From contig CANDGI010000009.1 of assembly GCA_947384285.1 (NCBI GenBank), forward strand, positions 41,041 to 105,040: a DNA stretch of 64,000 nucleotides. Reading direction: 5' to 3'. The notes below the pieces were generated by a model. It saw nothing but the letters and a program-made list of their open reading frames with translations, did not search any database and was not told the origin of the DNA. Position 1 is the first letter of the stretch, and every line of letters starts with the position of its first letter. The stretch comes from an uncultured Lachnospiraceae bacterium. GTDB lineage: Bacteria; Bacillota; Clostridia; Lachnospirales; Lachnospiraceae. This document shows positions 1-64,000 of the stretch, piece by piece. A program made the position numbers and the translations under genes.

Positions 1-1091
1 CTGCAAGCGTCAAAGGCTTTGAGGGAAAGAACTATATGGATGTAAAATCTGCCAGGCGGATGGAATTGTTCTGCCAATATGCCGTTGCAGCAGCCAAGGA
101 GGCCTTGGAGCAGTCTGGTATTTCCATGGAACAGGAAGACCCTTACCGGATAGGCTGTGCCATTGGCTCTGGCGTGGGAAGCCTGCAGGCGGTGGAGCGG
201 GAACATAAAAAGCTCTTGGAAAAGGGGCCGGGCAGGATTAATCCTTTGCTGGTTCCGCTGATGATTACCAATATGGCGGCAGGAAATGTGTCCATCCAGT
301 TCGGGCTGAAAGGAAAAAGCCTGAACGTGGTAACTGCCTGTGCCACCGGAACCCATTCCATCGGAGAAGCTTTCCGCACAATTCAGGCGGGGGATGCAGA
401 TGTGATGGTAGCTGGAGGGACGGAAAGCTCCATTACCCCCATTGGAATTGGCGGTTTTTCCGCTTTGACCGCTTTATCCTCCAGCAGTGATGTGAACCGT
501 TGTTCTATTCCCTTTGATAAAGACCGCAGCGGATTCGTTATGGGCGAGGGGGCAGGAGTGGTAGTGCTGGAGGAGCTGGAGCACGCCAAGAGCCGCGGCG
601 CCCGCATTCTGGCAGAAATTGCTGGATATGGGGCTACCAGCGACGCTTACCATATTACTTCCCCGGCGGAAGACGGCATGGGGGCTGCAATGGCAATGCA
701 GTATGCCCTGCGGGATGCAGGAGTATCCCCGGAAGAAGTGGAATATATCAATGCCCATGGAACCAGCACCCACCACAATGATTTGTTTGAGACAAGGGCA
801 ATCAAGATTGCCTTTGGAGAACATGCATACCATATGAAAATCAATTCCACCAAATCCATGATTGGGCATCTCCTCGGCGCTGCAGGGGCAGTGGAAGTGA
901 TTGCATGTATTCTGCAGATGCAGCATGACTATATCCATGCCACCGTTGGATTGCAGGAATCAGAGGAAGAGCTGGATTTGGACTATATGAAGGAGAAAGG
1001 AATTAGCAAAAAAATTAATTATGCCTTAACAAATTCACTTGGATTCGGCGGACATAACGCCAGCCTTTTGGTGAAAAAGTTTGAAGGATAG
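1..1091 (+). CDS. fabF: Beta-ketoacyl-ACP synthase II (5' end outside window)
   Basis: Condensing enzyme of type II fatty-acid synthesis; it joins malonyl-ACP to the growing acyl chain in the cytosol. The frame is open to the left edge (codons readable from base 3), and the residues before the ATG at 36 already look like FabF, so that ATG is internal and roughly 60 residues are missing compared with the usual ~410. Counting from the ATG at 36, the nucleophile is Cys102 in TACATGTHS, and the two catalytic histidines are His241 in NAHGTSTHHND and His278 in KSMIGHLLGAAG. The C-terminal NSLGFGGHNAS motif is intact. The gene is followed directly by accB, whose start lies 11 bases past this stop, as expected in a fab/acc operon. 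Family assignment is secure; only the 5' end is unknown. Confidence 0.95.
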   Translation, partial: ASVKGFEGKNYMDVKSARRMELFCQYAVAAAKEALEQSGISMEQEDPYRIGCAIGSGVGSLQAVEREHKKLLEKGPGRINPLLVPLMITNMAAGNVSIQFGLKGKSLNVVTACATGTHSIGEAFRTIQAGDADVMVAGGTESSITPIGIGGFSALTALSSSSDVNRCSIPFDKDRSGFVMGEGAGVVVLEELEHAKSRGARILAEIAGYGATSDAYHITSPAEDGMGAAMAMQYALRDAGVSPEEVEYINAHGTSTHHNDLFETRAIKIAFGEHAYHMKINSTKSMIGHLLGAAGAVEVIACILQMQHDYIHATVGLQESEEELDLDYMKEKGISKKINYALTNSLGFGGHNASLLVKKFEG

Positions 1092-1101
1092 GAGTAGACA
1101 G

Positions 1102-1560
1102 ATGGAATTTGAAAATCTTGTGAAGCTGATTCAGGCAGTATCGGAGTCTGAGCTGACCCGGTTTTCCTACGAGGAGAACGGGGTAGCCATTTCCATGAAA
1201 AAAGATAAAAAACAGAAATTAGTTACCATAAATAATGTGGCTGAGAATGCGCCGGCGTCTCTCCCTCTCCTTCCCGCTGGCGAATCTTTGGGCGCTGCCC
1301 AGGAAGAGAATGGCTGCAAAGGGAATATTGTGAAATCTCCGTTGGTAGGCACGTTTTACAGTGCGCCGGATCCGGAATCAGAGCCTTTTGTAAAGGCAGG
1401 GGATCATGTTTCCAAAGGGCAGGTGCTTGGGATTGTGGAAGCCATGAAATTGATGAACGAAATAGAAAGCGAGTATGAAGGCGTCATCAAGCAGGTACTG
1501 GTATCCAATGGAGATGTGATAGAATACGGCCAGCCGCTGTTTGTAATTGATGGAAAGTAG
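1102..1560 (+). CDS. accB: Biotin carboxyl carrier protein of acetyl-CoA carboxylase
   Basis: Carries the biotin that shuttles carboxylate between biotin carboxylase (AccC) and carboxyltransferase (AccDA) to make malonyl-CoA. The 152-residue protein has a short N-terminal helix, a variable linker (about 35-75) and a biotinyl/lipoyl domain (about 77-152). The biotinylated lysine is Lys116 in EAMKLMNEI. I start at ATG 1102, eight bases after the SD GGATAGGAG; an upstream in-frame TTG at 1081 overlaps the end of fabF and is less likely. The gene lies between fabF and fabZ in the same operon. Confidence 0.96.
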   Translation: MEFENLVKLIQAVSESELTRFSYEENGVAISMKKDKKQKLVTINNVAENAPASLPLLPAGESLGAAQEENGCKGNIVKSPLVGTFYSAPDPESEPFVKAGDHVSKGQVLGIVEAMKLMNEIESEYEGVIKQVLVSNGDVIEYGQPLFVIDGK

Positions 1561-1600
1561 GACATAACAATTAAATTTTGATGAAAATAGGAGAACTCTT

Positions 1601-2029
1601 ATGTCAATTATGGAAACCAAGGAAATTATGGAGATTATTCCTCATCGGCATCCATTTCTGCTGATCGATGCGATAGAAGAGCTGGAACCAGGAAAACGCG
1701 CGGTAGGGAAAAAGTGCGTCACCTACAATGAACCATTTTTTGCAGGGCATTTTCCAGGGGAGCCGGTGATGCCGGGAGTTTTGATTGTGGAGGCGCTGGC
1801 TCAGACCGGAGCGGTGGCAATTTTAAGCCAGCCGGATTTTAAGGGAAAGACAGCATATTTTGGAGCCATCAACAACGCCCGGTTTAAACAAAAGGTAGTG
1901 CCAGGAGATGTGCTGATGCTGGAATTGGAGATTGTGAAACAGAAAGGCCCGGTAGGAGTCGGAAGCGCAAAGGCCACGGTAAATGGGAAGGTTGCCGTCC
2001 AGGCAGAGCTTACCTTTGCCGTTGGCTGA
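1601..2029 (+). CDS. fabZ: (3R)-hydroxyacyl-ACP dehydratase FabZ
   Basis: Hot-dog-fold dehydratase that removes water from 3-hydroxyacyl-ACP in fatty-acid elongation. At 142 residues it has the usual family length. The N-terminal [15 protein letters not shown] motif is conserved, and the catalytic pair is His50 in [14 protein letters not shown] and Glu64 in LIVEALAQ. Start ATG 1601 has a GGAG eight bases upstream; a second ATG at 1610 is possible. The gene lies 40 bp after accB and 17 bp before accC. A FabA-type isomerase is unlikely because FabA proteins are longer and carry Asp instead of the Glu. Confidence 0.96.
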
Positions 2030-2046
2030 AGAAAGGGGCATTTTAT

Positions 2047-3420
2047 ATGTTTCAGAAAATATTGATTGCAAACCGGGGAGAGATTGCAGTGCGGATTATC
2101 CGTGCCTGCAGGGAAATGGGAATCCTATCTGTTGCAGTATATTCAGAAGCAGACCGGGAAGCGCTGCACACACAGCTTGCAGATGAGGCCATCTGCATTG
2201 GGAAGGCTCCCGTGTCAGAAAGCTATCTGAATATGGAACGGATTTTAAGCGCGGCCATTGCCACCAAATCCCAGGCAATCCATCCAGGATTTGGATTTTT
2301 GTCAGAGAATGAACATTTTGCCGATATGTGCCAAAGCTGTGGGATTGCCTTTATCGGGCCCTCCGGTGATATTATCGGGAAGATGGGCAATAAATCCCAG
2401 GCAAGGCTTACCATGATGGAAGCCGGGGTTCCTGTGGTTCCAGGGACAAAGGAGCCTGTCTATGAATGGAAGCAAGGTTTGGAGATTGCAGAGGATGTGG
2501 GTTATCCGGTGATGATAAAGGCTTCCTCCGGCGGAGGCGGCAAGGGTATGCGGATTGCCAGGGACGCCGGGGAATTTGAGAACCATTTCCGGCTGGCTCA
2601 GCAGGAGTCCCTGCATGCCTTCGGGGACGATACCATGTATATCGAAAAATACATTGAAGAGCCAAGGCATATTGAGATTCAGGTTCTGGCAGATAAATAC
2701 GGGAAAGTCCTCTGGCTTGGGGAGCGGGACTGCTCCATTCAACGGAGGCATCAGAAGATGCTGGAGGAATCTCCCAGTGCAGCCATAACAGGAGAGCTGC
2801 GCCAGCGTATGGGCCAGACAGCTGTTTTGGCGGCAAAAGCAGCCCATTACGAGAATGCAGGAACCATAGAATTTCTGCTGGACAAAAACAAAAATTTTTA
2901 TTTTATGGAAATGAATACCAGAATCCAGGTGGAGCATCCGGTTACAGAGATGGTCACAGGGATTGATTTGGTGAAGGAGCAGATCAGGATTGCAGCCGGG
3001 GAGCATCTGCAGATGAACCAGGAAGATATTGTGTTAAAGGGCCATGCCATCGAGTGCCGGATTAATGCAGAAGACCCGGAAAAGAATTTTATGCCCTGCC
3101 CTGGAACGGTGAAGGATCTGCATTTTCCAGGAGGAAACGGAGTCCGTATTGAATCCGCCCTCTATAATGGCTACAGGATTCCAGCCTTTTATGACTCCAT
3201 GGTGGCAAAGGTAATCGTCCATGGAGAGAACCGGGAGGATGCCGTAAGGAAAATGCGCAGTGCGCTGGGAGAGGTAGTGGTGGATGGAATCACTACAAAT
3301 CTGGATTTCCAGTATGATATCTTAAATCATCCGGTATTTTTGTCTGGAAATACCAACACACATTTTATTTCGGATTATTTTGAATCACAGGAAAGCGGGG
3401 AAATAAATGCTGAAATTTAA
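2047..3420 (+). CDS. accC: Biotin carboxylase subunit of acetyl-CoA carboxylase
   Basis: ATP-grasp enzyme that carboxylates the biotin on AccB using bicarbonate and ATP. The 457-residue chain has the typical length and order: a pre-ATP-grasp domain beginning [16 protein letters not shown], the ATP-grasp fold with the glycine-rich loop [12 protein letters not shown] (about 158-169), [14 protein letters not shown] (about 289-302) that holds metal ligands and the active-site Arg, and the C-terminal biotin-carboxylase domain. Its 3' end overlaps the start of accDA by 14 bases, which suggests translational coupling of the two carboxylase halves. Confidence 0.97.
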
Positions 3421-5092
3421 GAAAACAAGTTCTGCTCTCCTGACGGGAAAAGAGCCGGAGGTGCCAAAAGGCCTGTGGATTAAATGCGACGCCTGCGGAG
3501 AGCTTCTCTATAAGGAGGATGTGAAGCAGAATCATTATGTATGCTACAAATGCGGGAAATATTTCCGCATTACCACAAAGAAGCGTTTGCGGATGGTCAT
3601 GGATAAAGGCTCTTACGAGAAGTGGGAGGAAGGGATGGAATGTAAAGATCCCTTGGGTTATCCAGAGTATCAGGAGAAAACAAAGGCTTTGCAGGAAAAG
3701 CTTGGGATAGACGAGGCTGTCACCTGCGGCAAGGGCACAATCCACGGGGAACCTGCGGTGGTCTGCGTCTGTGACGGCAGGTTCCTGATGGGAAGCATGG
3801 GCTATATCGTGGGAGAGAAAATCACAAGGGCAGTAGAGCGGGCCACCCGTGAAAAGCTTCCAGTGATTATCTTTACCTGTTCCGGCGGCGCAAGAATGCA
3901 GGAGGGCATGGTTTCCCTGATGCAGATGGCAAAAACCTCGGCAGCCTTAAAACGCCATTCCAATGCGGGGCTTTTATACATTTCCGTGCTGACAGACCCT
4001 ACCACCGGAGGCGTAACCGCCAGCTTTGCTATGCTTGGGGACATTATTCTGGCAGAGCCAGGGGCGTTGGTGGGATTTGCAGGACCCAGGGTCATCGAGC
4101 AGACCATACGCCAGAAGCTGCCGGAGGGCTTTCAGAGGGCGGAGTTTTTGCTGGAGCATGGGTTAATCGACAATGTTGTGGAACGGGAGGATTTAAAGGA
4201 AACCCTTGCAAAATTGATTGCCATGCATAACCAGGTGGAGCCGAAGGAGGCTTTGATTCCCAACCGGAGGAAAAACTCTGCCAGGCTGGAAGAGAGAAAA
4301 AGCAAAGAACAGGTATCTGCCTGGGAGAGGGTGCAGCGTGCCAGGGACAAAGACCGTCCTGGGGCTTTGGAATATATCCAGGAGATTTTCACGGATTTTA
4401 CCGAACTTCACGGAGACCGCCACTTTGCGGATGACGGGGCAATTGCAGGCGGTATTGGGTATCTGGATGGATGCCCGGTTACGGTCATTGGACAGCAGAA
4501 GGGAAAGACCACCAAGGAGAACATTACCAGGAATTTTGGCATGCCTTCCCCGGAAGGCTACCGGAAAGCACTGCGTTTGATGAAGCAGGCGCAGAAGTTC
4601 CACCGCCCTATTATCTGTTTTGTAGATACGCCGGGAGCATTCTGCGGCATGGAAGCGGAAGAGAGGGGGCAGGGAGAGGCCATCGCCAGAAATCTTTTTG
4701 AAATGTCGGATTTGACGGTGCCTGTTTTGAGCATAGTCATTGGCGAAGGCGGCAGCGGCGGAGCACTTGCACTGGCTGTCGGAAATGAAGTGTGGATGAT
4801 GGAGAATGCCACCTATACGATTTTATCCCCGGAGGGCTTTGCATCTATTATGTGGAAGGATGCCTCCAAGGCCCCGGAAGCGGCAGAGCAGATGGGGGTG
4901 ACAGCCCAGGAGTTAAAGGAGCTTGGGCTGATTGAGAAGATTATCCCGGAAGCTCAGCCAGCCAATCCAAAAAATCTTGCGAAAATAGCAGGAATTATGC
5001 AAGAAGAAATCCGCAGGTTCCTCCATAAATACCTGCCGTTGGATGGCCAGCAATTGGCGCAGCAGCGGTATGAGCGTTTTCGGAATATGTAG
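3407..5092 (+). CDS. accDA: Acetyl-CoA carboxylase carboxyltransferase, AccD-AccA fusion
   Basis: Transfers the carboxyl group from carboxybiotin to acetyl-CoA. The 561-residue chain contains both subunits that are separate in E. coli. Residues about 20-290 are AccD (beta): a zinc ribbon with Cys27, Cys30, Cys46 and Cys49, then the crotonase core with [10 protein letters not shown] and [14 protein letters not shown]. Residues about 300-561 are AccA (alpha): [52 protein letters not shown] and [11 protein letters not shown]. There is no stop or frameshift between the halves. Start ATG 3407 lies inside the end of accC. A few Clostridia are known to carry such a fusion; that this one is active is inferred from intact motifs. 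Confidence 0.94.
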
Positions 5093-5105
5093 GCAGGAAG
5101 AAAGT

Positions 5106-5145
5106 CAGGCGCTTGCCAGGAATCTGCCAGAAATAGAAGCGCCTG
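5106..5145 (+). other. Intergenic hairpin between accDA and the FabK-like gene
   Basis: The arms at 5106-5114 (CAGGCGCTT) and 5137-5145 (AAGCGCCTG) are a perfect 9-bp inverted repeat with a 22-base loop. No T-run follows, so it is not an ordinary terminator. It could be an mRNA processing or stability element that separates the last gene from the fab/acc message. Confidence 0.45.
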
Positions 5146-5175
5146 GTACATACAGGCAGAAAGGTGGAGAAGCTA

Positions 5176-6234
5176 TTGGTAATCAGAGATTTAAAGGTTC
5201 CAGTTCCGGTGATACAGGGCGGCATGGGCGTAGGCGTGAGCCTTTCCAATCTGGCTGGAAATGTTGCAAAATGCGGTGGAATCGGGATTATTTCTACTGC
5301 GCAGATTGGATATCAGGAACCGGAGTTTGACGCAGATCCCATCGGCAGCAATTTAAAGGCCATTGTAAAGCAGATGAAGCGCGCAAAGGAAATTGCAAGG
5401 GGCGGGATTGTGGGCGTCAATATTATGGCAGCAACCAAAAAATATGAAGAATATGTACGTGCAGCGGTGAAAGCAGGCGCTGATCTGATTATTTCAGGCG
5501 CGGGGCTTCCTGCGCTGCTGCCTGCCCTGGCGGCACAGTCCCGGACAAAGATAGCCCCCATTGTGTCTTCGGTCAAGTCGGCCTCGGTGATTTGTAAGCT
5601 GTGGGACCGGAAATTCAAGCGATGCCCCGATCTTATCGTTATCGAGGGGCCTAAGGCTGGAGGCCATCTTGGGTTTTCCCTGGAGGAATTGGAGCATTTT
5701 CAGGAAGAATCTTATGAATCGGAGATAACAGGCATTCTTAAGCTGGCAAAAGAGTACAGCGAGAAATATCAGTACCATATCCCCGTGGTGTTTGCCGGAG
5801 GGATTTATGATGGGAAGGATATGAGGGAGGCGCTGAAGCTTGGGGTGGATGGCGTGCAGGTAGGCACCCGCTTTGTAACAACCTGGGAATGCGATGCCAG
5901 CCAGGCTTACAAGCAGGCTTATCTTGATGCCGGAAAAGAGGATATCCAGATTGTAAAAAGCCCTGTGGGAATGCCAGGCCGGGCAATTTTCAATGAATTT
6001 ATCAAAAAAACCCAAAGGGGAGAAAAAAAGGAGCATTGGAAGTGCCGCCAATGCTTGGAGAAATGCAATCAAAAGGATATTCCCTACTGTATTACAGATG
6101 CTTTGGTTTCTGCGGTCAAAGGCCATCTGGATCAGGGGCTTATTTTTTGCGGCGCCAACGCCTGGCGGTCAAAAAAGATGGAGCATGTGTCTGAAATTAT
6201 GGAAGAATTCAAGGAAGAATTCGAAAAAATGTAA
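5176..6234 (+). CDS. FMN-dependent FabK / nitronate monooxygenase-family protein
   Basis: TIM-barrel flavoprotein of the COG2070 family, which includes the enoyl-ACP reductase FabK and nitronate monooxygenases. Near the N-terminus PVIQGGMGVGVSLSNLA is the flavin-binding start of the barrel; IEGPKAGGH and PVVFAGGIYDG / GVDGVQVGTRF are the later phosphate-binding strands. The C-terminus carries four cysteines in CRQCLEKCN...YC (about residues 290-305), which classical FabK lacks. I start at TTG 5176, six bases after the SD AGGTGGAG; a GTG at 5164 overlaps that SD. Its place after accDA suggests a role in fatty-acid metabolism, but the subfamily differs from typical FabK, so the substrate is not certain. 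Confidence 0.8.
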   Translation: MVIRDLKVPVPVIQGGMGVGVSLSNLAGNVAKCGGIGIISTAQIGYQEPEFDADPIGSNLKAIVKQMKRAKEIARGGIVGVNIMAATKKYEEYVRAAVKAGADLIISGAGLPALLPALAAQSRTKIAPIVSSVKSASVICKLWDRKFKRCPDLIVIEGPKAGGHLGFSLEELEHFQEESYESEITGILKLAKEYSEKYQYHIPVVFAGGIYDGKDMREALKLGVDGVQVGTRFVTTWECDASQAYKQAYLDAGKEDIQIVKSPVGMPGRAIFNEFIKKTQRGEKKEHWKCRQCLEKCNQKDIPYCITDALVSAVKGHLDQGLIFCGANAWRSKKMEHVSEIMEEFKEEFEKM

Positions 6235-6252
6235 AACTCCTGGAAAAATGTC

Positions 6253-6281
6253 TTTCCAAACTTTGCGGAAGTTGTTATAAT
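6253..6281 (+). promoter_or_regulatory. Sigma-A-type promoter for the GH13-like gene
   Basis: A -35 box TTTCCA (6253-6258, four of six consensus bases) is followed by a 17-base spacer and a perfect -10 box TATAAT (6276-6281). The downstream ATG is at 6324 with GGGAGG as SD. The promoter marks the start of a transcription unit separate from the fab/acc operon. Confidence 0.6.
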
Positions 6282-6323
6282 GAAGCTGAGAACTAAAGTG
6301 AAGGACATCAAAGGGAGGCACAT

Positions 6324-8285
6324 ATGAATTTTCAAATCTGTTCCGGAAATCAAAGAGAAGCAGGCGTAACGAAACATAGAGACATCATTTCATTTTCCAG
6401 ACAGGCGGCGGAAGATTCTATCTGCTTTCTGCTGTTATATCCCAAAGACAACAGCCCAGTGATAAAAGTTCCTATGAAAGCCCGGAAAAATTACGGTACC
6501 ACATACACCGTTGGGATTCAAGGATTAGACTGGAAGAACTATGATTACAATTTTGAAGTAAACGGAGAAGAAGTAACGGATATTTATGCCCGTAAAGTGA
6601 CTGGAAGGGAAGTCTGGGCAGATGATTCCCGAAGGCCCGGGGAACCAAAAATCGAAGCGTTTGTCCCACAGAAAGAAAGACGGAAAATAGAGAGCTTTCC
6701 GAAGGCAGATCCTCTGCCCAAAGAGGGAACGACAGAGGAAAAGGATGCCGGGAAAATTAAAAGTTCATTTTATTTTTCGGATTTCAAGTGGAAAGATGAT
6801 GGGTACGAGGGAATCAAAAAAGAAGACATGGTAATTTATAAGCTTCATGTACGGGGGTTTTCCAAAGGAATGCAGGGAAATGACAGCCGGCGTGGGACGG
6901 TAGAGGCAGTAGAGAGGAAGCTGGATTATTTGAAGAATCTGGGAATCACCACTTTACTGTTTATGCCGTTATATGAGTTTGAAGAGATCCTTATGCTGGA
7001 TAAAAGCAAGGAGATGGCCAAACCAAAAGATTTAATTAATTATTGGGGATATACAACAGGAAGCTATTTTGCGCCGAAAGCTTCATATCTTGGGAAAGAC
7101 TATAATCCAGACAATTTAAAACGCCTGATTCAGAAAATGCACCAGAGGGAAATGGAATGTATTTTGGAGTTTTATTTCCCAGAAAAAACAAATCCACATT
7201 TAATTGTTGATGTATTGCGCTATTGGAAACGGGAATATCATGTAGATGGTTTCCGCATATTGGGAAGCTCGCCGGTTTCAAGGCTGTTGGCCCAGGACAG
7301 CCATTTGAATGGCTGCAAGCTGTTTTTTGAGGGGTTCCAGGAGGAATTAGCAGAAGACAGCCAGAGGTTCGGCCCCAAGCTGTTTTCCTATAATGAAAGG
7401 TTCCTCTATGAGATGCGCAGGATATTGAACCGGCAGGGAGGCAGTATTTATGAGTTTGCCTGCCAGATGCGCAGGCAGCAGGAGCATCAGGGATTTATCA
7501 ATTTTATTGCGGAGAATAACGGCTTTACGCTCTGGGATTCCTTTTCCTACGAGCACAAGCATAACGAGCAAAACAGAGAAGAGAACAAGGATGGGAATGA
7601 CTGGAATTTCAGCGGAAACTGCGGCCAGGAGGGAATCAGCCGGAAGCGCCAGGTCAATGAACTGCGCAAGCGCCAGGTGAAAAATGCCCTTGCAGTGCTT
7701 TTTCTGGCTCAGGGCATCCCTATGCTTTGGATGGGGGATGAATGCGGCAACAGCCAGCAAGGGAATAACAATGCGTATTGCCAGGACAATGAGACTGGAT
7801 GGAAGGAATGGAAGCGTTCTGCCCTTTCCAGGCAGCTTACCGATTATGTCAGCGGGCTTTCTAGAATCCGGCGGGAATGGGCGGCGCTGCGCAGTCCGCA
7901 TCCCTTTCAGCTTCAGGATTATAAGAATAAGGGATGCCCGGATCTTTCTTATCACAGCGATGGCGCATGGAAGATGGATTTTGGCATGAACCGGGGATTT
8001 ATCGGGATGTTTTATTCCGGCGCCTATGCAGGAAGCCCAAAGAGCCTGTATGCAGCTTATAATTTCCAGACGGTTCCCCAGAAATTTGCGCTGCCAGGAG
8101 GAATGGAGTGGGAGCTTTTGCTGGATACGTCCCAGGAGAATCCGATTCCCAAGGAGCCTGAACAGATGAAGGATATCAGGGAACTGATGGTAAAAGAACA
8201 ATCGGTTTGTCTGCTGAGCGGAAAAGCCTTTTCGGAAAAACCTAAAAAGAGGGTGAGGAAGAAGAAAACAGGAGAGCAGGGATGA
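6324..8285 (+). CDS. GlgX/isoamylase-like GH13 protein, catalytic residues lost
   Basis: A 653-residue protein with an N-terminal CBM48-like region (about 20-120) and a GH13 barrel closest in motif order to glycogen debranching enzyme GlgX. WGYTTGSYFAP, HVDGFR, FTLWDSFSYEHKHN and GDECGNSQQGNNNAYCQDN match GlgX landmarks. However, the catalytic sites are changed: region I (normally DxVxNH) reads ECILEFYFPE at 278-286; the region II nucleophile in GFRxD is Leu313 (GFRIL); region IV HD is Asn398-Asn399 (ENNGF). The acid/base Glu336 (KLFFEGF) is kept. I infer a non-hydrolytic glucan-binding or regulatory role. The frame is intact, so it is not a simple pseudogene. TraX-family and DUF5662 genes follow in the same unit. 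Confidence 0.8.
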   Translation: MNFQICSGNQREAGVTKHRDIISFSRQAAEDSICFLLLYPKDNSPVIKVPMKARKNYGTTYTVGIQGLDWKNYDYNFEVNGEEVTDIYARKVTGREVWADDSRRPGEPKIEAFVPQKERRKIESFPKADPLPKEGTTEEKDAGKIKSSFYFSDFKWKDDGYEGIKKEDMVIYKLHVRGFSKGMQGNDSRRGTVEAVERKLDYLKNLGITTLLFMPLYEFEEILMLDKSKEMAKPKDLINYWGYTTGSYFAPKASYLGKDYNPDNLKRLIQKMHQREMECILEFYFPEKTNPHLIVDVLRYWKREYHVDGFRILGSSPVSRLLAQDSHLNGCKLFFEGFQEELAEDSQRFGPKLFSYNERFLYEMRRILNRQGGSIYEFACQMRRQQEHQGFINFIAENNGFTLWDSFSYEHKHNEQNREENKDGNDWNFSGNCGQEGISRKRQVNELRKRQVKNALAVLFLAQGIPMLWMGDECGNSQQGNNNAYCQDNETGWKEWKRSALSRQLTDYVSGLSRIRREWAALRSPHPFQLQDYKNKGCPDLSYHSDGAWKMDFGMNRGFIGMFYSGAYAGSPKSLYAAYNFQTVPQKFALPGGMEWELLLDTSQENPIPKEPEQMKDIRELMVKEQSVCLLSGKAFSEKPKKRVRKKKTGEQG

Positions 8286-8938
8286 CAGAGCAAAAATTTG
8301 GCGTCAGCGGATTTGCGCTGAAGTGGATTGCCATAATTTCCATGTTGATTGACCATACAGGCGCAGTATTGTTTCCCCAGTATCTGCAGCTTCGGATGAT
8401 TGGGCGGCTGGCCTTTCCGATTTACTGTTTCCTTTTGGTAGAAGGGGCGGCCCATACCAAAGATATCCGCAAATATGAGATACGGCTGCTTTTATTTGCA
8501 CTTTTGTCAGAGCTGCCGTTCGACCTGGCATTTTTCGGCCGGCTCTATCTGGGGCATCAGAATGTATTCTTTACATTGTTTTTGGGCTTGGTGGTAGTGG
8601 AGCAATACCAGAAAAGAAGACAGAAGTTAAGTTCATTTTTAATTTTTGTGGCAGCCATGGCGGCAGCGGAGCTTCTGCACACGGACTATGGAGCTGCTGG
8701 GATAATTTTCATTTTGCTGTTCTGCCTTTTGTACCCTTACGCAGTTGGGAAGCAGGCAGCTTTTGCGGCAATGAATTTTCTGTTGTATGGGGCGGGCGTC
8801 CAGGCCTATGCAGGGCTTGCAGCATTTCCCATGCTTTTGTATAACGGGAAGCGGGGACCCTCCATGAAATATTTCTTTTACGCCTTTTACCCCTTGCATC
8901 TGCTGGCGCTTTATGTGATATGCAGAATGATTTATTGA
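8282..8938 (+). CDS. TraX-family polytopic membrane protein
   Basis: A 218-residue, very hydrophobic protein with about six or seven membrane segments. The N-terminal block KWIAIISMLIDHTGAV and the following MIGRLAFPIYCFLLVEG plus SELPFDLAFF are typical of the TraX family (PF05857), named after the F-plasmid pilin acetyltransferase but widespread on Firmicute chromosomes. It starts at ATG 8282, overlapping the GH13-like stop by four bases (ATGA), so the two are translationally coupled. Nothing conjugative is nearby, so a role in acylating a surface glycan or protein is more plausible than conjugation; this is inference. Confidence 0.85.
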   Translation: MTEQKFGVSGFALKWIAIISMLIDHTGAVLFPQYLQLRMIGRLAFPIYCFLLVEGAAHTKDIRKYEIRLLLFALLSELPFDLAFFGRLYLGHQNVFFTLFLGLVVVEQYQKRRQKLSSFLIFVAAMAAAELLHTDYGAAGIIFILLFCLLYPYAVGKQAAFAAMNFLLYGAGVQAYAGLAAFPMLLYNGKRGPSMKYFFYAFYPLHLLALYVICRMIY

Positions 8939-8966
8939 GTGAAATTCAGACAGGAGTGTGCGAGAA

Positions 8967-9518
8967 ATGAAAGCCTGGGAACATTTTAAAACCATCACAA
9001 ACCATAAGATACTCGTCATGAAAGGTTGTTTCAAGGTAGGCTTATATAAGCAGGGCCTGCTGCATGATTTGTCCAAATATACGCCTACGGAATTCCTGGT
9101 AGGATGCAAATATTTTCAAGGAAATTTAAGCCCAAATAATATCGAGCGGAAGGAAAAGGGCTATTCTTCCTCCTGGCTGCACCACAAAGGCAGGAATAAG
9201 CATCACATGGAGTATTGGATTGATTACGGCGCGGGGGAAAACAAAACCATGACCGGCATGAAAATGCCCATCAAATATGTGGTGGAAATGTTTATCGACC
9301 GGATGTCGGCGTCAAAAATTTACAAAAAGGGGGACTACACCAACAGCAGCCCCCTGGAATACTACGAAAACGGCAAAGCCTACCACATCCTCCACAAAGA
9401 CACCAGGATTCTCCTGGAACGCCTGCTGCACATGCTGGCAGAGCAAGGAGAGGAAACCACCTTCCGCTACATTAAGAAAGTAGTGCTAAAGAAAAAGGAC
9501 TACGGAAAGCACCCCTGA
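8967..9518 (+). CDS. DUF5662 family protein
   Basis: A 183-residue soluble protein of unknown function. The N-terminal part has LLHDLSKYTPTEF and the middle SSWLHHKGRNKHHMEYW; the spaced His/Asp residues resemble an HD-type metal site, typical of DUF5662. ATG 8967 is preceded by AGGAG; the GTG at 8958 directly abuts that SD and is unlikely. The gene is the last of the three-gene unit behind the promoter at 6253. Confidence 0.75.
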   Translation: MKAWEHFKTITNHKILVMKGCFKVGLYKQGLLHDLSKYTPTEFLVGCKYFQGNLSPNNIERKEKGYSSSWLHHKGRNKHHMEYWIDYGAGENKTMTGMKMPIKYVVEMFIDRMSASKIYKKGDYTNSSPLEYYENGKAYHILHKDTRILLERLLHMLAEQGEETTFRYIKKVVLKKKDYGKHP

Positions 9519-9598
9519 TGCCGCATCCTGCCCAGCGCTGCCCATGGCATCACGGCGCCGGGCAGAATACGGGCAGCCCCTCCAGGAAAAACAAAAAA

Positions 9599-9775
9599 CT
9601 ATAAGAACTGGTTCCTGTCCGCCTGGTAATGATAATCAATCGCCCCCAAAGAGGCCGTCACCTCTTCCATGGAAATATCCAAGCTTTTACAAAGCTCCTC
9701 CAAGGAAGGATAACGGTCTCTTAAATGCGTATTAATAAAACTTAAAAGAATTACAGGGTCTTTCGGAATATTCAT
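9599..9775 (-). CDS. Small DUF4250 domain protein
   Basis: A 58-residue minus-strand protein starting NIPKDPVILLSFINTHLRD and ending GAIDYHYQADRNQFL. This matches the pattern of the DUF4250 family (about 60 residues, function unknown) common in Clostridia; the middle contains a short helix-turn-helix-like segment (SLEELCKSLDISMEEV). Upstream on its strand is GGAAGGAG. The ATG at 9775 lies 12 bases from it and a GTG at 9784 only 3 bases, so the exact start is unclear. The gene faces the DUF5662 gene convergently; I see no clear terminator between them. Confidence 0.75.
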   Translation of the reverse strand: MNIPKDPVILLSFINTHLRDRYPSLEELCKSLDISMEEVTASLGAIDYHYQADRNQFL

Positions 9776-9784
9776 TATAATCAC

Positions 9785-10090
9785 TCACTCCTTCCGCCTT
9801 TCTCCGACACAAATGGCAAAAATAAATTTTATTTTTCACACTACAATACCTCCTATTCCGCATTATTGCAGCCTGCGGCAGAATTACCACAGGGACAGGC
9901 ATCAACAGCAATACCCATTATTCCACACTATATTGTAACGCCTGTACAACAATATCACAAGCATAAAATAAAGAAATCCCCCATTGTAACCACTATGGCA
10001 GAGCCGCACAAAAACTATTTTCCAGTTGGAAAGGCACTTCAAAGCTTGATTTTTCATAGAATGTAATAAATCAGCTTAGAGGTGCTTTTT
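9785..10090. other. Divergent intergenic region upstream of sigK
   Basis: About 300 A+T-rich bases between the minus-strand DUF4250 gene and sigK. It must hold both promoters. A possible plus-strand sporulation-type promoter is listed separately. A 66-codon frame at 9866-10066 has no SD and low-complexity content; I do not call it. A weak inverted repeat, TATTGT and ACAATA, is present around 9932-9955. Nothing else is recognisable. Confidence 0.4.
10036..10062 (+). promoter_or_regulatory. Possible sporulation sigma (sigma-E/K-like) promoter of sigK
   Basis: AC at 10036-10037 is separated by 17 bases from CATAGAAT (10055-10062). This resembles the sigma-K pattern AC-N16/17-CATA and overlaps with sigma-E -10 preferences. 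Position, about 30 bases before the sigK start, fits. The match is short and could be chance. Confidence 0.25.
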
Positions 10091-10711
10091 TTGAAAACAT
10101 TTTTAATGCCGCTAAACGCCGAGGAAGAAAAATATTACCTAAAAAAAATGAAAGAGGGCAGCCTTGAAGCGAAAAACACCCTGATTGAACGGAATCTAAG
10201 GCTGGTAGCGCATATTTCCCGGAAATACCAGAATGGGGAAGAGGACATGGAGGATTTGATTTCCATCGGGACCATCGGGCTGATTAAAGCGATATCTACA
10301 TTTAATTATGAACGGGGAAACCGGCTTGCCACCTATGCAGCCAGATGCATCGACAACGAGCTTTTGATGTATTTTAGGGGGAAGAAAAAAACCTCCCGGG
10401 AAGTATCCTTGTATGAGCCCATCGGAACGGACAAAGAAGGGAACCAGATTAATTTGATGGATGTGGTGGAAAGCACGGACCGGGATGTCTTTGAGGTAAT
10501 TGAGCTTAAGGGAAATACAAGGAAAGTCTATGAGGCCATTCCCAAGGTTTTAAACAGCCGGGAACGAGAGATTATTGAGTGGAGGTATGGGCTTTACAAC
10601 CGCAAACCGGTGACGCAGCGTGAGATTGCAGATAAGTTAGGGATTTCCCGCTCTTACGTGAGCCGGATTGAAAAGCGGGCGCTGGAAAAATTAAAGGGAT
10701 GTTTTGAATAA
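10091..10711 (+). CDS. sigK: Sporulation sigma factor SigK (no pro-peptide)
   Basis: Late mother-cell sigma factor of endospore formation. The 206-residue protein has region 2 (IERNLRLVAHISRKY, DLISIGTIGLIKAI, LATYAARCIDNE), the SLYEPIGTDKEGN segment and region 4 with REIADKLGISRSYVSRIEKRALEKL, all close to Bacillus SigK. I start at TTG 10091 behind the SD AGAGGTG. An in-frame stop at 10067 rules out a longer N-terminus, so the ~20-residue inhibitory pro-sequence of Bacillus pro-sigma-K is absent, as in Clostridioides difficile. The gene is not split by a skin-like element. Control must therefore be transcriptional rather than by pro-peptide cleavage (inference). Confidence 0.9.
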   Translation: MKTFLMPLNAEEEKYYLKKMKEGSLEAKNTLIERNLRLVAHISRKYQNGEEDMEDLISIGTIGLIKAISTFNYERGNRLATYAARCIDNELLMYFRGKKKTSREVSLYEPIGTDKEGNQINLMDVVESTDRDVFEVIELKGNTRKVYEAIPKVLNSREREIIEWRYGLYNRKPVTQREIADKLGISRSYVSRIEKRALEKLKGCFE

Positions 10712-10727
10712 AAATGTTTTACAGTTG

Positions 10728-10756
10728 TTGCAGGATAGAAAGAAACATGGTATGAT
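10728..10756 (+). promoter_or_regulatory. Sigma-A-type promoter for comM-dprA
   Basis: TTGCAG (10728-10733), a 17-base spacer and TATGAT (10751-10756) form a good sigma-A promoter in the gap between sigK and the comM start at 10820. It separates vegetative expression of comM-dprA(-topA) from the sporulation gene upstream. Confidence 0.6.
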
Positions 10757-10819
10757 AAAATCATCTTTTTTCAAAGGGCGTATCTGCCCGGATTCCCAAA
10801 CCAGCAAGAGGGAGGAATT

Positions 10820-12367
10820 TTGTATAGTATTGTATCCACAGCGATTGTCTTCGGCATCCAGAGTGTTTTCGTGCAGGTGGAAGCGGACGTATGTGACGGG
10901 ATGCCTGCCTTTGAGATGGTTGGCGCTTTGTCCCCGGAGGTGCGGGAGGCAAGGGAGCGGGTGAAAGCGGCATTCCGAAACAGCGGCATTTCACTGGCTC
11001 CGAAAAAAATTACGGTAAACCTATATCCAGCGGACATCCGCAAAACAGGAACCGGGTTTGACCTGCCCATTGCCCTTGCCGTGTTATCTGCCTACGGAAG
11101 GATTTCAAAGGATTGTTTCAAAGAGATTATTTTTGCAGGGGAGGTCAGCCTGAATGGAGAGATACGGCCGACGGCAGGCATCCTTCCCATAGTCCTTGCA
11201 GCCCGGGAGGCAGGAGGGCGGACCGTCTGCGTTCCCAGGGAAAATGTAAAAGAAGCCAGGGTTGTGAAGGGAATGGCGGTATTGCCTGCGGATAATCTAA
11301 ACCAGGTGATAGCCATGGTAGAAGAATTTCACCGCATGCCGGAGAAATACCAGGCAGAATCCGGGATAAATGCAAAAAGACAGGTGAAAGAACATGCCAA
11401 AGAGTGGGATTTTGCCAAAATCCACGGACAGAAGGTTTTAAAACGCGCCTGCCAGGTGGCAGCCGCAGGCAGGCACCATATGCTGATGGTTGGTGCGCCT
11501 GGCGCAGGAAAAACCATGGCAGCCCAGGCAACGGCAGCCATTCTTCCAGCATTGTCGGAGGAAGAGGCATTGGAGCTGGCAAAAATATACAGCGTCAGCG
11601 GCAGGTTTGAGCAGAGGGAACAGGAATTTTGGGAAAGGCCGTTCCGTAATCCCCATCATACCATCACCGTCGCTGGACTTGCCGGAGGCGGAGGGACGCC
11701 AAAGCCAGGAGAATTGAGCCTTGCCCATAAGGGCGTGCTGTTTCTGGACGAGCTTACGGAATTTAAACGGGAGGTCTTGGAGACGCTGCGGCAGCCCTTG
11801 GAGGAAAAAGCCATACGGCTGGTAAGAAGCACTGGGGTCTATCGGTATCCTGCGGACGTGATGCTGATTGGCGCCATGAACCCTTGCGGCTGCGGCTATT
11901 ATCCAGACCGGAATAAGTGCACATGCTCCCCTGCCGTCATCAGCCGCCATCAGAACAAGCTCAGCAAGCCCCTGCTGGAGCGCATGGATCTTACAGTGGA
12001 GGTGAAACGGCTGCCCCTTGCCGATATGGTAAGCACAGAGCCAAAGGAAACCTCAGAGACAATCAAAAAGCGCGTGCAGGAGGTACAGGAAATACAGAAA
12101 GAACGGTTCAAAGGAAGCGGCATTGTTTCCAACAGCGGGATTCCCGTACCATATATGGAAGAATTCTGTCCCATGGAAGGGGAAGCCAAGAAGCTTCTGC
12201 AGGAATATTTTGAGCGTTTGGAAATGAGTGCAAGAGGCTATTACCGGACAATCCGCGTCGCGCGCACCATTGCGGATATGGAGCATTCCAGCCGGATCTG
12301 CCGGGCACATATTATGGAAAGCCTGATGTACCGGGGCATGGACAGGAAGGCATGGGAGATGGTATGA
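10820..12367 (+). CDS. comM: YifB/ComM family Mg-chelatase-like AAA+ ATPase
   Basis: A 515-residue AAA+ protein. In Gram-negative bacteria ComM is a helicase that promotes branch migration during natural transformation; in Clostridia the role is not tested. The N-terminal LonP-like S5 fold (about 1-170, with FEMVGALSPEVREARERV and ITVNLYPADIRKTG) is followed by Walker A GAPGAGKTM (about 220-228), Walker B GVLFLDELTEF, the zinc-like MNPCGCGYYPDRNKCTC loop and a C-terminal Mg-chelatase domain. Start TTG 10820 has GGAGG four bases upstream. It overlaps dprA by four bases, a common pairing of DNA-uptake genes. Confidence 0.93.
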   Translation: MYSIVSTAIVFGIQSVFVQVEADVCDGMPAFEMVGALSPEVREARERVKAAFRNSGISLAPKKITVNLYPADIRKTGTGFDLPIALAVLSAYGRISKDCFKEIIFAGEVSLNGEIRPTAGILPIVLAAREAGGRTVCVPRENVKEARVVKGMAVLPADNLNQVIAMVEEFHRMPEKYQAESGINAKRQVKEHAKEWDFAKIHGQKVLKRACQVAAAGRHHMLMVGAPGAGKTMAAQATAAILPALSEEEALELAKIYSVSGRFEQREQEFWERPFRNPHHTITVAGLAGGGGTPKPGELSLAHKGVLFLDELTEFKREVLETLRQPLEEKAIRLVRSTGVYRYPADVMLIGAMNPCGCGYYPDRNKCTCSPAVISRHQNKLSKPLLERMDLTVEVKRLPLADMVSTEPKETSETIKKRVQEVQEIQKERFKGSGIVSNSGIPVPYMEEFCPMEGEAKKLLQEYFERLEMSARGYYRTIRVARTIADMEHSSRICRAHIMESLMYRGMDRKAWEMV

Positions 12368-13518
12368 CGGAAAAAAATACAATACATAAAAAGGACGCAT
12401 CCTGCCAAGGCTTTCCTAATAAGTACGAATGCTGGTTTGCAGGGCTTCCTGGTATCTCCGGTAAAAAGAAAATCCATATCCGGGCAGTATTCCCAGAAAT
12501 AGAAGAATTATACCGGATAAAACCGGGACAATTAGAAAAAATTTCCTGGCTGGCAGAGAAGGAGCGGGGAGCCATTGTAACCGGGCAGGAGGCGCCGGAA
12601 CCAGAGCTGGAGAAGCAGAGGCAGTATTGCATACACAATGGGATAAAGCTGGCGGTTTGGCAGGATAAGGATTATCCCAGGCGTTTGAAGCATATTTACA
12701 ATCCGCCTTATGGGATTTATTACAAAGGAAGCCTGCCGCCCGAGAAGGCTTTTGCAGTTGCGGTGGTCGGGGCAAGGAACTGCTCTGCTTACGGCAGGAG
12801 GGCGGCACAGGAGATCGGATTTTCCCTGGCAAAGCAGGGGGTGTCCGTCATCAGCGGCATGGCGGCAGGCATCGACGGAGTGGGGCATCAGGGCGCTCTC
12901 CAGGCAGGGGGCAGGACATATGGGGTGTTAGGGTGCGGCGTGGACGTGTGTTATCCTGCCAGGCACCAGAAGCTGTATGAAGCCATCCCAGGAAAGGGCG
13001 GCCTTCTCTCGGAGTATCCGCCCCATAGGAAGCCTCTGGCCTTCTGTTTTCCTCAGAGGAACCGGATTATCAGCGGCCTGTCGGAGGTGGTTATTGTGGT
13101 GGAGGCCAGGGAGAAAAGCGGCGCGCTGATTACGGCGGATTTTGCCTTGGAGCAGGGAAAAGAGGTCTATGCGGTGCCAGGAAGGATTGGAGACGCCTTA
13201 AGCCAGGGAACCAACCGGCTGATTGGGCAGGGGGCGGGAATTTTTCTTTCCCTGGAAGATTTTCAGAAAGAAATGGGAATTTTTACAGATTTTATAGAAC
13301 CTGCCGCCAGAAAAGAAAAATTATCTCTTGAAAAATCAGAAAGGTTGGTGTATAGTTGTCTGGATTTAAGTCCAAAAAATCTGGACGAGCTTATGGCAGA
13401 GACAGCTTTTTCTTTTCTGGAGCTTGTGGAAATTTTGGAATCTCTTACAAGGAAAGGCTGTATACTAGAAGTATATAAAAATTATTTTATCAGGTCAGAA
13501 ATTTTTGGTTTTTCATAA
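12364..13518 (+). CDS. dprA: DNA-processing protein DprA/Smf
   Basis: Binds incoming single-stranded DNA and loads RecA during transformation; it is also kept in non-competent species. The 384-residue protein has a divergent N-terminal SAM-like region (about 1-90), the Rossmann-fold core with VAVVGARNCSAYGR, GVSVISGMAAGIDGVGH, FPQRNRIISGLSEVVIVVEA and SGALITADFALEQGKEVYAVPG, and a C-terminal winged-helix domain. Start ATG 12364 (ATGA overlap with comM) follows GGGAG; an in-frame ATG at 12352 is the alternative. Confidence 0.95.
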   Translation: MTEKNTIHKKDASCQGFPNKYECWFAGLPGISGKKKIHIRAVFPEIEELYRIKPGQLEKISWLAEKERGAIVTGQEAPEPELEKQRQYCIHNGIKLAVWQDKDYPRRLKHIYNPPYGIYYKGSLPPEKAFAVAVVGARNCSAYGRRAAQEIGFSLAKQGVSVISGMAAGIDGVGHQGALQAGGRTYGVLGCGVDVCYPARHQKLYEAIPGKGGLLSEYPPHRKPLAFCFPQRNRIISGLSEVVIVVEAREKSGALITADFALEQGKEVYAVPGRIGDALSQGTNRLIGQGAGIFLSLEDFQKEMGIFTDFIEPAARKEKLSLEKSERLVYSCLDLSPKNLDELMAETAFSFLELVEILESLTRKGCILEVYKNYFIRSEIFGFS

Positions 13519-13548
13519 AGCAACGAACTGTTAAAGGAGCAAGGACAC

Positions 13549-15621
13549 ATGGCGAAATATCTGGTTATCGTGGAATCACCAGCAAAGGTGAAAACAATTA
13601 AAAAATTTTTGGGAAAAAATTATGAAGTGGCAGCATCCAACGGGCATGTGAGAGATTTGCCGAAAAGCCAGCTTGGGATTGACGTGGAACATGATTATGA
13701 GCCGAAATATATTACCATCCGGGGAAAAGGGGATATTCTTGCCAATCTCAGGAAAGAGGTAAAGAAAGCAGAAAAAGTATATCTGGCAACGGACCCGGAC
13801 CGGGAGGGGGAAGCAATTTCCTGGCATCTGTCAAAAGCCTTGAAGCTTGAGGATAAGAATATTTACCGGATTAGCTTTAATGAGATTACGAAAAATGCGG
13901 TAAAAGCCTCTTTGAAGCAAGCCAGGAAGATTGACATGAACCTGGTGGACGCCCAGCAGACCAGGCGCATGCTGGACCGCATGGTAGGCTACCGGATCAG
14001 CCCCGTGCTGTGGGCGAAGGTGAAGAGAGGCCTAAGCGCCGGCAGGGTGCAGTCGGTGGCTTTACGGATTATCTGCGACAGGGAAGAGGAAATTAATGCA
14101 TTTATTCCAGAAGAGTATTGGACCTTGGAGGCGCAGTTTGCAATTCCAGGGGAAAAGAAAGCCTTAACCGCCAAATTTTACGGAGATAAAAATGGAAAGA
14201 TTGCCATCCGCTCCAGGGAAGAGATGGAACAAATCTTAAAGGAGCTTAAAGAGGAACAGTACCAGGTGCTGGATGTGAAGAAGGGGGAGCGCACCAGGAA
14301 GGCGCCTCTGCCCTTTACCACAAGCACGCTGCAGCAGGAGGCGTCAAAGGTTTTGAACTTTTCCACCCAGAAAACCATGCGCCTGGCCCAGCAGTTATAT
14401 GAGGGCGTGGATGTAAAGGGGCAGGGAACCGTTGGCGTCATTACCTATCTGAGAACGGATTCCGTGCGTATCTCCGAGGAAGCAGACCAGGCAGCCAGAG
14501 AGTATATAGGGTCCAATTACGGAGAGAAATACCTGGCAAAGGGCGGCAGGGAGCAAAAGGGCGCTGGAAAGATACAGGACGCCCATGAAGCCATCCGGCC
14601 TTCGGACATCACAAGAACCCCGGTCATCCTCAAAGAATCCTTAAGCAGGGATCAGTTCCGGCTGTACCAGCTGATTTGGAAACGGTTTGCTGCAAGCCGT
14701 ATGAGCAGCGCCGTGTATGAGACCACTTCCATTACCATCGGTGCTGGGGATTACCGGTTCCATGTGTCCGCTTCGAAGGTTGCCTTTGAAGGCTTCATGT
14801 CTGTCTACACCAGCGAGGAGGATGAGAAGGGTGAGAACAATGTGCTCTTAAAGTCCGTGGACAAAGACACAGAACTAAAGGTAAAGGAGTTGGAGGAGAA
14901 GCAGCATTTCACCCAGCCCCCGGCTCATTTTACAGAAGCCTCCCTGGTCAAAGCGCTGGAGGAGCAGGGGATTGGCCGGCCCAGCACCTATGCGCCTACC
15001 ATTACCACCCTTTTGGGCAGGCGGTATGTGGTAAAGGAGAACAAAAACCTTTACATTACCGAGCTGGGCGAAGTGGTAAATTCCATTATGTTAGAGGCAT
15101 TTCCAACCATTGTGGATGAGAATTTTACTGCCAATATGGAATCCCTGCTGGATAAGGTGGCAGAAGGGAATGTAGGCTGGAAAGCGGTCATCAGCAATTT
15201 TTACCCGGATCTGGAGCAGGCGGTCCAGGCGGCAGAAAAGGATTTGGAAAAGATACAGATTGAAGACGAGGTCACAGATGTGGTCTGCGATTTGTGCGGC
15301 CGGAATATGGTGATAAAATACGGCCCCCATGGAAGGTTTTTGGCCTGTCCCGGGTTCCCGGAATGCCGCAATACCAAGCCGTACCTGGAAAAAATAGGGG
15401 TGGAATGCCCAAAATGCGGAAAAGAAATCGTAATGAAAAAGACGAAGAAGGGCAGGAAGTATTACGGGTGTGAGGACAATCCTGACTGTGATTTTATGAG
15501 CTGGCAGAAGCCCTTCAAGGAAAAGTGTCCGGAATGCGGCGGATACATGGTAGAAAAAGGCAATAAACTGGTATGTGCAGATGCCCAATGCGGATTTGTC
15601 AAAGAAAAGGAAGAAAAGTAA
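13549..15621 (+). CDS. topA: DNA topoisomerase I (type IA)
   Basis: Relaxes negative supercoils behind moving polymerases. The 690-residue protein has the TOPRIM domain (YLVIVESPAKVKTIKKFLG, ATDPDREGEAISWHL), the TopA core with the nucleophile Tyr300 in GVITYLRTDSVRIS, and three C-terminal four-cysteine zinc ribbons starting at CDLCGRNM, CPKCGKEI and CPECGGYM (about 580-685). ATG 13549 has AAGGAG upstream. dprA followed by topA is the B. subtilis order too, but trmFO, xerC and clpQY, which stand between topA and codY there, are missing here. Confidence 0.98.
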   Translation: MAKYLVIVESPAKVKTIKKFLGKNYEVAASNGHVRDLPKSQLGIDVEHDYEPKYITIRGKGDILANLRKEVKKAEKVYLATDPDREGEAISWHLSKALKLEDKNIYRISFNEITKNAVKASLKQARKIDMNLVDAQQTRRMLDRMVGYRISPVLWAKVKRGLSAGRVQSVALRIICDREEEINAFIPEEYWTLEAQFAIPGEKKALTAKFYGDKNGKIAIRSREEMEQILKELKEEQYQVLDVKKGERTRKAPLPFTTSTLQQEASKVLNFSTQKTMRLAQQLYEGVDVKGQGTVGVITYLRTDSVRISEEADQAAREYIGSNYGEKYLAKGGREQKGAGKIQDAHEAIRPSDITRTPVILKESLSRDQFRLYQLIWKRFAASRMSSAVYETTSITIGAGDYRFHVSASKVAFEGFMSVYTSEEDEKGENNVLLKSVDKDTELKVKELEEKQHFTQPPAHFTEASLVKALEEQGIGRPSTYAPTITTLLGRRYVVKENKNLYITELGEVVNSIMLEAFPTIVDENFTANMESLLDKVAEGNVGWKAVISNFYPDLEQAVQAAEKDLEKIQIEDEVTDVVCDLCGRNMVIKYGPHGRFLACPGFPECRNTKPYLEKIGVECPKCGKEIVMKKTKKGRKYYGCEDNPDCDFMSWQKPFKEKCPECGGYMVEKGNKLVCADAQCGFVKEKEEK

Positions 15622-15678
15622 GAAAATTTAACGAAAGCGCCCAGAAAGGCATTGCCGGTTTTTGGAAAAAATAACAGA

Positions 15679-15693
15679 AATAGTTTGAAAATT
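15679..15693 (+). promoter_or_regulatory. Candidate CodY box upstream of codY
   Basis: The 15 bases starting AATAGTTTGAAAATT match 12 of 15 positions of the CodY consensus AATTTTCWGAAAATT. They lie about 45 bases upstream of the codY -35 box, consistent with autoregulation. A+T-rich spacers give such matches often by chance. Confidence 0.3.
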
Positions 15694-15735
15694 GAAAAAA
15701 TTGATAAAAAAGCCCGGAAAAATAAAAGAAACTTA

Positions 15736-15764
15736 TTGAAATTTGTCAAAAACCATGGTAGAAT
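15736..15764 (+). promoter_or_regulatory. codY: Sigma-A-type promoter of codY
   Basis: TTGAAA (15736-15741), a 17-base spacer and TAGAAT (15759-15764) form a strong sigma-A promoter about 50 bases before the codY start. The 190-base topA-codY spacer is otherwise A+T-rich without a clear terminator. Confidence 0.65.
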
Positions 15765-15812
15765 TCAAAATAATACAACAGGTGTAACGTTTAAAAATTT
15801 GGGAGGAGTTCT

Positions 15813-16601
15813 ATGAGTGTCCAGTTACTAGACAAGACAAGGAAGATCAATAAGCTGCTGCATAATAACAGTTCCTCAAAAGTAGTCTTCAGTGATATCT
15901 GCGAAGTCCTGACAGAGATTTTGGAATCCAATATCCTGGTAATCAGCAGGAAGGGAAAGGTGTTGGGAACCAGTCATGAAGAGGGGACGGAGGAGATTAA
16001 AGAACTGATTGCGGATGAGGTGGGCGGATTTATTGATCCGTTATTGAATGAACGCCTGCTGGGCATTTTATCTACCAAGGAGAATGTCAATCTGGAGACG
16101 CTGGGATTTGTTTCCGAAGACGTACGCAGCTACCAGGCAATTATTACACCAATTGATATTGCCGGCGAACGGCTGGGAACCTTGTTTGTATACCGCCAGG
16201 AGAAGCAGTACGATATTGATGATATTATCCTAAGCGAGTATGGAACCACGGTAGTGGGATTGGAGATGATGCGTTCTGTCAATGAGGAGAATGCAGAGGA
16301 GAATCGGAAGGTACAGATTGTAAAGTCCGCCATTGGAACCCTTTCTTTTTCAGAATTGGAAGCCATCACACATATTTTTGATGAGATGGAGGGGAAGGAA
16401 GGAATTTTAGTTGCCAGCAAAATTGCTGACCGGGTAGGCATTACCAGAAGCGTTATCGTCAATGCACTCAGGAAGTTTGAGAGCGCCGGGGTTATAGAAT
16501 CCCGCTCTTCCGGTATGAAAGGGACTTACATCAAGGTACTGAATGATGTGGTGTTTGACGAGCTGGATAAGATAAAAAAGCAGAATATGAAACATAACTA
16601 A
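15813..16601 (+). CDS. codY: GTP- and branched-chain amino acid-sensing repressor CodY
   Basis: Global regulator of nutrient-limited gene expression. The 262-residue protein has the GAF-like ligand domain (about 1-160; LLDKTRKINKLLHN, LGTLFVYRQEKQYDIDDIILSEYGTTVVG) and the C-terminal winged helix with ASKIADRVGITRSVIVNALR and SAGVIESRSSGMKGTYIKVLN (about 205-250). SD GGGAGG precedes ATG 15813. The fla/che operon begins 332 bases downstream, as in B. subtilis, where CodY represses motility; repression here is inferred from position only. Confidence 0.97.
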   Translation: MSVQLLDKTRKINKLLHNNSSSKVVFSDICEVLTEILESNILVISRKGKVLGTSHEEGTEEIKELIADEVGGFIDPLLNERLLGILSTKENVNLETLGFVSEDVRSYQAIITPIDIAGERLGTLFVYRQEKQYDIDDIILSEYGTTVVGLEMMRSVNEENAEENRKVQIVKSAIGTLSFSELEAITHIFDEMEGKEGILVASKIADRVGITRSVIVNALRKFESAGVIESRSSGMKGTYIKVLNDVVFDELDKIKKQNMKHN

Positions 16602-16933
16602 AGGGAATTGGTTATTTACAAGAAAAGGGATTTGTAGGTGAGAACTATAAGTCCTTTTTGTACGCAAAAAAGGGAAAACAGCATGAAAGAAGGGAAGGGA
16701 GACAGCGAAACCTTTAATAAGTAGGAAGAGAATCAGGAAAAATGTGGATAAGGAGGCAGAAGATACCGCAAATAGCGCCTGTCTCGACAATATGACACAA
16801 GATAAGGTAAAAATTCTTGAAAAACTGCAAAAAGGGCTTGCAATCTTATCTAGTTAATTATAATATATAGAATAGAATGTAATTAAAAATCGGGGTACTA
16901 GGGCAGATATTAGAAGATGGAAGGAGCAATCGT
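16602..16933 (+). promoter_or_regulatory. Control region of the fla/che operon with sigma-A-type promoter
   Basis: The 332-base gap between codY and flgB contains TTGCAA (16838-16843), a 17-base spacer and TAATAT (16861-16866), a good sigma-A promoter placed about 68 bases before flgB. Just upstream, around 16811-16825, AATTCTTGAAAAACT resembles a CodY box weakly (10 of 15). At 16651-16676 an imperfect inverted repeat (TCCTTTTTG and CAAAAAAGGGA) lacks a T-run. I see no sigma-D promoter (TAAA-N15-GCCGATAT) here, so the operon appears to start from the housekeeping sigma. Confidence 0.6.
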
Positions 16934-17332
16934 ATGTTAAGCAGTGGTATTTATGATTATATTGATGTAATGAATAAAGCCGCGGATGCCACATGGCTGC
17001 GGGATACTGCCATCAGTAACAATATTGCGAATGGCGATACGCCAGGCTATAAACGGCAGGATGTGGATTTTGAAGGAGTCTTTCAGAGGGAGCTTGGCAA
17101 GATGAAGTATGTTTCCCTGGATGAGAAGATGAGTGACATCAATGAGGGGCATATGACCCATTTGGATGCGCAGATTTATACCGATGCGGAGAATTATTCC
17201 TATCGGTTAGATAAGAATAATGTAGACCCGGAGCAGGAATATGCAGAGCTGGCGTCCACAAGAATTAAGTATAACGCTTTGATAGACAGTATGACCAGGG
17301 AGTTTCAGAGAATTAAGAGTGTCATTAAGTAG
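16934..17332 (+). CDS. flgB: Flagellar basal-body rod protein FlgB
   Basis: Proximal rod subunit of the flagellar drive shaft, exported by the flagellar type III apparatus. At 132 residues it has the usual length; the N-terminal signature AISNNIANGDTPGYKRQDVDF is clear, and the C-terminal helix (YAELASTRIKYNALIDSMTREF) forms the rod coiled coil. First gene of the operon; SD GGAAGGAG upstream of ATG 16934. Confidence 0.97.
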   Translation: MLSSGIYDYIDVMNKAADATWLRDTAISNNIANGDTPGYKRQDVDFEGVFQRELGKMKYVSLDEKMSDINEGHMTHLDAQIYTDAENYSYRLDKNNVDPEQEYAELASTRIKYNALIDSMTREFQRIKSVIK

Positions 17333-17371
17333 GATCAGGCTACATAAGAATAGAAAATAGGAGGAATCAGT

Positions 17372-17812
17372 ATGTCGCTATTTCAATCGTTTGATATTAA
17401 CACGTCCGCGCTGACGGCACAGCGGTTCCGGATGGATGTGATTTCTGAAAATGTTGCAAATGTTACAACGACAAGGACCGAGGATGGTACGCCTTACCGG
17501 CGTAAGATTGTAACATTCCGGGAGAAGAATGTTACGCCGTTCAGCAGGGTGTTGAGCAATACCAGGGAAGCTTATCTGGGAAACGGCGTGAAGGTGTCAA
17601 AAGTTTCCGAGGATACAGAAAGTGAATTTGTGATGAAGTATGACCCATCCCATCCAGATGCGGATGAAAATGGATATGTATCTTATCCCAATGTAAATAT
17701 CATCACAGAGATGACCAATATGATAGACGCCAGCCGGTCCTATGAGGCAAACCTTACTGCTTTTGAGACAAGTAAGGCCATTGCATTAAAGGGACTGGAG
17801 CTTGGAAAATAA
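17372..17812 (+). CDS. flgC: Flagellar basal-body rod protein FlgC
   Basis: Proximal rod subunit that stacks on FlgB. The 146-residue protein begins with the rod signature SALTAQRFRMDVISENVANV and ends with the conserved coiled-coil helix NMIDASRSYEANLTAFETSK. GGAGG lies upstream of ATG 17372; it follows flgB by 39 bases. Confidence 0.97.
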   Translation: MSLFQSFDINTSALTAQRFRMDVISENVANVTTTRTEDGTPYRRKIVTFREKNVTPFSRVLSNTREAYLGNGVKVSKVSEDTESEFVMKYDPSHPDADENGYVSYPNVNIITEMTNMIDASRSYEANLTAFETSKAIALKGLELGK

Positions 17813-17882
17813 ACGGAATGGACTTGCCGTTTAATGGCAGACAGGCCGGAAGATGAATGATAATGTCAGGGAGGCTTTTTAA

Positions 17883-18194
17883 ATGGATATATCAGTATTG
17901 AGCAGCGTTGGGTCACAGTACATTAAGAATGCGGCAATGGAAAATGACCAGCTTACAGTCAAGGATAAAGGGTTTGACAGTTTGCTTCAGTCAGCAATGG
18001 GCATGGTGAACGAAGCCAGTGATTTGCAGAACAAGGCAGAAGAAGCGGAAGTCCAGTTTATGCTGGGGTATGCCACGAATACCCATGATTTGAATGCAAT
18101 ACAGGAAAAAGCAGATATTGCTTTGAATTATACGATAGCAGTCAGGGACAAAATGATTGAAGCATATAAAGAGATTATGAATATGCAGATTTAA
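17883..18194 (+). CDS. fliE: Flagellar hook-basal body complex protein FliE
   Basis: Adaptor between the MS ring (FliF) and the rod. At 103 residues it fits the family; the C-terminal half (LQNKAEEAEVQFMLG, NAIQEKADIALNYTIAVRDK, MIEAYKEIMNMQI) is characteristic. SD GGGAGG precedes ATG 17883. Two hairpins follow before fliF. Confidence 0.95.
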   Translation: MDISVLSSVGSQYIKNAAMENDQLTVKDKGFDSLLQSAMGMVNEASDLQNKAEEAEVQFMLGYATNTHDLNAIQEKADIALNYTIAVRDKMIEAYKEIMNMQI

Positions 18195-18216
18195 TGGGAA
18201 ATGGCCATCTTTCCAG

Positions 18217-18275
18217 GCCTGCCGCCTGGCAGGCTTTTGGCCGTCCATGCTTATGGAAGCCGAAGGCTTTCATAA
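18217..18275 (+). other. Two hairpins in the fliE-fliF spacer
   Basis: The first is a 7-bp stem (GCCTGCC at 18217-18223 with GGCAGGC at 18228-18234) followed by TTTT, a weak terminator or attenuator. The second is an 11-bp stem with a three-base loop (18251-18261 with 18265-18275, one G-T pair). Full termination is unlikely because the operon continues; partial attenuation or mRNA processing between rod and ring genes is possible. Confidence 0.5.
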
Positions 18276-18310
18276 TTTAAGTTGTTTAGAACGGGATGGG
18301 TGAAGGTTAT

Positions 18311-19918
18311 ATGCAGGAGAGAATTAGAGAGGTGCCGAAAAGGATACTGGAATGGTGGAATAAATTTTCGGTAAAGCAGAAGACATTGCTTGCAAGTATT
18401 GCGGTTGCTGTGATTGTCGGCCTGGTGATTGTTTCAAAGATACTTACAACACCTACGATGGTATCCATCCGCAAGTGTGCGGATACCAAGGAAGCAGCAA
18501 AGGTAAAGGAATTATTAGAGGGAGAGGGCATTGATGCAGAAGTCTCTGATGATGGCCTTGAGTTTTGGGTAAAAGCCCAGGAGCAGGCCAATGCAGCGAT
18601 TCTGCTGGGAGAGAATGGAATCCCAGCGTCTACATATGATTTGGAAAATGTATTTTCCGGCGGCTTCAGCAACACAGAGTCAGATAAGACTAAGCGTTAC
18701 CAGCTCTATATGGAGAAGCAGCTGGAGGAAGATTTGGAACAGTTAGATGCGGTACGGACGGCTACCGTAAACTTAAGCGTGCCGGTGGATGACGGAACCG
18801 TATTGGCGTTGGAGGAAGATTCCTACGCGGCTGTTTATTTATCCTTGACAGATGAGATGGACAGCGAGGTTGCGGCAGGACTGGCAAGGTGGATTGCAAC
18901 GGCAATCGGCAATAAGGGGACAGACGACATTACGATTATGGACACCTCGGGGAATATGCTTTTTTCCGGCGGGGATTCCGCCACTGCCATGGGCAATGCC
19001 AGCACACAGCTTGCTTATAAGACCAAGGCGGAATCGGCGGTGAAAAGCCAGGTCAAGGATGTCATGATGGGAACGAATGTGTTCAACAATGTTTCCGTAG
19101 GGTTGAATCTTGATGTGAATTTCAGAGAGACAAAGGACACGGATCATGAGTATTATACGCCGGAGGACACGGATCATGGCCCGGTTGCCAGCAGAAGGCT
19201 GTTTGAATCAGAAACTACGGGCGGCGTGCAAGGAGTTCCTGGGACAGACACTAATGATGATGATACCGGGTATATGCTGGAGGACGGAGCAGCCTCTTCC
19301 CAGGCAACCAGTGAGACAAATGAACAGTATAATACCAGCGAGCGGATTAGAGAGACAATCGGCGGCGTGGGAGAAATCAATTACGAGACCTCTTCCATTA
19401 CAGTAGTGGCCAGCCAGTACCGGAATTACAGCGAGGATGCCCTCAGAGCCAGCGGCCAGCTGGACGATATGACCTTTGACGAGTTTGTGGCACAGAACCG
19501 TGAACGGGTAAAGATGGAATTAGACGAGGACTTTGTGCAGATGGTAGCACGGGCGACCGGGTTTCCGGAAGAAAATGTCATGGTGGTCGGATACGAAGTG
19601 CCCTTTTTTGAGTATTCAGACAGCGGAAACAGAGGCGTGATGGATTACCTGCCGGTAGCGATTGCCCTTATCATTATGGCAATGCTGGGCTATGTGGTAT
19701 TCCGAAGCACCAGGCGGGAGCAGGCTGCAGAGGTGGAACCTGAGCTTTCCGTAGAGACTTTGCTGGCGTCTACGAAAGAGGCAGAAGAAGATTCCTTAGA
19801 AGATATTGGATTCTCTGATAAATCTGAGACACGTATCCTGATTGAGAAATTTGTAGATGAGAATCCAGAAGCAGTGGCGTCATTACTGCGAAATTGGTTG
19901 AACGAGGAGTGGGAATAG
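18311..19918 (+). CDS. fliF: Flagellar MS-ring protein FliF
   Basis: Forms the membrane MS ring on which the rotor and export gate assemble. The 535-residue protein has an N-terminal membrane segment (about 29-49), ring-building motifs (about 60-250, e.g. LLEGEGIDAEV, KTKRYQLYMEKQLEEDLEQL), a beta-collar region, a second membrane segment LPVAIALIIMAMLGYVVF (about 440-458) and the FliG-binding C-terminus. I start at ATG 18311 behind GAAGG; ATG 18296 has no good SD. It is followed by fliG after 4 bases. Confidence 0.96.
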   Translation: MQERIREVPKRILEWWNKFSVKQKTLLASIAVAVIVGLVIVSKILTTPTMVSIRKCADTKEAAKVKELLEGEGIDAEVSDDGLEFWVKAQEQANAAILLGENGIPASTYDLENVFSGGFSNTESDKTKRYQLYMEKQLEEDLEQLDAVRTATVNLSVPVDDGTVLALEEDSYAAVYLSLTDEMDSEVAAGLARWIATAIGNKGTDDITIMDTSGNMLFSGGDSATAMGNASTQLAYKTKAESAVKSQVKDVMMGTNVFNNVSVGLNLDVNFRETKDTDHEYYTPEDTDHGPVASRRLFESETTGGVQGVPGTDTNDDDTGYMLEDGAASSQATSETNEQYNTSERIRETIGGVGEINYETSSITVVASQYRNYSEDALRASGQLDDMTFDEFVAQNRERVKMELDEDFVQMVARATGFPEENVMVVGYEVPFFEYSDSGNRGVMDYLPVAIALIIMAMLGYVVFRSTRREQAAEVEPELSVETLLASTKEAEEDSLEDIGFSDKSETRILIEKFVDENPEAVASLLRNWLNEEWE

Positions 19919-19922
19919 AGTT

Positions 19923-20933
19923 ATGGCAAATTCAGAAGAATATAATGGCGTCCAGAAAGCGGCGATTCTGCTTATTGCATTGGGGCCGGAAAAATCAGCT
20001 TCTATCTTCAAGCATTTGAAGGAAGAGGAAATCGAAGAATTAACCTTGGAAATTGCCAATACCAGAAGCATCTCTCCCCAGACAAAAGAGGATGTATTGA
20101 ATGAGTTTTATCAGGTTTGTCTGGCGCAGCAGTATATTGCAGAGGGCGGTATCGGTTATGCGAAGGAACTGTTGGAGAAGGCGCTGGGACAGGAAAAAGC
20201 CCAGGGCGTTATTTCGAAGCTTACTGCTTCCCTGCAGGTGCGGCCCTTTGAGTTTGTGCGTAAGACAGACCCAGCCCAGCTTTTAAACTTTATCCAGGAT
20301 GAACACCCTCAGACAATTGCTATGATTCTTTCCTATTTGTCCGCAGGGCAGGCGGCTATGATTATTGGTTCTTTGCTGCCGGAGAAGCAGGCGGACGTAG
20401 CAAAACGTATTGCAATGATGGACAGAACTTCACCAGACGTTATAAAGGAAGTGGAGCGCGTGTTGGAACGGAAGCTTTCTACTTTGGTAAATCAGGATTA
20501 CACGATTGTGGGCGGCGTGGATGCGATTGTTTCTATTTTAAATACCGTAGACCGCTCCACCGAGAAGCATATTATGGAAACGCTTGAAATTGAAGAGCCC
20601 GAATTGGCAGATGAAATCCGTAAGAAGATGTTCGTATTCGAAGATATCCTTCTTTTGGACGACCGTGCCATCCAGCGTGTACTCCGTGATGTGGATAACA
20701 ATGAATTGGGAGTTGCCTTAAAGGCAGCCAATGAAGATGTACAGAATGTAATCTTTAAGAATATGTCCAAGCGTCTGGCTACCATGATTAAAGAAGATAT
20801 GGAATTTATGGGGCCGGTGCGTATGAAGGACGTAGAAGAAGCACAGCAGAAGATTGTAGGTATTATACGTAAGCTGGAGGATTCCGCAGAAATCGTAATC
20901 TCCAGAGGCGGAGGTGACGAGATCGTTGTCTAA
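19923..20933 (+). CDS. fliG: Flagellar motor switch protein FliG
   Basis: Rotor protein that contacts FliF with its N-domain and the MotA stator with its C-domain. The 336-residue chain contains the EHPQT motif (DEHPQTIAMILSYL, about 128-141), the middle ARM domain and the charged C-terminal torque helix (FEDILLLDDRAIQRVLRDV). Its 3' end overlaps fliH by eight bases if fliH starts at TTG 20926. Confidence 0.98.
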   Translation: MANSEEYNGVQKAAILLIALGPEKSASIFKHLKEEEIEELTLEIANTRSISPQTKEDVLNEFYQVCLAQQYIAEGGIGYAKELLEKALGQEKAQGVISKLTASLQVRPFEFVRKTDPAQLLNFIQDEHPQTIAMILSYLSAGQAAMIIGSLLPEKQADVAKRIAMMDRTSPDVIKEVERVLERKLSTLVNQDYTIVGGVDAIVSILNTVDRSTEKHIMETLEIEEPELADEIRKKMFVFEDILLLDDRAIQRVLRDVDNNELGVALKAANEDVQNVIFKNMSKRLATMIKEDMEFMGPVRMKDVEEAQQKIVGIIRKLEDSAEIVISRGGGDEIVV

Positions 20934-21750
20934 TTTGTATAAGCAGCGGTATATCGTTGCCAATAACAGTAATGCAAGGGTAATCAATTCCAACGATAGA
21001 ATTGAAGAGCGGATGCAGGAGCTGCGAAAAGAAATAGCCAGGCAGGGGTTCTTGGAACAATCCAAAGATGGGTTTGTTGCGGGGCTGCAGGCGGATGTTG
21101 TGGAGGCAGTGCCGAAGGAGGAAGAGATATCTCCAGAGGAACTGTTAGAGCAAGCCAGGGAAGAGTCCGAGGCGATTCTTGCCAAGGCCAGGGAGCAGGC
21201 AGACGCCCTTCTGGCGGAAGCGAAAGAGGAAGCGGTTTCCATCCGGAAGCAGGCAGAAGAATCAGGCTATGAAAACGGTTATGGGAACGGGCTTCAGGAG
21301 GGGAGTGAGAAGGCCGAAGCAGAGCTTGCCCTTGAGAAAAACCGGATGGAGGAAGAGCAGAACCAAATCAAAGAGGAGTACCGGCAGAAGATTGAAGAGT
21401 TAGAGCCTTATCTGGTGGATATTGTAGCGGATGTATTTGAAAAAGTGTTTCATGTGCAGTTTGATGATAAAAAGGAAATATTGATTTATCTGATCCAGCA
21501 GGCAATCTTAAGCGCGGAAGGAACCAAGGACTTCCAGGTACGGGTGAGCTTAAAAGATTATGAGTTTATGGAAAACCACAAAAAAGAAATCACAGAGCGG
21601 GTTGGAGAAGCTGTCAACGTTGAAATTATGGCGGATGCGAGCCTGAAAGAAAGGCAGTGTATGATTGAGACGGATTCCGGCGTATTTGACTGTGGTTCAG
21701 ACGTCCAGCTCGACAATTTGATTAAAGCACTGCGGTCATTAAGTTTGTGA
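20926..21750 (+). CDS. fliH: Flagellar export ATPase regulator FliH
   Basis: Negative regulator and tether of the export ATPase FliI. The 274-residue protein has a charged coiled coil (about 60-155; repeated EQAREESEAILAKAREQADA-like heptads, with a short GYENGYGNG glycine-rich spacer) and a C-terminal V-ATPase-E-like domain. I choose TTG 20926, nine bases after GGAGGTG; the GTG at 20914 is part of that SD. Lies between fliG and fliI. Confidence 0.9.
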   Translation: MSNLYKQRYIVANNSNARVINSNDRIEERMQELRKEIARQGFLEQSKDGFVAGLQADVVEAVPKEEEISPEELLEQAREESEAILAKAREQADALLAEAKEEAVSIRKQAEESGYENGYGNGLQEGSEKAEAELALEKNRMEEEQNQIKEEYRQKIEELEPYLVDIVADVFEKVFHVQFDDKKEILIYLIQQAILSAEGTKDFQVRVSLKDYEFMENHKKEITERVGEAVNVEIMADASLKERQCMIETDSGVFDCGSDVQLDNLIKALRSLSL

Positions 21751-21760
21751 GGGAAATATC

Positions 21761-23065
21761 GTGACATATAATTTGGATAAATATTATCAGCTAGCAGATA
21801 AAAATTATTACAGACATTTAGGGAAAGTAGTAAAAATTGTAGGACTTACCATTGAATCTGTGGGACCCAACGCAAAACTAAGTGACTTGTGCCGTATTAT
21901 TGTTGATAAGAACAGAAACATTTCCATTATGGCAGAAGTAGTGGGATTCCGGGACAAAAGACTGCTTCTTATGCCTTATGAGAGTGTGGAGGGACTGGGC
22001 GTAGGATGTATCGTAGAGAATACGGGACATCCTTTGTCTGTTTATGTAGGCGAAGAAATGCTTGGGCATACCTTGGACGGCATGGGAAGGCCTACCGATA
22101 TTGAGGAGCTGGCATTGCGGGAGGAGTATCCGGTGGATGCAGCCCCCCCTGACCCTATGGAACGGGTCATTATCAGTGATGTGCTTCCCCTGGGGGTAAA
22201 GGCGGTAGACGGCCTGATTACCGTCGGAAAAGGACAGAGGATTGGCATTTTTGCCGGGTCTGGCGTTGGGAAGAGTACGCTCCTTGGAATGTTTGCCAGG
22301 AATACCAGGGCAGATATCAATGTCATCGCATTGATCGGGGAGCGGGGCAGAGAAGTGCGTGAATTTATCGAACGGGATATGGGAGAGGAAGGAATGCGCC
22401 GCTCTGTTGTGATTGTGGCAACTTCCGACCGCCCGGCTCTTTTGCGGCGCAACGCAGCAAAAACCGCTACGGCTATCGCAGAGTATTTCAGGGATCAGGG
22501 CAAGGATGTGCTGTTGATGATGGATTCCCTGACGCGTTTTTCCATGGCGCAGCGGGAAATCGGCCTTGCGTCCGGGGAACCTCCGGTGACCAGAGGATAT
22601 CCCCCAAGCGTATATTCCGAGATGCCAAAGCTTTTAGAGCGTGCGGGCAACTCTGACAAGGGTTCCATTACGGGATTATATACGGTGCTGGTAGACGGAG
22701 ATGATTTTAATGAACCTATTACAGATACTGCACGAAGCATCCTGGATGGGCATATTATGTTAGATAGGAAGCTGGCTCACAAGAACCATTATCCAGCCAT
22801 TGATGTATTGCAGAGTATTTCCCGTGTTATGAGTTCCATTGCAGACAGCAAGCATAAAGAGGCGGCCGGGAAATTGAAGAATGTAATGGCAACCTATCAG
22901 GAAGCGGAAGATTTGATTAATATTGGCGCCTACAAGGCAGGATCCAACAAAAATATAGATTACGCAGTTGAGAAGATAGATGCGGTAAATGAATTTTTAC
23001 TGCAGGAAACCCATGATAAATTTTCCTTTGAGGAAATCATGGAGATGCTGGAAGGGCTGTTTTAA
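21761..23065 (+). CDS. fliI: Flagellar type III export ATPase FliI
   Basis: Hexameric F1-like ATPase that powers export of rod, hook and filament proteins. The 434-residue chain has Walker A GIFAGSGVGKST (about 161-172), GERGREVREFIERD, Walker B VLLMMDSLTRFSMAQREIG and GYPPSVYSEMPKLLERAG. GTG 21761 is the start. The last codons (MLEGLF, stop) are repeated downstream in the spacer before fliJ; see the repeat entry. Confidence 0.98.
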   Translation: MTYNLDKYYQLADKNYYRHLGKVVKIVGLTIESVGPNAKLSDLCRIIVDKNRNISIMAEVVGFRDKRLLLMPYESVEGLGVGCIVENTGHPLSVYVGEEMLGHTLDGMGRPTDIEELALREEYPVDAAPPDPMERVIISDVLPLGVKAVDGLITVGKGQRIGIFAGSGVGKSTLLGMFARNTRADINVIALIGERGREVREFIERDMGEEGMRRSVVIVATSDRPALLRRNAAKTATAIAEYFRDQGKDVLLMMDSLTRFSMAQREIGLASGEPPVTRGYPPSVYSEMPKLLERAGNSDKGSITGLYTVLVDGDDFNEPITDTARSILDGHIMLDRKLAHKNHYPAIDVLQSISRVMSSIADSKHKEAAGKLKNVMATYQEAEDLINIGAYKAGSNKNIDYAVEKIDAVNEFLLQETHDKFSFEEIMEMLEGLF

Positions 23066-23173
23066 GTGAAAGCGAAGCTTCCTGTAGAACATGAGAAAAT
23101 GCTGGAAGGGCTGTTTTAAGCGATAGCAAAGCTTTCAGGAGAATGAGAAGATAAGCAGAAGGGCTGTTTTAAG
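23045..23173 (+). repeat. Tandem copies of the fliI 3' end
   Basis: The 16-mer gaagggctgttttaag, which ends fliI, occurs at 23051, 23105 and 23158 (periods 54 and 53). Copies one and two share 22 identical bases from atgctgg and then diverge, with the following AGCnAAGCTT still shared. The first unit after the fliI stop is an open 17-codon frame beginning GTG directly at the stop and ending again in MLEGLF. The third copy abuts the fliJ ATG, with GAAGGG available as its SD. Confidence 0.9.
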
Positions 23174-23175
23174 TT

Positions 23176-23625
23176 ATGGCTAAATTTACCTATAGAATGC
23201 AGAACATCCTTGATATAAAATATAAATTAGAATCTCAGGCCAAGACCTCCTTTTCCCTTGCGGCTGCAAAGCTGAACCAGGAAGAGGAGAAGCTGGAAGG
23301 ATTGCACCAGCGCAGAAGGAACTATGAAATGCAGGCGAAAGAGCTTGTGGCAGACAAATTGAATTTCCAGGATATTAAGATAAACCGCATTGCCATTGAG
23401 ACTACAAAAGGGGCAATCAAAAACCAGGTGGTTGCGGTGCATGTGGCGGAGCGCAACTTAGAGGGTGCAAGGCGCCGTCTGCAGGATGTGATGACAGAGA
23501 GAAAGACACACGAGATTTTGAAAGAAAAAGCCTTCGATGAATTTAAGAAGGAATTGGAAAAAGAAGAAGGCAAGGCAGTGGATGAATTGATAAGCTTCAC
23601 TCACAACCATGCGAAGGAAGAATAA
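23176..23625 (+). CDS. fliJ: Flagellar export chaperone FliJ
   Basis: Small coiled-coil protein that links FliI to the export gate protein FlhA. The 149 residues are helical and charged throughout (KFTYRMQNILDIKYKLESQA at the start is a typical FliJ N-terminus). ATG 23176 is three bases after the last repeat copy of the fliI tail. No catalytic motif is expected. Confidence 0.9.
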   Translation: MAKFTYRMQNILDIKYKLESQAKTSFSLAAAKLNQEEEKLEGLHQRRRNYEMQAKELVADKLNFQDIKINRIAIETTKGAIKNQVVAVHVAERNLEGARRRLQDVMTERKTHEILKEKAFDEFKKELEKEEGKAVDELISFTHNHAKEE

Positions 23626-23638
23626 GGTGGTGGACAGT

Positions 23639-24493
23639 ATGGCAGAAGATGTATTAGAAGAGCTGGGCGAAGAATCAGGTTTGGATAAGAAGGCCCGCAA
23701 GAAGGCAGAGAGGGCCAGGAAGAAAGAAGAGAAAAAGCAGAAAAAGGAAGAGAAAAAGCAGGCCAAGGGTGAGGAAGCAGAGAGCGAAGAGGAAGGCGGC
23801 AGCAAACTGGCGGTGGTTCTGGCAACCATAGTGTTCATTGCTATCTGGCTGGCGATTTTGGCGCTGATTGTCAAAATGGACATCGGCGGCTTTGGCTCCA
23901 CGGTGCTCCAGCCTATCTTAAAGGATGTGCCGGTGATTAATAAAATTCTGCCGGAAACAGAGGAGGAGCCGGTGGTAGACGCCCAGTATCCATATACCAC
24001 GCTGGACGAGGCCATAAACCGTATCAAAGAGCTGGAATTAGAGCTTTCAGACGCCCAGTCACAGTCCCAGGGCAGCTCGGATAGCGTGGCCCAGTTGGAA
24101 GCTGAGGTTGCAAGGCTCCGGGAATTTGAGAACGAACAGTCTGCCTTTGAGGAGGAAAAGACGAAATTCTATAAAGAGGTTGTGTTCAATGAAAATGCAC
24201 CCGATATATCTGAATATAGAGCATATTACGAGAGCATAGACCCGGCAAATGCGGAGGTGCTGTACAAACAGGTGGTGCAGCAGCAGGAAGCAGACGCCGA
24301 AATCCAGGAATATGCCGATACATATGCTGAGATGAAGCCGAAACAGGCGGCAGCGATTATGGAAGCCATGCAGGATAATTTGAAATTGGTAGTAAAGATT
24401 CTGCAGAATATGGAGACAGAAGCAAGGAGTGATATTCTTGCAGCCATGGATTCCGAAGTAGCGGCAAGGATCACCAAGATGATGGAGCCATAG
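23639..24493 (+). CDS. MotE-like/YlxF flagellar operon membrane protein
   Basis: A 284-residue protein with a Lys/Glu-rich N-terminal tail (about 1-55), one membrane segment LAVVLATIVFIAIWLAILALIV (about 58-79), a coiled coil (about 125-175) and a C-terminal MgtE-N-like domain (MKPKQAAAIMEAMQ, KILQNMETEARSDILAAMD). This architecture and position (after fliJ, before fliK) match YlxF of B. subtilis and the MotE chaperone family. ATG 23639 has AAGGTGG upstream; an ATG at 23609 inside fliJ is less likely. Confidence 0.8.
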   Translation: MAEDVLEELGEESGLDKKARKKAERARKKEEKKQKKEEKKQAKGEEAESEEEGGSKLAVVLATIVFIAIWLAILALIVKMDIGGFGSTVLQPILKDVPVINKILPETEEEPVVDAQYPYTTLDEAINRIKELELELSDAQSQSQGSSDSVAQLEAEVARLREFENEQSAFEEEKTKFYKEVVFNENAPDISEYRAYYESIDPANAEVLYKQVVQQQEADAEIQEYADTYAEMKPKQAAAIMEAMQDNLKLVVKILQNMETEARSDILAAMDSEVAARITKMMEP

Positions 24494-24574
24494 CCCATCG
24501 GTTGGATCATAGCGGTTATAGGGTTCCGCAAGGAATCATATAATAAATAATCTAGGAGGAAAGGAGGAAGAAGT

Positions 24575-26116
24575 ATGACCAGCAGTAAAATATCCCAGCT
24601 TGCGGCTTTGATGAGAAGCTCCGAGCTGATGGATACCCAGAAAGGTTCCAGGCAGGAAAATGATCCTGTGTTCGGGGCATTGTTAAATCAGACGTCGGGC
24701 GGAGGAAAGCAGAATGCTTTTACCTGGAACCAGGCTGGCATCCAGCCGCCGAAAGGGGAGATGGCAAACCAGACAGCTTTTGCAAAGGAATCTTCTAAGG
24801 CAGGGTTTAAGGGAAATGCTATTAATCAAAATGGCGGCCCGGACATTCAGGATAAGCTGCCAGAGGATGCTGGGGAAAAACTGAATACTTTTGAGGAAAA
24901 AGCCACAGAAGCGGTGGCTGAGGAGTTAGGAGTTACTGAGGAGGAAGTCACAGAAGCCATGGAAGCCATGGGGCTTACGGTATTGGATTTGATGGATCCA
25001 GCCAAGCTGGCAGATTTGGTGATGGAATTGACAGGAAGCGAGGATATCGGCTCCTTATTGCTAAGCGAGGGCTTTCAGCAGATGCTTGGAGAGATTGGAG
25101 AATTATCCCAGGAGCTGATGGCAGAGCTGGGCCTTACGCCAGAAGAACTGCCGCAGTTTATGGAGCAGCTGCAGTCAATCATGCAGGAACAGCCAGAGGA
25201 AGAGCCGGCTGATATCCCTGTGCAGGAGGCCGTACAGCCAGAAACAGGGACAGAGACAACAGACCAGGTTCCAGAGGAACCCGTACAGGATGCGGAAGTG
25301 CCGCAGCCTTCAACTGCCGAGACAGCTGTTACAGCAGAGCAGAAAGCAACAAATGAAAGCATCCAGGAAAATACCAAAGATGTGAAGGAAGCAGACAGCG
25401 CTGGAATAGAAAATGCCGCAGAAGAGCCTGAGAGCAGAAATGTAACCTCAGATGATTGGCAGCAGGAGAATTCCCAGGAGAATGCCAAGGAAGGCTCCCA
25501 GGAGAAGTCTTTCACAGAGATGGCAGGTAAGAAAGGCGCAGACAAAACAGACAATGCCCCCCAGCACCATGTAACATACCAGACCACGGCTCAGACCGTG
25601 AACCAGGGACAGGCAGTGGAAATTACCCAGACAGTTGTCCAAACCAGGATTGACGTAGAAGATATTATGCGCCAGGTCAGCCATATGACAAGGGTTATGG
25701 TAAGCCAGGCAGAGTCATCCATTGAAATGCAGCTGAATCCTGCCAATTTGGGTAAAGTATATTTGCAGGTGGTTTCCAGGGAAGGTGTGATTACAGCCCA
25801 GCTTGCTGCGCAGAATGAGGCAGTGAAAGAAGCCTTGGAGAACCAGGTTGCCATATTAAAGGAGAATATGAACCAGCAGGGCATCAAGGTGGAAGCCATT
25901 GAGGTGACCATTGCCAGCCATGAGTTTGAGCGTAACCTGGAACAGAACCAGCAAGGTACGGCTGGAGAGCAGCAGGAAGCAGAAGCCAGAAAAGCTTCCA
26001 GAAGAAATATTAACCTGAACAATTCAGAAGAATTGGAAGGCATGATGTCTGAGGAAGAAAACCTGGTGGCAAAAATCATGTTGGAACAAGGGAACAGTGT
26101 AGACTTATCAGCATAA
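24575..26116 (+). CDS. fliK: Flagellar hook-length control protein FliK
   Basis: Secreted ruler that sets hook length and switches export from hook to filament substrates. The 513-residue protein has a long low-complexity Glu/Gln/Thr-rich region (about 60-345) and a C-terminal Flg_hook domain with the signature SSIEMQLNPANLGKVYLQV (about 380-398) and IKVEAIEVTIASHEFERNLE. AGGAGGAAGA lies upstream of ATG 24575. Confidence 0.93.
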   Translation: MTSSKISQLAALMRSSELMDTQKGSRQENDPVFGALLNQTSGGGKQNAFTWNQAGIQPPKGEMANQTAFAKESSKAGFKGNAINQNGGPDIQDKLPEDAGEKLNTFEEKATEAVAEELGVTEEEVTEAMEAMGLTVLDLMDPAKLADLVMELTGSEDIGSLLLSEGFQQMLGEIGELSQELMAELGLTPEELPQFMEQLQSIMQEQPEEEPADIPVQEAVQPETGTETTDQVPEEPVQDAEVPQPSTAETAVTAEQKATNESIQENTKDVKEADSAGIENAAEEPESRNVTSDDWQQENSQENAKEGSQEKSFTEMAGKKGADKTDNAPQHHVTYQTTAQTVNQGQAVEITQTVVQTRIDVEDIMRQVSHMTRVMVSQAESSIEMQLNPANLGKVYLQVVSREGVITAQLAAQNEAVKEALENQVAILKENMNQQGIKVEAIEVTIASHEFERNLEQNQQGTAGEQQEAEARKASRRNINLNNSEELEGMMSEEENLVAKIMLEQGNSVDLSA

Positions 26117-26154
26117 CATATGCATAAACCAATTTTTTTAGAAAGGAGAGTCCT

Positions 26155-26913
26155 ATGGCAATTGAGGTACCAGTAAAAAACGGAGAGATTGTAAACGGCT
26201 ACGATCCCACAAAAGAAGCAGAAGAAAAGAAACAGGAGAGAAGCGGCGGCGCCTTGGGAAAAGAAGCCTTCTTGCAGCTTTTGGTGGCACAGATGAAATA
26301 TCAGGATCCCTTAGAGCCTACCTCCAACACAGAATACATTTCCCAGCTTGCAACCTTTTCCTCGCTGGAGGAGATGCAGAATATGCGTGCTTCCTTAGAG
26401 TCCACCCAGGCCACAAGCTTGGTCGGAAAAACCGTAATTATGGGCGTTGAGACCAACGGTGTTACCAATTACATATCTGGAAGGGTAGACCAGGTCCGCA
26501 AGGAAGGCAGTAAAACTTATTTATCCATAGACGGTGATTGGTATAATCTGGACGATCTTGACACTGTGGTGGATGATGAGTACATGGAGGCAACGCTGAT
26601 TGGAGAGGATTTTGAAAAAGAAATAGCAAAAATGCCGGATCCCAAGCAGCTGACGATTGCGCAGAAAGAGCGTCTCCAGGCCATTACAGGAGCGTATAAC
26701 AGCCTGAGCGCTTACCAGCAGAAATATATTGAAAAATATCACAAAGATGCGTACAATAAGTTTAAGGCATTGGTAGTAAGGATGAATGAATTGAGCCCGC
26801 CTGCAACGGAAGATACCGAAGGAAGCGGAAACACCGAAGGGAGCGGAGGCGCCGAAGGAGGCGGAAGCACCGAAGGCAGTGGAAGCGCTGAAGGGAGCGG
26901 AAGCGGCGATTAA
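26155..26913 (+). CDS. flgD: Flagellar hook-capping protein FlgD
   Basis: Cap needed to polymerise the hook. The 252-residue protein has the FlgD N-terminal block (GKEAFLQLLVAQMKYQDPLE, TEYISQLATFSSLEEMQNM, about 35-85). The middle (about 155-215) is helical and the last ~30 residues are five six-residue repeats of the type T/A-E-G-S-G-x, unusual for FlgD. SD AAAGGAGAG precedes ATG 26155. Confidence 0.93.
   Translation: MAIEVPVKNGEIVNGYDPTKEAEEKKQERSGGALGKEAFLQLLVAQMKYQDPLEPTSNTEYISQLATFSSLEEMQNMRASLESTQATSLVGKTVIMGVETNGVTNYISGRVDQVRKEGSKTYLSIDGDWYNLDDLDTVVDDEYMEATLIGEDFEKEIAKMPDPKQLTIAQKERLQAITGAYNSLSAYQQKYIEKYHKDAYNKFKALVVRMNELSPPATEDTEGSGNTEGSGGAEGGGSTEGSGSAEGSGSGD
26815..26904 (+). repeat. 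Five 18-bp in-frame repeats at the flgD 3' end
   Basis: Five consecutive 18-base units (starts 26815, 26833, 26851, 26869, 26887) of the form accgaaggaagcggaaac encode TEGSGN-like hexapeptides and run to nine bases before the flgD end. Unit count could vary between strains by slippage without breaking the frame. Confidence 0.95.
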
Positions 26914-26976
26914 CAGGGATGTGGCCTTAAAATGAATCAGAAGGATAGCAGGGAAGCTTAAGAACGGAGAGATATT

Positions 26977-27375
26977 ATGAATAAAATTTCAAATCAATTC
27001 TCTTCCATTGAACAGATTACAGATCAATATCTGAAATTAAACAGCCAGGGCACGGCCGCCATGGAAGGGGAATTGTCCTTTGGCGATATTTTAAAACAGA
27101 AACAGTCTGTGAGTGAAAGTTCTTTACTGAAGTTTTCCAAACATGCTTCCATGCGTTTGAAGAGCAGGAATATAGAACTTTCCACAGAGCAGAAGGAACG
27201 CCTGGAGACAGGGGCGGAAAAAGCAGAAGCGAAGGGAATGAAAGAATCCCTTGTCATCGTTGACTCTTATTCGTTTATTGTAAATGTGCCCAATAAAACA
27301 GTGGTAACTGCAATGGATCAGACAGAGTCCGATGAAAATGTATACACGAATATTGACGGAGCCGTAATAATCTAG
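26977..27375 (+). CDS. TIGR02530-type flagellar operon protein
   Basis: A 132-residue protein between flgD and flgE. The core LLKFSKHASMRLKSRNIELS, then DSYSFIVNVPNKTVVTAMD and a final FTNIDGAVII-like end (here YTNIDGAVII) are the hallmarks of the TIGR02530 flagellar operon family, found in Gram-positive fla operons; its job in hook assembly is not established. GGAGAGA precedes ATG 26977. Confidence 0.85.
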   Translation: MNKISNQFSSIEQITDQYLKLNSQGTAAMEGELSFGDILKQKQSVSESSLLKFSKHASMRLKSRNIELSTEQKERLETGAEKAEAKGMKESLVIVDSYSFIVNVPNKTVVTAMDQTESDENVYTNIDGAVII

Positions 27376-27463
27376 CTGGACCTTATCAGGAGGCGGAGGG
27401 TCCTGGAATGATGGAAGGGGCCATACGGCAGCAATTATTTAAGAATCAGGAGGTCATTTTGTT

Positions 27464-29083
27464 ATGATGAGATCATTATGGTCAGGTGTGTCAGGATTGA
27501 AAACACATCAGACAAAGATGGACGTTATTGGTAATAATATTGCAAATGTAAATACGGTTGCATTCAAGTCATCCAGCACTGCATTCAGTGAAATTATGTA
27601 TCAGAATATGTCTGGTGCATCCGGGGCGACGGCTACCAAGGGCGGTGTCAATGCCAAGCAGATTGGTCTTGGCGTTACCACCGGTTCCACATCCATTAAC
27701 ATTTCCTCCCCAGGCGCAACTCAGACTACCGGGGACGGCTGGGACTTAAGGATTACCGGCGACAGCTTCTTTATTGTAAACAACGGTACAGAGAACCTGT
27801 TCACCAAGGCCGGGGCATTTTACATTGACGGTGCCGGCAACCTGGCTACCAAGGCAAATGGTTACAATGTGATGGGATGGCAGGTAGACCCCCAGACAGG
27901 GGATATCCGAAAGGATACGGTTTCCGTATTGAACATCATGAATGAAGCAAACCAGACCTCACCGCCAGAAGCAACCACATTGGCAACCTGCAGCGGTGTG
28001 CTGGATGTGAATAATAAGCAGGTGAATTCCGACAACGGATATGTGTTGAGCCTGAACTTTTATGATGCGCTTGGCTACAACTATAATGCCAAGTTTGCAG
28101 TAAAGACCATCAACCAGGATCAAAAGAATTATTCTGTGGAACTGACAGACATCACAGATTCCACCGGCCGTTCAATCCTGAATGAATATGCGGCAGCAAA
28201 TAATCTTACAGCCGAGGAAGCAAAAGCAGCTCTGTTTGGCGCGCAGACCACGGTGACCAGGAATTTTAAGATGAATGAGAATTTTTCCTGGGGCGGCGAT
28301 GCCAGAACCATCAAGGACAAAGATAACAGAACATTAACCTATGATGAGGCTACCAAAACATTTACAGACAATCAGGTTACATATTCTGTTTCAGATGTAT
28401 ACGGCGTGACAGGCAGCCAGATTGAGAGTTTTGATATCAACAATGTTACCCAGGTGGGAACATCAGCCAATTATGCGCTGCAGGATACGATTATCGGGTA
28501 TGAGCTGGATTACAATGAAGGCGGCCTGAATCCCGGAACCTTCAACTATATCGGGACGGCAGGAAATAACAGTGTGGCTCTTAATATGTCTGAGATAGGC
28601 TCCCAGTTCCAGAATATCAGCATGGATTTCAGCACGTCAACCTGTTATGAGAATGGAGACAACTGTACGCTGGATCTGCTCAAGGGCGACGAAGCAAAGA
28701 TTAATGGAACTGGAAGGAAATTAGGTGCATTGACCGGCCTGCAGGTGCGGGAGGACGGAAAGATTTTCGGCAGCTATGACAATGGAAATACAGAGCTGTT
28801 AGGACAGATTGCAGTTGCAGTCTTTGCCAACCCTTCCGGCTTGGAGAAATTAGGGGATAACTGCTACCGGACCACCTTAAACTCCGGGGAGTTCGATGGC
28901 ATCGGCCAGGATATCACCGCAGACGGCGGCAAGATGAGCAGCGGCGTTTTGGAAATGTCCAACGTAGACCTTTCCACAGAGTTTACCGAGATGATTACCA
29001 CCCAGAGAGGTTTCCAGGCAAACTCCAGAATTATTACAACTTCTGATTCATTGCTGGAAGAGCTGGTTAACTTGAAACGTTAA
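27464..29083 (+). CDS. flgE: Flagellar hook protein FlgE
   Basis: Main subunit of the hook, exported through the rod. The 539-residue protein opens with SLWSGVSGLKTHQTKMDVIG and GNNIANVNTVAFKSS, contains variable outer domains (about 150-420) and closes with the conserved VDLSTEFTEMITTQRGFQAN and the coiled-coil end SRIITTSDSLLEELVNLKR. SD AGGAGGTC precedes ATG 27464 (a second ATG directly follows). A strong hairpin follows the gene. Confidence 0.97.
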   Translation: MMRSLWSGVSGLKTHQTKMDVIGNNIANVNTVAFKSSSTAFSEIMYQNMSGASGATATKGGVNAKQIGLGVTTGSTSINISSPGATQTTGDGWDLRITGDSFFIVNNGTENLFTKAGAFYIDGAGNLATKANGYNVMGWQVDPQTGDIRKDTVSVLNIMNEANQTSPPEATTLATCSGVLDVNNKQVNSDNGYVLSLNFYDALGYNYNAKFAVKTINQDQKNYSVELTDITDSTGRSILNEYAAANNLTAEEAKAALFGAQTTVTRNFKMNENFSWGGDARTIKDKDNRTLTYDEATKTFTDNQVTYSVSDVYGVTGSQIESFDINNVTQVGTSANYALQDTIIGYELDYNEGGLNPGTFNYIGTAGNNSVALNMSEIGSQFQNISMDFSTSTCYENGDNCTLDLLKGDEAKINGTGRKLGALTGLQVREDGKIFGSYDNGNTELLGQIAVAVFANPSGLEKLGDNCYRTTLNSGEFDGIGQDITADGGKMSSGVLEMSNVDLSTEFTEMITTQRGFQANSRIITTSDSLLEELVNLKR

Positions 29084-29098
29084 TGAAAGATAATGCAT

Positions 29099-29129
29099 AT
29101 TGGGGAACTGTGTTTCATAGTTCCCCAAT
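29099..29129 (+). other. Perfect hairpin between flgE and flbD
   Basis: ATTGGGGAACT (29099-29109) pairs perfectly with AGTTCCCCAAT (29119-29129) across a nine-base loop. No T-run follows, and the SD of flbD begins 12 bases later. A 3' stabiliser or RNase processing site for the abundant flgE message is a reasonable guess. Confidence 0.6.
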
Positions 29130-29156
29130 AGATACATAACTGTGAGGTCAAATACC

Positions 29157-29366
29157 ATGATAGAAGTTACGAAATTGAATGGTTCCACGGTATTAGTTAA
29201 TGCCGAATTGATTGAGAGCGTGGAGGAGACGCCGGATACTGTCCTTTCTTTTGTAACTGGCAAGAAATTAATTGTAAAAGAAAGTAGACAAGAAGTAAAA
29301 AATTTAGTAATATTATACAAGAGAGAAATTATGACGGCAGGTTTTCCCTGGTTAGAGAAAGAATAA
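29157..29366 (+). CDS. flbD: Small flagellar operon protein FlbD (YlzI family)
   Basis: A 69-residue protein starting MIEVTKLNGSTVLVNAELIE with TGKKLIVKES in the middle, typical of the FlbD/YlzI family found beside flgE or motA in Gram-positive fla operons; the exact role is unknown. I start at ATG 29157 after GTGAGGTC rather than at an upstream in-frame codon at 29142. Confidence 0.9.
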   Translation: MIEVTKLNGSTVLVNAELIESVEETPDTVLSFVTGKKLIVKESRQEVKNLVILYKREIMTAGFPWLEKE

Positions 29367-29446
29367 CCTCTGGAAGACAGCGGTGAAGTAAACATGATAT
29401 ACGGATAGAATATATATTTCATGGATGAAAAGGGCAGGTGGCTAAA

Positions 29447-30235
29447 GTGGATATAGCGTCTATATTGGGAATTGTACTTGGAATTGTGTTGTTTGTGTAT
29501 GGAGTGATTGTTGGTGGTGGAAATCTTGTCAGGGACTTCTGGGATGTGCCTTCGGTAATCATCACCATTGGAGGGTCTATGGTAGGTGTGCTTGCAGCCC
29601 ATAAACTACCGGATTTTATCAATGGACTTAAGTCCATTACTTTGACATTTAAGGGTACAAAGGCAGATGTAAGCGAAGTAATCAAGAATATTATTGATTT
29701 GTCGAACATAGCAAGAAAAGAAGGGCTTCTTGCATTGGAGGAAGCTGCAAACGGGATTGAGGATGAGTTTTTGAAAAAGGGCGTTATGCTTGTGGTGGAT
29801 GGTACGGATCCAGAATTAGTAAGAGGAATTATGGAAGCGGATCTAATCAGCGTAGAAGAGCGGCATAATGTGAATATTGGGTTTTGGAAAACCTGGGAAG
29901 GTTTGGGGCCTGCCTGGGGTATGATTGGTACATTGATTGGTTTGATTAACATGTTAGCAAAGCTGGATGACCCTTCCACGGTAGGGCCTTCCATGTCGGT
30001 TGCATTGGTTACAACATTGTACGGTTCCCTGATTGCCAACTGGCTTTGCAACCCTACAGCGGCAAAGCTGAAGGTAAACAATGATGAAGAAATCAGGATT
30101 AAAGAAATTACAGTGGAAGGATTATTATCCATTCAGGCGGGCGAGAACCCCCGTGTAATTGAAGAAAAGCTGAAATCCTTCCTGTCTCCGAAGATGCGTG
30201 CAAGCATGGCGGAACAGGGCGGAGGTGAAGAATAG
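29447..30235 (+). CDS. motA: Flagellar motor stator protein MotA
   Basis: With MotB, forms the ion channel that drives rotation. The 262-residue protein has four membrane segments: two near the N-terminus (ILGIVLGIVLFVYGVIVGGG; VIITIGGSMVGVLAAHKLP) and two around 145-205 (TWEGLGPAWGMIGTLIGLI; MSVALVTTLYGSLIANWL), with the charged cytoplasmic loop that contacts FliG between them. I choose GTG 29447, five bases after AGGTGG; GTG 29438 overlaps that SD. motAB sit inside the fla operon here, unlike B. subtilis. Confidence 0.95.
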   Translation: MDIASILGIVLGIVLFVYGVIVGGGNLVRDFWDVPSVIITIGGSMVGVLAAHKLPDFINGLKSITLTFKGTKADVSEVIKNIIDLSNIARKEGLLALEEAANGIEDEFLKKGVMLVVDGTDPELVRGIMEADLISVEERHNVNIGFWKTWEGLGPAWGMIGTLIGLINMLAKLDDPSTVGPSMSVALVTTLYGSLIANWLCNPTAAKLKVNNDEEIRIKEITVEGLLSIQAGENPRVIEEKLKSFLSPKMRASMAEQGGGEE

Positions 30236-31062
30236 TGGCAAAGAAGAAAAAGAAAGACAGCGGCGGCGGCGCGGCCAACTGGATGAATACCTTTGCAGAT
30301 TTGATGAATCTTCTGCTGTGCTTCTTCGTTCTCCTATTCTCAATGTCTTCGGTAGATGCGGACAAATTTGAAGCTTTGGTCCAGTCCCTGGAGCATAGTT
30401 TCAGCATCCTGCCCCAGGGCGGTTCTTCCATTGGAGATGGACAGATGGTGGCGGCTGGGGTGAACCAGCTTCAATTATTGGATCAGTATTATAAGGAAGC
30501 TGCTAATTCTGCCAGTAAGGAAGAAGGGGAGGACAACGAGGAAGAGGAACAGAACCCGGAACAGGCTTTGAAAGAGGAAATGGCAGAGGCTGGTTTGAAG
30601 GAATCCGAAGAAATGGCGGAACAGATAGAAAAATTGCTGGAAGAGCAGAGAATCGGTGATCAGGTGGAGGTGGATGCAAATGCCCAGTTTGTGCGCCTTA
30701 CACTGAATGGTGCATTGCTGTTTGATTCCGGGCAGTCCCAGATCAGGGAGGATGCACTTTCGTTGGTAGATAAGCTATCATTAATTTTAGAAAATTACGA
30801 CAGCAGTCTGATTGATATAGAGGGGCATACAGATAATGTTCCCATAAGCAATGAAAAGTACGAAAGCAACGATGTGTTATCTGCTTACCGGGCGTTTGCG
30901 GTGAAAGATTATGTGTTGGGCAAGACGGTGCTGGAAGCAGGGAAAATCAATGCCACCGGGTGTGGGGAATACAATCCTGTGGCGGATAATGGAACGCCTG
31001 AGGGACGGGCAAGGAACCGAAGGGTAGAGATAAAAATATACAATTCGTATAATTCAAATTAG
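30235..31062 (+). CDS. motB: Flagellar motor stator protein MotB
   Basis: Anchors the stator to peptidoglycan. The 275-residue protein has a Lys-rich N-tail, one membrane segment with the ion-binding aspartate Asp22 (FADLMNLLLCFFVLLFSMSS), an acidic linker (about 85-130) and a C-terminal OmpA-like domain with LFDSGQSQI, IEGHTDNVPI and RARNRRVEI. GTG 30235 shares its G with the motA stop TAG; GGAGGTG is seven bases upstream, so the pair is translationally coupled. Coupling-ion type cannot be read with confidence. Confidence 0.95.
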   Translation: MAKKKKKDSGGGAANWMNTFADLMNLLLCFFVLLFSMSSVDADKFEALVQSLEHSFSILPQGGSSIGDGQMVAAGVNQLQLLDQYYKEAANSASKEEGEDNEEEEQNPEQALKEEMAEAGLKESEEMAEQIEKLLEEQRIGDQVEVDANAQFVRLTLNGALLFDSGQSQIREDALSLVDKLSLILENYDSSLIDIEGHTDNVPISNEKYESNDVLSAYRAFAVKDYVLGKTVLEAGKINATGCGEYNPVADNGTPEGRARNRRVEIKIYNSYNSN

Positions 31063-31077
31063 AAAGGAAAGACAGCA

Positions 31078-31599
31078 ATGAAAAAGAATTTAATGAGTGT
31101 TTTAATTCTGGCACTGGTAGTTGCGAATCTGGTTTTAACTGCGATCCTGATGATTTCCGTTGTGCCTCAGACAAAGAAGGCAAATCAATTGATTACCAAG
31201 GTTTGCTCTGCCATTGATTTGGAACTGGAAGGCGGGAAGGATAATTCTTCTATTAATATTCCCATGGAGCGGTTGGAAACAATTTCAATTGACGATGGCG
31301 CGAGCATGACCATCAATCTGAAAGACAGCGGCGATGGGGAAGGGCATTATGCAGTGATTTCCGTGGCTCTTGCAGTTGACAATAAGAGCGATGGATATAA
31401 GACTTTTGGAGTGGAAGGCGTTACTGCCAAAAAAGATATCATTAAGGATGTCGTGAACAAGGTTGTAACCGGTTATACATTGGAGGAGATGAAAGCGGAT
31501 CAGACGAAAGCACAGGATGAGATATTGTCCCGTCTCCGCAGAATGTTTGATTCTGATTTTATTGTAAGCGTAGCATTTCCAACTTATAATTATGAATAG
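31078..31599 (+). CDS. fliL: Flagellar basal-body-associated protein FliL
   Basis: Single-pass membrane protein that surrounds the stator and supports torque. The 173-residue protein has one N-terminal membrane segment (SVLILALVVANLVLTAILMI, about 6-25) and an extracytoplasmic stomatin-like domain ending in the typical DEILSRLRRMFDSDFIVSV region. AGAAAGGAAAG precedes ATG 31078. Confidence 0.88.
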   Translation: MKKNLMSVLILALVVANLVLTAILMISVVPQTKKANQLITKVCSAIDLELEGGKDNSSINIPMERLETISIDDGASMTINLKDSGDGEGHYAVISVALAVDNKSDGYKTFGVEGVTAKKDIIKDVVNKVVTGYTLEEMKADQTKAQDEILSRLRRMFDSDFIVSVAFPTYNYE

Positions 31600-31655
31600 G
31601 ATAATTATGGGTACGGAAGTTAAAATACAGGATAGACGTCAGGTGGTGAGTGAGA

Positions 31656-32636
31656 ATGGGCGAGGTCTTATCGCAAAATGAGATAGACAGTTTGTTGAGC
31701 GCCTTAAGCAATGGAGAACTAGATGCAGATGAGATTAAGGATTCCGGGGAAAAACAGGTAAAGGATTATGATTTTGCAAGGCCTGCGAAGTTTTCGAAAG
31801 AGCATCTTCGAACGATGGAAATTATCTTTGAGCATTACGGCAGGTTACTGTCTACGAACCTTCCAGCCTATTTGAGGAAGACCATTCAGGTAGAGGTAAT
31901 GAATTCAGAGGCGGTTACATATTCAGAGTTTTCCAATTCAATGTCCAATCCGGTGCTTTTGGGAATTGTCAATTTTGCACCGATGCCAGGAAGTATTATT
32001 ATAGATTTGGCGTCTAATCTGGGATATGCCATGGTAGACCGCATGTTGGGAGGAGCGGGGGTGCCTTTGGAGCGCACCCGGGATTTTTCAGAGATTGAGC
32101 TTTTGATTATTGAACGTATTATGAATGTGTGCATCAATCTTTTGAGGGAGCCTTGGGAGAATGTGGCGGAGATACATCCCAGGCTGGAGCGTATAGAAAC
32201 CAATTCACAGTTTGCGCAGTTTATTTCTCCCAGCGAGATGATTGCAATTATTACAATCAATATGAAGATTGGTGATGTGGAAGGGCTGATGAATATCTGC
32301 CTTCCGTATATAACATTGGAAGATGTTATGGACAAATTGAACACTAAGTATTGGTTTTCCACCATGCAGGCACGCGGTGACCAGGAATACACGGAAGTGA
32401 TTGAGTCAATCATAAATAAGGCTCCCATGCCTGTGAAGGCAGTTTTGGGCCAAAGCGTTATTTCTGTCAGTGATTTTATAAATCTCCAGATAGGAGACAT
32501 TATCCGTTTGGACAGAAAAGTAGAAGATGAACTGGATGTATATGTTGGAAATATTAAAAAATTTACTGCTTTGCCTGGTGCGTCTGGGGAACAGTATGCA
32601 GTAAGAGTTACATCAGTAGTCAGAGAGGAGCAATGA
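31656..32636 (+). CDS. fliM: Flagellar motor switch protein FliM
   Basis: C-ring protein that binds CheY-phosphate and changes rotation direction. The 326-residue protein begins with the CheY-binding peptide GEVLSQNEIDSLLSALSNGE, followed by a CheC-like middle domain (about 45-230) and the C-terminal SpoA/FliN domain (about 245-325, ISVSDFINLQIGDIIRLD). Start ATG 31656 lies nine bases after AGGTGG. The middle domain lacks the paired ExxN phosphatase motifs, as usual for FliM. Confidence 0.96.
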   Translation: MGEVLSQNEIDSLLSALSNGELDADEIKDSGEKQVKDYDFARPAKFSKEHLRTMEIIFEHYGRLLSTNLPAYLRKTIQVEVMNSEAVTYSEFSNSMSNPVLLGIVNFAPMPGSIIIDLASNLGYAMVDRMLGGAGVPLERTRDFSEIELLIIERIMNVCINLLREPWENVAEIHPRLERIETNSQFAQFISPSEMIAIITINMKIGDVEGLMNICLPYITLEDVMDKLNTKYWFSTMQARGDQEYTEVIESIINKAPMPVKAVLGQSVISVSDFINLQIGDIIRLDRKVEDELDVYVGNIKKFTALPGASGEQYAVRVTSVVREEQ

Positions 32637-32640
32637 GAGT

Positions 32641-33831
32641 ATGGATGGAGTTTTATCACAAGAGGAAATTAGCGCTCTGTTGAATGATGATACCAGTATG
32701 GATGCAGTCGCCGAAGCAGAAGGCCTGGAGCAGCTGACACCAGACGAGATTGATGCGATAGGCGAGATTTCCAATATCAGCATGGGAACGGCAGCTACCA
32801 CTTTATTTTCTCTTGTAAACAGAAAAGTAGATATTTCTACGCCGGTAGTTACTTTTGCTACCTGGGACGATATTGTAGACGCTTATGAGCGTCCCTGTGT
32901 ATTCATTCGGATTGCTTATACCGTAGGATTGGATGGAAGTAATCTTTTGGTTTTGAAGGAGCATGATGTTAAGATTATCACAGATTTGATGATGGGCGGT
33001 GACGGTACAAATCTGGAAGGCGAGCTGGGAGAACTGCATTTAAGCGCAATCAGCGAGGCCATGAACCAGATGATGGGAAGCGCTGCCACGTCCTTGTCAT
33101 CTATGTTAAATAAGATGATAGATATTAGTCCGCCGTCGGCTGATTTGGTGGATTTGAAGGACACCTTGAATGGAGAAGAGATTGACGAATTCCTGGCAAG
33201 CAGGTTTGTTAAGATTTCATTTAAAATGGAAATTGGAGACCTGGTAAACAGCGAGATTATGCAATTGTATCCATTCTCTTTTGCAAAAGAGATGTGTTCT
33301 GGCGTAGCCCAGAATATGGAGGCAGATAATGCAGCGCCCGAACCAGAGCCGGCGCCCGCGCCCCAGCCAGCACCAAGCCAGCAGCCGATGCAGGGGCAGC
33401 AGGCAATGCCAGGCCAGCAGCCGATGATGGGCCAGCCAATGATGGGCCAGCCGATGATGGGAATGCCAATGCCGGGCCAGCCGATGATGGGGATGCCGAT
33501 GGGAGATATGTCCCAGATGTATGCCCAGCAGCCGGTAAATGTGCAGCCAGCGCAGTTCCAGCCTTTTGCCGGGGATTTCAATCCGATTACCCAGCAGGAA
33601 AATATCGGGCTGATTATGGACGTCCCGTTGGATGTTACCGTGGAGCTTGGCAGAACCAGTAAATCAATTCATGATATTTTGGAGTTTGCTCCAGGTACGA
33701 TTATTGAGTTGAATAAAATTGCTGGGGAACCTATTGATGTGTTAGTTAATGGTAAATATGTTGCCAAAGGCGAAGTAGTAGTAATGGAAGAAAGTTTTGG
33801 TGTACGTATTACCGAGATTATAAATAACTAA
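32641..33831 (+). CDS. fliY: FliY: CheC-like phosphatase fused to FliN-type switch domain
   Basis: C-ring component of Gram-positive motors that also dephosphorylates CheY. The 396-residue chain has an N-terminal peptide (MDGVLSQEEISALL), a CheC-like domain with both phosphatase motifs intact (Glu-Ile-Ser-Asn in GEISNISMGTAA and Glu-Ala-Met-Asn in SEAMNQMMGSAA, about 40-205), a Pro/Gln/Met-rich linker (about 228-315) and a C-terminal SpoA/FliN domain (VPLDVTVELGRTSKSIHDIL). The linker is built of 15-bp repeats. It follows fliM after four bases. Confidence 0.95.
   Translation: MDGVLSQEEISALLNDDTSMDAVAEAEGLEQLTPDEIDAIGEISNISMGTAATTLFSLVNRKVDISTPVVTFATWDDIVDAYERPCVFIRIAYTVGLDGSNLLVLKEHDVKIITDLMMGGDGTNLEGELGELHLSAISEAMNQMMGSAATSLSSMLNKMIDISPPSADLVDLKDTLNGEEIDEFLASRFVKISFKMEIGDLVNSEIMQLYPFSFAKEMCSGVAQNMEADNAAPEPEPAPAPQPAPSQQPMQGQQAMPGQQPMMGQPMMGQPMMGMPMPGQPMMGMPMGDMSQMYAQQPVNVQPAQFQPFAGDFNPITQQENIGLIMDVPLDVTVELGRTSKSIHDILEFAPGTIIELNKIAGEPIDVLVNGKYVAKGEVVVMEESFGVRITEIINN
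33418..33492 (+). repeat. 15-bp repeats coding the QPMMG linker of FliY
   Basis: The unit cagccgatgatgggc recurs at 33418, 33433 and 33448, and again at 33478 after a diverged unit; it encodes Gln-Pro-Met-Met-Gly/Met. Flanking sequence is rich in related Pro/Gln codons from about 33340. Confidence 0.9.
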
Positions 33832-33863
33832 TAAATTTAAAGTGATTTCAAGGAGAAGAAGAC

Positions 33864-34226
33864 ATGGCAAAAAATATTTTAATTTGTGATGATGCAGCAT
33901 TTATGAGAATGATGATCAAGGACATTCTTACAAAGAATGGCTACAACATTGCTGGAGAAGCAGAGAATGGCTTGAAAGCAGTAGAAAAGTACAATGAGAC
34001 GAAGCCGGATTTGGTATTGATGGATATCACCATGCCAGAGATGGACGGAATCCAGGCATTGAAGCAGATTAGGGCAGCAGATCCTTCTGCATGTGTGATT
34101 ATGTGTTCTGCAATGGGCCAGCAGGCAATGGTTATCGAAGCGATCCAGTCTGGGGCAAAGGATTTTATTGTAAAGCCCTTCCAGGCAGAGCGTGTATTGG
34201 AAGCAGTGAAAAAAGTAGTTGGGTAA
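33864..34226 (+). CDS. cheY: Chemotaxis response regulator CheY
   Basis: Single receiver domain that carries the signal from CheA to the switch. The 120-residue protein has the acidic pocket CDDAAFMR, phospho-acceptor Asp54 in VLMDITMPEMDG, the switch Thr/Ser region IMCSAMGQQ and the conserved Lys in DFIVKPF. AAGGAG precedes ATG 33864. It sits directly after fliY, its likely phosphatase. Confidence 0.97.
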   Translation: MAKNILICDDAAFMRMMIKDILTKNGYNIAGEAENGLKAVEKYNETKPDLVLMDITMPEMDGIQALKQIRAADPSACVIMCSAMGQQAMVIEAIQSGAKDFIVKPFQAERVLEAVKKVVG

Positions 34227-34227
34227 T

Positions 34228-34623
34228 ATGGTTTTGCTGGAAATTTCCTCAGGATGGGAGAGCTTTTTCCAACTGATCGGCATATTGCTGGTATTTCTGC
34301 TTGTGCTGGTTCTTACGTATCTGGTTACAAAGTGGATTGCGGGATACCAGCAGGGAATTATGGCCGATAAGAATATACATGTGATAGAGACGTTCCGGGT
34401 AAGCAATAATAAGTTTATCCAGATTATTCAGGTTGGAAAAAAATATCTGGCTGTTTCCGTCTGTAAAGACACCATGAATCTTTTGGCGGAGCTGACAGAA
34501 GAACAATTGACATGGCTGCCTTCCCAGGAAGAAAAGAACATGGGAGAAAAGGGGACAGTCAATATAAATGAAAATTTTCAGGAAATACTGAATAATTTGA
34601 AGAAGAAAATTCCCAGGAAGTAG
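34228..34623 (+). CDS. fliO: Flagellar export apparatus protein FliO (FliZ)
   Basis: Single-pass membrane protein that helps assemble the FliP export pore. The 131-residue chain has one membrane segment (FFQLIGILLVFLLVLVLTYLVT, about 11-32), then NIHVIETFRVSNNKFIQIIQVGKKYL, a typical FliO soluble domain. Start ATG 34228 is one base past the cheY stop; a TTG at 34219 is an alternative. Confidence 0.88.
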   Translation: MVLLEISSGWESFFQLIGILLVFLLVLVLTYLVTKWIAGYQQGIMADKNIHVIETFRVSNNKFIQIIQVGKKYLAVSVCKDTMNLLAELTEEQLTWLPSQEEKNMGEKGTVNINENFQEILNNLKKKIPRK

Positions 34624-34632
34624 GAAAGCATT

Positions 34633-35523
34633 ATGAGAAAGCTGAAAAGAAAATGTTGCAGGGTTTCCTTTGTTTTTGGAACAGTAACGCTGCTCCTTGC
34701 ATTGTTTTTATGTTTTGGACAGAGTACGTATGCAACTGGAACTACCCAGGATGATAATCAGGAGCTGACTGATGATACCAGACAGGAAATCGGTGAATTG
34801 AGTCCGCCCAACACACAGCCAGCAGATGCTGGAACCACCAATGGCATTTCCGTTAGCTGGAATAATGAAGAAGGAAATTTGTCCGGGACGCTTAGAATGC
34901 TCTTGACGCTTACTGTGATTTCCCTGGCGCCTTCCATTCTGATTATGCTGACATCCTTTACCAGGATTATTGTTGTGCTGCATTTCGTGAGAACTGCTGT
35001 GGGAACCCAGACGGTTCCCCCTAATCAGGTGATGGTTGGATTGGCATTGTTTTTAACGCTGTTTATTATGAATCCTGTACTTTCTGAAATTAATGAGACT
35101 GCGATTCAGCCCCTGGAAGCCAATGAAATTGATCAGGAGGAAGCATTGGAGCGGATAGAAGTTCCCATCCGAAGGTTTATGTATAAGGAAATGCAGAGGA
35201 AGGACTTGAAGCTTTTTTGTGATATTGCAGAAATTGATATGACAGGCATGGATTTAAGCGATCCGGAGACTTTAGAGCCGATTCCCATGAATGTGGTGAT
35301 TCCAAGCTTTATTATCAGTGAACTGCGGACAGCGTTTATAATTGGTTTTCTGATTTATATACCGTTTATCGTCATTGATATGGTGGTTGCCTCAGTACTT
35401 ATGTCCATGGGTATGATGATGCTGCCCCCTACGACGATTTCCATGCCATTTAAGATACTGCTCTTTGTGCTTGCAGATGGATGGGATTTGGTAATCGGAA
35501 ACCTTGTGAGGACATTTTATTAG
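34633..35523 (+). CDS. fliP: Flagellar export gate protein FliP
   Basis: Core subunit of the FliPQR export pore. The 296-residue protein has an N-terminal signal-like segment (about 14-34, ending FGQSTYATG), a short linker, and four membrane segments with the family blocks TLTVISLAPSILIMLTSFTRI and GFLIYIPFIVIDMVVASVLMSMGMMMLPP (split over about 235-265). ATG 34633 follows AGGAAAG. A perfect hairpin separates it from fliQ. Confidence 0.97.
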   Translation: MRKLKRKCCRVSFVFGTVTLLLALFLCFGQSTYATGTTQDDNQELTDDTRQEIGELSPPNTQPADAGTTNGISVSWNNEEGNLSGTLRMLLTLTVISLAPSILIMLTSFTRIIVVLHFVRTAVGTQTVPPNQVMVGLALFLTLFIMNPVLSEINETAIQPLEANEIDQEEALERIEVPIRRFMYKEMQRKDLKLFCDIAEIDMTGMDLSDPETLEPIPMNVVIPSFIISELRTAFIIGFLIYIPFIVIDMVVASVLMSMGMMMLPPTTISMPFKILLFVLADGWDLVIGNLVRTFY

Positions 35524-35559
35524 GTTTGGTTGTTTTTGTACAAATGTAATTGTGAATTT

Positions 35560-35585
35560 CAACCACTTGTGGAAGCAAGTGGTTG
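35560..35585 (+). other. Perfect hairpin between fliP and fliQ
   Basis: CAACCACTTG (35560-35569) and CAAGTGGTTG (35576-35585) form a perfect 10-bp stem with a six-base loop. No T-run follows; the fliQ SD (AGAGGTGAG) lies about 10 bases on. The fliP-fliQ gap of 84 bases is wide for this operon. Confidence 0.6.
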
Positions 35586-35607
35586 CAGCGTGTAGAGGTG
35601 AGAAAGT

Positions 35608-35880
35608 ATGATTACAGAAGGGCAGGTAATGGATATTGCAAGGCAGGCCTTGTTTTTAATTATTAAAGTTTCAGCGCCCTTGCTGCTAATTTCTTTAATT
35701 GTAGGTTTGATTGTCAGTATTTTTCAGACAATCACATCTATTCAGGAGCAGACACTGACCTTTGTGCCAAAGATTATTATTGTTTTCTTTGGAATGATGC
35801 TGTTAGGCGGGTGGATGCTGGAGAATCTGGCAGGCTTTATGACGGAATTGTGGAGTGATTTCGGCCTGTATCTGCGTTAG
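35608..35880 (+). CDS. fliQ: Flagellar export gate protein FliQ
   Basis: Small two-helix membrane subunit of the export pore. The 90-residue protein shows LLISLIVGLIVSIFQTITS, IQEQTLTFVPKIIIVF and a second membrane helix LLGGWMLENLAGF, all typical. GAGGTGAG precedes ATG 35608. Confidence 0.97.
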   Translation: MITEGQVMDIARQALFLIIKVSAPLLLISLIVGLIVSIFQTITSIQEQTLTFVPKIIIVFFGMMLLGGWMLENLAGFMTELWSDFGLYLR

Positions 35881-35891
35881 GTTGAGACAGT

Positions 35892-36674
35892 ATGATAAAC
35901 TATGGGTTTTCATTATATACATTTGAATATTTTCTGATGATATTGGTAAGGGTCGCATCCTTTGTTTTTGTTGCTCCTTTTTTTGGAATCACCAATGTTC
36001 CAGGCAGGGTCAAAATTGGATTATCAGCATTTCTTGCACTGATTTTATATCAGGTGCTTCTGCCGAAAGAAGCTTTGGAGTATTCCGGGGTGATTGAATT
36101 TACCATCATCGTTTTGAAGGAAGGAATTACAGGATTGCTCATAGGATTTGCAGCAAATATTTGTAATTCCATTATTGTGTTTTCCGGTAAAGTGATTGAT
36201 ATGGAGATCGGCCTTGCCATGGCCAATATCTATGATCCGACAACCCACAGCCAGTCAGGCCTTACCGGTACCATGTATAATTATTTCATTATGCTGCTTT
36301 TAGTGAGCACAGATATGCATCACTATATTTTGCGGGCGTTGGTGGATACTTTTCAGATTATTCCCATCAATGGGGCAGTTTTTGATTGGGATCATCTGAT
36401 GGGGTCTATGACAATGTATATTACGGATCTGATGGTCATTGGTTTCCGTATTGTCCTTCCCATATTTGCCACCAGCATGATACTGAACTGTATTTTGGGA
36501 ATTATGGCAAAGGTGGCGCCCCAGATGAATATGTTTGCTGTGGGAATGCAGCTTAAGATATTGATTGGATGTTCCATTATGTTTTTGACAATTATACTGC
36601 TTCCTGATATTTCAAGTTTTATTTTCAGGGAAATGCGGAAAATGATTGTTTCCGTAATTGAAGGAATGTATTGA
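35892..36674 (+). CDS. fliR: Flagellar export gate protein FliR
   Basis: Single-copy membrane subunit of the export pore with FliP and FliQ. The 260-residue protein has about six membrane segments; markers are FVAPFFGITNVPGRVKIGLS and LAMANIYDPTTHSQSG. Starts 11 bases after fliQ and overlaps flhB by four bases. Confidence 0.96.
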   Translation: MINYGFSLYTFEYFLMILVRVASFVFVAPFFGITNVPGRVKIGLSAFLALILYQVLLPKEALEYSGVIEFTIIVLKEGITGLLIGFAANICNSIIVFSGKVIDMEIGLAMANIYDPTTHSQSGLTGTMYNYFIMLLLVSTDMHHYILRALVDTFQIIPINGAVFDWDHLMGSMTMYITDLMVIGFRIVLPIFATSMILNCILGIMAKVAPQMNMFAVGMQLKILIGCSIMFLTIILLPDISSFIFREMRKMIVSVIEGMY

Positions 36675-37807
36675 AATTGAGAGAGAAACCTTATTTTTTT
36701 ATGGAATATGACCTCCAGTGGTTTGCAAAAGATGGAAACGGCGGAGAGAAAACAGAGCCCGCCACTTCCAAAAAACTGCAGGATGCCCGGAATGAAGGCC
36801 AGGTGGCAAAGAGCCAGGAATTAAACCATGCGCTGGGCCTGATTGCTTTGTTTTTAACATTGAAAATATTTATTTCTTATATTGGAAAAAATTTATTCTA
36901 TACATTTGCCGCAAATTATAATAAGATTCCTGATATTATTGATGAGAGCATTGGCGGAATGTCCGTGCATTTGGCAGCAGCGGTGATTAGCAATGGGATG
37001 CTGACAATCTTAAAAGGCGTCGCGCCGGTATTTGTAATCGGATATACAGTTGCCTTGCTGTCGAATATTCTGCAGGTGAAATGGAAAGTGACAACGAAGC
37101 CTATGAAGCCCAAATTCAGCAAGCTGAATCCGCTGAATGGATTTAAGAGGATTTTTTCTAAGGATTCCTTGTTTGAACTGTTAAAGTCCATTGCGAAAAT
37201 AGGCTTAATTATATATGTAGCATATACGGCTATCCGGGATCATCAGGATGAATTGTTCCTGCTGTATGACATTCCTTTGATGCAGGTGATTCTGCTGGTA
37301 GGCTCCATTGTGATTGACGCGGGGCTGAAAATCAGCTTGGTGTATCTGATTGTAGGGATTGCGGACTGGTTTTACCAGAAGCATAAGTTTAAAGAGGACA
37401 TGAAGATGACCAAGCAGGAGGTAAAGGATGAATACAAGAATACCGAGGGAAATCCTGAAATCAAAGGACGCCAGCGTTCTAAGATGAGGGAAGCGTCCCA
37501 AAGGCGTATGATGCAGGAGCTTCCCAATGCTGATGTGGTAATTACAAACCCGACCCACTATGCAGTAGCAATCCGGTATGATGCCAGCCAGTATTCTGCT
37601 CCTATCGTAGTAGCAAAAGGAGAAGATTATCTTGCTATGAAAATCCGGGAGGCGGCAAAAGAGCATCAGATAGAAATTGTAGAAAACAAACCATTAGCGC
37701 GGATGCTTTATGCCAATGTGGATGTTGGAGAAGAGGTTCCGCCGGAATTGTACCAGGCAGTAGCAGAGGTATTGGCTTTTGTTTATAACCTGAGAGATAA
37801 TAGATAA
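36671..37807 (+). CDS. flhB: Flagellar export switch protein FlhB
   Basis: Controls substrate class of the export gate and cleaves itself. The 378-residue protein has GEKTEPATSKKLQDARNEGQ, four membrane segments (about 55-225) and a cytoplasmic domain with the autocleavage motif NPTH (Asn293) in ITNPTHYAVAIRYD. I keep TTG 36671 (AAGGA five bases upstream, overlap with fliR); an internal ATG at 36701 (MEYDLQWFAKDG) is a real alternative. Confidence 0.95.
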   Translation: MKLREKPYFFMEYDLQWFAKDGNGGEKTEPATSKKLQDARNEGQVAKSQELNHALGLIALFLTLKIFISYIGKNLFYTFAANYNKIPDIIDESIGGMSVHLAAAVISNGMLTILKGVAPVFVIGYTVALLSNILQVKWKVTTKPMKPKFSKLNPLNGFKRIFSKDSLFELLKSIAKIGLIIYVAYTAIRDHQDELFLLYDIPLMQVILLVGSIVIDAGLKISLVYLIVGIADWFYQKHKFKEDMKMTKQEVKDEYKNTEGNPEIKGRQRSKMREASQRRMMQELPNADVVITNPTHYAVAIRYDASQYSAPIVVAKGEDYLAMKIREAAKEHQIEIVENKPLARMLYANVDVGEEVPPELYQAVAEVLAFVYNLRDNR

Positions 37808-37841
37808 AATGCAATCGAAAGTATTGAAAGGAGAAAGCAGG

Positions 37842-39878
37842 ATGAAGAAGGCAGATATGGGAGTTGCCTTGTATTTGCTGGCAGCAATTATATTTTTTAT
37901 TGTTCCAATTCCTTCCATTTTGTTGGACATTATGTTGGCGTTTAATATCTCCATAGCTTTGGTGATATTGATGAATGCCCTGTTTGTAAAAGAAGTGCTG
38001 GATATGTCCTTTTTTCCAACCCTGCTTTTGTTTACAACGATTTTCCGTATTTCACTGAACGTTTCTTCTACCCGTTTGATTTTAAATACAGGAGATCCGG
38101 GAAATGTTGTGCGTACCTTTGGAAATTTTGTGGGTGGGAATGATATTATTATCGGAGCCATTATCTTTGTGGTTATGATTTTAATTCAGCTGATTGTAAT
38201 TAACAAAGGTTCTGAGCGTGTATCGGAAGTAACTGCAAGGTTTACCCTGGATGCTATGCCGGGAAAACAGATGGCAATTGATGCAGATTTGAATACAGGG
38301 ACGATTAACGAGAAACAAGCCAGGGAGCGCCGGGATAAAATACAGCAGGAATCCAGCTTTTTCGGAGCCATGGACGGTGCAACCAAATATGTAAAGGGAG
38401 ATGCTACCGTAGGTATTGTGGTCACCTTGATTAACCTGGTAGGCGGACTCGCAATGGGATTGACCCGCCAGGGGCTGGAGATTACAGATGCGCTGAACCA
38501 GTATGGAATCCTGACCATCGGCGACGGCTTGGTCAGCCAGATACCGTCCCTTCTGATTTCACTGGCAACCGGTATCCTGGTTACCAAGGCTTCCAAGGAA
38601 GCGGACTTTGGGGATACTTTAATCCGCCAGCTGTTCGGCATTCCCAAGGTTTTGTATATTGTGGGAGCTGTACTGATATTTTTAGGCCTTGCAACGCCCT
38701 TGGATTGGAGGCTTTTCCTGCCTTTGGGAATTGCATTTCTGATTGCGGGCAGGAGTATGGATACCAGCCTTGGCGTAGAGGCCATTGAGGAAGAGGTGGA
38801 TATGGCGGAGGAGCAGGCGGAGGAGATACGCCGGCCCGAGAATGTGGTATCCCTGCTTCAGGTTGACCCCATTGAGCTGGAGTTCGGGTATGGGATTATT
38901 CCCCTTGCAGACGTAAACCAGGGGGGAGACTTATTGGACCGCGTGGTTATGATAAGAAGGCAGATTGCCTTGGAGCTTGGTACCGTTGTACCCATTATCC
39001 GTCTCAGGGATAATATACAGCTGAATCCAAACCAATATATTATTAAGATTAAGGGAATACAGGTAACAGAAGGAGAAATTCTTTTTGACCATTATATGGC
39101 TATGAACCCAGGGTTTGTAGAAGAGGAAATTTCGGGTATTCCAACTTTTGAGCCTTCTTTCCATCTGCCGGCTTTGTGGATTACCGAGAGCCAGAGGGAG
39201 CGGGCGGAAAGCCTGGGCTATACGGTGGTAGACCCGCCGTCGATTATTGCAACCCATTTGACGGAAGTGATCCGGATGCATATTGATGAACTGCTGTCCA
39301 GACAGGATGTACAGAGTCTTGTAAATAATATCAAGGAGTCCAATCCGACCCTTGTGGATGAGCTGGTGCCAAAGCTCCTTGGAATCGGCGAAATCCAAAA
39401 AGTACTGCAGAATCTGCTGCGGGAAGGAATCTCTATCCGGGATCTGCTTACTATTTTTGAGACAATGGCGGATCATGCGGCTACTACCCGGGATACGGAT
39501 GTATTGACAGAATATGCAAGGCAGAGCTTGAAACGGGCCATATCCAGCAAATATTTCCCCGCCAATGAGGTAACCAGCGTGATTACGCTGGATCCAAAAG
39601 TGGAGCAGGATATTATGGGGTCTGTAAAACAGACGGAGCAGGGCGCATATCTGACCTTAGACCCGGAAAAAACCAAAGCGATTATGGCATCGCTGGAAAC
39701 AGAGATTACAAAACTGGAGAATCTTGGGAAAAATGCAATTATTATAACATCGCCTATTGTGCGTATGTATTTTAAGAAATTGACAGAAGATTATTTTAGG
39801 GATTTGATTGTTGTTTCTTACAATGAAGTTGATTCCAATATAGAATTACAATCAGTAGGGATGGTGAGCCTTTCATGA
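37842..39878 (+). CDS. flhA: Flagellar export gate protein FlhA
   Basis: Large export gate component that docks chaperone-substrate complexes. The 678-residue protein has eight predicted membrane segments in its first half, the FHIPEP-type block (DMSFFPTLLLFTTIFRISLN, SSTRLIL, VTARFTLDAMPGKQMAID) and a large cytoplasmic domain (about 330-678). ATG 37842 lies eight bases after AAAGGAG; an upstream ATG at 37809 lacks an SD. It overlaps flhF as ATGA. Confidence 0.96.
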   Translation: MKKADMGVALYLLAAIIFFIVPIPSILLDIMLAFNISIALVILMNALFVKEVLDMSFFPTLLLFTTIFRISLNVSSTRLILNTGDPGNVVRTFGNFVGGNDIIIGAIIFVVMILIQLIVINKGSERVSEVTARFTLDAMPGKQMAIDADLNTGTINEKQARERRDKIQQESSFFGAMDGATKYVKGDATVGIVVTLINLVGGLAMGLTRQGLEITDALNQYGILTIGDGLVSQIPSLLISLATGILVTKASKEADFGDTLIRQLFGIPKVLYIVGAVLIFLGLATPLDWRLFLPLGIAFLIAGRSMDTSLGVEAIEEEVDMAEEQAEEIRRPENVVSLLQVDPIELEFGYGIIPLADVNQGGDLLDRVVMIRRQIALELGTVVPIIRLRDNIQLNPNQYIIKIKGIQVTEGEILFDHYMAMNPGFVEEEISGIPTFEPSFHLPALWITESQRERAESLGYTVVDPPSIIATHLTEVIRMHIDELLSRQDVQSLVNNIKESNPTLVDELVPKLLGIGEIQKVLQNLLREGISIRDLLTIFETMADHAATTRDTDVLTEYARQSLKRAISSKYFPANEVTSVITLDPKVEQDIMGSVKQTEQGAYLTLDPEKTKAIMASLETEITKLENLGKNAIIITSPIVRMYFKKLTEDYFRDLIVVSYNEVDSNIELQSVGMVSLS

Positions 39879-41140
39879 CAATAAAAAAATTTCAGGGCAG
39901 GACAGAGGAGGAAGCCACTGCCAGGGCCAAGGAGGAATTCGGGCCTCAGACAGTGATTATGAATGTAAAAGAGATAAAGCCTAAGGGGTTTTTGCGTTCC
40001 TTTAAAACATCAACCTTTGAGGTGACGGCAGCGATTGAAGAGACAGAGCAGTCCCCAGCAGCAAAAATGCCTGCTCCATTGCCGCCGTTAACTGGAAATA
40101 TCAATGTAGCGGCGGACGAGCCGATTTCTATACCTAAGCCGGAACCGGTGAAAGAGATGTTTGCATCCGTGGAAAATACATGGGCTTCTTCTATGGGGGC
40201 GCAGAATCCAGAGGAAAAGGAAAAGAAGAAAGAAAGCGTGCTGGAAAACAACCTGGAGGAAAAGCTGGAAAGCCTTCAGTCCCTTTTGGAGAAGAAGCTG
40301 GCGCCCCAGCAGCCGGAGAATCTTCCTAAAGAGGTTCCGGTAGATGAAAATTTTAAATTTATCAAAATGATTTACAGTATTTTATTGGATAATGAGGTAG
40401 ATGAGAAATATGTCAACCAGATTATGGATGAAGTTGAAAAAGTAATGAAAGGAGGAGCGAGCGTGGATTTGATTCTGTCCAGCATTTACCAGAAAATGAT
40501 TCTGAAATTTGGACAGCCTCAACCCATTGAAATGTCAGGGCGTAAGCCGAAGGTAGTTTTTTTCATCGGGCCTACCGGGGTGGGAAAAACCACTACCATT
40601 GCTAAGATTGCATCAAGGTTTAAGGTGGAAAAAGGGAAAAAGGTTGCCCTCTTTACCGCAGATACTTATCGTATTGCGGCAGCAGAGCAGCTTAGGACTT
40701 ACGCAAATATTTTGGATACCCCTCTGACCATTGTATATTCTTCCGAAGAATTGAATGAAGAGCTGAAAAAGTCGGAAGAATATGATTTGGTTCTTGTGGA
40801 TACCGCAGGTTTTTCACACAAGAATGAGGAACAGAGGAATGAAACAAAGGAATTAATAGACAAGATACCAGGGGAATATCAAAAGGAGGTTTATCTTGTA
40901 TTAAGTGCTACCACAAAATATCGGGATTTGATTGATATTGCAGATATTTATAACAAGAACTTCCACTTTAAATTGATATTTACCAAGTTAGATGAAACCA
41001 GTTGTTTCGGAAATATTTTAAATATGAAGCTTTATACGGGAGCAGATTTGTCTTACTCTACCTATGGGCAGAATGTTCCAGAGGATATTGAAATTTTTGA
41101 TACACAGAAAATCGTAAAGCTTCTGCTTGGAGGAAAATGA
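39875..41140 (+). CDS. flhF: SRP-family GTPase FlhF
   Basis: Sets flagellar position and number together with FlhG. The 421-residue protein has a basic N-domain (IKKFQGRTEEEATARAKEEF), a variable linker with Lys/Glu stretch (about 110-150), and the NG GTPase domain with GPTGVGKTTTIAKIA (about 231-246), TADTYRIAAAEQL, VDTAGFS and FTKLDET. It overlaps flhA and flhG by four bases each. Confidence 0.97.
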   Translation: MTIKKFQGRTEEEATARAKEEFGPQTVIMNVKEIKPKGFLRSFKTSTFEVTAAIEETEQSPAAKMPAPLPPLTGNINVAADEPISIPKPEPVKEMFASVENTWASSMGAQNPEEKEKKKESVLENNLEEKLESLQSLLEKKLAPQQPENLPKEVPVDENFKFIKMIYSILLDNEVDEKYVNQIMDEVEKVMKGGASVDLILSSIYQKMILKFGQPQPIEMSGRKPKVVFFIGPTGVGKTTTIAKIASRFKVEKGKKVALFTADTYRIAAAEQLRTYANILDTPLTIVYSSEELNEELKKSEEYDLVLVDTAGFSHKNEEQRNETKELIDKIPGEYQKEVYLVLSATTKYRDLIDIADIYNKNFHFKLIFTKLDETSCFGNILNMKLYTGADLSYSTYGQNVPEDIEIFDTQKIVKLLLGGK

Positions 41141-42018
41141 CTATGGACCAAGCGGAACAGTTAAGAAATATAGTGAAAAAAAATCAGCAGTCCACCCGTA
41201 AGGCCCGTATTTTTACAGTTACCAGCGGAAAAGGCGGCGTGGGAAAATCCAATGCGGTAGTGAATTTTGCGGTATATATGCAAAAACTGGGAAAAAAAGT
41301 TATTATTTTTGATGCAGATTTAGGGCTGGCAAATGTGGAAATCATGTTTGGCGCGATTCCGAAATATAATTTAAGTGATTTGATATACCGGGGCAAGACC
41401 ATAAAGGAAATCATTACCGCAGGCCCTATGGAGATTGGATTCATTTCAGGAGGCTCCGGTATTACGGGCGTGAATAACCTGCCAAAAGAGCAGTTGAAAT
41501 TTTTGGTGCGCAATTTGTCCGAATTGGATGAGCTTGCAGATATTGTGCTGATTGATACCGGTGCGGGAATTTCCGACCATGTATTGGAATTTGTCATGGC
41601 AAGCCCGGAGGTGCTTCTCTTAGCCACCTCGGAGCCCAGCTCTTTAACGGATGCCTATTCTTTGTTGAAGGCGCTGCACAGGAACCCTGAGTTCCGCCAG
41701 GCCCAGACCAAGATAAAAGTTATTTCCAACCGGGTAGCCACAGAGGATGAGGGCATTGGGATATATGAAAAATTAAATGCTGTCGTCGGGCAGTTTTTAA
41801 AAGGCAACTTGGAGTATCTGGGCATGGTTCCCCAGGACATGGCAGTGGAAAAGGCAATACGCCAGCAGCAGCCGGTGAGTATTTTGTATCCTGAGGCAAA
41901 GGCCAGCAAGGCGTTTGAGGCATTGACCTACAGCCTTCTGGACGGAACAACAGCCCCTTTGCAGGAAAAGAGGGGGATTATGCAGTTGTTTTCGCGTTTT
42001 ATCTATCGAAGAGGTTAA
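41137..42018 (+). CDS. flhG: MinD-like ATPase FlhG (YlxH)
   Basis: ParA/MinD-type ATPase that stimulates FlhF and limits flagellar number. The 293-residue protein has the deviant Walker A SGKGGVGKSN (about 29-38), DADLGLANVEIMFG, and DTGAGISDHV; an N-terminal activator-like helix rich in Gln (AEQLRNIVKKNQQ) resembles the FlhF-activating DQAxxLR motif. ATG 41137 overlaps flhF as ATGA. Confidence 0.95.
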   Translation: MTMDQAEQLRNIVKKNQQSTRKARIFTVTSGKGGVGKSNAVVNFAVYMQKLGKKVIIFDADLGLANVEIMFGAIPKYNLSDLIYRGKTIKEIITAGPMEIGFISGGSGITGVNNLPKEQLKFLVRNLSELDELADIVLIDTGAGISDHVLEFVMASPEVLLLATSEPSSLTDAYSLLKALHRNPEFRQAQTKIKVISNRVATEDEGIGIYEKLNAVVGQFLKGNLEYLGMVPQDMAVEKAIRQQQPVSILYPEAKASKAFEALTYSLLDGTTAPLQEKRGIMQLFSRFIYRRG

Positions 42019-42021
42019 ACT

Positions 42022-42774
42022 ATGGGAGGTATCATGAATTCTAATATTCTTAAGCCAGGGGATAAGATTGAAATCCAGGTTACACAGCAGACGAGACAGG
42101 GAAGAAAATCAACAGAATTGCCTTTGACCTATTACAGCATGGTAGAGGAGGTTCGGGAGGATGGAACCATAGAGGCATTAATGCCTGCAAAGGCGGACAG
42201 GAATGCACCTCTTTTCAGCGGCGTAAGGCTTGATTTCGTATTCTATACCAACACAGGGGTGTACCGCTGTGTGGCGCAGGTGAAGGAGCGGTATATCCGG
42301 GAGAACATCTGCCTGATGCTTGTAGCCCCCAAGACTCCATTGGAGAAATTTCAGCGGAGGGAGTATTATAGATTTGGATGCGCCATGGATATGCAGTATC
42401 TGAAAATTACAGAGGAAGAGACAGCTATAGAGGATATTGCGGAATTGAAGGAGCATCACAGGATAACTTATCCAGAGGACTTTTTTAAGGATGCCATCGC
42501 AGTGGATATCAGCGGCGGAGGAATGCGGTTCGTGGGGAATGAGCCGGGCGGCACGGGTGATTATCTGGTTATTTCTATCCGGTTGAAGAGTAATAGTATG
42601 GATTATCTTCTGGAAATTGTTGGAAGAATCCTGCTCTGCCAGAAAAAAGAATCAGGAAAAAAGGAAGACAAGTATGAATACCGCATAAATTTTCTGATGA
42701 AAAATCAAAAAGAGCGGGAAATTATCATTAAATATATTTTTGAACAGGAACGTATCAATAGACAAAAAAGGTGA
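42022..42774 (+). CDS. YcgR-like PilZ domain protein (c-di-GMP receptor)
   Basis: Probable cyclic-di-GMP-dependent brake or regulator of the motor. The 250-residue protein has an N-terminal YcgR-type domain (about 1-105) and a PilZ domain with both ligand motifs: RxxxR in RREYYR (about 112-117) and DxSxxG in DISGGGMR (about 162-169). Start ATG 42022 has AGAGGT upstream; ATG 42034 has its own GGAGG and is possible. Location between flhG and cheB ties it to motility. Confidence 0.87.
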   Translation: MGGIMNSNILKPGDKIEIQVTQQTRQGRKSTELPLTYYSMVEEVREDGTIEALMPAKADRNAPLFSGVRLDFVFYTNTGVYRCVAQVKERYIRENICLMLVAPKTPLEKFQRREYYRFGCAMDMQYLKITEEETAIEDIAELKEHHRITYPEDFFKDAIAVDISGGGMRFVGNEPGGTGDYLVISIRLKSNSMDYLLEIVGRILLCQKKESGKKEDKYEYRINFLMKNQKEREIIIKYIFEQERINRQKR

Positions 42775-42778
42775 TGTT

Positions 42779-43858
42779 ATGAAAAAAAATATTTTAGTAG
42801 TTGATGATTCTGCACTTATGAGAAGGCTTATTTGTGATATAATTAATGCAGATAGTACATTTCAGGCAACGGATGTTTGCAGGGACGGCCTGGAGGCATA
42901 TGAGAGATTGAAGAAAACCAGCTATGATGCTGTCATTCTCGACGTAAATATGCCTCGTATGGATGGACTGGAATTACTGGAAAAACTGCAGCAGGAAAAA
43001 ATTAAAGCGACCATTATTATGGTAAGCACCCTGACCGTAAAGGACGCAGATGTTACCATCCGTGCTATGGAGCTGGGAGCCATTGATTTTGTCACGAAGC
43101 CAGGCAATATTATTGAGGCAAAAGGGGACGATTTTAAAGGGAGTCTGCTGAAGGTTCTCAAAGCTGTTGTCCGATCTGATAATTCGAAGAATCTTCTTGC
43201 TACAAACACCAGGGCGCCGGAGAAGCCTGCAGCGGTGAAGGCTGTGCAGCTTCCCAAGCGCGCGGGCGGAAAGGGCGGAAACAGGCTGGTTGCCCTGGCA
43301 TGCTCCACCGGAGGCCCCAAGGCATTGCAGAGTGTGATACCCTATCTGCCCAAAGAAATGGATGCCCCTATGGTGCTGGTGCAGCATATGCCGGTTGGAT
43401 TTACCAAGTCCATGGCAGACCGTTTGGATGAGGTCAGCAAAATAAAGGTGAAGGAAGCAGCCGAAGGCGATGTCCTGGAAAAAGGATGTGTGTACATTGC
43501 GCCCGGCGGGAAGCATATGGAGATACAGAAAAAGCCGGACGGGAGGCACATTGTCCACCTGAATGACCAGCCGGCCATCGGAGGCTTAAAGCCCTGTGCC
43601 AATGTGACCTATGAATCTTTACGGACCAGCGGATATGATGAGATTGTCTGCGTGGTGCTTACCGGGATGGGTGCAGATGGAACAGGAGGAATCCTTTCCC
43701 TGAAACAGAGAAAGAGAATCCATGTGATTGCCCAGGACGCCCAATCCTGCGTGGTATATGGAATGCCAAAGGCAATTGCAGAAGCAGGCGCTGTAGATGA
43801 GGTAGTTCCCTTAACAGAAGTTGCACAAACGATAATAAAGAATGTGGGGGTACAGTAG
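42779..43858 (+). CDS. cheB: Chemotaxis methylesterase CheB
   Basis: Removes methyl groups from receptors for adaptation and deamidates them. The 359-residue protein joins a receiver domain (phospho-acceptor Asp55 in ILDVNMPRMDG) to a methylesterase domain with catalytic Ser176 in CSTGGP, His in MVLVQHMPVGFT and Asp in TGMGADGTGG. ATG 42779 is six bases after AAAGGTG. No cheR partner is in the window. Confidence 0.97.
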   Translation: MKKNILVVDDSALMRRLICDIINADSTFQATDVCRDGLEAYERLKKTSYDAVILDVNMPRMDGLELLEKLQQEKIKATIIMVSTLTVKDADVTIRAMELGAIDFVTKPGNIIEAKGDDFKGSLLKVLKAVVRSDNSKNLLATNTRAPEKPAAVKAVQLPKRAGGKGGNRLVALACSTGGPKALQSVIPYLPKEMDAPMVLVQHMPVGFTKSMADRLDEVSKIKVKEAAEGDVLEKGCVYIAPGGKHMEIQKKPDGRHIVHLNDQPAIGGLKPCANVTYESLRTSGYDEIVCVVLTGMGADGTGGILSLKQRKRIHVIAQDAQSCVVYGMPKAIAEAGAVDEVVPLTEVAQTIIKNVGVQ

Positions 43859-43859
43859 T

Positions 43860-45986
43860 ATGGATGTAAGCCAATACCTTGAAATTTTTATTGATGAGAC
43901 AAATGGTCATCTGCAGAATCTGTCAGATTGTATCATGAGCCTGGAGAAAGAGCCGGAAAATATGGATACAATCAACGAGATTTTCCGTGCAGCCCATTCC
44001 TTGAAGGGGATGGCTGGAACCATGGGATTTAAGCGGATGCAGCGTTTAACCCATGATATGGAAAATGTATTCCAGGAAGTGCGCAGCGGGAATATGAATG
44101 TAACCAGCGGACTGGTGGATGTGTTGTTTCAATGCTTGGACGCTATTGATGCATATTTGGAAAACGTAAAAGAAAGTTCCGATGAGGGCACGGAGGATAA
44201 CGAGGCCATTATCCAGGAATTGAATGATATTCTGGCGGCAGGAACCGGCAATGCCCCCAAAACAGAGGAGAAGCCAGTGCCGAAGGAAGAGAAGGATCCT
44301 GTGGAAAACAGGTTCCAGAAGAAGTATCTGGACATTGATTTCTCAGAAAAAGAAAAAGAAGAGCTTCGCGTATCAGAAGAAAAGGGCATGAAGCTATATG
44401 GAATTACGGTATATATCCAGGAGGACTGCCTGCTGAAAGCCGCACGGGCCTTTTTGGTATTTAAGGCAGTGGAGGATTTTGGCAATATCCTTGTATACTC
44501 TCCCAGCTCCCAGGATATCGAAGATGAAAAATTCGGTTTCGATTTCAGCTTTTACGTTGCCAGCGAGGCAGAGCTGGACAGAATGCTGGAGGTTGCCAAG
44601 GCTGTTTCTGAAATTGAAGAAGTAATCGGAGAGAAAGTAAATTATAAGGAATTGACAGCGGCGGCGGCTAAGAAAGAAGAGGAGGAAGCAGCTGCAGCGA
44701 AGGAAGCGGAGAAAGCCCAGAAGGAAGAACATGCAGGAGCCGCCCAGGCGCCGGCAGCTGCCGCCCAGGCTAAGCCACAGGCGCCGGCAGCGAAGAAGCA
44801 GAATGGCGGAAAGCCGGTAACAAACCGGACGGTACGTGTGGATATAGAGAAACTGGATGCTTTGATGAATCAGGTCAGCGAGCTGATTATCGCAAAGAAT
44901 TCCCTGGTATCCATCGGATCTACCTCAGATGGCGGCTCAAGCTCCAACTCCCAGGCGTTCCATGAGCAGATTGAATATCTGGAGCGGATTACCACAGGGC
45001 TGCATGAGTCTGTCATGAAAGTCCGCATGGTGCCCATTGAGAGTGTCGTACAGAAATTCCCGCGCATGATCCGTGATTTATCCAAGAAGCTGGATAAAAA
45101 GATGGAATTGTATATGACAGGTGAGGATACAGAGTTAGACCGGACGGTTGTTGACCAAATCGGGGATCCCCTGCAGCATCTGCTGCGCAATTCCGCAGAC
45201 CATGGGCTTGAGAATGCGGAGCTGCGCCGGAAGAGAGGAAAACCAGAGACAGGATCCATCCACCTCAATGCATTTCAGGAAGGAAACAATGTCATTATTG
45301 AAGTAAGCGACGACGGTAATGGTATTGATACGGAAAGCGTAAAGAGCAAGGCAATTGAGCGGGGGCTGATTACACCGGAACAGGGAGCAGTCTTAAGCCA
45401 GAAAGAAATCATAGATTTTCTGTTTATGCCAAGTTTTTCCATGGCAAAGCAGATATCAGATGTTTCCGGCCGGGGCGTAGGCCTTGACGTGGTAAAATCC
45501 AATATCGAAGCATTAGGAGGCGATGTGGAAGTAAAGAGCGTGCTGGGCGAAGGATCCAAATTTATTGTGCGCCTGCCGCTTACCCTGGCAATTATACAGG
45601 CCTTGATGGTAGAAGTAAGGCATGAGAAGTATGCGATTTCCCTTGGCTCTATTGAAACCATTGAAGAGATTATGGCCGATGAAATTAAGTTCGTCCAGGC
45701 AAAAGAAGTGATACATATCAGAGGCATGGTCATCCCGTTGATCCGTCTGGACCAGCTGTTGGATTGTGAGCCAGCAGAGGAAGAGAAAGAGAGCCTTACC
45801 GTAATTATCGTCCGCAAGGGGGATAAGTTTGCCGGGTTAATTGTAGATGAGTTAAATGGCCAGCAGGAAATTGTTATCAAATCCCTGGGCAAATACATCA
45901 ATAACAGTACCAAGATTATCAGCGGCGCAACCGTCCTGGGGGATGGGGAAGTGGCATTAATCCTGGACGTTAATACATTATTTTAG
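43860..45986 (+). CDS. cheA: Chemotaxis histidine kinase CheA
   Basis: Kinase that phosphorylates CheY and CheB in response to receptors. The 708-residue protein has P1 with His46 in AAHSLKGMAG, a P2-like region (about 170-265), an Ala/Lys/Glu-rich linker (about 270-320), P3 dimerisation (VDIEKLDALMNQVSELIIAK), P4 ATPase (HLLRNSADHGLE, DDGNGID, GRGVGLDVVKSNIE) and P5 CheW-like domain (about 575-708). Start ATG 43860 is one base past cheB. Confidence 0.97.
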   Translation: MDVSQYLEIFIDETNGHLQNLSDCIMSLEKEPENMDTINEIFRAAHSLKGMAGTMGFKRMQRLTHDMENVFQEVRSGNMNVTSGLVDVLFQCLDAIDAYLENVKESSDEGTEDNEAIIQELNDILAAGTGNAPKTEEKPVPKEEKDPVENRFQKKYLDIDFSEKEKEELRVSEEKGMKLYGITVYIQEDCLLKAARAFLVFKAVEDFGNILVYSPSSQDIEDEKFGFDFSFYVASEAELDRMLEVAKAVSEIEEVIGEKVNYKELTAAAAKKEEEEAAAAKEAEKAQKEEHAGAAQAPAAAAQAKPQAPAAKKQNGGKPVTNRTVRVDIEKLDALMNQVSELIIAKNSLVSIGSTSDGGSSSNSQAFHEQIEYLERITTGLHESVMKVRMVPIESVVQKFPRMIRDLSKKLDKKMELYMTGEDTELDRTVVDQIGDPLQHLLRNSADHGLENAELRRKRGKPETGSIHLNAFQEGNNVIIEVSDDGNGIDTESVKSKAIERGLITPEQGAVLSQKEIIDFLFMPSFSMAKQISDVSGRGVGLDVVKSNIEALGGDVEVKSVLGEGSKFIVRLPLTLAIIQALMVEVRHEKYAISLGSIETIEEIMADEIKFVQAKEVIHIRGMVIPLIRLDQLLDCEPAEEEKESLTVIIVRKGDKFAGLIVDELNGQQEIVIKSLGKYINNSTKIISGATVLGDGEVALILDVNTLF

Positions 45987-45997
45987 GGGGTGTTGAT

Positions 45998-46459
45998 ATG
46001 GCGAACAATATGTCTGTGGCCGAAGGGCAGAAACAGTTTATCGTAGTGAAAATCGGCAGTGAACAGTATGGGATAGACATCAGCTATGTGGATAATATTG
46101 TCCGTATGCAGAAGATTACCAGAGTACCGAAAGCACAGTCTTATTTTAAAGGGATTATCAATCTGCGCGGAGAAATTGTACCTGTAATGAGTATCCGGAC
46201 CAAGATGGATTTGGAGCCGGACGTATTTACAGATGTTACCAGGATTATTATTTTAAAGCTGGAAGAGCATGGTGTCCTTGGACTTATAGTAGATGAGGTA
46301 AAGGAAGTTGTAACGCTTGGGCCAGATGAAATTGACAAAGTGGCTTACGATGCAAAAAATAGTAAAAGCAACTTTATCAACGGCGTTGGAAAGCATGGGG
46401 AAGAATTGATTTCCTTATTTGATACCAACAGCATCATTGATGAATCGGAGAATGCATAG
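45998..46459 (+). CDS. cheW: Chemotaxis coupling protein CheW
   Basis: Scaffold linking CheA to receptors. The 153-residue protein carries FIVVKIGSEQYGIDISYV, the receptor-binding RVPKAQSYFKGIINLRGEIV block and GLIVDEVKEVV. GGGGGTG upstream of ATG 45998. A hairpin follows before cheC. Confidence 0.97.
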   Translation: MANNMSVAEGQKQFIVVKIGSEQYGIDISYVDNIVRMQKITRVPKAQSYFKGIINLRGEIVPVMSIRTKMDLEPDVFTDVTRIIILKLEEHGVLGLIVDEVKEVVTLGPDEIDKVAYDAKNSKSNFINGVGKHGEELISLFDTNSIIDESENA

Positions 46460-46469
46460 TTGTAGTAAG

Positions 46470-46504
46470 GGCTGTTGCAGCAAACTGGAATTTTGGCAAC
46501 AGCC
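46470..46504 (+). other. Hairpin between cheW and cheC
   Basis: GGCTGTTGC (46470-46478) and GCAACAGCC (46496-46504) are a perfect 9-bp inverted repeat with a 17-base loop. No T-run follows. It fills most of the 77-base cheW-cheC gap. Confidence 0.5.
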
Positions 46505-46536
46505 TGTTCGTGATAAAAGAAATGGAGAAAAGGATC

Positions 46537-47157
46537 ATGGCGAAATTTAGTTTGGATCAGGTAAATGAAATGTATTTTGACGTGCTCAAGGAGATTGGCA
46601 ACATAGGAGCCGGAAATGCTACAACTGCAATCTCAAATATGCTGAACCTGAAAGTAAATATGGAAGTGCCTAAGGTAGAATTCCTTACATTCCAGGAGCT
46701 TCCTACCGCAATTTCTGCAGAGGAAGAGACGGTGGTAGGCATTTACCTGGAGGTGGAGAGCGATATCGGCGGAAGCATGATGTTTCTGCTTAAAATGGAA
46801 TCTGCACATTACCTGGTAAACCATCTTATGGGCAGGCCCGACGATTATGCGGAAGAATTTGATGAGATGGATTTATCTGCAATCAAAGAAATCGGAAATA
46901 TTATTTCAGGTTCCTATTTGTCTGCGCTTTCTTCGATGACAAATATGGTAATTACGTCTTCTGTCCCATATCTTGCCATTGATATGGCGGCAGCGATTTT
47001 GAGTGTACCGGCTATACAGTTCGGCCAGTATGGGGATAATGCACTTTTGATACAAACGGAATTTGGAGATGAAGTAAAAATACAGGGATTTTTTATTTTA
47101 ATGCCAGATGTGGATTCCTATGATAAGATTTTAACCTCATTGGGGATCGCGTTATAA
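46537..47157 (+). CDS. cheC: CheY-phosphate phosphatase CheC
   Basis: Dephosphorylates CheY-P and is activated by CheD. The 206-residue protein has both ExxN active centres, in KEIGNIGAGNATTA (near residue 16) and KEIGNIISGSYLSA (near 116). ATG 46537 (MAKFSLDQVNEMYFDVL) is preceded by AAAAGG; longer starts at 46510 and 46522 have weaker SD sites. Followed by its partner cheD. Confidence 0.95.
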   Translation: MAKFSLDQVNEMYFDVLKEIGNIGAGNATTAISNMLNLKVNMEVPKVEFLTFQELPTAISAEEETVVGIYLEVESDIGGSMMFLLKMESAHYLVNHLMGRPDDYAEEFDEMDLSAIKEIGNIISGSYLSALSSMTNMVITSSVPYLAIDMAAAILSVPAIQFGQYGDNALLIQTEFGDEVKIQGFFILMPDVDSYDKILTSLGIAL

Positions 47158-47170
47158 GAGGAGCAGAGTT

Positions 47171-47653
47171 ATGGCTACAATTAAAGTTGGAATGGCAGAT
47201 TTGAATGTTTGCAAGGCGCCGGATATGATTACGACTCTAGGCCTTGGGTCCTGTATTGGGATTGCAGTCTATGATCCAGTTACGAAAGTCGGAGGACTGG
47301 CGCATATCATGCTTCCTGACAGTACACAAATGAGGAATAATTCGAATATTGCCAAATTTGCAGATACAGGAATAGAAGAACTTATAAAAAGAGTAACAGC
47401 AGCGGGCGCAAATAAGAGACGCCTGGTTGCCAAAATTGCCGGAGGAGCTAAAATGTTCCAGGTAAGCGGCCTTTCCACCGTCGGGAATGTGGGAGAGCGC
47501 AATGCGCAGGCTTCCAGGGCCAAACTGAAACAGCTTGGAATTCCTTTGCTGGCAGAGGACACCGGGCTGAATTATGGGCGGACGGTGGAATTGTATCCGG
47601 AAACTGGAGAGTTTCGTATTAAAGCAGTAGGAAAGTCAATAAAATCTATTTAA
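47171..47653 (+). CDS. cheD: Receptor glutamine deamidase CheD
   Basis: Deamidates chemoreceptor glutamines and stimulates CheC. The 160-residue protein has the catalytic Cys28 and His45 in TLGLGSCIGIAVYD and GLAHIMLPDS, and the KIAGGAKMF motif. AGAGGAGCAG precedes ATG 47171. Confidence 0.97.
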   Translation: MATIKVGMADLNVCKAPDMITTLGLGSCIGIAVYDPVTKVGGLAHIMLPDSTQMRNNSNIAKFADTGIEELIKRVTAAGANKRRLVAKIAGGAKMFQVSGLSTVGNVGERNAQASRAKLKQLGIPLLAEDTGLNYGRTVELYPETGEFRIKAVGKSIKSI

Positions 47654-47666
47654 AGGGTGATAGGAT

Positions 47667-47960
47667 ATGAAAACGAAACAGGTGCCGATTATTATTACAT
47701 TGATTGCAGGTTTTTTGACTTGCGTTATCGGATTTGCCACACAGATGGAGACAGCACAATTTGTAAAAACATGGGTCATCGTTTTAGTATCCTTTTATAT
47801 CCTGGGATGTATTGCGAAACTGTTGTTAGACAAGAATTTCAAGGAAGAAGAGATGGAAGAAGCCACGGAAGAGGCAGCGGAGGGTGAAGAAGCTGAAAAT
47901 GCAGAAGATGCAGAGAATCCGGATAATTCAGAAAACTCCGCAGAAGAGAATGAAAAATAA
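47667..47960 (+). CDS. Small membrane protein with acidic tail, unknown function
   Basis: I do not recognise a named family. The 97-residue protein has two membrane segments (VPIIITLIAGFLTCVIGFA, about 6-24; TWVIVLVSFYILGCIAKLLL, about 35-54) and a strongly acidic cytoplasmic tail of about 40 residues rich in Glu, Ala and Asn. It stands between cheD and sigD with 13- and 45-base gaps and a GGGTGATAGG SD, so it is co-expressed with motility genes. The overlapping frame at 47657 in another phase is a shadow. Confidence 0.75.
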   Translation: MKTKQVPIIITLIAGFLTCVIGFATQMETAQFVKTWVIVLVSFYILGCIAKLLLDKNFKEEEMEEATEEAAEGEEAENAEDAENPDNSENSAEENEK

Positions 47961-48005
47961 CCAGGCAGCCTATAAAGGTGGTTCCTGTAGTCTTGGGGGC
48001 TTTGG

Positions 48006-48770
48006 ATGAACGCAGCAGAAAAAGAACGATTGTGGGCAGAATTTTTAAAGAGGCCTACGCCGGAATTGAGAGAACAGATCATTGTTGCTTACGCACCTCT
48101 TGTGAAAATTGTAGCAGGGCGTTTGAGCATGTATCTTGGCTATAATGTAGAATATGATGATCTAGTAGGATATGGAATATTTGGTTTAATTGATGCCATT
48201 GATAAGTTTGATGTGAATAAGGACGTAAAGTTTGAGACATATGCCAGTCTTAGGATCCGTGGTTCCATTCTGGATCAGATACGGAAAATGGATTGGATTC
48301 CAAGAACAGTGCGCCAGAAACAGAAAAAAATTGATGAAGCAATCAAAAAGATAGAGACAAGGACTGGGAAAGCCGCACTGGATGAAGAAATTGCCCAAGA
48401 ATTGGAAGTAAGCAGTGAAGAGCTGCTGAACTGGCAGTCCCAGCTTAAGATTACAAATATGGTTTCCCTGAATGAATATGTGGAGCAGGGAATGGAGCCC
48501 ACGATGGATGCAAGGGGCAATTCCCATTTTATCCAGCCGGAGGACGCCATTGCAGAGGAAGAGTTGAAAAAAGTTCTGGGGCAGTCTTTAGAGACGCTCA
48601 CAGAAAAAGAACGAAAAGTAATTACATTATATTATTATGAAGATTTGACGTTAAAGGAAATCAGTAACGTATTGGAGGTGTCGGAATCCCGTATTTCACA
48701 GCTTCATACAAAAGCATTGATGAAGATGAAAAAAACAATGGGACCCTACATGAATATATTAACGGATTAG
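48006..48770 (+). CDS. sigD: Flagellar sigma factor SigD (FliA/sigma-28)
   Basis: Directs transcription of late flagellar and chemotaxis genes such as flagellin. The 254-residue protein has region 2 (IVAYAPLVKIVAGRL, YDDLVGYGIFGLIDAIDKFD, KFETYASLRIRGSILDQIRK), region 3 (WIPRTVRQKQKKIDEAI) and region 4 (LTEKERKVITLYYYEDLTLK, VLEVSESRISQLHTKAL). Position after cheD is conserved in B. subtilis. No anti-sigma flgM is in the window. Confidence 0.97.
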   Translation: MNAAEKERLWAEFLKRPTPELREQIIVAYAPLVKIVAGRLSMYLGYNVEYDDLVGYGIFGLIDAIDKFDVNKDVKFETYASLRIRGSILDQIRKMDWIPRTVRQKQKKIDEAIKKIETRTGKAALDEEIAQELEVSSEELLNWQSQLKITNMVSLNEYVEQGMEPTMDARGNSHFIQPEDAIAEEELKKVLGQSLETLTEKERKVITLYYYEDLTLKEISNVLEVSESRISQLHTKALMKMKKTMGPYMNILTD

Positions 48771-48782
48771 GTGGTTGATGCT

Positions 48783-50384
48783 ATGGAGAGCAAGAATGGA
48801 TATTTTAAGCTGGATATAAGAGGTGGAGATGTATTCCTTTTGATCTATCCGCCCCAGGCAGGAGGAAAGGCGGTAGAGTATAAAGAGGTCACAACATACC
48901 TGGATGGGAAAGGGTATAGTGTGCCTGATGTAAGGGAATTAGGCGATGCATTGACTGTTACAGAAGGAGTCCAGGAAATTTGTGTGGGCACATGGAATGG
49001 AATTTGTGAAAATGAGCAGATGGTAGTGACAATATCCATTGATAAAATGCTGGTATTTTGCCGTTTTTATCCTCCATCAAATAATGGAAAGCTGATGACG
49101 GAAGAGGAAATCTGCGGAGATTTGGCATTTCAAAAGGTTTCTGTCGGAATCCAGCAAGCTGAAATTCAGAAGTTTTTGAATGACCGCCATTATTGCACGA
49201 ATTATATTATGGCAAAAGGAATTCCGCCTATCAATGGAAAGGATGCCAAAATTGAATATTTTTTCAATACAAACCATAATCTGAAACCGAAGAAAAATGA
49301 GGACGGGTCTGTAAACTATCATGAGCTGAATACCATCAGCCGTGTGGAGAAGGGGCAGAAGCTGGCAAAGCTCCATACGGCAGTGCCGGGGAGGCCGGGA
49401 AAGGATGTATTCGGCGGAAGCATCCAGGCAAGGCAGGAGAAAAACTTAAAGCTGGAGTTTGGAAATAATATTACCCTTTCCGAGGATATGACAGAAATCT
49501 ATTCTGATGTCACAGGCCATGCCAGCCTGGTAAACGGCAAAGTCTTTGTGGAAGATGTATTTGAGGTGCCTGCGGATGTAGATACCTCCACAGGGAATAT
49601 TGTCTACGATGGGAATGTGAACATTAAAGGCAATGTAAAAAGCGGTTTTTCGGTGACTGCAAAAGGAGATATCGTTATCGAAGGAGTGGTGGAGGCTGCT
49701 TTTCTTTCCGCTGGCGGACAGATAATTGTAAAGCGCGGCATTCACGGCATGGGAAAGGGAAGGGTCCAGGCAAAGGATAATATTATTACACAGTTTATTG
49801 AGAATGCCACCGTAATTTCAGGCGGATATATTGAGACAGGGTCCATTCTGCATAGCCGGGTGTCAGCAGGGAATGATATCCGTGTAGGCGGAAAAAAGGG
49901 CTTTGTGAACGGCGGCGTCATCCGGGCTGGGAACCTGGTGGAAGCCCAGACCATAGGTTCTGCTATGGGCACTCTCACGAAAATTGAAGTGGGGGTAGAC
50001 CCGGAGATCAAAGAGCGTTACGGGGAACTGCAAAAGAGTATTATCCAGATCAGCAAGGAGCTAGAGCAGCTTCGGCCGATTCTTGTGAATTTTAATGAGA
50101 AGATGCAGAAAAAAGAAGCTTTGAGCGCTGACCGGATACAGCAGGTTCAGACGGTTGCTCGTTCCTTTAAGGAAAAGCAGCAGCTTTTAAATGCCCAAAG
50201 AAAGGAATTGAAAGAGATCCATGAGCAGATTCAAATGTCCCATAATGCGAAAATAAAAGTAAAGGGCAGTATTTACCCAGGTGTTTCTGTGAATATTTCT
50301 GAGGTAAGCATGAATATCAAGACAGAAAGGTCATTCTCGAAGTTTGTGAAAGAAAAGGGAGAAGTGGTCATTCGTTCTTTGTAA
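48783..50384 (+). CDS. FapA/DUF342 family flagellar-associated protein
   Basis: A 533-residue protein of the DUF342/FapA family, named after the polar flagellar assembly protein of Vibrio vulnificus. It has an N-terminal region (about 1-180), a beta-helix-like middle with repeated Gly/Val turns (VDTSTGNIVYDGNVNIKGNV, SAGGQIIVKRGIHGMGKGRV, about 265-400) and a C-terminal coiled coil (about 405-485). ATG 48783 is eight bases after AGGTGG; GTG 48771 is less likely. The last 26 codons are repeated downstream; see the repeat entry. Role in Gram-positive motility is inferred from the operon. Confidence 0.88.
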   Translation: MESKNGYFKLDIRGGDVFLLIYPPQAGGKAVEYKEVTTYLDGKGYSVPDVRELGDALTVTEGVQEICVGTWNGICENEQMVVTISIDKMLVFCRFYPPSNNGKLMTEEEICGDLAFQKVSVGIQQAEIQKFLNDRHYCTNYIMAKGIPPINGKDAKIEYFFNTNHNLKPKKNEDGSVNYHELNTISRVEKGQKLAKLHTAVPGRPGKDVFGGSIQARQEKNLKLEFGNNITLSEDMTEIYSDVTGHASLVNGKVFVEDVFEVPADVDTSTGNIVYDGNVNIKGNVKSGFSVTAKGDIVIEGVVEAAFLSAGGQIIVKRGIHGMGKGRVQAKDNIITQFIENATVISGGYIETGSILHSRVSAGNDIRVGGKKGFVNGGVIRAGNLVEAQTIGSAMGTLTKIEVGVDPEIKERYGELQKSIIQISKELEQLRPILVNFNEKMQKKEALSADRIQQVQTVARSFKEKQQLLNAQRKELKEIHEQIQMSHNAKIKVKGSIYPGVSVNISEVSMNIKTERSFSKFVKEKGEVVIRSL

Positions 50385-50541
50385 GAGCATGAATATCAAA
50401 ACAGAAAGGCTGTTCCCGAAGCTTAGAAAGAAAAGGGAGAAGCAGTTATTCGTTCTTTGTAAGAGCATGAATATCAAAACAGAAAGGCTGTTCCCAAAGC
50501 TTATGAAAGAAAAGGGAGAAGCAGTTATTCGTTCTTTGTAA
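50307..50541 (+). repeat. Three tandem copies of the fapA 3' end, with a 50-codon open frame
   Basis: Copy A (50307-50384) is the real end of the fapA-like gene; copies B (from 50386) and C (from 50464) repeat it including the stop. Periods are 79 and 78. A and C differ at 11 of 78 positions, all transitions; C keeps the reading frame with five amino-acid changes. B and C differ by one base and a one-base deletion, which puts B in frame with C. As a result, ATG 50389, four bases after the fapA stop, opens a 50-codon frame ending at 50541. The SD of the next gene (AAAGGAG) overlaps the end of copy C. Confidence 0.95.
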
Positions 50542-50555
50542 AAGGAGTGTGGAAA

Positions 50556-50870
50556 ATGTCAATCAGACCAGTGGAATTCAGCGGGGTTGTCCAGAGAAGC
50601 CAGGATATAAGCACTGTGAAGCAGAATGAAGACAATAAGTCGGCGCTGCAGCAGCAGAATGTCCAGACACAGTTTGCTAAGGACACCACGCATCATATGC
50701 AGCAGGTTACCCATGCTAATGATTCTGATAATCCCAAGAAGAAGTTTGATGCCCGTGAAAAGGGAAGCAATGAGTATGAGGACCGCCGGAACAGAAAAAA
50801 GAAGGCGGGGGAAAAAAACAGTGGAAAGGTGAGCATTAAAACCACAGGTGGTTTTGATATGAAAATATAG
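50556..50870 (+). CDS. Conserved-type small hydrophilic protein, unknown function
   Basis: A 104-residue, highly charged protein (SIRPVEFSGVVQRSQDIS at the start, then Gln- and Lys/Arg/Glu-rich). The family is not one I can name; the N-terminal RPVEF...VQRSQ(D/E)IS pattern looks like an ordered motif, the rest like a disordered tail. AAGGAG lies nine bases before ATG 50556. It sits between the fapA-like and DUF6115 genes and is followed after 12 bases by the latter. Confidence 0.75.
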   Translation: MSIRPVEFSGVVQRSQDISTVKQNEDNKSALQQQNVQTQFAKDTTHHMQQVTHANDSDNPKKKFDAREKGSNEYEDRRNRKKKAGEKNSGKVSIKTTGGFDMKI

Positions 50871-50882
50871 GTGGGTACAGGT

Positions 50883-51590
50883 ATGACAACAATAGAAATT
50901 ATTTTATTGATAATCGGTGTTGTGATGATGGTTGCAAGTTTTTTTGTTACGGAAAAGTTATCAAACCAGGATTTAGATAAGATTGCTGAATTGAGTACAG
51001 AAGAAATGCAGCGTATTCTGGAGCGAAGCCTGACAGATGCCCAGATAAAAGTAGATAATATGGTGGATCAGGTGATTGACCATTCCATCGAAAAATCCAT
51101 GGAGGTTGTGGAGCGGGCATTGGATAAGGAAACCAATGAGAAGATGCGCGCAATTACGGAATATTCGGATACAGTATTGGAATCTATCCATAAAACCCAT
51201 AATGAAGTGATGTTCCTTTACAGCATGTTGAATGATAAACATTCAGAGCTTACAAAATATGCAGGGAATCTTGCACAGCTGGCAATTCATCTGGAAGAAT
51301 TGCAGGAGAATATCCAGAAAACATTGGAACAATCGGATGATATGATAAGTGCAGCCCAGACGCCAGCGAAGCCGGCAAAAGCGCCAGAGCCGGTTCTGCC
51401 TAAGCCAGAACCGAAGCCGGAGGCTCCAGTCATCCCTCAAAAGGCGGAAGATGAGGCCATAAGCCACAATCAGATGATTCTGAACATGTACCGGAAGGGC
51501 AAAAATGCTGTAGATATTGCAAAAGAGCTAGGACTTGGAGTAGGCGAAGTAAAATTGGTAATCGGACTATTCAGAGAGGAAGATTTATAA
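50883..51590 (+). CDS. DUF6115 protein, SwrB/YlxL-like architecture
   Basis: A 235-residue protein with one N-terminal membrane helix (TIEIILLIIGVVMMVASFFV, about 3-22), a long coiled coil (about 35-155), a Pro/Lys-rich linker (about 160-190) and a C-terminal helix-turn-helix-like module (MILNMYRKGKNAVDIAKELG, LGVGEVKLVIGLF). The same layout and place, behind sigD and before rpsB, is held by SwrB (YlxL) of B. subtilis, which promotes flagellar export-gate activation. The link to SwrB is by architecture and position, not sequence identity. ATG 50883 chosen; an in-frame start at 50871 lacks spacing. Confidence 0.75.
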   Translation: MTTIEIILLIIGVVMMVASFFVTEKLSNQDLDKIAELSTEEMQRILERSLTDAQIKVDNMVDQVIDHSIEKSMEVVERALDKETNEKMRAITEYSDTVLESIHKTHNEVMFLYSMLNDKHSELTKYAGNLAQLAIHLEELQENIQKTLEQSDDMISAAQTPAKPAKAPEPVLPKPEPKPEAPVIPQKAEDEAISHNQMILNMYRKGKNAVDIAKELGLGVGEVKLVIGLFREEDL

Positions 51591-51593
51591 TTT

Positions 51594-52217
51594 ATGAAAC
51601 TGAAATATTATTTGCGTGGATTGGGAGTTGGAGTGATATGTACTGCCATTGTCATGGGAATTGCTTTGTCTGGAAATAAAAAGGAGACGTTAACGGATGC
51701 AGAGGTCATAGAGCGCGCCAGGCTCTTAGGCATGGTAATGGAAGAAGAAAAATCGGATTCCGGGGAGGACGGTTCCCAGCAGAAGGAAAGCGAAAAGGAG
51801 GAGACGCCAGAACAGAATTCCGTCAGCGTAACCCCTGAAAAAGAAAAGCCCCAGGAGAAAGACGCGCAGGAGGACAAGCCTTTAGACGAAGCAGACAAAA
51901 AGGATGAGGAAGCGGACGGCAAGGCAGATGATAAGGAATCAGGCAAGCAGGAGGCCAGCGGCCAGCCGGATTCTGGAAATGCAGTAAGCCAGCCCTCCGG
52001 CAGTAACCAGGATGTAGTGGAAGTGGAAATCAAGGAAGGAGAATATTCTGACGTTATCAGCCAAAAGCTCTTTCAGGCTGGTTTGATTCCAGATGCAGGA
52101 AAATTTAACGCTTACCTGACCCAGAAGGGTGTGGACGATTCCTTACGGATAGGCGTGCATTTGATTCCCACTGGTTCCACGGCAGATGAAATTATAGAGA
52201 TTTTGCAAGGAAAGTAG
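51594..52217 (+). CDS. Membrane-anchored MltG/YceG-like LysM-type domain protein, no catalytic domain
   Basis: A 207-residue protein with an N-terminal membrane anchor (LGVGVICTAIVMGIALSG, about 10-27), a long acidic, Lys/Glu/Asp/Gln-rich spacer (about 50-140) and a C-terminal ~65-residue domain (VEIKEGEYSDVISQKLFQAG, LRIGVHLIPTGSTADEIIEI) that resembles the LysM-like part of MltG transglycosylases. The catalytic MltG domain is absent. It follows the DUF6115 gene by three bases. Binding to peptidoglycan at the cell surface is an inference. Its last codons are repeated downstream. Confidence 0.7.
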   Translation: MKLKYYLRGLGVGVICTAIVMGIALSGNKKETLTDAEVIERARLLGMVMEEEKSDSGEDGSQQKESEKEETPEQNSVSVTPEKEKPQEKDAQEDKPLDEADKKDEEADGKADDKESGKQEASGQPDSGNAVSQPSGSNQDVVEVEIKEGEYSDVISQKLFQAGLIPDAGKFNAYLTQKGVDDSLRIGVHLIPTGSTADEIIEILQGK

Positions 52218-52292
52218 TCGATACCACCGCATCATTTAGGACGGTACGCCGTTCAATAAATTATAGAGATTTTGCGAGGAAAGCAGTCGATA
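52189..52292 (+). repeat. Tandem copy of the MltG-like gene 3' end
   Basis: The 35 bases from 52189 (starting aaattatagagattttgc), which hold the last codons and stop, recur at 52258 with a period of 69 (23 codons, in frame). Within the aligned core the differences seen (a-g, t-c, and c-t in the next bases) are transitions. The stop TAG of the gene reads CAG in the copy. Confidence 0.9.
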
Positions 52293-52340
52293 TTATCGTA
52301 TAGAATTTACAAATTTTAAGAAGAAAGAAGAAATTTGGAC

Positions 52341-52369
52341 TTGCATGCAGATTTTTCCTGTGATATAAT
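52341..52369 (+). promoter_or_regulatory. Sigma-A-type promoter of rpsB-tsf
   Basis: TTGCAT (52341-52346), a 17-base spacer and a perfect TATAAT (52364-52369). It lies between the motility operon and rpsB and gives the ribosomal genes expression independent of motility control. Confidence 0.7.
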
Positions 52370-52477
52370 GACAAAGATAATATAAAAAACACATATGTGG
52401 ATTCCAGGGTCGGTGCCCTATCGGTAGCTTTGGGAGAGGAAACATATGGAAGAATTGAACCAATGGAGGTAGAGAAA
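52370..52477 (+). ncRNA. Possible structured leader of rpsB
   Basis: About 100 bases separate the promoter from the rpsB start. They contain the palindrome CACATATGTG (52390-52399) and a small AGGG/CCCT stem (52406-52419). Ribosomal protein S2 autoregulates through its leader in several bacteria; I cannot match this one to a known motif, so it is only a candidate. Confidence 0.25.
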
Positions 52478-53209
52478 ATGGGCGTTATTTCAATGAAACA
52501 ATTATTAGAAGCAGGTGTTCATTTTGGACATCAGACAAGAAGATGGAACCCTAAGATGGCTCCCTACATTTATACAGAGAGAAATGGCATCTATATCATT
52601 GATTTGCAGAAATCTGTTGGAAAAGTGGATGAAGCTTATAAGGCAGTGGCAGATATCACTGCAGAGGGCGGCACAATTCTTTTTGTAGGAACCAAGAAAC
52701 AGGCGCAGGATGCAATTAAAGCAGAGGCAGAACGCTGCGGCATGTTCTATGTCAATGAGAGATGGTTAGGCGGCATGCTGACCAACTTTAAGACGATTCA
52801 GAGCCGTGTTGCCAGGTTAAAAGCCATTGAGACAATGGCAGAGGACGGAACCTTTGATGTGCTTCCTAAGAAAGAAGTAATTGCCCTGAAGAAAGAATGG
52901 GAAAAATTAGAGAGAAACCTTGGCGGAATTAAGGAAATGAAGCGGATTCCAGATGCAATCTTTGTTGTTGACCCTAAGAAGGAAAGAATCTGCGTCCAGG
53001 AAGCTCATATCTTAGGAATTCCGTTGATTGGAATTTGTGATACAAACTGTGACCCAGAAGAATTAGATTATGTAATTCCAGGCAATGATGATGCAATCAG
53101 AGCCGTAAAGCTGATTGTTTCTAAGATGGCTGACGCTGTAGTTGAGGCAAACCAGGGAACAATTGAAGAAGAAGCTGCAGAGGAAATGGAAGAAGCAGTG
53201 GAGGAGTAA
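52478..53209 (+). CDS. rpsB: 30S ribosomal protein S2
   Basis: Component of the small ribosomal subunit. The 243-residue protein begins [20 protein letters not shown] as in other Firmicutes and contains [34 protein letters not shown] and [20 protein letters not shown]; an acidic tail ends the chain. ATG 52478 is nine bases after GGAGG; the open frame upstream to 52397 is leader, not protein. Confidence 0.98.
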
Positions 53210-53328
53210 TTAAGTTTATTTTACCTGGTACAGCAATTCCCTGATTCTCCGGCTGGAGGCGTTTCGTGTTGGAGGATTGGGCATTGGGGTATTCGGATTT
53301 AAGTTTAACGAAACAGGTTTTGCAATGG

Positions 53329-53354
53329 GAGGACAGACAGTATTGCCTGTCCTC
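53329..53354 (+). other. Hairpin in the rpsB-tsf spacer
   Basis: GAGGACAG (53329-53336) and CTGTCCTC (53347-53354) form a perfect 8-bp stem with a 10-base loop in the 217-base gap. Only AATTGT follows, so it is at best a partial attenuator. I see nothing else in this spacer apart from the tsf SD. Confidence 0.45.
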
Positions 53355-53426
53355 AATTGTGGGTAAACAGGATCGTCTTTAAAAATGATAACGATACAGA
53401 TGTTTTCATAGATGGAGGGAATAAAA

Positions 53427-54362
53427 ATGGCTATTACAGCAGCAATGGTAAAAGAGTTAAGAGAGATGACCGGTGCAGGCATGATGGACTGCAAGAAGGC
53501 TTTGAATGAGACAAACGGCGATATGGATGCCGCTGTAGAATTTTTAAGAAAAAATGGACAGGCTAAGGCAGAGAAGAAGGCTGGAAGAATTGCAGCAGAA
53601 GGCCTTTGTACCGTTGTTGTCAAAGATGACAAGACAGCAGCAGTGGTGGAAGTTAATTCTGAGACAGACTTTGTTGCAAAGAATGATACCTTCAAGGCTT
53701 TTGTAGAAGCAGTGGCAGCCCAGGCAGTGGATTCAGACGCAGCAGACCTGGATGCATTTTTGGCAGAAGCCTGGAAGGAAGATTCCAGCAAGACTGTGAA
53801 GGATGCTTTGGTAGAGAAGATTGCAGTGATCGGGGAGAACTTGAATATCCGCAGATTTGAAAAAGTTACTGCAGGCAATGGCTGTGTGGTTTCTTATATC
53901 CACGGCGGCGGAAGAATCGGCGTTATCGTGGAGGCAGAGACCTCTGTAGTCAACGATACAGTAAAAGAAGCTCTGACCAATCTGGCAATGCAGATTGCCG
54001 CTCTTTCCCCGAAATATGTTTCCAGGGATGAAATCAGCGAGGAATACATCGCCCATGAAAAAGAAATCCTTCTGGCTCAGATTATGAATGACCCCAAGGA
54101 GTCCCAGAAGCCGGAGAAAGTTATCCATGGCATGATTGAAGGCCGCGTCAACAAAGAACTGAAGGAAATCTGCCTGGTAGACCAGGTATATGTAAAGGCG
54201 GAAGATGGAAAGCAGTCTGTTGGAAAATACCTGGAAGCTGTTTCCAAAGAAGTTGGAGCAGATGTTTCTGTTAAGAGATTTGTTCGCTTTGAAACTGGGG
54301 AAGGATTGGAGAAGAAGCAGGAAGATTTTGCGGCTGAGGTTGCGGCACAGATGAATCAGTAA
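53427..54362 (+). CDS. tsf: Translation elongation factor Ts
   Basis: Guanine-nucleotide exchange factor for EF-Tu. The 311-residue protein has the UBA-like N-domain (MVKELREMTGAGMMDCKKAL), the TDFVAKND motif (SETDFVAKNDTF) and a dimerisation domain. GGAGGG lies eight bases before ATG 53427. In B. subtilis pyrH follows; here a terminator and foreign DNA follow instead. Confidence 0.98.
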   Translation: MAITAAMVKELREMTGAGMMDCKKALNETNGDMDAAVEFLRKNGQAKAEKKAGRIAAEGLCTVVVKDDKTAAVVEVNSETDFVAKNDTFKAFVEAVAAQAVDSDAADLDAFLAEAWKEDSSKTVKDALVEKIAVIGENLNIRRFEKVTAGNGCVVSYIHGGGRIGVIVEAETSVVNDTVKEALTNLAMQIAALSPKYVSRDEISEEYIAHEKEILLAQIMNDPKESQKPEKVIHGMIEGRVNKELKEICLVDQVYVKAEDGKQSVGKYLEAVSKEVGADVSVKRFVRFETGEGLEKKQEDFAAEVAAQMNQ

Positions 54363-54386
54363 ACTTTTGAGAAGAATTGATTTACG

Positions 54387-54430
54387 AACCCCTGAAAATC
54401 CCATAGAATGGGCATTTTCAGGGGTTTTTT
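54387..54430 (+). terminator. Rho-independent terminator after tsf
   Basis: AACCCCTGAAAATCCCAT (54387-54404) pairs with the arm 54408-54426 (one bulged C), followed by six T (54425-54430). It is the strongest terminator in the window and ends the rpsB-tsf unit. Confidence 0.95.
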
Positions 54431-54955
54431 GCGTTCTTGGGAGAGGTTCATAACTTATCGTAAATTACCGTATTTTGAGTGCCGATTTGGGGGATTTTTG
54501 GGGGAAGAGTTGGGGGATAGGGTATCCCCCAAATGGTGTGTGAAAGTTTGCCTCGTTCTTTTGGGAAAAGGGGAGAAGTTTGCTTGGTGTTTCTTTTTGG
54601 GGGATAGCACTATCTTCCAAATTTGAATGTAAAATGGTGTATCTTCCATTAAATTATTATAAGTTATCATATGGAAAATTTGGATTGATGAAAAATATGA
54701 AATAATTTATAATGTAGGAAGGGTAAAATGAATACTCGGTAGAGTATTTTGTGTCCTAGAGTGTTTGAGGGCAAAAATGAATGATATTTGGTGCTGTTTT
54801 GTACTGGAAAGTACGGATTTTGCGGACAAAATGGGTGATTGCGGACTAGGTGGTATTAGGCGGATAAATAGAATTTGTGACTTTTTGCGGTAAAAGTTCG
54901 TAATGAGAATAGGGGTATATATTTTTGACAGAATTATTGTATAGAGGGGAGAGAA
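54431..54955. other. A+T-rich non-coding stretch between tsf and the DUF2971 gene
   Basis: About 525 bases without a convincing gene. The left part holds GGGGGAT palindromes (separate entry). At 54731-54748 AATACTC and GAGTATT make a 7-bp stem. A TTGACA at about 54928 has no -10 box at proper spacing. Base composition drops here relative to tsf, suggesting the junction of native and acquired DNA. Confidence 0.5.
54486..54620. repeat. Repeated TTGGGGGATA palindromes
   Basis: TTGGGGGATA (54510-54519) pairs perfectly with TATCCCCCAA (54523-54532) over a three-base loop. A second, imperfect version lies at about 54596-54621 (TTTTTGGGGGATAG, CAC, TATCTTCCAAA), and single half-sites occur at about 54486 and 54496. 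This looks like the debris of a small palindromic element or a recombination/binding site. Confidence 0.55.
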
Positions 54956-55774
54956 ATGGTTTTGGAATTTTATAGAGAATATTATAATTATTCAAGAAAG
55001 AAGGCTTCAGATTTTAAGATTGTTTATTTGAAATCTTTTATAGAAAAAAATAAGATTTATAAGTTTATAGCATTTGATGACAATGAAAAATCGAATTTGA
55101 GAAAACTAGAATGTTTAAGGAGAGATATGCTATGGTTCTCTCATTATATATATTTGAACGATAAAACAGAATTTGAGATTAAATATGATAGTAAAAAAGT
55201 TTCAAGAGAAACTGGAATAAGAGAAGAAAATATAAAGTTTATGGTTGAAACAATGAAAGAGATATATGATGTATGTTCTTTTTCATATAAAAAGGAAGAG
55301 TATATGTGGGAAGCATATGCGAATCATAAAAATGGAATCTGTATCGTATTTAATGTGGAAAATTATGATATGCTGTATCCTGTTGAATACTTCAATAAGG
55401 ATGAGATAGATTATACTTCAATTTTGATAAATGACTATTCCAGACCAAAACAAGAGTTATTGGAAAATGGTTCGCCTATGGCAGAATTACCTTTTGTAAC
55501 AAAAAATCCAATGAATGGTGATATGAAATCTTATGAAGAAAAAGAAGTAAGGATATTGAAGGAACCATATGAAGATAGTAGTTTTAATAATGGAGTTGTT
55601 AGACCGTATATCAAAGAAGATTTAGGATATAAAGGGCAAAACATAAGCTATACAGATTGTGGATTGTCAGTATCAAGAGTAATAATTGGGGTAAATTGTA
55701 ATGAAAAAATTGCAAATGAAATAATTACAGACTGCAATCAAAAAGGATATATGGTTGAAAAAACTACAAATTGA
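54956..55774 (+). CDS. DUF2971 family protein
   Basis: A 272-residue protein of unknown function. The family signature is visible: an N-terminal IYKFIAF and LWFSHYIYLND block, then VCSFSYKKEEYMWEAYANHK with GICIVFNVENYD, and KSYEEKEVRIL near the C-terminus. Codon use is very A+T-rich, unlike the genes on either side, so it is probably acquired. DUF2971 genes are often found in accessory or defence regions, but no partner gene is visible here. GAGGGGAGAG precedes ATG 54956 and a terminator follows. Confidence 0.8.
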   Translation: MVLEFYREYYNYSRKKASDFKIVYLKSFIEKNKIYKFIAFDDNEKSNLRKLECLRRDMLWFSHYIYLNDKTEFEIKYDSKKVSRETGIREENIKFMVETMKEIYDVCSFSYKKEEYMWEAYANHKNGICIVFNVENYDMLYPVEYFNKDEIDYTSILINDYSRPKQELLENGSPMAELPFVTKNPMNGDMKSYEEKEVRILKEPYEDSSFNNGVVRPYIKEDLGYKGQNISYTDCGLSVSRVIIGVNCNEKIANEIITDCNQKGYMVEKTTN

Positions 55775-55789
55775 AAATTAGCTACATAG

Positions 55790-55827
55790 CCGATTGATTT
55801 TCAAAACGAGAATCAGTCGGTTTTTTT
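55790..55827 (+). terminator. Rho-independent terminator after the DUF2971 gene
   Basis: CCGATTGATTTTC (55790-55802) pairs with GAGAATCAGTCGG (55808-55820, two G-T pairs) over a five-base loop, followed by seven T. Confidence 0.9.
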
Positions 55828-55845
55828 ATTGCCCAAAACCCATAC

Positions 55846-55885
55846 ATAGCCATTCTGTATTATGCAGAGTGGCTATTAAATTTTT
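55846..55885 (+). terminator. Second terminator-like hairpin just upstream of parA
   Basis: ATAGCCATTCTG (55846-55857) pairs with CAGAGTGGCTAT (55865-55876, one G-T pair) over a seven-base loop, followed by TAAATTTTT. It may end upstream transcription or attenuate parA-parB. The sequence ACATAGCC starts both this and the preceding hairpin. Confidence 0.6.
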
Positions 55886-55906
55886 CAGGAAAGGAGGTAA
55901 ACCGTG

Positions 55907-56728
55907 ATGTCTAAATGTAAGGTAATCGCCCTTGCAAACCAGAAAGGCGGAACGGGCAAGACCACGACTGCCGTAAACTTAGGGATAGGGCTTGCAAACG
56001 AGGGAAAGAGGGTGCTGCTTGTGGACGCTGATCCGCAGGGGGATTTGACAACCTCTTTGGGTTGGGCAGACCAGGACAATCTTTCTGTCACGCTGGCAAC
56101 GCAGATGGAAAAGATTATCCGTGACGAACCGATGGAAGTGGGCGAAGGGATTTTACACCATGACGAGGGTGTAGACCTGATTCCGGCGAATATCGAGCTG
56201 TCAGGCATGGAAATCACGCTTGTAAACGCCATGAGCCGGGAGTTCACCATGAAATCCTATCTTAGCGAGCTGAAAAAGGATTATGACTATATCCTGATTG
56301 ACTGTATGCCGAGTCTGGGTATGCTCACCATCAATGCGCTTGCGGCGGCGGACAGCGTGATTGTCCCGGTGCAGGCGCATTATCTGCCCTTAAAGGGAAT
56401 GACACAGCTTATGAAAACCATAGGAAAGGTACAGCGGCAGATTAACCCCGGACTAAAGGTAGATGGCGTGTTATTGACGCTGGCAGATATGCGGACAAAC
56501 CTTGCCCGTGCCACAGCCGACAATCTAAGGCAGAATTACGGGAGGGTAATCAAAGTGTACCAGACGGTCATCCCCGTTGCGGTGAAAGCGGCGGAAACCA
56601 GCGCCGCAGGGCAGAGCATTTACAGCTATGACAAGAACGGTGCGGCGGCAAAGGCGTATGGAGCATTTACGAGGGAGGTGATACGCAGTGGCGGAAGAGA
56701 TAAAAATGCCGCTTCCCTCAGCCGCTGA
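55907..56728 (+). CDS. parA: ParA-family partition ATPase of a conjugative element
   Basis: Deviant Walker ATPase that segregates or stabilises the circular form of a mobile element. The 273-residue protein has KGGTGKTTTAVNLG (about 12-25), DADPQGDLTTSLGW and DCMPSLGMLTINAL. AAGGAGG lies nine bases before ATG 55907. Base composition rises sharply from the DUF2971 gene, and together with parB and the adhesin this is the module order of Tn1549-like conjugative elements in gut Clostridia. Not the chromosomal Soj by context. Confidence 0.93.
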   Translation: MSKCKVIALANQKGGTGKTTTAVNLGIGLANEGKRVLLVDADPQGDLTTSLGWADQDNLSVTLATQMEKIIRDEPMEVGEGILHHDEGVDLIPANIELSGMEITLVNAMSREFTMKSYLSELKKDYDYILIDCMPSLGMLTINALAAADSVIVPVQAHYLPLKGMTQLMKTIGKVQRQINPGLKVDGVLLTLADMRTNLARATADNLRQNYGRVIKVYQTVIPVAVKAAETSAAGQSIYSYDKNGAAAKAYGAFTREVIRSGGRDKNAASLSR

Positions 56729-57623
56729 CCTGTTCAGCACGCAGGAGGAACGGGACAACGAAAGCCGGGAATCCGTCAGGGAAATCCCATTGGAGGAAAT
56801 CAGCGATTTTCCAAACCACCCGTTTAAGGTGAAGATGGATGAAAGCATGGCGGATATGGCGGAGAGCGTGAAACAGTATGGCATTCTGGTGCCTGCCCTT
56901 GTCAGGGAAAAGCCGGAGGGCGGTTATGAAATGATAGCCGGACACAGGCGTAAAATGGCGAGCGAGCTGGCAGAGAAAAAAGAGATACCCTGCATTGTCC
57001 GTAACTTGACAGATGATGAAGCCATTATAATTATGGTAGATTCCAACCTGCAAAGGGAGCAGATATTACCGTCAGAGAAAGCGTTTGCTTATAAGGTGAA
57101 ACTGGACGCAATGAAAAGGCAGGTGGGCAGGCCGAGTAAAAATTCTGCAACAGTGTTGCCGAATTTTGGCGGAAAGACATCAAGACAGATTTTAGCAGAA
57201 CAAGTGGGTGAGAGCCATGAGCAAATACGCAAGTATATCCGTTTAACCGAGCTAATCACACCGATATTGGATATGGTTGACAGCGGTAAAATTGCCATAC
57301 GTCCAGCGGTAGAGTTGTCTTACCTGCCGAAAGAGCAACAGACAATCCTGCTTGACACCATGCAGTTAGAGGACTGCACACCGAGCCATGCGCAGGCAAT
57401 TAAAATGCGTAAATTTGCAGACGAGGGGAGGCTGAATGAGGACGTCATCCCCTCTATTTTATCAGAGGAAAAGGGGAACCAGAAGGAACAGTTTCGTATG
57501 CCAAAAGAGCGTATCAGTAAATATTTTTCACCGGGGACGCCTGCGAAACAGATGGAAGATACGATTGTAAAGGCATTGGAGCTGTACCGGAAACGGGAGC
57601 GGGGCAAGGACAGGGAACGGTAA
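56688..57623 (+). CDS. parB: ParB-family DNA-binding protein of a conjugative element
   Basis: Partner of ParA that binds a centromere-like site. The 311-residue protein has the ParB/sulfiredoxin fold with GYEMIAGHRRKMASELA (about 84-100) and a helix-turn-helix region SRQILAEQVGESHEQIRKYI (about 165-185). GTG 56688 lies within the end of parA (41-base overlap in another frame), with GGGAGGTG upstream, so translation is coupled. A centromere site is not recognisable in the window. Confidence 0.92.
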   Translation: MAEEIKMPLPSAADLFSTQEERDNESRESVREIPLEEISDFPNHPFKVKMDESMADMAESVKQYGILVPALVREKPEGGYEMIAGHRRKMASELAEKKEIPCIVRNLTDDEAIIIMVDSNLQREQILPSEKAFAYKVKLDAMKRQVGRPSKNSATVLPNFGGKTSRQILAEQVGESHEQIRKYIRLTELITPILDMVDSGKIAIRPAVELSYLPKEQQTILLDTMQLEDCTPSHAQAIKMRKFADEGRLNEDVIPSILSEEKGNQKEQFRMPKERISKYFSPGTPAKQMEDTIVKALELYRKRERGKDRER

Positions 57624-57800
57624 CATTGAGGCTTTCCACCGTGGGGCAACTATGCCCTTTTGCGGATAGCCTTTTTCACCGTTTCCCCCTTCCCACACCC
57701 TACCCCTTTCCGTTACCAGCCGAATACCAGCCGAAAAAACAATAAGGAGCCGATGGCTATCCTTTTTCTGGCTGGCACAATAGAACCAACAGTTTACCAA

Positions 57801-57825
57801 CCCTGCATACCGCAGGGATTTTTTT
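57801..57825 (+). terminator. Terminator after parB
   Basis: CCCTGC (57801-57806) pairs with GCAGGG (57812-57817) over five bases, followed by ATTTTTTT. It separates parAB from the adhesin gene. The preceding stretch 57624-57800 is pyrimidine-rich, and I see no gene there. Confidence 0.75.
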
Positions 57826-57943
57826 CGTACAGGAAACTGCGTTCCCTGTACGAAAACCCTCCGGGGGATTGCACTGCGGCGGAGCGGAATTATGTTGCTG
57901 GCGCAACCCGCCGCAGGCAGGGAATCCTGCCGGAGCAGGATTC
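57824..57943 (+). ncRNA. Highly structured leader upstream of the adhesin gene
   Basis: Three perfect stems follow each other: TTCGTACAGG (57824-57833) with CCTGTACGAA (57845-57854); CTGCGGCGG (57874-57882) with CCGCCGCAG (57908-57916), enclosing a GTTGC/GCAAC stem; and GAATCCTGC (57922-57930) with GCAGGATTC (57935-57943), loop CGGA. The adhesin SD begins 24 bases later. None has a T-run. A cis-acting RNA controlling the adhesin, or a DNA site such as a transfer origin or partition centre, are both possible; I know of no matching family. Confidence 0.5.
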
Positions 57944-57979
57944 TAATATAAGTCAAAAAATAAAATGGAGGTAAGTAGA

Positions 57980-60900
57980 TTGAAGAAGTTAAAAGAAAGA
58001 TTGAAAAGAGGGCTTGCCCTGATGATGGCGGCGGCATCCATTGTTTCCGTGCTTCCGTCCATGAACGTGTCGGCGGCGTCGCAAACAGCGAAGATTACCT
58101 TTGCGTACTGCCATGACGGGGCAGGCAACGCCATCCGTTACCAGCAGACCGTCACCCACGACGGGAGGGTATGCGGAGAGGCGGGGGAGGCAAGAACCCG
58201 TATCTATGCGGACGGGGAGCCTGCCTTCTGTATCCAGCCGGGCGTGTCGCTGCACACCGGGAACACATTGCAGGCAAATGCGTCCGAAACATGGAACGCC
58301 TTAAGCGGGAGCCAGAGGGACGCCGTGAACCTTGCGCTTCTGTACGGTTCGCAGGGCAGCATGGGGAGCCTTCCCGGTTCCGAGGATGAAAAGGTGGTTG
58401 CCACGCAGATGGTCATATGGGAGATTGTGACCGGGTGCAGGAACGCCAATGCCCCGTATAACCAGACAGATGGAAAGTTTTATAACAGCATCTGCGCAAA
58501 CGGGGCAAACGGCGGTGTGTCCGCAGCGTACAGCCAGATCGTGGCGGGTATGCAGGAACACGGGACAATCCCCAGCTTTGCGTCTACCGACAGGAACGCA
58601 GTCATGAAGGAGCTTTCATGGGACGGGGATAAATACGTTGTGAAATTGACGGATACGAACGGGGTTTTATCAAAATATAACTTTACCTCATCCAACAGCA
58701 GCGTGTCCGTGAGTGCGTCCGGGAATACCTTAACCATCACTTCCCAAAAAGCGGTGACGGAGGACGTGCTTTTATCCGCAACCAAGAGAAGCCCGGCAGT
58801 CAGCGGAACCCTTGTAGCCTATGGCGATGCATCTTTGCAGGACGTCGTGGTGGGCGTGGAGAGCGCAGCCGACATTACGGTGTACCTGTGCGTGAAAATC
58901 CCTTACGGCCATGTGCAGATTGTGAAAACGTCCGAGGACGGGATTGTGGAGGGTTTAAGGTTCCAGATTACGGGCAACGGAATCAACAAGACGGTGGTTA
59001 CGGGGAAGAATGGAAAGATTAAGGTGGAGAACCTGAATCCGGGAACCTACACCGTGACCGAACTGACAGAGGATCGCTATGAGCCGCAGAAATCACAGAA
59101 AGTGACCGTTGCAGGCGGGCAGACCGCAAAGGTGGAGTTCTCCAACATCTTAAAGCGTGGGGATTTGAAAGTAATCAAAGGCTCCGAGGACAATCTGGTG
59201 GAGGGCGTGAGGTTCCATCTGTTCGGGACATCCCTCTCCGGTGCAGCCGTGGATGAGTATGCAGTGACCGACAAAAACGGTGTCGCTATGTTCTCTAACA
59301 TCCTCATTTCCGGCTCCACACCATATACCCTTGAGGAAGTGGACACCGCAGTCCGCTATGTCATCCCGGAGAAGCAGAGCGTCACAATCAAGTGGAAGGA
59401 AGTCACCAGCGCAACCGTGACCAACATCTTAAAGAAGTTCCGTATCAATGTGACAAAGACAGATAAGGAAACCGGGGAGCCGCAGGGGGACGCAACGCTG
59501 GCGGGCGCAGTGTATGGCATTTATGACGGGGACACCCTGATCGACACCTACACCACCGACAGCGAGGGGAAATTTACTACAAAGTATTATATCTGCGGCA
59601 ATAACTGGAGCGTCCGGGAGATTACGCCATCCGAGGGTTATCTTTTGGATGAAACCGTACACCATGTAGGTGCGGAGCCGGAAAATTACACCATTGAGCT
59701 GAACACCACGTCCAATGACGTGACGGAGCAGGCCATCAAAGGGCGCATTTCCATCATCAAGCACACCGATGACGGAAGCACACAGATTGAAACGCCGGAG
59801 AAAGGCGCAGAATTCCAGGTATATTTGAAGCGTTCCGGAAGTTTTGACAATGCAAAAGAGAGCGAGCGGGACACGCTGGTATGCGATGAGTACGGCTATG
59901 CGGAAACAAAAGACCTGCCTTATGGCGTTTACACCGTCCACCAGACCAAAGGTTGGGAAGGCAGCGAGCTGATGAAGGATTTTGACGTGTATGTCAGCAA
60001 AGACGGGGAGGTTTACCGCTACCTGATCAACAACAGGCCGTTTGCGTCCTATATCAAGATTGTGAAGAAAGACGCTGAAACCGGGAACACCATCCCCCTT
60101 GCAGGCGCAGGCTACCAGATTTATGACAGCGCAGGGGAGCTTGTCACCATGAAGTACACCTACCCGGAAGTGACAACGCTGGATACGTTCTACACCGGGG
60201 CGGACGGATACCTGATTACGCCGGAGGAGCTGCCTTTTGGGGAGTACACAATGGTTGAGGTGCAGGCTCCCTATGGCTATGTGCTGGATTCCACGCCCAT
60301 CCCGTTCACCGTGGCGCAGGAAAACTCCACCGAGGAAAGCGGCGTCACCGTTGTGGTGACGGAGCAGAAGAACGTGCCGCAGAAAGGAAGAATCCTTGTG
60401 TCAAAGACCGCCGAGGAATTTGCAGGCGTGCAGGTTTCCGGTGACGGCTTCATCGACAAAGACGGAGACTTAACCGAGGACGGCAGCATCTATACCCCGG
60501 TCTATGAAGTGACCGGGAAAGCGGGGGCAGTATATGAAATCATCGCCGCAGAGGACATTGTGACACAGGACGGAACTGTGCGTGCAGGCGCAGGGGAAGT
60601 CGTGGACACCGTCACTACCGATGAGGAGGGGAACGCAGAGACGAAAGAGCTGTATCTGGGAAAATATAAAGTCGTGGAAGTGACTGCGCCCGATGGATGT
60701 GTGCTGAATATCGAAGCCCATGAAATCGAGCTGGTCTATGCGGGGCAGGAAGTTTCCGTGACGGAAACCGACACCGCCTTTTACAATGAGCGTCAGAAAG
60801 TGACGGTTGACTTAACAAAAGCACTGGAGCAGGACGAAGCCTTTGGCATTGGGAACAAAGGGGAAATCCAGAACGTAGCCTTTGGGCTGTATGCCGCAGA

Positions 60901-62179
60901 GGACTTGACCGCTTCCAATGGTGACGTCATCCCGGCAGACGGACTCATTGAGATTGTGTTCTGCAGCACGGACAGCATGGCATTTTTTGCCAGCGACCTG
61001 CCTTTTGGCAGTTATTATGTGAAAGAGGTATGCACCGACCAGCACTATATCCTTTCCGATGAGAAGTACCCGGTGGAGTTCTCCTATCAGGGGCAGGATG
61101 CGGCGCTTGTGAGCATCCATGTGCAGGACGGGGAACCCATTGAAAATGAGCTGCTCCGTGGAAGAATTGAGGGAATCAAAGTGGACACGGAGGACAACCC
61201 GCTGGAAAATGCCACCATCGGCCTGTTTTCGGCAGGCACGGAGGAATTTACCGAAGATACCGCACTGCTGGTGTCCGTAACCGGAAAGGACGGGGCGTTT
61301 GCCTTTGAGGACGTGCCGTTTGGAACCTATATCGTGCGGGAGATTGCGGCACCGGAGGGGTATGTGCTGAACGAAGCGCTGCATTATGTTTCTGTTACGG
61401 TAAATGAAGAAGTGATTGAGATTAAAATCACGGATAAGCTGATTATCGGCAGCGTCCGTCTGACAAAGGTTGACGCAGACTACCCGGCAAACAAGCTGAC
61501 AGGCGCAGTCTTTGAGCTGTATCAGGACACGGACGGAAACCAGAAATTCAACCCGAAGAAAGACGCACTGGTTGCTGAAATCCCGGAAATCTCCGAAGGC
61601 ATTTACCAGACGGACGGGTTATTGTATGGCGGTTACTTTGTAAAAGAAAAGACAGCGCCGGAAGGGTTTGTGCTGGATGAAAATGCTTATTTCTTTGAGA
61701 TAAACGAGGACGGGAAGATTGTGGACGTGGAGAACGAGGCAGGCGTAGGGTTTATCAATAAGCCGATTACCGGAAAGCTGGAGCTGACAAAGACGGACGT
61801 ATCCGATGGGAAGCTGCTCCCCAATGCAAAGTTCCGTATCAAAGACAAGGACGGGAATGTAGTTGCGACAGGCGTGACTGATAAGGATGGGCTTGCAACC
61901 TTTACGCTCCGCTATGGCAAGTACACCTATCAGGAATATGACGCACCGGAAGGCTACCTGATTGACGAAAGGGAGTTCCCGTTTGAAATCAAAGAGGACG
62001 GGCAGGTTGTGAAAGCGGCCATGACCAATGAGAAAAAGCCAGTGGAGATTATCACCACGCCAAAGACGGGCGATGAGAGCAACGTGGGGTTGTGGATTGC
62101 CTTATCCGCCTTATCCGTGGCGGGGATCGGCGTGTTCGGCGTTCTGGCGGCAATGAGCAGGAAAAGGAAGGAGGACTAA
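57980..62179 (+). CDS. Thioester-domain cell-wall adhesin with Cna-B/SpaA repeats
   Basis: A 1399-residue sortase-anchored surface protein. Numbering from TTG 57980: signal peptide (about 1-33, LALMMAAASIVSVLPSMNVSA); thioester (TQXA) domain (about 35-190) with the reactive Cys84 in AFCIQPG and Gln143 in ATQMVIWEI; then about ten SpaA/Cna-B-like modules (about 300-1345), many with a Lys near the first strand (e.g. VQIVKTS, LELTKTD) and a Glu in EYDAPEGY- or REIAAPEGY-like strands, the pattern of isopeptide-stabilised domains; a TPKTG sorting motif, membrane helix and RKRK tail. TTG 57980 is eight bases after GGAGG; ATG 57965 overlaps that SD. It probably binds host or partner cells covalently and helps conjugation or colonisation (inference). 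Confidence 0.88.
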   Translation: MKKLKERLKRGLALMMAAASIVSVLPSMNVSAASQTAKITFAYCHDGAGNAIRYQQTVTHDGRVCGEAGEARTRIYADGEPAFCIQPGVSLHTGNTLQANASETWNALSGSQRDAVNLALLYGSQGSMGSLPGSEDEKVVATQMVIWEIVTGCRNANAPYNQTDGKFYNSICANGANGGVSAAYSQIVAGMQEHGTIPSFASTDRNAVMKELSWDGDKYVVKLTDTNGVLSKYNFTSSNSSVSVSASGNTLTITSQKAVTEDVLLSATKRSPAVSGTLVAYGDASLQDVVVGVESAADITVYLCVKIPYGHVQIVKTSEDGIVEGLRFQITGNGINKTVVTGKNGKIKVENLNPGTYTVTELTEDRYEPQKSQKVTVAGGQTAKVEFSNILKRGDLKVIKGSEDNLVEGVRFHLFGTSLSGAAVDEYAVTDKNGVAMFSNILISGSTPYTLEEVDTAVRYVIPEKQSVTIKWKEVTSATVTNILKKFRINVTKTDKETGEPQGDATLAGAVYGIYDGDTLIDTYTTDSEGKFTTKYYICGNNWSVREITPSEGYLLDETVHHVGAEPENYTIELNTTSNDVTEQAIKGRISIIKHTDDGSTQIETPEKGAEFQVYLKRSGSFDNAKESERDTLVCDEYGYAETKDLPYGVYTVHQTKGWEGSELMKDFDVYVSKDGEVYRYLINNRPFASYIKIVKKDAETGNTIPLAGAGYQIYDSAGELVTMKYTYPEVTTLDTFYTGADGYLITPEELPFGEYTMVEVQAPYGYVLDSTPIPFTVAQENSTEESGVTVVVTEQKNVPQKGRILVSKTAEEFAGVQVSGDGFIDKDGDLTEDGSIYTPVYEVTGKAGAVYEIIAAEDIVTQDGTVRAGAGEVVDTVTTDEEGNAETKELYLGKYKVVEVTAPDGCVLNIEAHEIELVYAGQEVSVTETDTAFYNERQKVTVDLTKALEQDEAFGIGNKGEIQNVAFGLYAAEDLTASNGDVIPADGLIEIVFCSTDSMAFFASDLPFGSYYVKEVCTDQHYILSDEKYPVEFSYQGQDAALVSIHVQDGEPIENELLRGRIEGIKVDTEDNPLENATIGLFSAGTEEFTEDTALLVSVTGKDGAFAFEDVPFGTYIVREIAAPEGYVLNEALHYVSVTVNEEVIEIKITDKLIIGSVRLTKVDADYPANKLTGAVFELYQDTDGNQKFNPKKDALVAEIPEISEGIYQTDGLLYGGYFVKEKTAPEGFVLDENAYFFEINEDGKIVDVENEAGVGFINKPITGKLELTKTDVSDGKLLPNAKFRIKDKDGNVVATGVTDKDGLATFTLRYGKYTYQEYDAPEGYLIDEREFPFEIKEDGQVVKAAMTNEKKPVEIITTPKTGDESNVGLWIALSALSVAGIGVFGVLAAMSRKRKED

Positions 62180-62186
62180 GGTTATT

Positions 62187-62276
62187 ATGAAAGCAAAGAC
62201 AGGAATCAGCATTGCGCTTGTGGCATTTATCGTGGTTGCAGCGGTATTCTTGAGAATCCGCAGGAAGAAAGGGTAA
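62187..62276 (+). CDS. 29-residue single-pass membrane peptide
   Basis: A short frame starting seven bases after the adhesin stop. The peptide has a basic start (MKAKTG), one hydrophobic helix (ISIALVAFIVVAAVFL) and a basic tail (RIRRKKG). This resembles the membrane-and-tail part of a sortase substrate without a sorting motif. SD: AAGGAGGACTAAGG lies upstream. It could be a small subunit or a remnant of a truncated surface protein. Confidence 0.5.
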   Translation: MKAKTGISIALVAFIVVAAVFLRIRRKKG

Positions 62277-62325
62277 AACAAACCCATGCGGTAATTCAGG
62301 CGAATCTATGTAGGAAGTGTTACGG

Positions 62326-62347
62326 GGGCGGCGGTAAGCCGCCCTTT
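62326..62347 (+). terminator. Weak terminator-like hairpin after the adhesin unit
   Basis: GGGCGGC (62326-62332) pairs with GCCGCCC (62338-62344) over a five-base loop, followed by only TTT. It may partly separate the adhesin from the next genes. Confidence 0.5.
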
Positions 62348-62374
62348 ACATACCGGAGGAAAGGAGGTTTTCGG

Positions 62375-62713
62375 ATGGCAGAGAGATTTAATTCCGGGAT
62401 GGCAGAGAGGTTCGGCATAAGCGCCGCCCTGCTTTTGGAGCATATCTGGAGGGAAGTGAAAGAAAACGAGTTCCACCATAGACATTGCTATGAGGGGAAC
62501 ACATGGATGAGATGCAGCAAAAAGGCGTTTACCGTCCATATGCCCTATCTCAGCAGGGGCATGGTAAAGTGCGGGATTGGCAGGCTGAAAAAAGCCGGGA
62601 TTCTGGTGCAGGGCGAACACAATGGGAGCCGCTTTGACCGGACGGCATGGTATGCCTTTACCGAATATGGAAAGAAAGTCATGGAAGGAAGCGAGGACGG
62701 GGCGTATGGATAA
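62375..62713 (+). CDS. Winged-helix-like protein of the mobile element
   Basis: A 112-residue protein. The layout AALLLEHIWREVKEN, WMRCSKKAF, MPYLSRGMVKCGIGRLKKAG, and RTAWYAFTEYGK is that of small winged-helix proteins related to the N-terminal domain of plasmid and phage replication initiators. No replication domain follows, so it may be a regulator. AAGGAGG lies eight bases before ATG 62375. It overlaps the next gene by eight bases. Confidence 0.65.
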   Translation: MAERFNSGMAERFGISAALLLEHIWREVKENEFHHRHCYEGNTWMRCSKKAFTVHMPYLSRGMVKCGIGRLKKAGILVQGEHNGSRFDRTAWYAFTEYGKKVMEGSEDGAYG

Positions 62714-63026
62714 CAGGGCTTTTGCATATGGCGGGAAACATTTTGTCCCGGTGAGGAAGTTTGAGAAAAAAGACGGGGACTTTTACCAGATTACACGCAG
62801 GCTTAAGAGGGATTTGGAGTTTGGCTTTTTCCGGTCAGACTGCTATGGGAAGGACGGGCAGAAAGCGGAATACAGCCATGAGGGATTTTATGCGGCGTCC
62901 CCGGACAAAACCTGCGATATTTTCCGGTGTGTGGAAAATGGAAGGCTGTATGTCCCGTGTGAATATGAGTTGCAGGAATACGGCGAGCTGCCACAGCAGG
63001 AGAGGAGGAAAGGCTATGAGCGATGA
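62706..63026 (+). CDS. Mobile-element protein of unknown function
   Basis: A 106-residue hydrophilic protein (DNRAFAYGGKHFVPVRKFEK at the start, RLKRDLEFGFFRSDCYG in the middle). I do not recognise the family. ATG 62706 overlaps the upstream stop by eight bases, and the end overlaps the next gene by 11 bases, which indicates tight translational coupling. A longer frame from 62622 is a less likely start. Confidence 0.65.
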   Translation: MDNRAFAYGGKHFVPVRKFEKKDGDFYQITRRLKRDLEFGFFRSDCYGKDGQKAEYSHEGFYAASPDKTCDIFRCVENGRLYVPCEYELQEYGELPQQERRKGYER

Positions 63027-63639
63027 AAAAGAGAAGCGTATGGTGGAAAGCTATGAGATTACGCAGGGAATCCAGATCGGGGACAAGGAAGTCATATTCG
63101 GCGTGGATGAAAAGGCAGAAATGCCGTATCTCTGCGCTTTTTATGTCAGCAACAGCATTATGGAATCCTATCAGGAGTGCATGGTGGGTGATGATTACGC
63201 CGAGATTATGGAGCTGTTTGCCGACCGAGTGAAAGCACAATGCGTAAAGGTGCATGGGGAGCAGGAAAAAGTGGACGTGCCGAGGGAAAAAATCACAGCG
63301 GACAGGTGTATCCCCACGTTTCGGTGCGGGGACATCGTAGGAAAAGTAATGGCGGTCAAGCCGGAGGCGTTAAGGCCGGAGTACCGTTCTGCGGAACACC
63401 AGTTAATCTTAGTGACAGGTGGGAACGGTGCGAGGGAGCGTTCCTTTGGGAGCGCCTGCTACTGTATCACCCTTTATTCCGGCGAGCATGAGAGGTGGGA
63501 GCGGTATGACCTTGCGGGCGAGGTAAAGCCGGAGTGCCTGCCAGAATGGGCAAAAGAACGCTTTGCGGAAATTCAGAAACAGGAGGCGGCGAAAGCTGCC
63601 CCGAACCAGAATCAGAATAAGGATATGGAGGTGCGCTAA
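63016..63639 (+). CDS. Mobile-element protein of unknown function
   Basis: A 207-residue acidic protein with no membrane segment or signal; VSNSIMESYQECMVGDDYAE and RSFGSACYCITLYSGEHERW are the most ordered-looking parts, and the C-terminus is Gln/Asn/Lys-rich. I do not recognise a family. ATG 63016 has AGAGGAGGAAAGG upstream; the frame open from 62761 is in a different phase from the previous gene and is not coding there. Confidence 0.65.
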   Translation: MSDEKEKRMVESYEITQGIQIGDKEVIFGVDEKAEMPYLCAFYVSNSIMESYQECMVGDDYAEIMELFADRVKAQCVKVHGEQEKVDVPREKITADRCIPTFRCGDIVGKVMAVKPEALRPEYRSAEHQLILVTGGNGARERSFGSACYCITLYSGEHERWERYDLAGEVKPECLPEWAKERFAEIQKQEAAKAAPNQNQNKDMEVR

Positions 63640-64000
63640 ATGGACAGTTTCAGAACCAATGCGGGGTTTGTCATCACGACATCCATCCTCGTGGGAAATG
63701 CGGAGTTTGTTTTGGGTGTGAACATGAAAAACCCCAATTCCTTTGTCACATGGGAGTGCAAGGGACAGACGGATTACTTTTGGGGGCATTATACGGACAG
63801 CCTGCTGAAAGCTACAAAAGACTTATGCCAGCGGGCAATGGATGAAATTCTGTATCTGGAGCAGAGGGAGGAAAAAGCAGCGCAGAGGAACCCGGACAGC
63901 GGGTATCATCTGGAAGCATTTGTAAAATACGGGGACAGCAGTGCAGTGATCCAGTTCCCAACGCCGGAATTGGCGGATGTGCTGGGGAGCATTGGAATCA
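63640..64000 (+). CDS. Mobile-element protein of unknown function (3' end outside window)
   Basis: At least 120 codons from ATG 63640, directly after the stop of the previous gene, and still open at the window end. Readable parts include DSFRTNAGFVITTSILVGNA, GVNMKNPNSFVTWECKG and WGHYTDSLLKATKDLCQRAM. GGAGGTGCG precedes the start. Family not recognised; it belongs to the same packed gene series as the three genes before it. Confidence 0.65.
   Translation, partial: MDSFRTNAGFVITTSILVGNAEFVLGVNMKNPNSFVTWECKGQTDYFWGHYTDSLLKATKDLCQRAMDEILYLEQREEKAAQRNPDSGYHLEAFVKYGDSSAVIQFPTPELADVLGSIGI

What the first reader, a model, noticed from the sequence alone, without database searches (positions are those of the whole stretch)
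50307..50541. fapA 3' end repeated twice downstream, creating a 50-codon frame after the stop
The last 26 codons plus stop of the fapA-like gene occur three times. Copy C keeps a complete reading frame, differs from the gene copy by 11 transitions and no transversions, and B lost one base so that B and C read as one 50-codon frame from ATG 50389, four bases after the stop. A neutral decayed duplication would not be expected to keep a frame or to change only by transitions. Possible meanings: a translated regulatory peptide made by reinitiation, a duplicated RNA signal for the next gene, or recent slippage.
Basis: seen in the sequence. Interest (0 to 1): 0.7.

Follow-up and report, generated by a model that had tools for sequence, protein, structure and literature searches.

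The report
Duplicated fapA tail, ordinary tandem repeat
The end of a motility gene was copied twice right behind itself, most likely by a copying slip; similar short tandem copies occur elsewhere in this genome, and the extra reading frame is what chance would often leave.

Summary
Confirmed: the last 25 codons plus stop of fapA (copy A, 50307-50384) recur as B and C up to 50541. A and C differ by 11 transitions; B lost one base; B+C read as 50 codons from ATG 50389. The inference against neutrality fails: 0 of 72 single transitions in A make a stop; 66-88% of simulated neutral copies stay open at transition fractions 0.5-0.85, and 35 of 69 single-base losses in B would fuse B and C. C has five residues seen in 0 of 27 congeners; A kept the ancestral ones. 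None of 27 congeners read (of 28) has the copies; in the nearest, fapA's stop is followed directly by what here follows C. It is not isolated: in 464 kb of this genome 9 of 396 ORFs have a 3'-end echo, against 2 of 1283 in four congeners. Best reading: illegitimate tandem duplication of 79 nt, drift, then a second, homologous duplication. A reinitiation relay to the next gene is not excluded but unsupported.

The parts
48771..50384 (+). fapA (flagellar assembly protein A), open frame; its last 78 nt are copy A
   Evidence: Pfam PF03961 E 1e-69 and PF20250 E 1.8e-42; 27 of 28 congeners have a match over nearly the whole length
50307..50384 (+). copy A: functional 3' end of fapA; has the ancestral base at all five sites that G023 and G014 allow to be polarised
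50386..50462 (+). copy B, 77 nt, one T lost relative to A and C
50464..50541 (+). copy C, 78 nt; its TAA sits where fapA's own stop sits in G023, directly before the next gene's ribosome-binding site
50389..50541 (+). mechanical 50-codon frame through B and C; no Pfam match at E<=0.001; no Shine-Dalgarno-like sequence seen by eye before its ATG
50542..50870 (+). AAGGAG (50542-50547) and the next gene (ATG 50556, 104 aa, no Pfam match at E<=0.001)

Best explanation
An ordinary intergenic minisatellite. In this lineage a 79-nt stretch of the fapA tail, from just before an in-frame ATG to just past the stop, was tandemly duplicated by slippage or illegitimate recombination at a 3-nt match (AAG in gaggtAAG|CATG and in tttgtaaAAG|GAG; inferred from the relative's sequence). 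The upstream copy (A) still closes fapA and stayed under selection; the downstream copy lay in the spacer, was free to drift, and differs by transitions. A second, homologous unequal exchange then doubled it into B and C, and B lost one base. Shown: the copies, their absence in the relatives read, the position of the old junction in G023, the amino-acid changes in C. Inferred: the order of events and the slippage step. The 50-codon frame is a by-product of a tandem repeat that contains an ATG and few hidden stops.
For: 0 of 27 congener loci have the echo, scores 8-12 against 56 in the own genome (28 congeners, G008 truncated). In G023 (93% protein identity) the TAA is followed at once by AAGGAGTGTGGAAAATG, the sequence after copy C. 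A and C share ACA (Thr) where G023 has AGT and G014 AGC, so the duplication followed that change. G023 and G014 agree at 5 of the 11 differing sites; at all 5 A has their base and C the new one, all at first or second codon positions. At all five changed residues C's residue is seen in 0 of 27 congeners. Same kind of event elsewhere: fliI tail (23045-23174), YceG-like tail (52189 on), 9 of 396 ORFs in a 464-kb sample with permuted control 0. No stop reachable by one transition; 35 of 69 deletions fuse B and C. No Rfam match at E<=1 for 50000-51000, and no unusual RNA fold (z -1.28; 21 of 200 shuffles fold as well).
Against: Both frames are open and the C stop falls where fapA's stop lies in G023, 14 nt before the next ATG, so a translated relay would look the same. 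Synonymous changes are somewhat more than expected for random transitions (5.5 of 11 against 24 of 69 possible; P 0.15-0.33), and uncorrected NG86 gives dN 0.10, dS 0.50 for A against C, which taken alone would suggest constraint. The six sites where G023 and G014 disagree cannot be polarised: C agrees with G023 at 12, 30 and 57 and with G014 at 37 and 60. 11 of 11 transitions is improbable (0.002) if the four-fold fraction 0.57 is the right background. The genome is an 83%-complete draft; no read data.
Confidence: 0.85

Rival explanations
1. Reinitiation relay: ribosomes finishing fapA restart at ATG 50389 four bases on, translate the 50-codon frame and stop at the ancestral stop position, delivering them to the next gene; the echo thus preserves translational coupling across the longer spacer. 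The peptide itself need not matter.
For: Stop-to-start distance 4 nt, C stop to next ATG 14 nt. In reporters about 20 nt of spacer nearly abolished coupling (abstract of PMC10666635), and the last 15 nt of an upstream E. coli gene sufficed for it (one section read).
Against: Any tandem copy of a gene tail that holds an ATG gives this geometry. The next gene has its own AAGGAG, and in 12 of 27 congeners the script put the next start 30-99 nt after fapA's stop (at least one, L014, is mis-placed and really farther off by the sequence), without an echo. Echo offsets in this genome, worked out by hand, are a mix of multiples and non-multiples of three.
Confidence: 0.08
2. A functional regulatory peptide encoded by 50389-50541.
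For: Open frame of 50 codons.
Against: No Pfam match at E<=0.001, no echo in 27 congeners, no Shine-Dalgarno seen by eye, the latter part of B read out of the fapA frame, frame often left by chance.
Confidence: 0.02
3. Assembly artefact: strain variants or repeat ends laid end to end by the assembler.
For: Draft assembly (74 contigs, 83% complete); 5 of 20 sampled contig starts lie in tandem arrays, and the periods of the 32 non-coding arrays stop at 82 nt though 300 was searched.
Against: C carries residues seen in 0 of 27 congeners and B a lost base, unlike an allele of a living strain's fapA; several arrays have three or more copies with shared variants (by eye); six congeners scanned the same way gave 4 non-coding arrays in 337 kb.
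Confidence: 0.05
4. The lineage is or was a mismatch-repair or Pol I flap-nuclease mutator, which made both the duplications and the transitions.
For: 32 non-coding arrays in 464 kb against 3 in 402 kb of G023; copies in the own arrays other than fapA differ by 105 transitions to 19 transversions.
Against: mutS, mutL and the PolA 5' nuclease domain are present in open frames without stops; the own branch shows no transition excess at four-fold sites, 115 to 106, against 299 to 132 on the G023 branch. Presence of a frame does not prove activity.
Confidence: 0.05

Closest known systems
Bacterial intergenic minisatellites / VNTR loci
   Same: Head-to-tail units over 20 nt, several copies, spacer position, copies near-identical (B/C) or drifting (A). 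PMC2884548 (passages seen) searched for units of at least 20 bp, repeated at least twice, at least 90% identity.
   Different: The unit is the tail of the upstream gene with its stop; A and C are 67 of 78 alike (86%). Length variation between strains not seen, as one genome per species is held.
MIRU of mycobacteria (senX3-regX3 spacer repeats; recalled, no paper read for it)
   Same: Tandem units of about 77 nt between operon genes, with small frames whose ends lie near the neighbours' stop and start (recalled).
   Different: MIRUs are dispersed over the genome (recalled); the fapA unit was found at this locus only in the held, incomplete genome.
Termination-reinitiation gene pairs (PMC10666635: abstract and one section read)
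   Same: Very short stop-to-start distance.
   Different: No evidence that the downstream frame is translated.

Membership tests
Intergenic minisatellite | two or more head-to-tail units of at least 20 nt, about 90% alike | tested here: met
   3.0 copies, period 78, 91% matches; A against C alone 67 of 78, below 90%
Intergenic minisatellite | lies where neighbouring genes stay intact | tested here: met
   fapA and the next gene are open and align with relatives; copies B and C lie between them
Intergenic minisatellite | copy number varies between strains | not testable with these tools
   one genome per species; no echo in the 27 congeners read
MIRU-like dispersed repeat | same unit at many loci of the genome | tested here: not met
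   one place at E<=0.001 in the held 83%-complete genome
Translated leader/relay ORF | conserved frame in relatives | tested here: not met
   no echo in 27 of 27 congeners read
Translated leader/relay ORF | ribosome occupancy or peptide | not testable with these tools
   no profiling data held

The most novel reading that the evidence does not exclude
This genome has gone through a burst of short tandem duplications at gene boundaries, with units of about 20-82 nt, at roughly nine times the density of its nearest sampled relative G023, by a process other than loss of MutS, MutL or the Pol I flap nuclease; gene-tail echoes such as fapA's serve as ready-made reinitiation relays that keep neighbouring genes coupled while spacers grow.
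Probability: 0.05. Interest if true: 0.6.

Novelty: new member of a known kind. Interest (0 to 1): 0.22.

Why it matters
The locus itself is ordinary. It shows how easily a tandem copy of a gene tail yields an open frame that looks selected, and it pointed to an excess of short tandem duplications at gene ends in this genome, over four of its congeners, that would be worth measuring in isolates.

Tried and rejected
RNA signal: Rfam at E<=1 gave nothing for 50000-51000 and the fold is ordinary. Templated origin of the changed stretch: the pattern GAAAGGCTGTTCCCRAAGCTTA occurs in the held own genome only in B and C even with 3 mismatches, nowhere in viral contigs and once in genome contigs, in an unrelated gene of a Lachnospiraceae MAG (L058; the tool warns that near records may be left out). 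By my own rough estimate about 0.06 exact hits are expected there for random sequence, so I take it as chance. No match in plasmids. Mutator genes: open frames. Relation to the dispersed 78-nt element: its consensus does not hit fapA. Literature, listings only: searches listed no paper that looked like duplicated gene tails of this kind in bacteria; four of them returned nothing at all and 47 and 54 aimed at MIRUs, so this is weak evidence of absence. One search gave the coupling papers.

A first array scan used a complexity filter that wrongly dropped long units; one search replaces it. One search compared 0 spacers through a wrong program option and was redone. One search ended in an error after the echo counts and the A-C rates; its codon part was redone.

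Full report
What is there. The window holds motility genes; around the finding lie genes with Pfam matches to CheC, CheD, sigma-70 regions, FapA, then a 104-aa gene without match, a DUF6115 gene and a gene with a weak YceG match below that family's cut-off. The end of fapA is followed by two more copies of its last 78 nt. A and C differ by 11 transitions and nothing else; B and C differ by one transition and one lost T in B. The A-to-B period is 79 nt, not a multiple of three; the lost base makes B to C 78 nt, so the frame from ATG 50389 leaves the fapA frame inside B and enters C in the fapA frame, 50 codons in all.

Relatives. A FapA-like match was found in 53 of 61 genomes, own included. 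Of 28 congeners, 27 have a fapA long enough to read its end; G008 is truncated. None of the 27 has an echo: local-alignment scores of the last 120 nt against the next 250 nt are 8-12, against 56 in the own genome. In the nearest, G023, the stop is followed directly by AAGGAGTGTGGAAAATG, the sequence that follows copy C here. So the old junction is at the end of C. A and C share ACA where G023 has AGT and G014 AGC, so the event is younger than that change. A search of the 29 genus genomes with the DNA matched 21; in the other 20 the pieces end by query base 148 or start at 224 or later, so none spans a copy junction; 8 gave no match at that sensitivity. The own genome has one place only (83% complete).

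Selection. G023 and G014 agree at five of the 11 differing sites; at all five A has their base and C the new one, at first or second codon positions. The other six cannot be polarised: C agrees with G023 at sites 12, 30 and 57 and with G014 at 37 and 60, and A agrees with G014 at 12 and 30 and with G023 at 24 and 37. C's five changed residues are each seen in 0 of 27 congeners; position 10 is S or T, position 12 F or Y in all 27. This is the picture of a guarded gene end and an unguarded copy. Against it: 5.5 of 11 changes are synonymous where 24 of 69 possible transitions are (P 0.15-0.33), and NG86 gives dN 0.10 and dS 0.50, so weak constraint is not excluded.

Are the frame and the transitions surprising? 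No codon from the ATG on is one transition from a stop (0 of 72; 12 of 144 transversions are). With 11 random changes the frame stays open in 66%, 70%, 88% and 100% of 20,000 simulated copies at transition fractions 0.5, 0.57, 0.85 and 1. Of 69 single-base losses tried in B, 35 fuse B and C into a frame that reaches the end of C. The transition fraction is 0.57 at four-fold sites between own and G023 (1175 to 890, 51 of 59 ORFs used), 0.63-0.77 in twelve pairs of loci with more than 100 differences (two further pairs had 2 and 0 differences), and 105 of 124 in the other non-coding arrays of the own sample. The chance of 11 of 11 is 0.002 at 0.57, 0.05 at 0.76 and 0.16 at 105/124. The contrast between 105 of 124 and 275 of 360 is itself not clear, P 0.06.

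Not an isolated case. In the same window the fliI tail is echoed in the fliI-fliJ spacer, 110 nt here against 3 nt in G023 and 2 nt in G014, and the YceG-like gene's tail is echoed at 52258-52292. Of 52 spacers compared with two or three of G023, G014 and G024, four are at least 25 nt longer here than in every relative compared: fapA and fliI by tail echoes, 18194-18296 with a dispersed element, and 5092-5164 with an insert that holds an inverted repeat (by eye). Against a general growth of spacers: summed over these spacers own has 3697 nt, G023 4346 (50 spacers), G014 6152, G024 3270.

Wider sample. In 464 kb (window plus the first 20 kb of contigs 1-20), with ORFs of at least 100 aa taken as genes, 9 of 396 have a 3'-end echo and 7 of 382 a 5'-end echo at score 20 or more, permuted controls 0 and 0; in G023, G024, G026 and G014 together 2 of 1283 and 0 of 1249, with one permuted false hit (Fisher P 7e-5 and 4e-5). 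Two arrays (in L093 and L110) count in both own lists, and one 3' hit (L108) is the dispersed element. ORFs were not curated, so a duplication that splits a gene could pass for an echo. A scan for tandem arrays of 20-300 nt period found 32 outside coding interiors in the own sample; G023 1 in 327 kb plus 2 in 75 kb, G024 3 in 400 kb, G026 1 in 400 kb. The small panel: G009 1 in 60 kb, G010 2 in 42 kb, G022 1 in 40 kb, G015 0 in 26 kb, G025 0 in 16 kb, G014 0 in 153 kb. So the excess is about ninefold over G023 but about threefold over the first five of that panel, and G010 comes near on two arrays. The own array periods run 20-82 nt. Six of the 32 involve the dispersed 78-nt element, which is also present in tandem in G025 and G022, so abundance of short arrays is probably not unique to this species. 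The sample starts at contig ends, where arrays gather (5 of 20 starts); G023 was sampled the same way and shows none at its starts. Within the window and its G023 counterpart alone the contrast is small: 3 non-coding arrays in 64 kb against 2 in 75 kb. The Fisher test on arrays (P 1e-6) treats kilobases as units and is crude.

Cause. MutS, MutL and the 5' nuclease domain of Pol I are present without stops, and the own branch has no transition excess, so a simple mutator is unlikely. The breakpoints at fapA share three bases, AAG, if G023's sequence is taken as the ancestor; that fits slippage or illegitimate recombination, an inference.

Could the frame work? Ribosomes ending fapA meet an ATG four bases on, and the frame ends 14 nt before the next start. 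Published reporters show coupling needs such short distances (PMC10666635, abstract and one section). But in 12 of 27 congeners the next start lies 30 nt or more after fapA's stop, so tight spacing is not required in this genus. I give the relay 0.08.

Verdict. Observation right, inference against neutrality wrong: an ordinary drifting tandem duplication. The excess of such events in this genome over four congeners is the part that deserves a second look.

Noticed in passing
window 23045-23174: fliI tail (MLEGLF and stop) echoed in the fliI-fliJ spacer, 110 nt here against 3 nt in G023 and 2 nt in G014.
   Followed up: partly
window 52189-52292; L061 9058-9177: YceG-like gene tail echoed with offset 69 nt here; G023 has an echo of the same gene tail with offset 78 nt, 6 transitions and no transversion. 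One old event or two is open.
   Followed up: partly
window 18217-18274; L096 19037-19193; L108 809-1036; L091 15685-15840: Dispersed ~78-nt element with a TTACTATG/CATAGTAA hairpin, often in tandem at 76-79 nt; 53 matches returned for the own genome, 80 for G025, 45 for G022, present in 14 of 29 genus genomes; not all first-look candidates were scored. The Y1 transposase family PF01797 matches the own genome only as one fragment below the cut-off.
   Followed up: partly
L100 18326-18471; L109 1357-1480: Two arrays with other units (82 and 57 nt) look alike to the eye (...ATGCCTTCYGACG.TTTGCC...), perhaps a second dispersed family (by eye).
   Followed up: no
L094, L097, L103, L109, L110, position 1: 5 of 20 sampled contig starts of this genome lie inside a tandem array, so such repeats may break the assembly and be undercounted.
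   Followed up: no
window 5092-5164: Spacer insert of about 60 nt absent in three relatives, holding an inverted repeat CAGGCGCTT...AAGCGCCTG (by eye).
   Followed up: no
L014, L016, L018 downstream of fapA: Some congeners carry hairpin-like inverted repeats in the fapA spacer (by eye).
   Followed up: no
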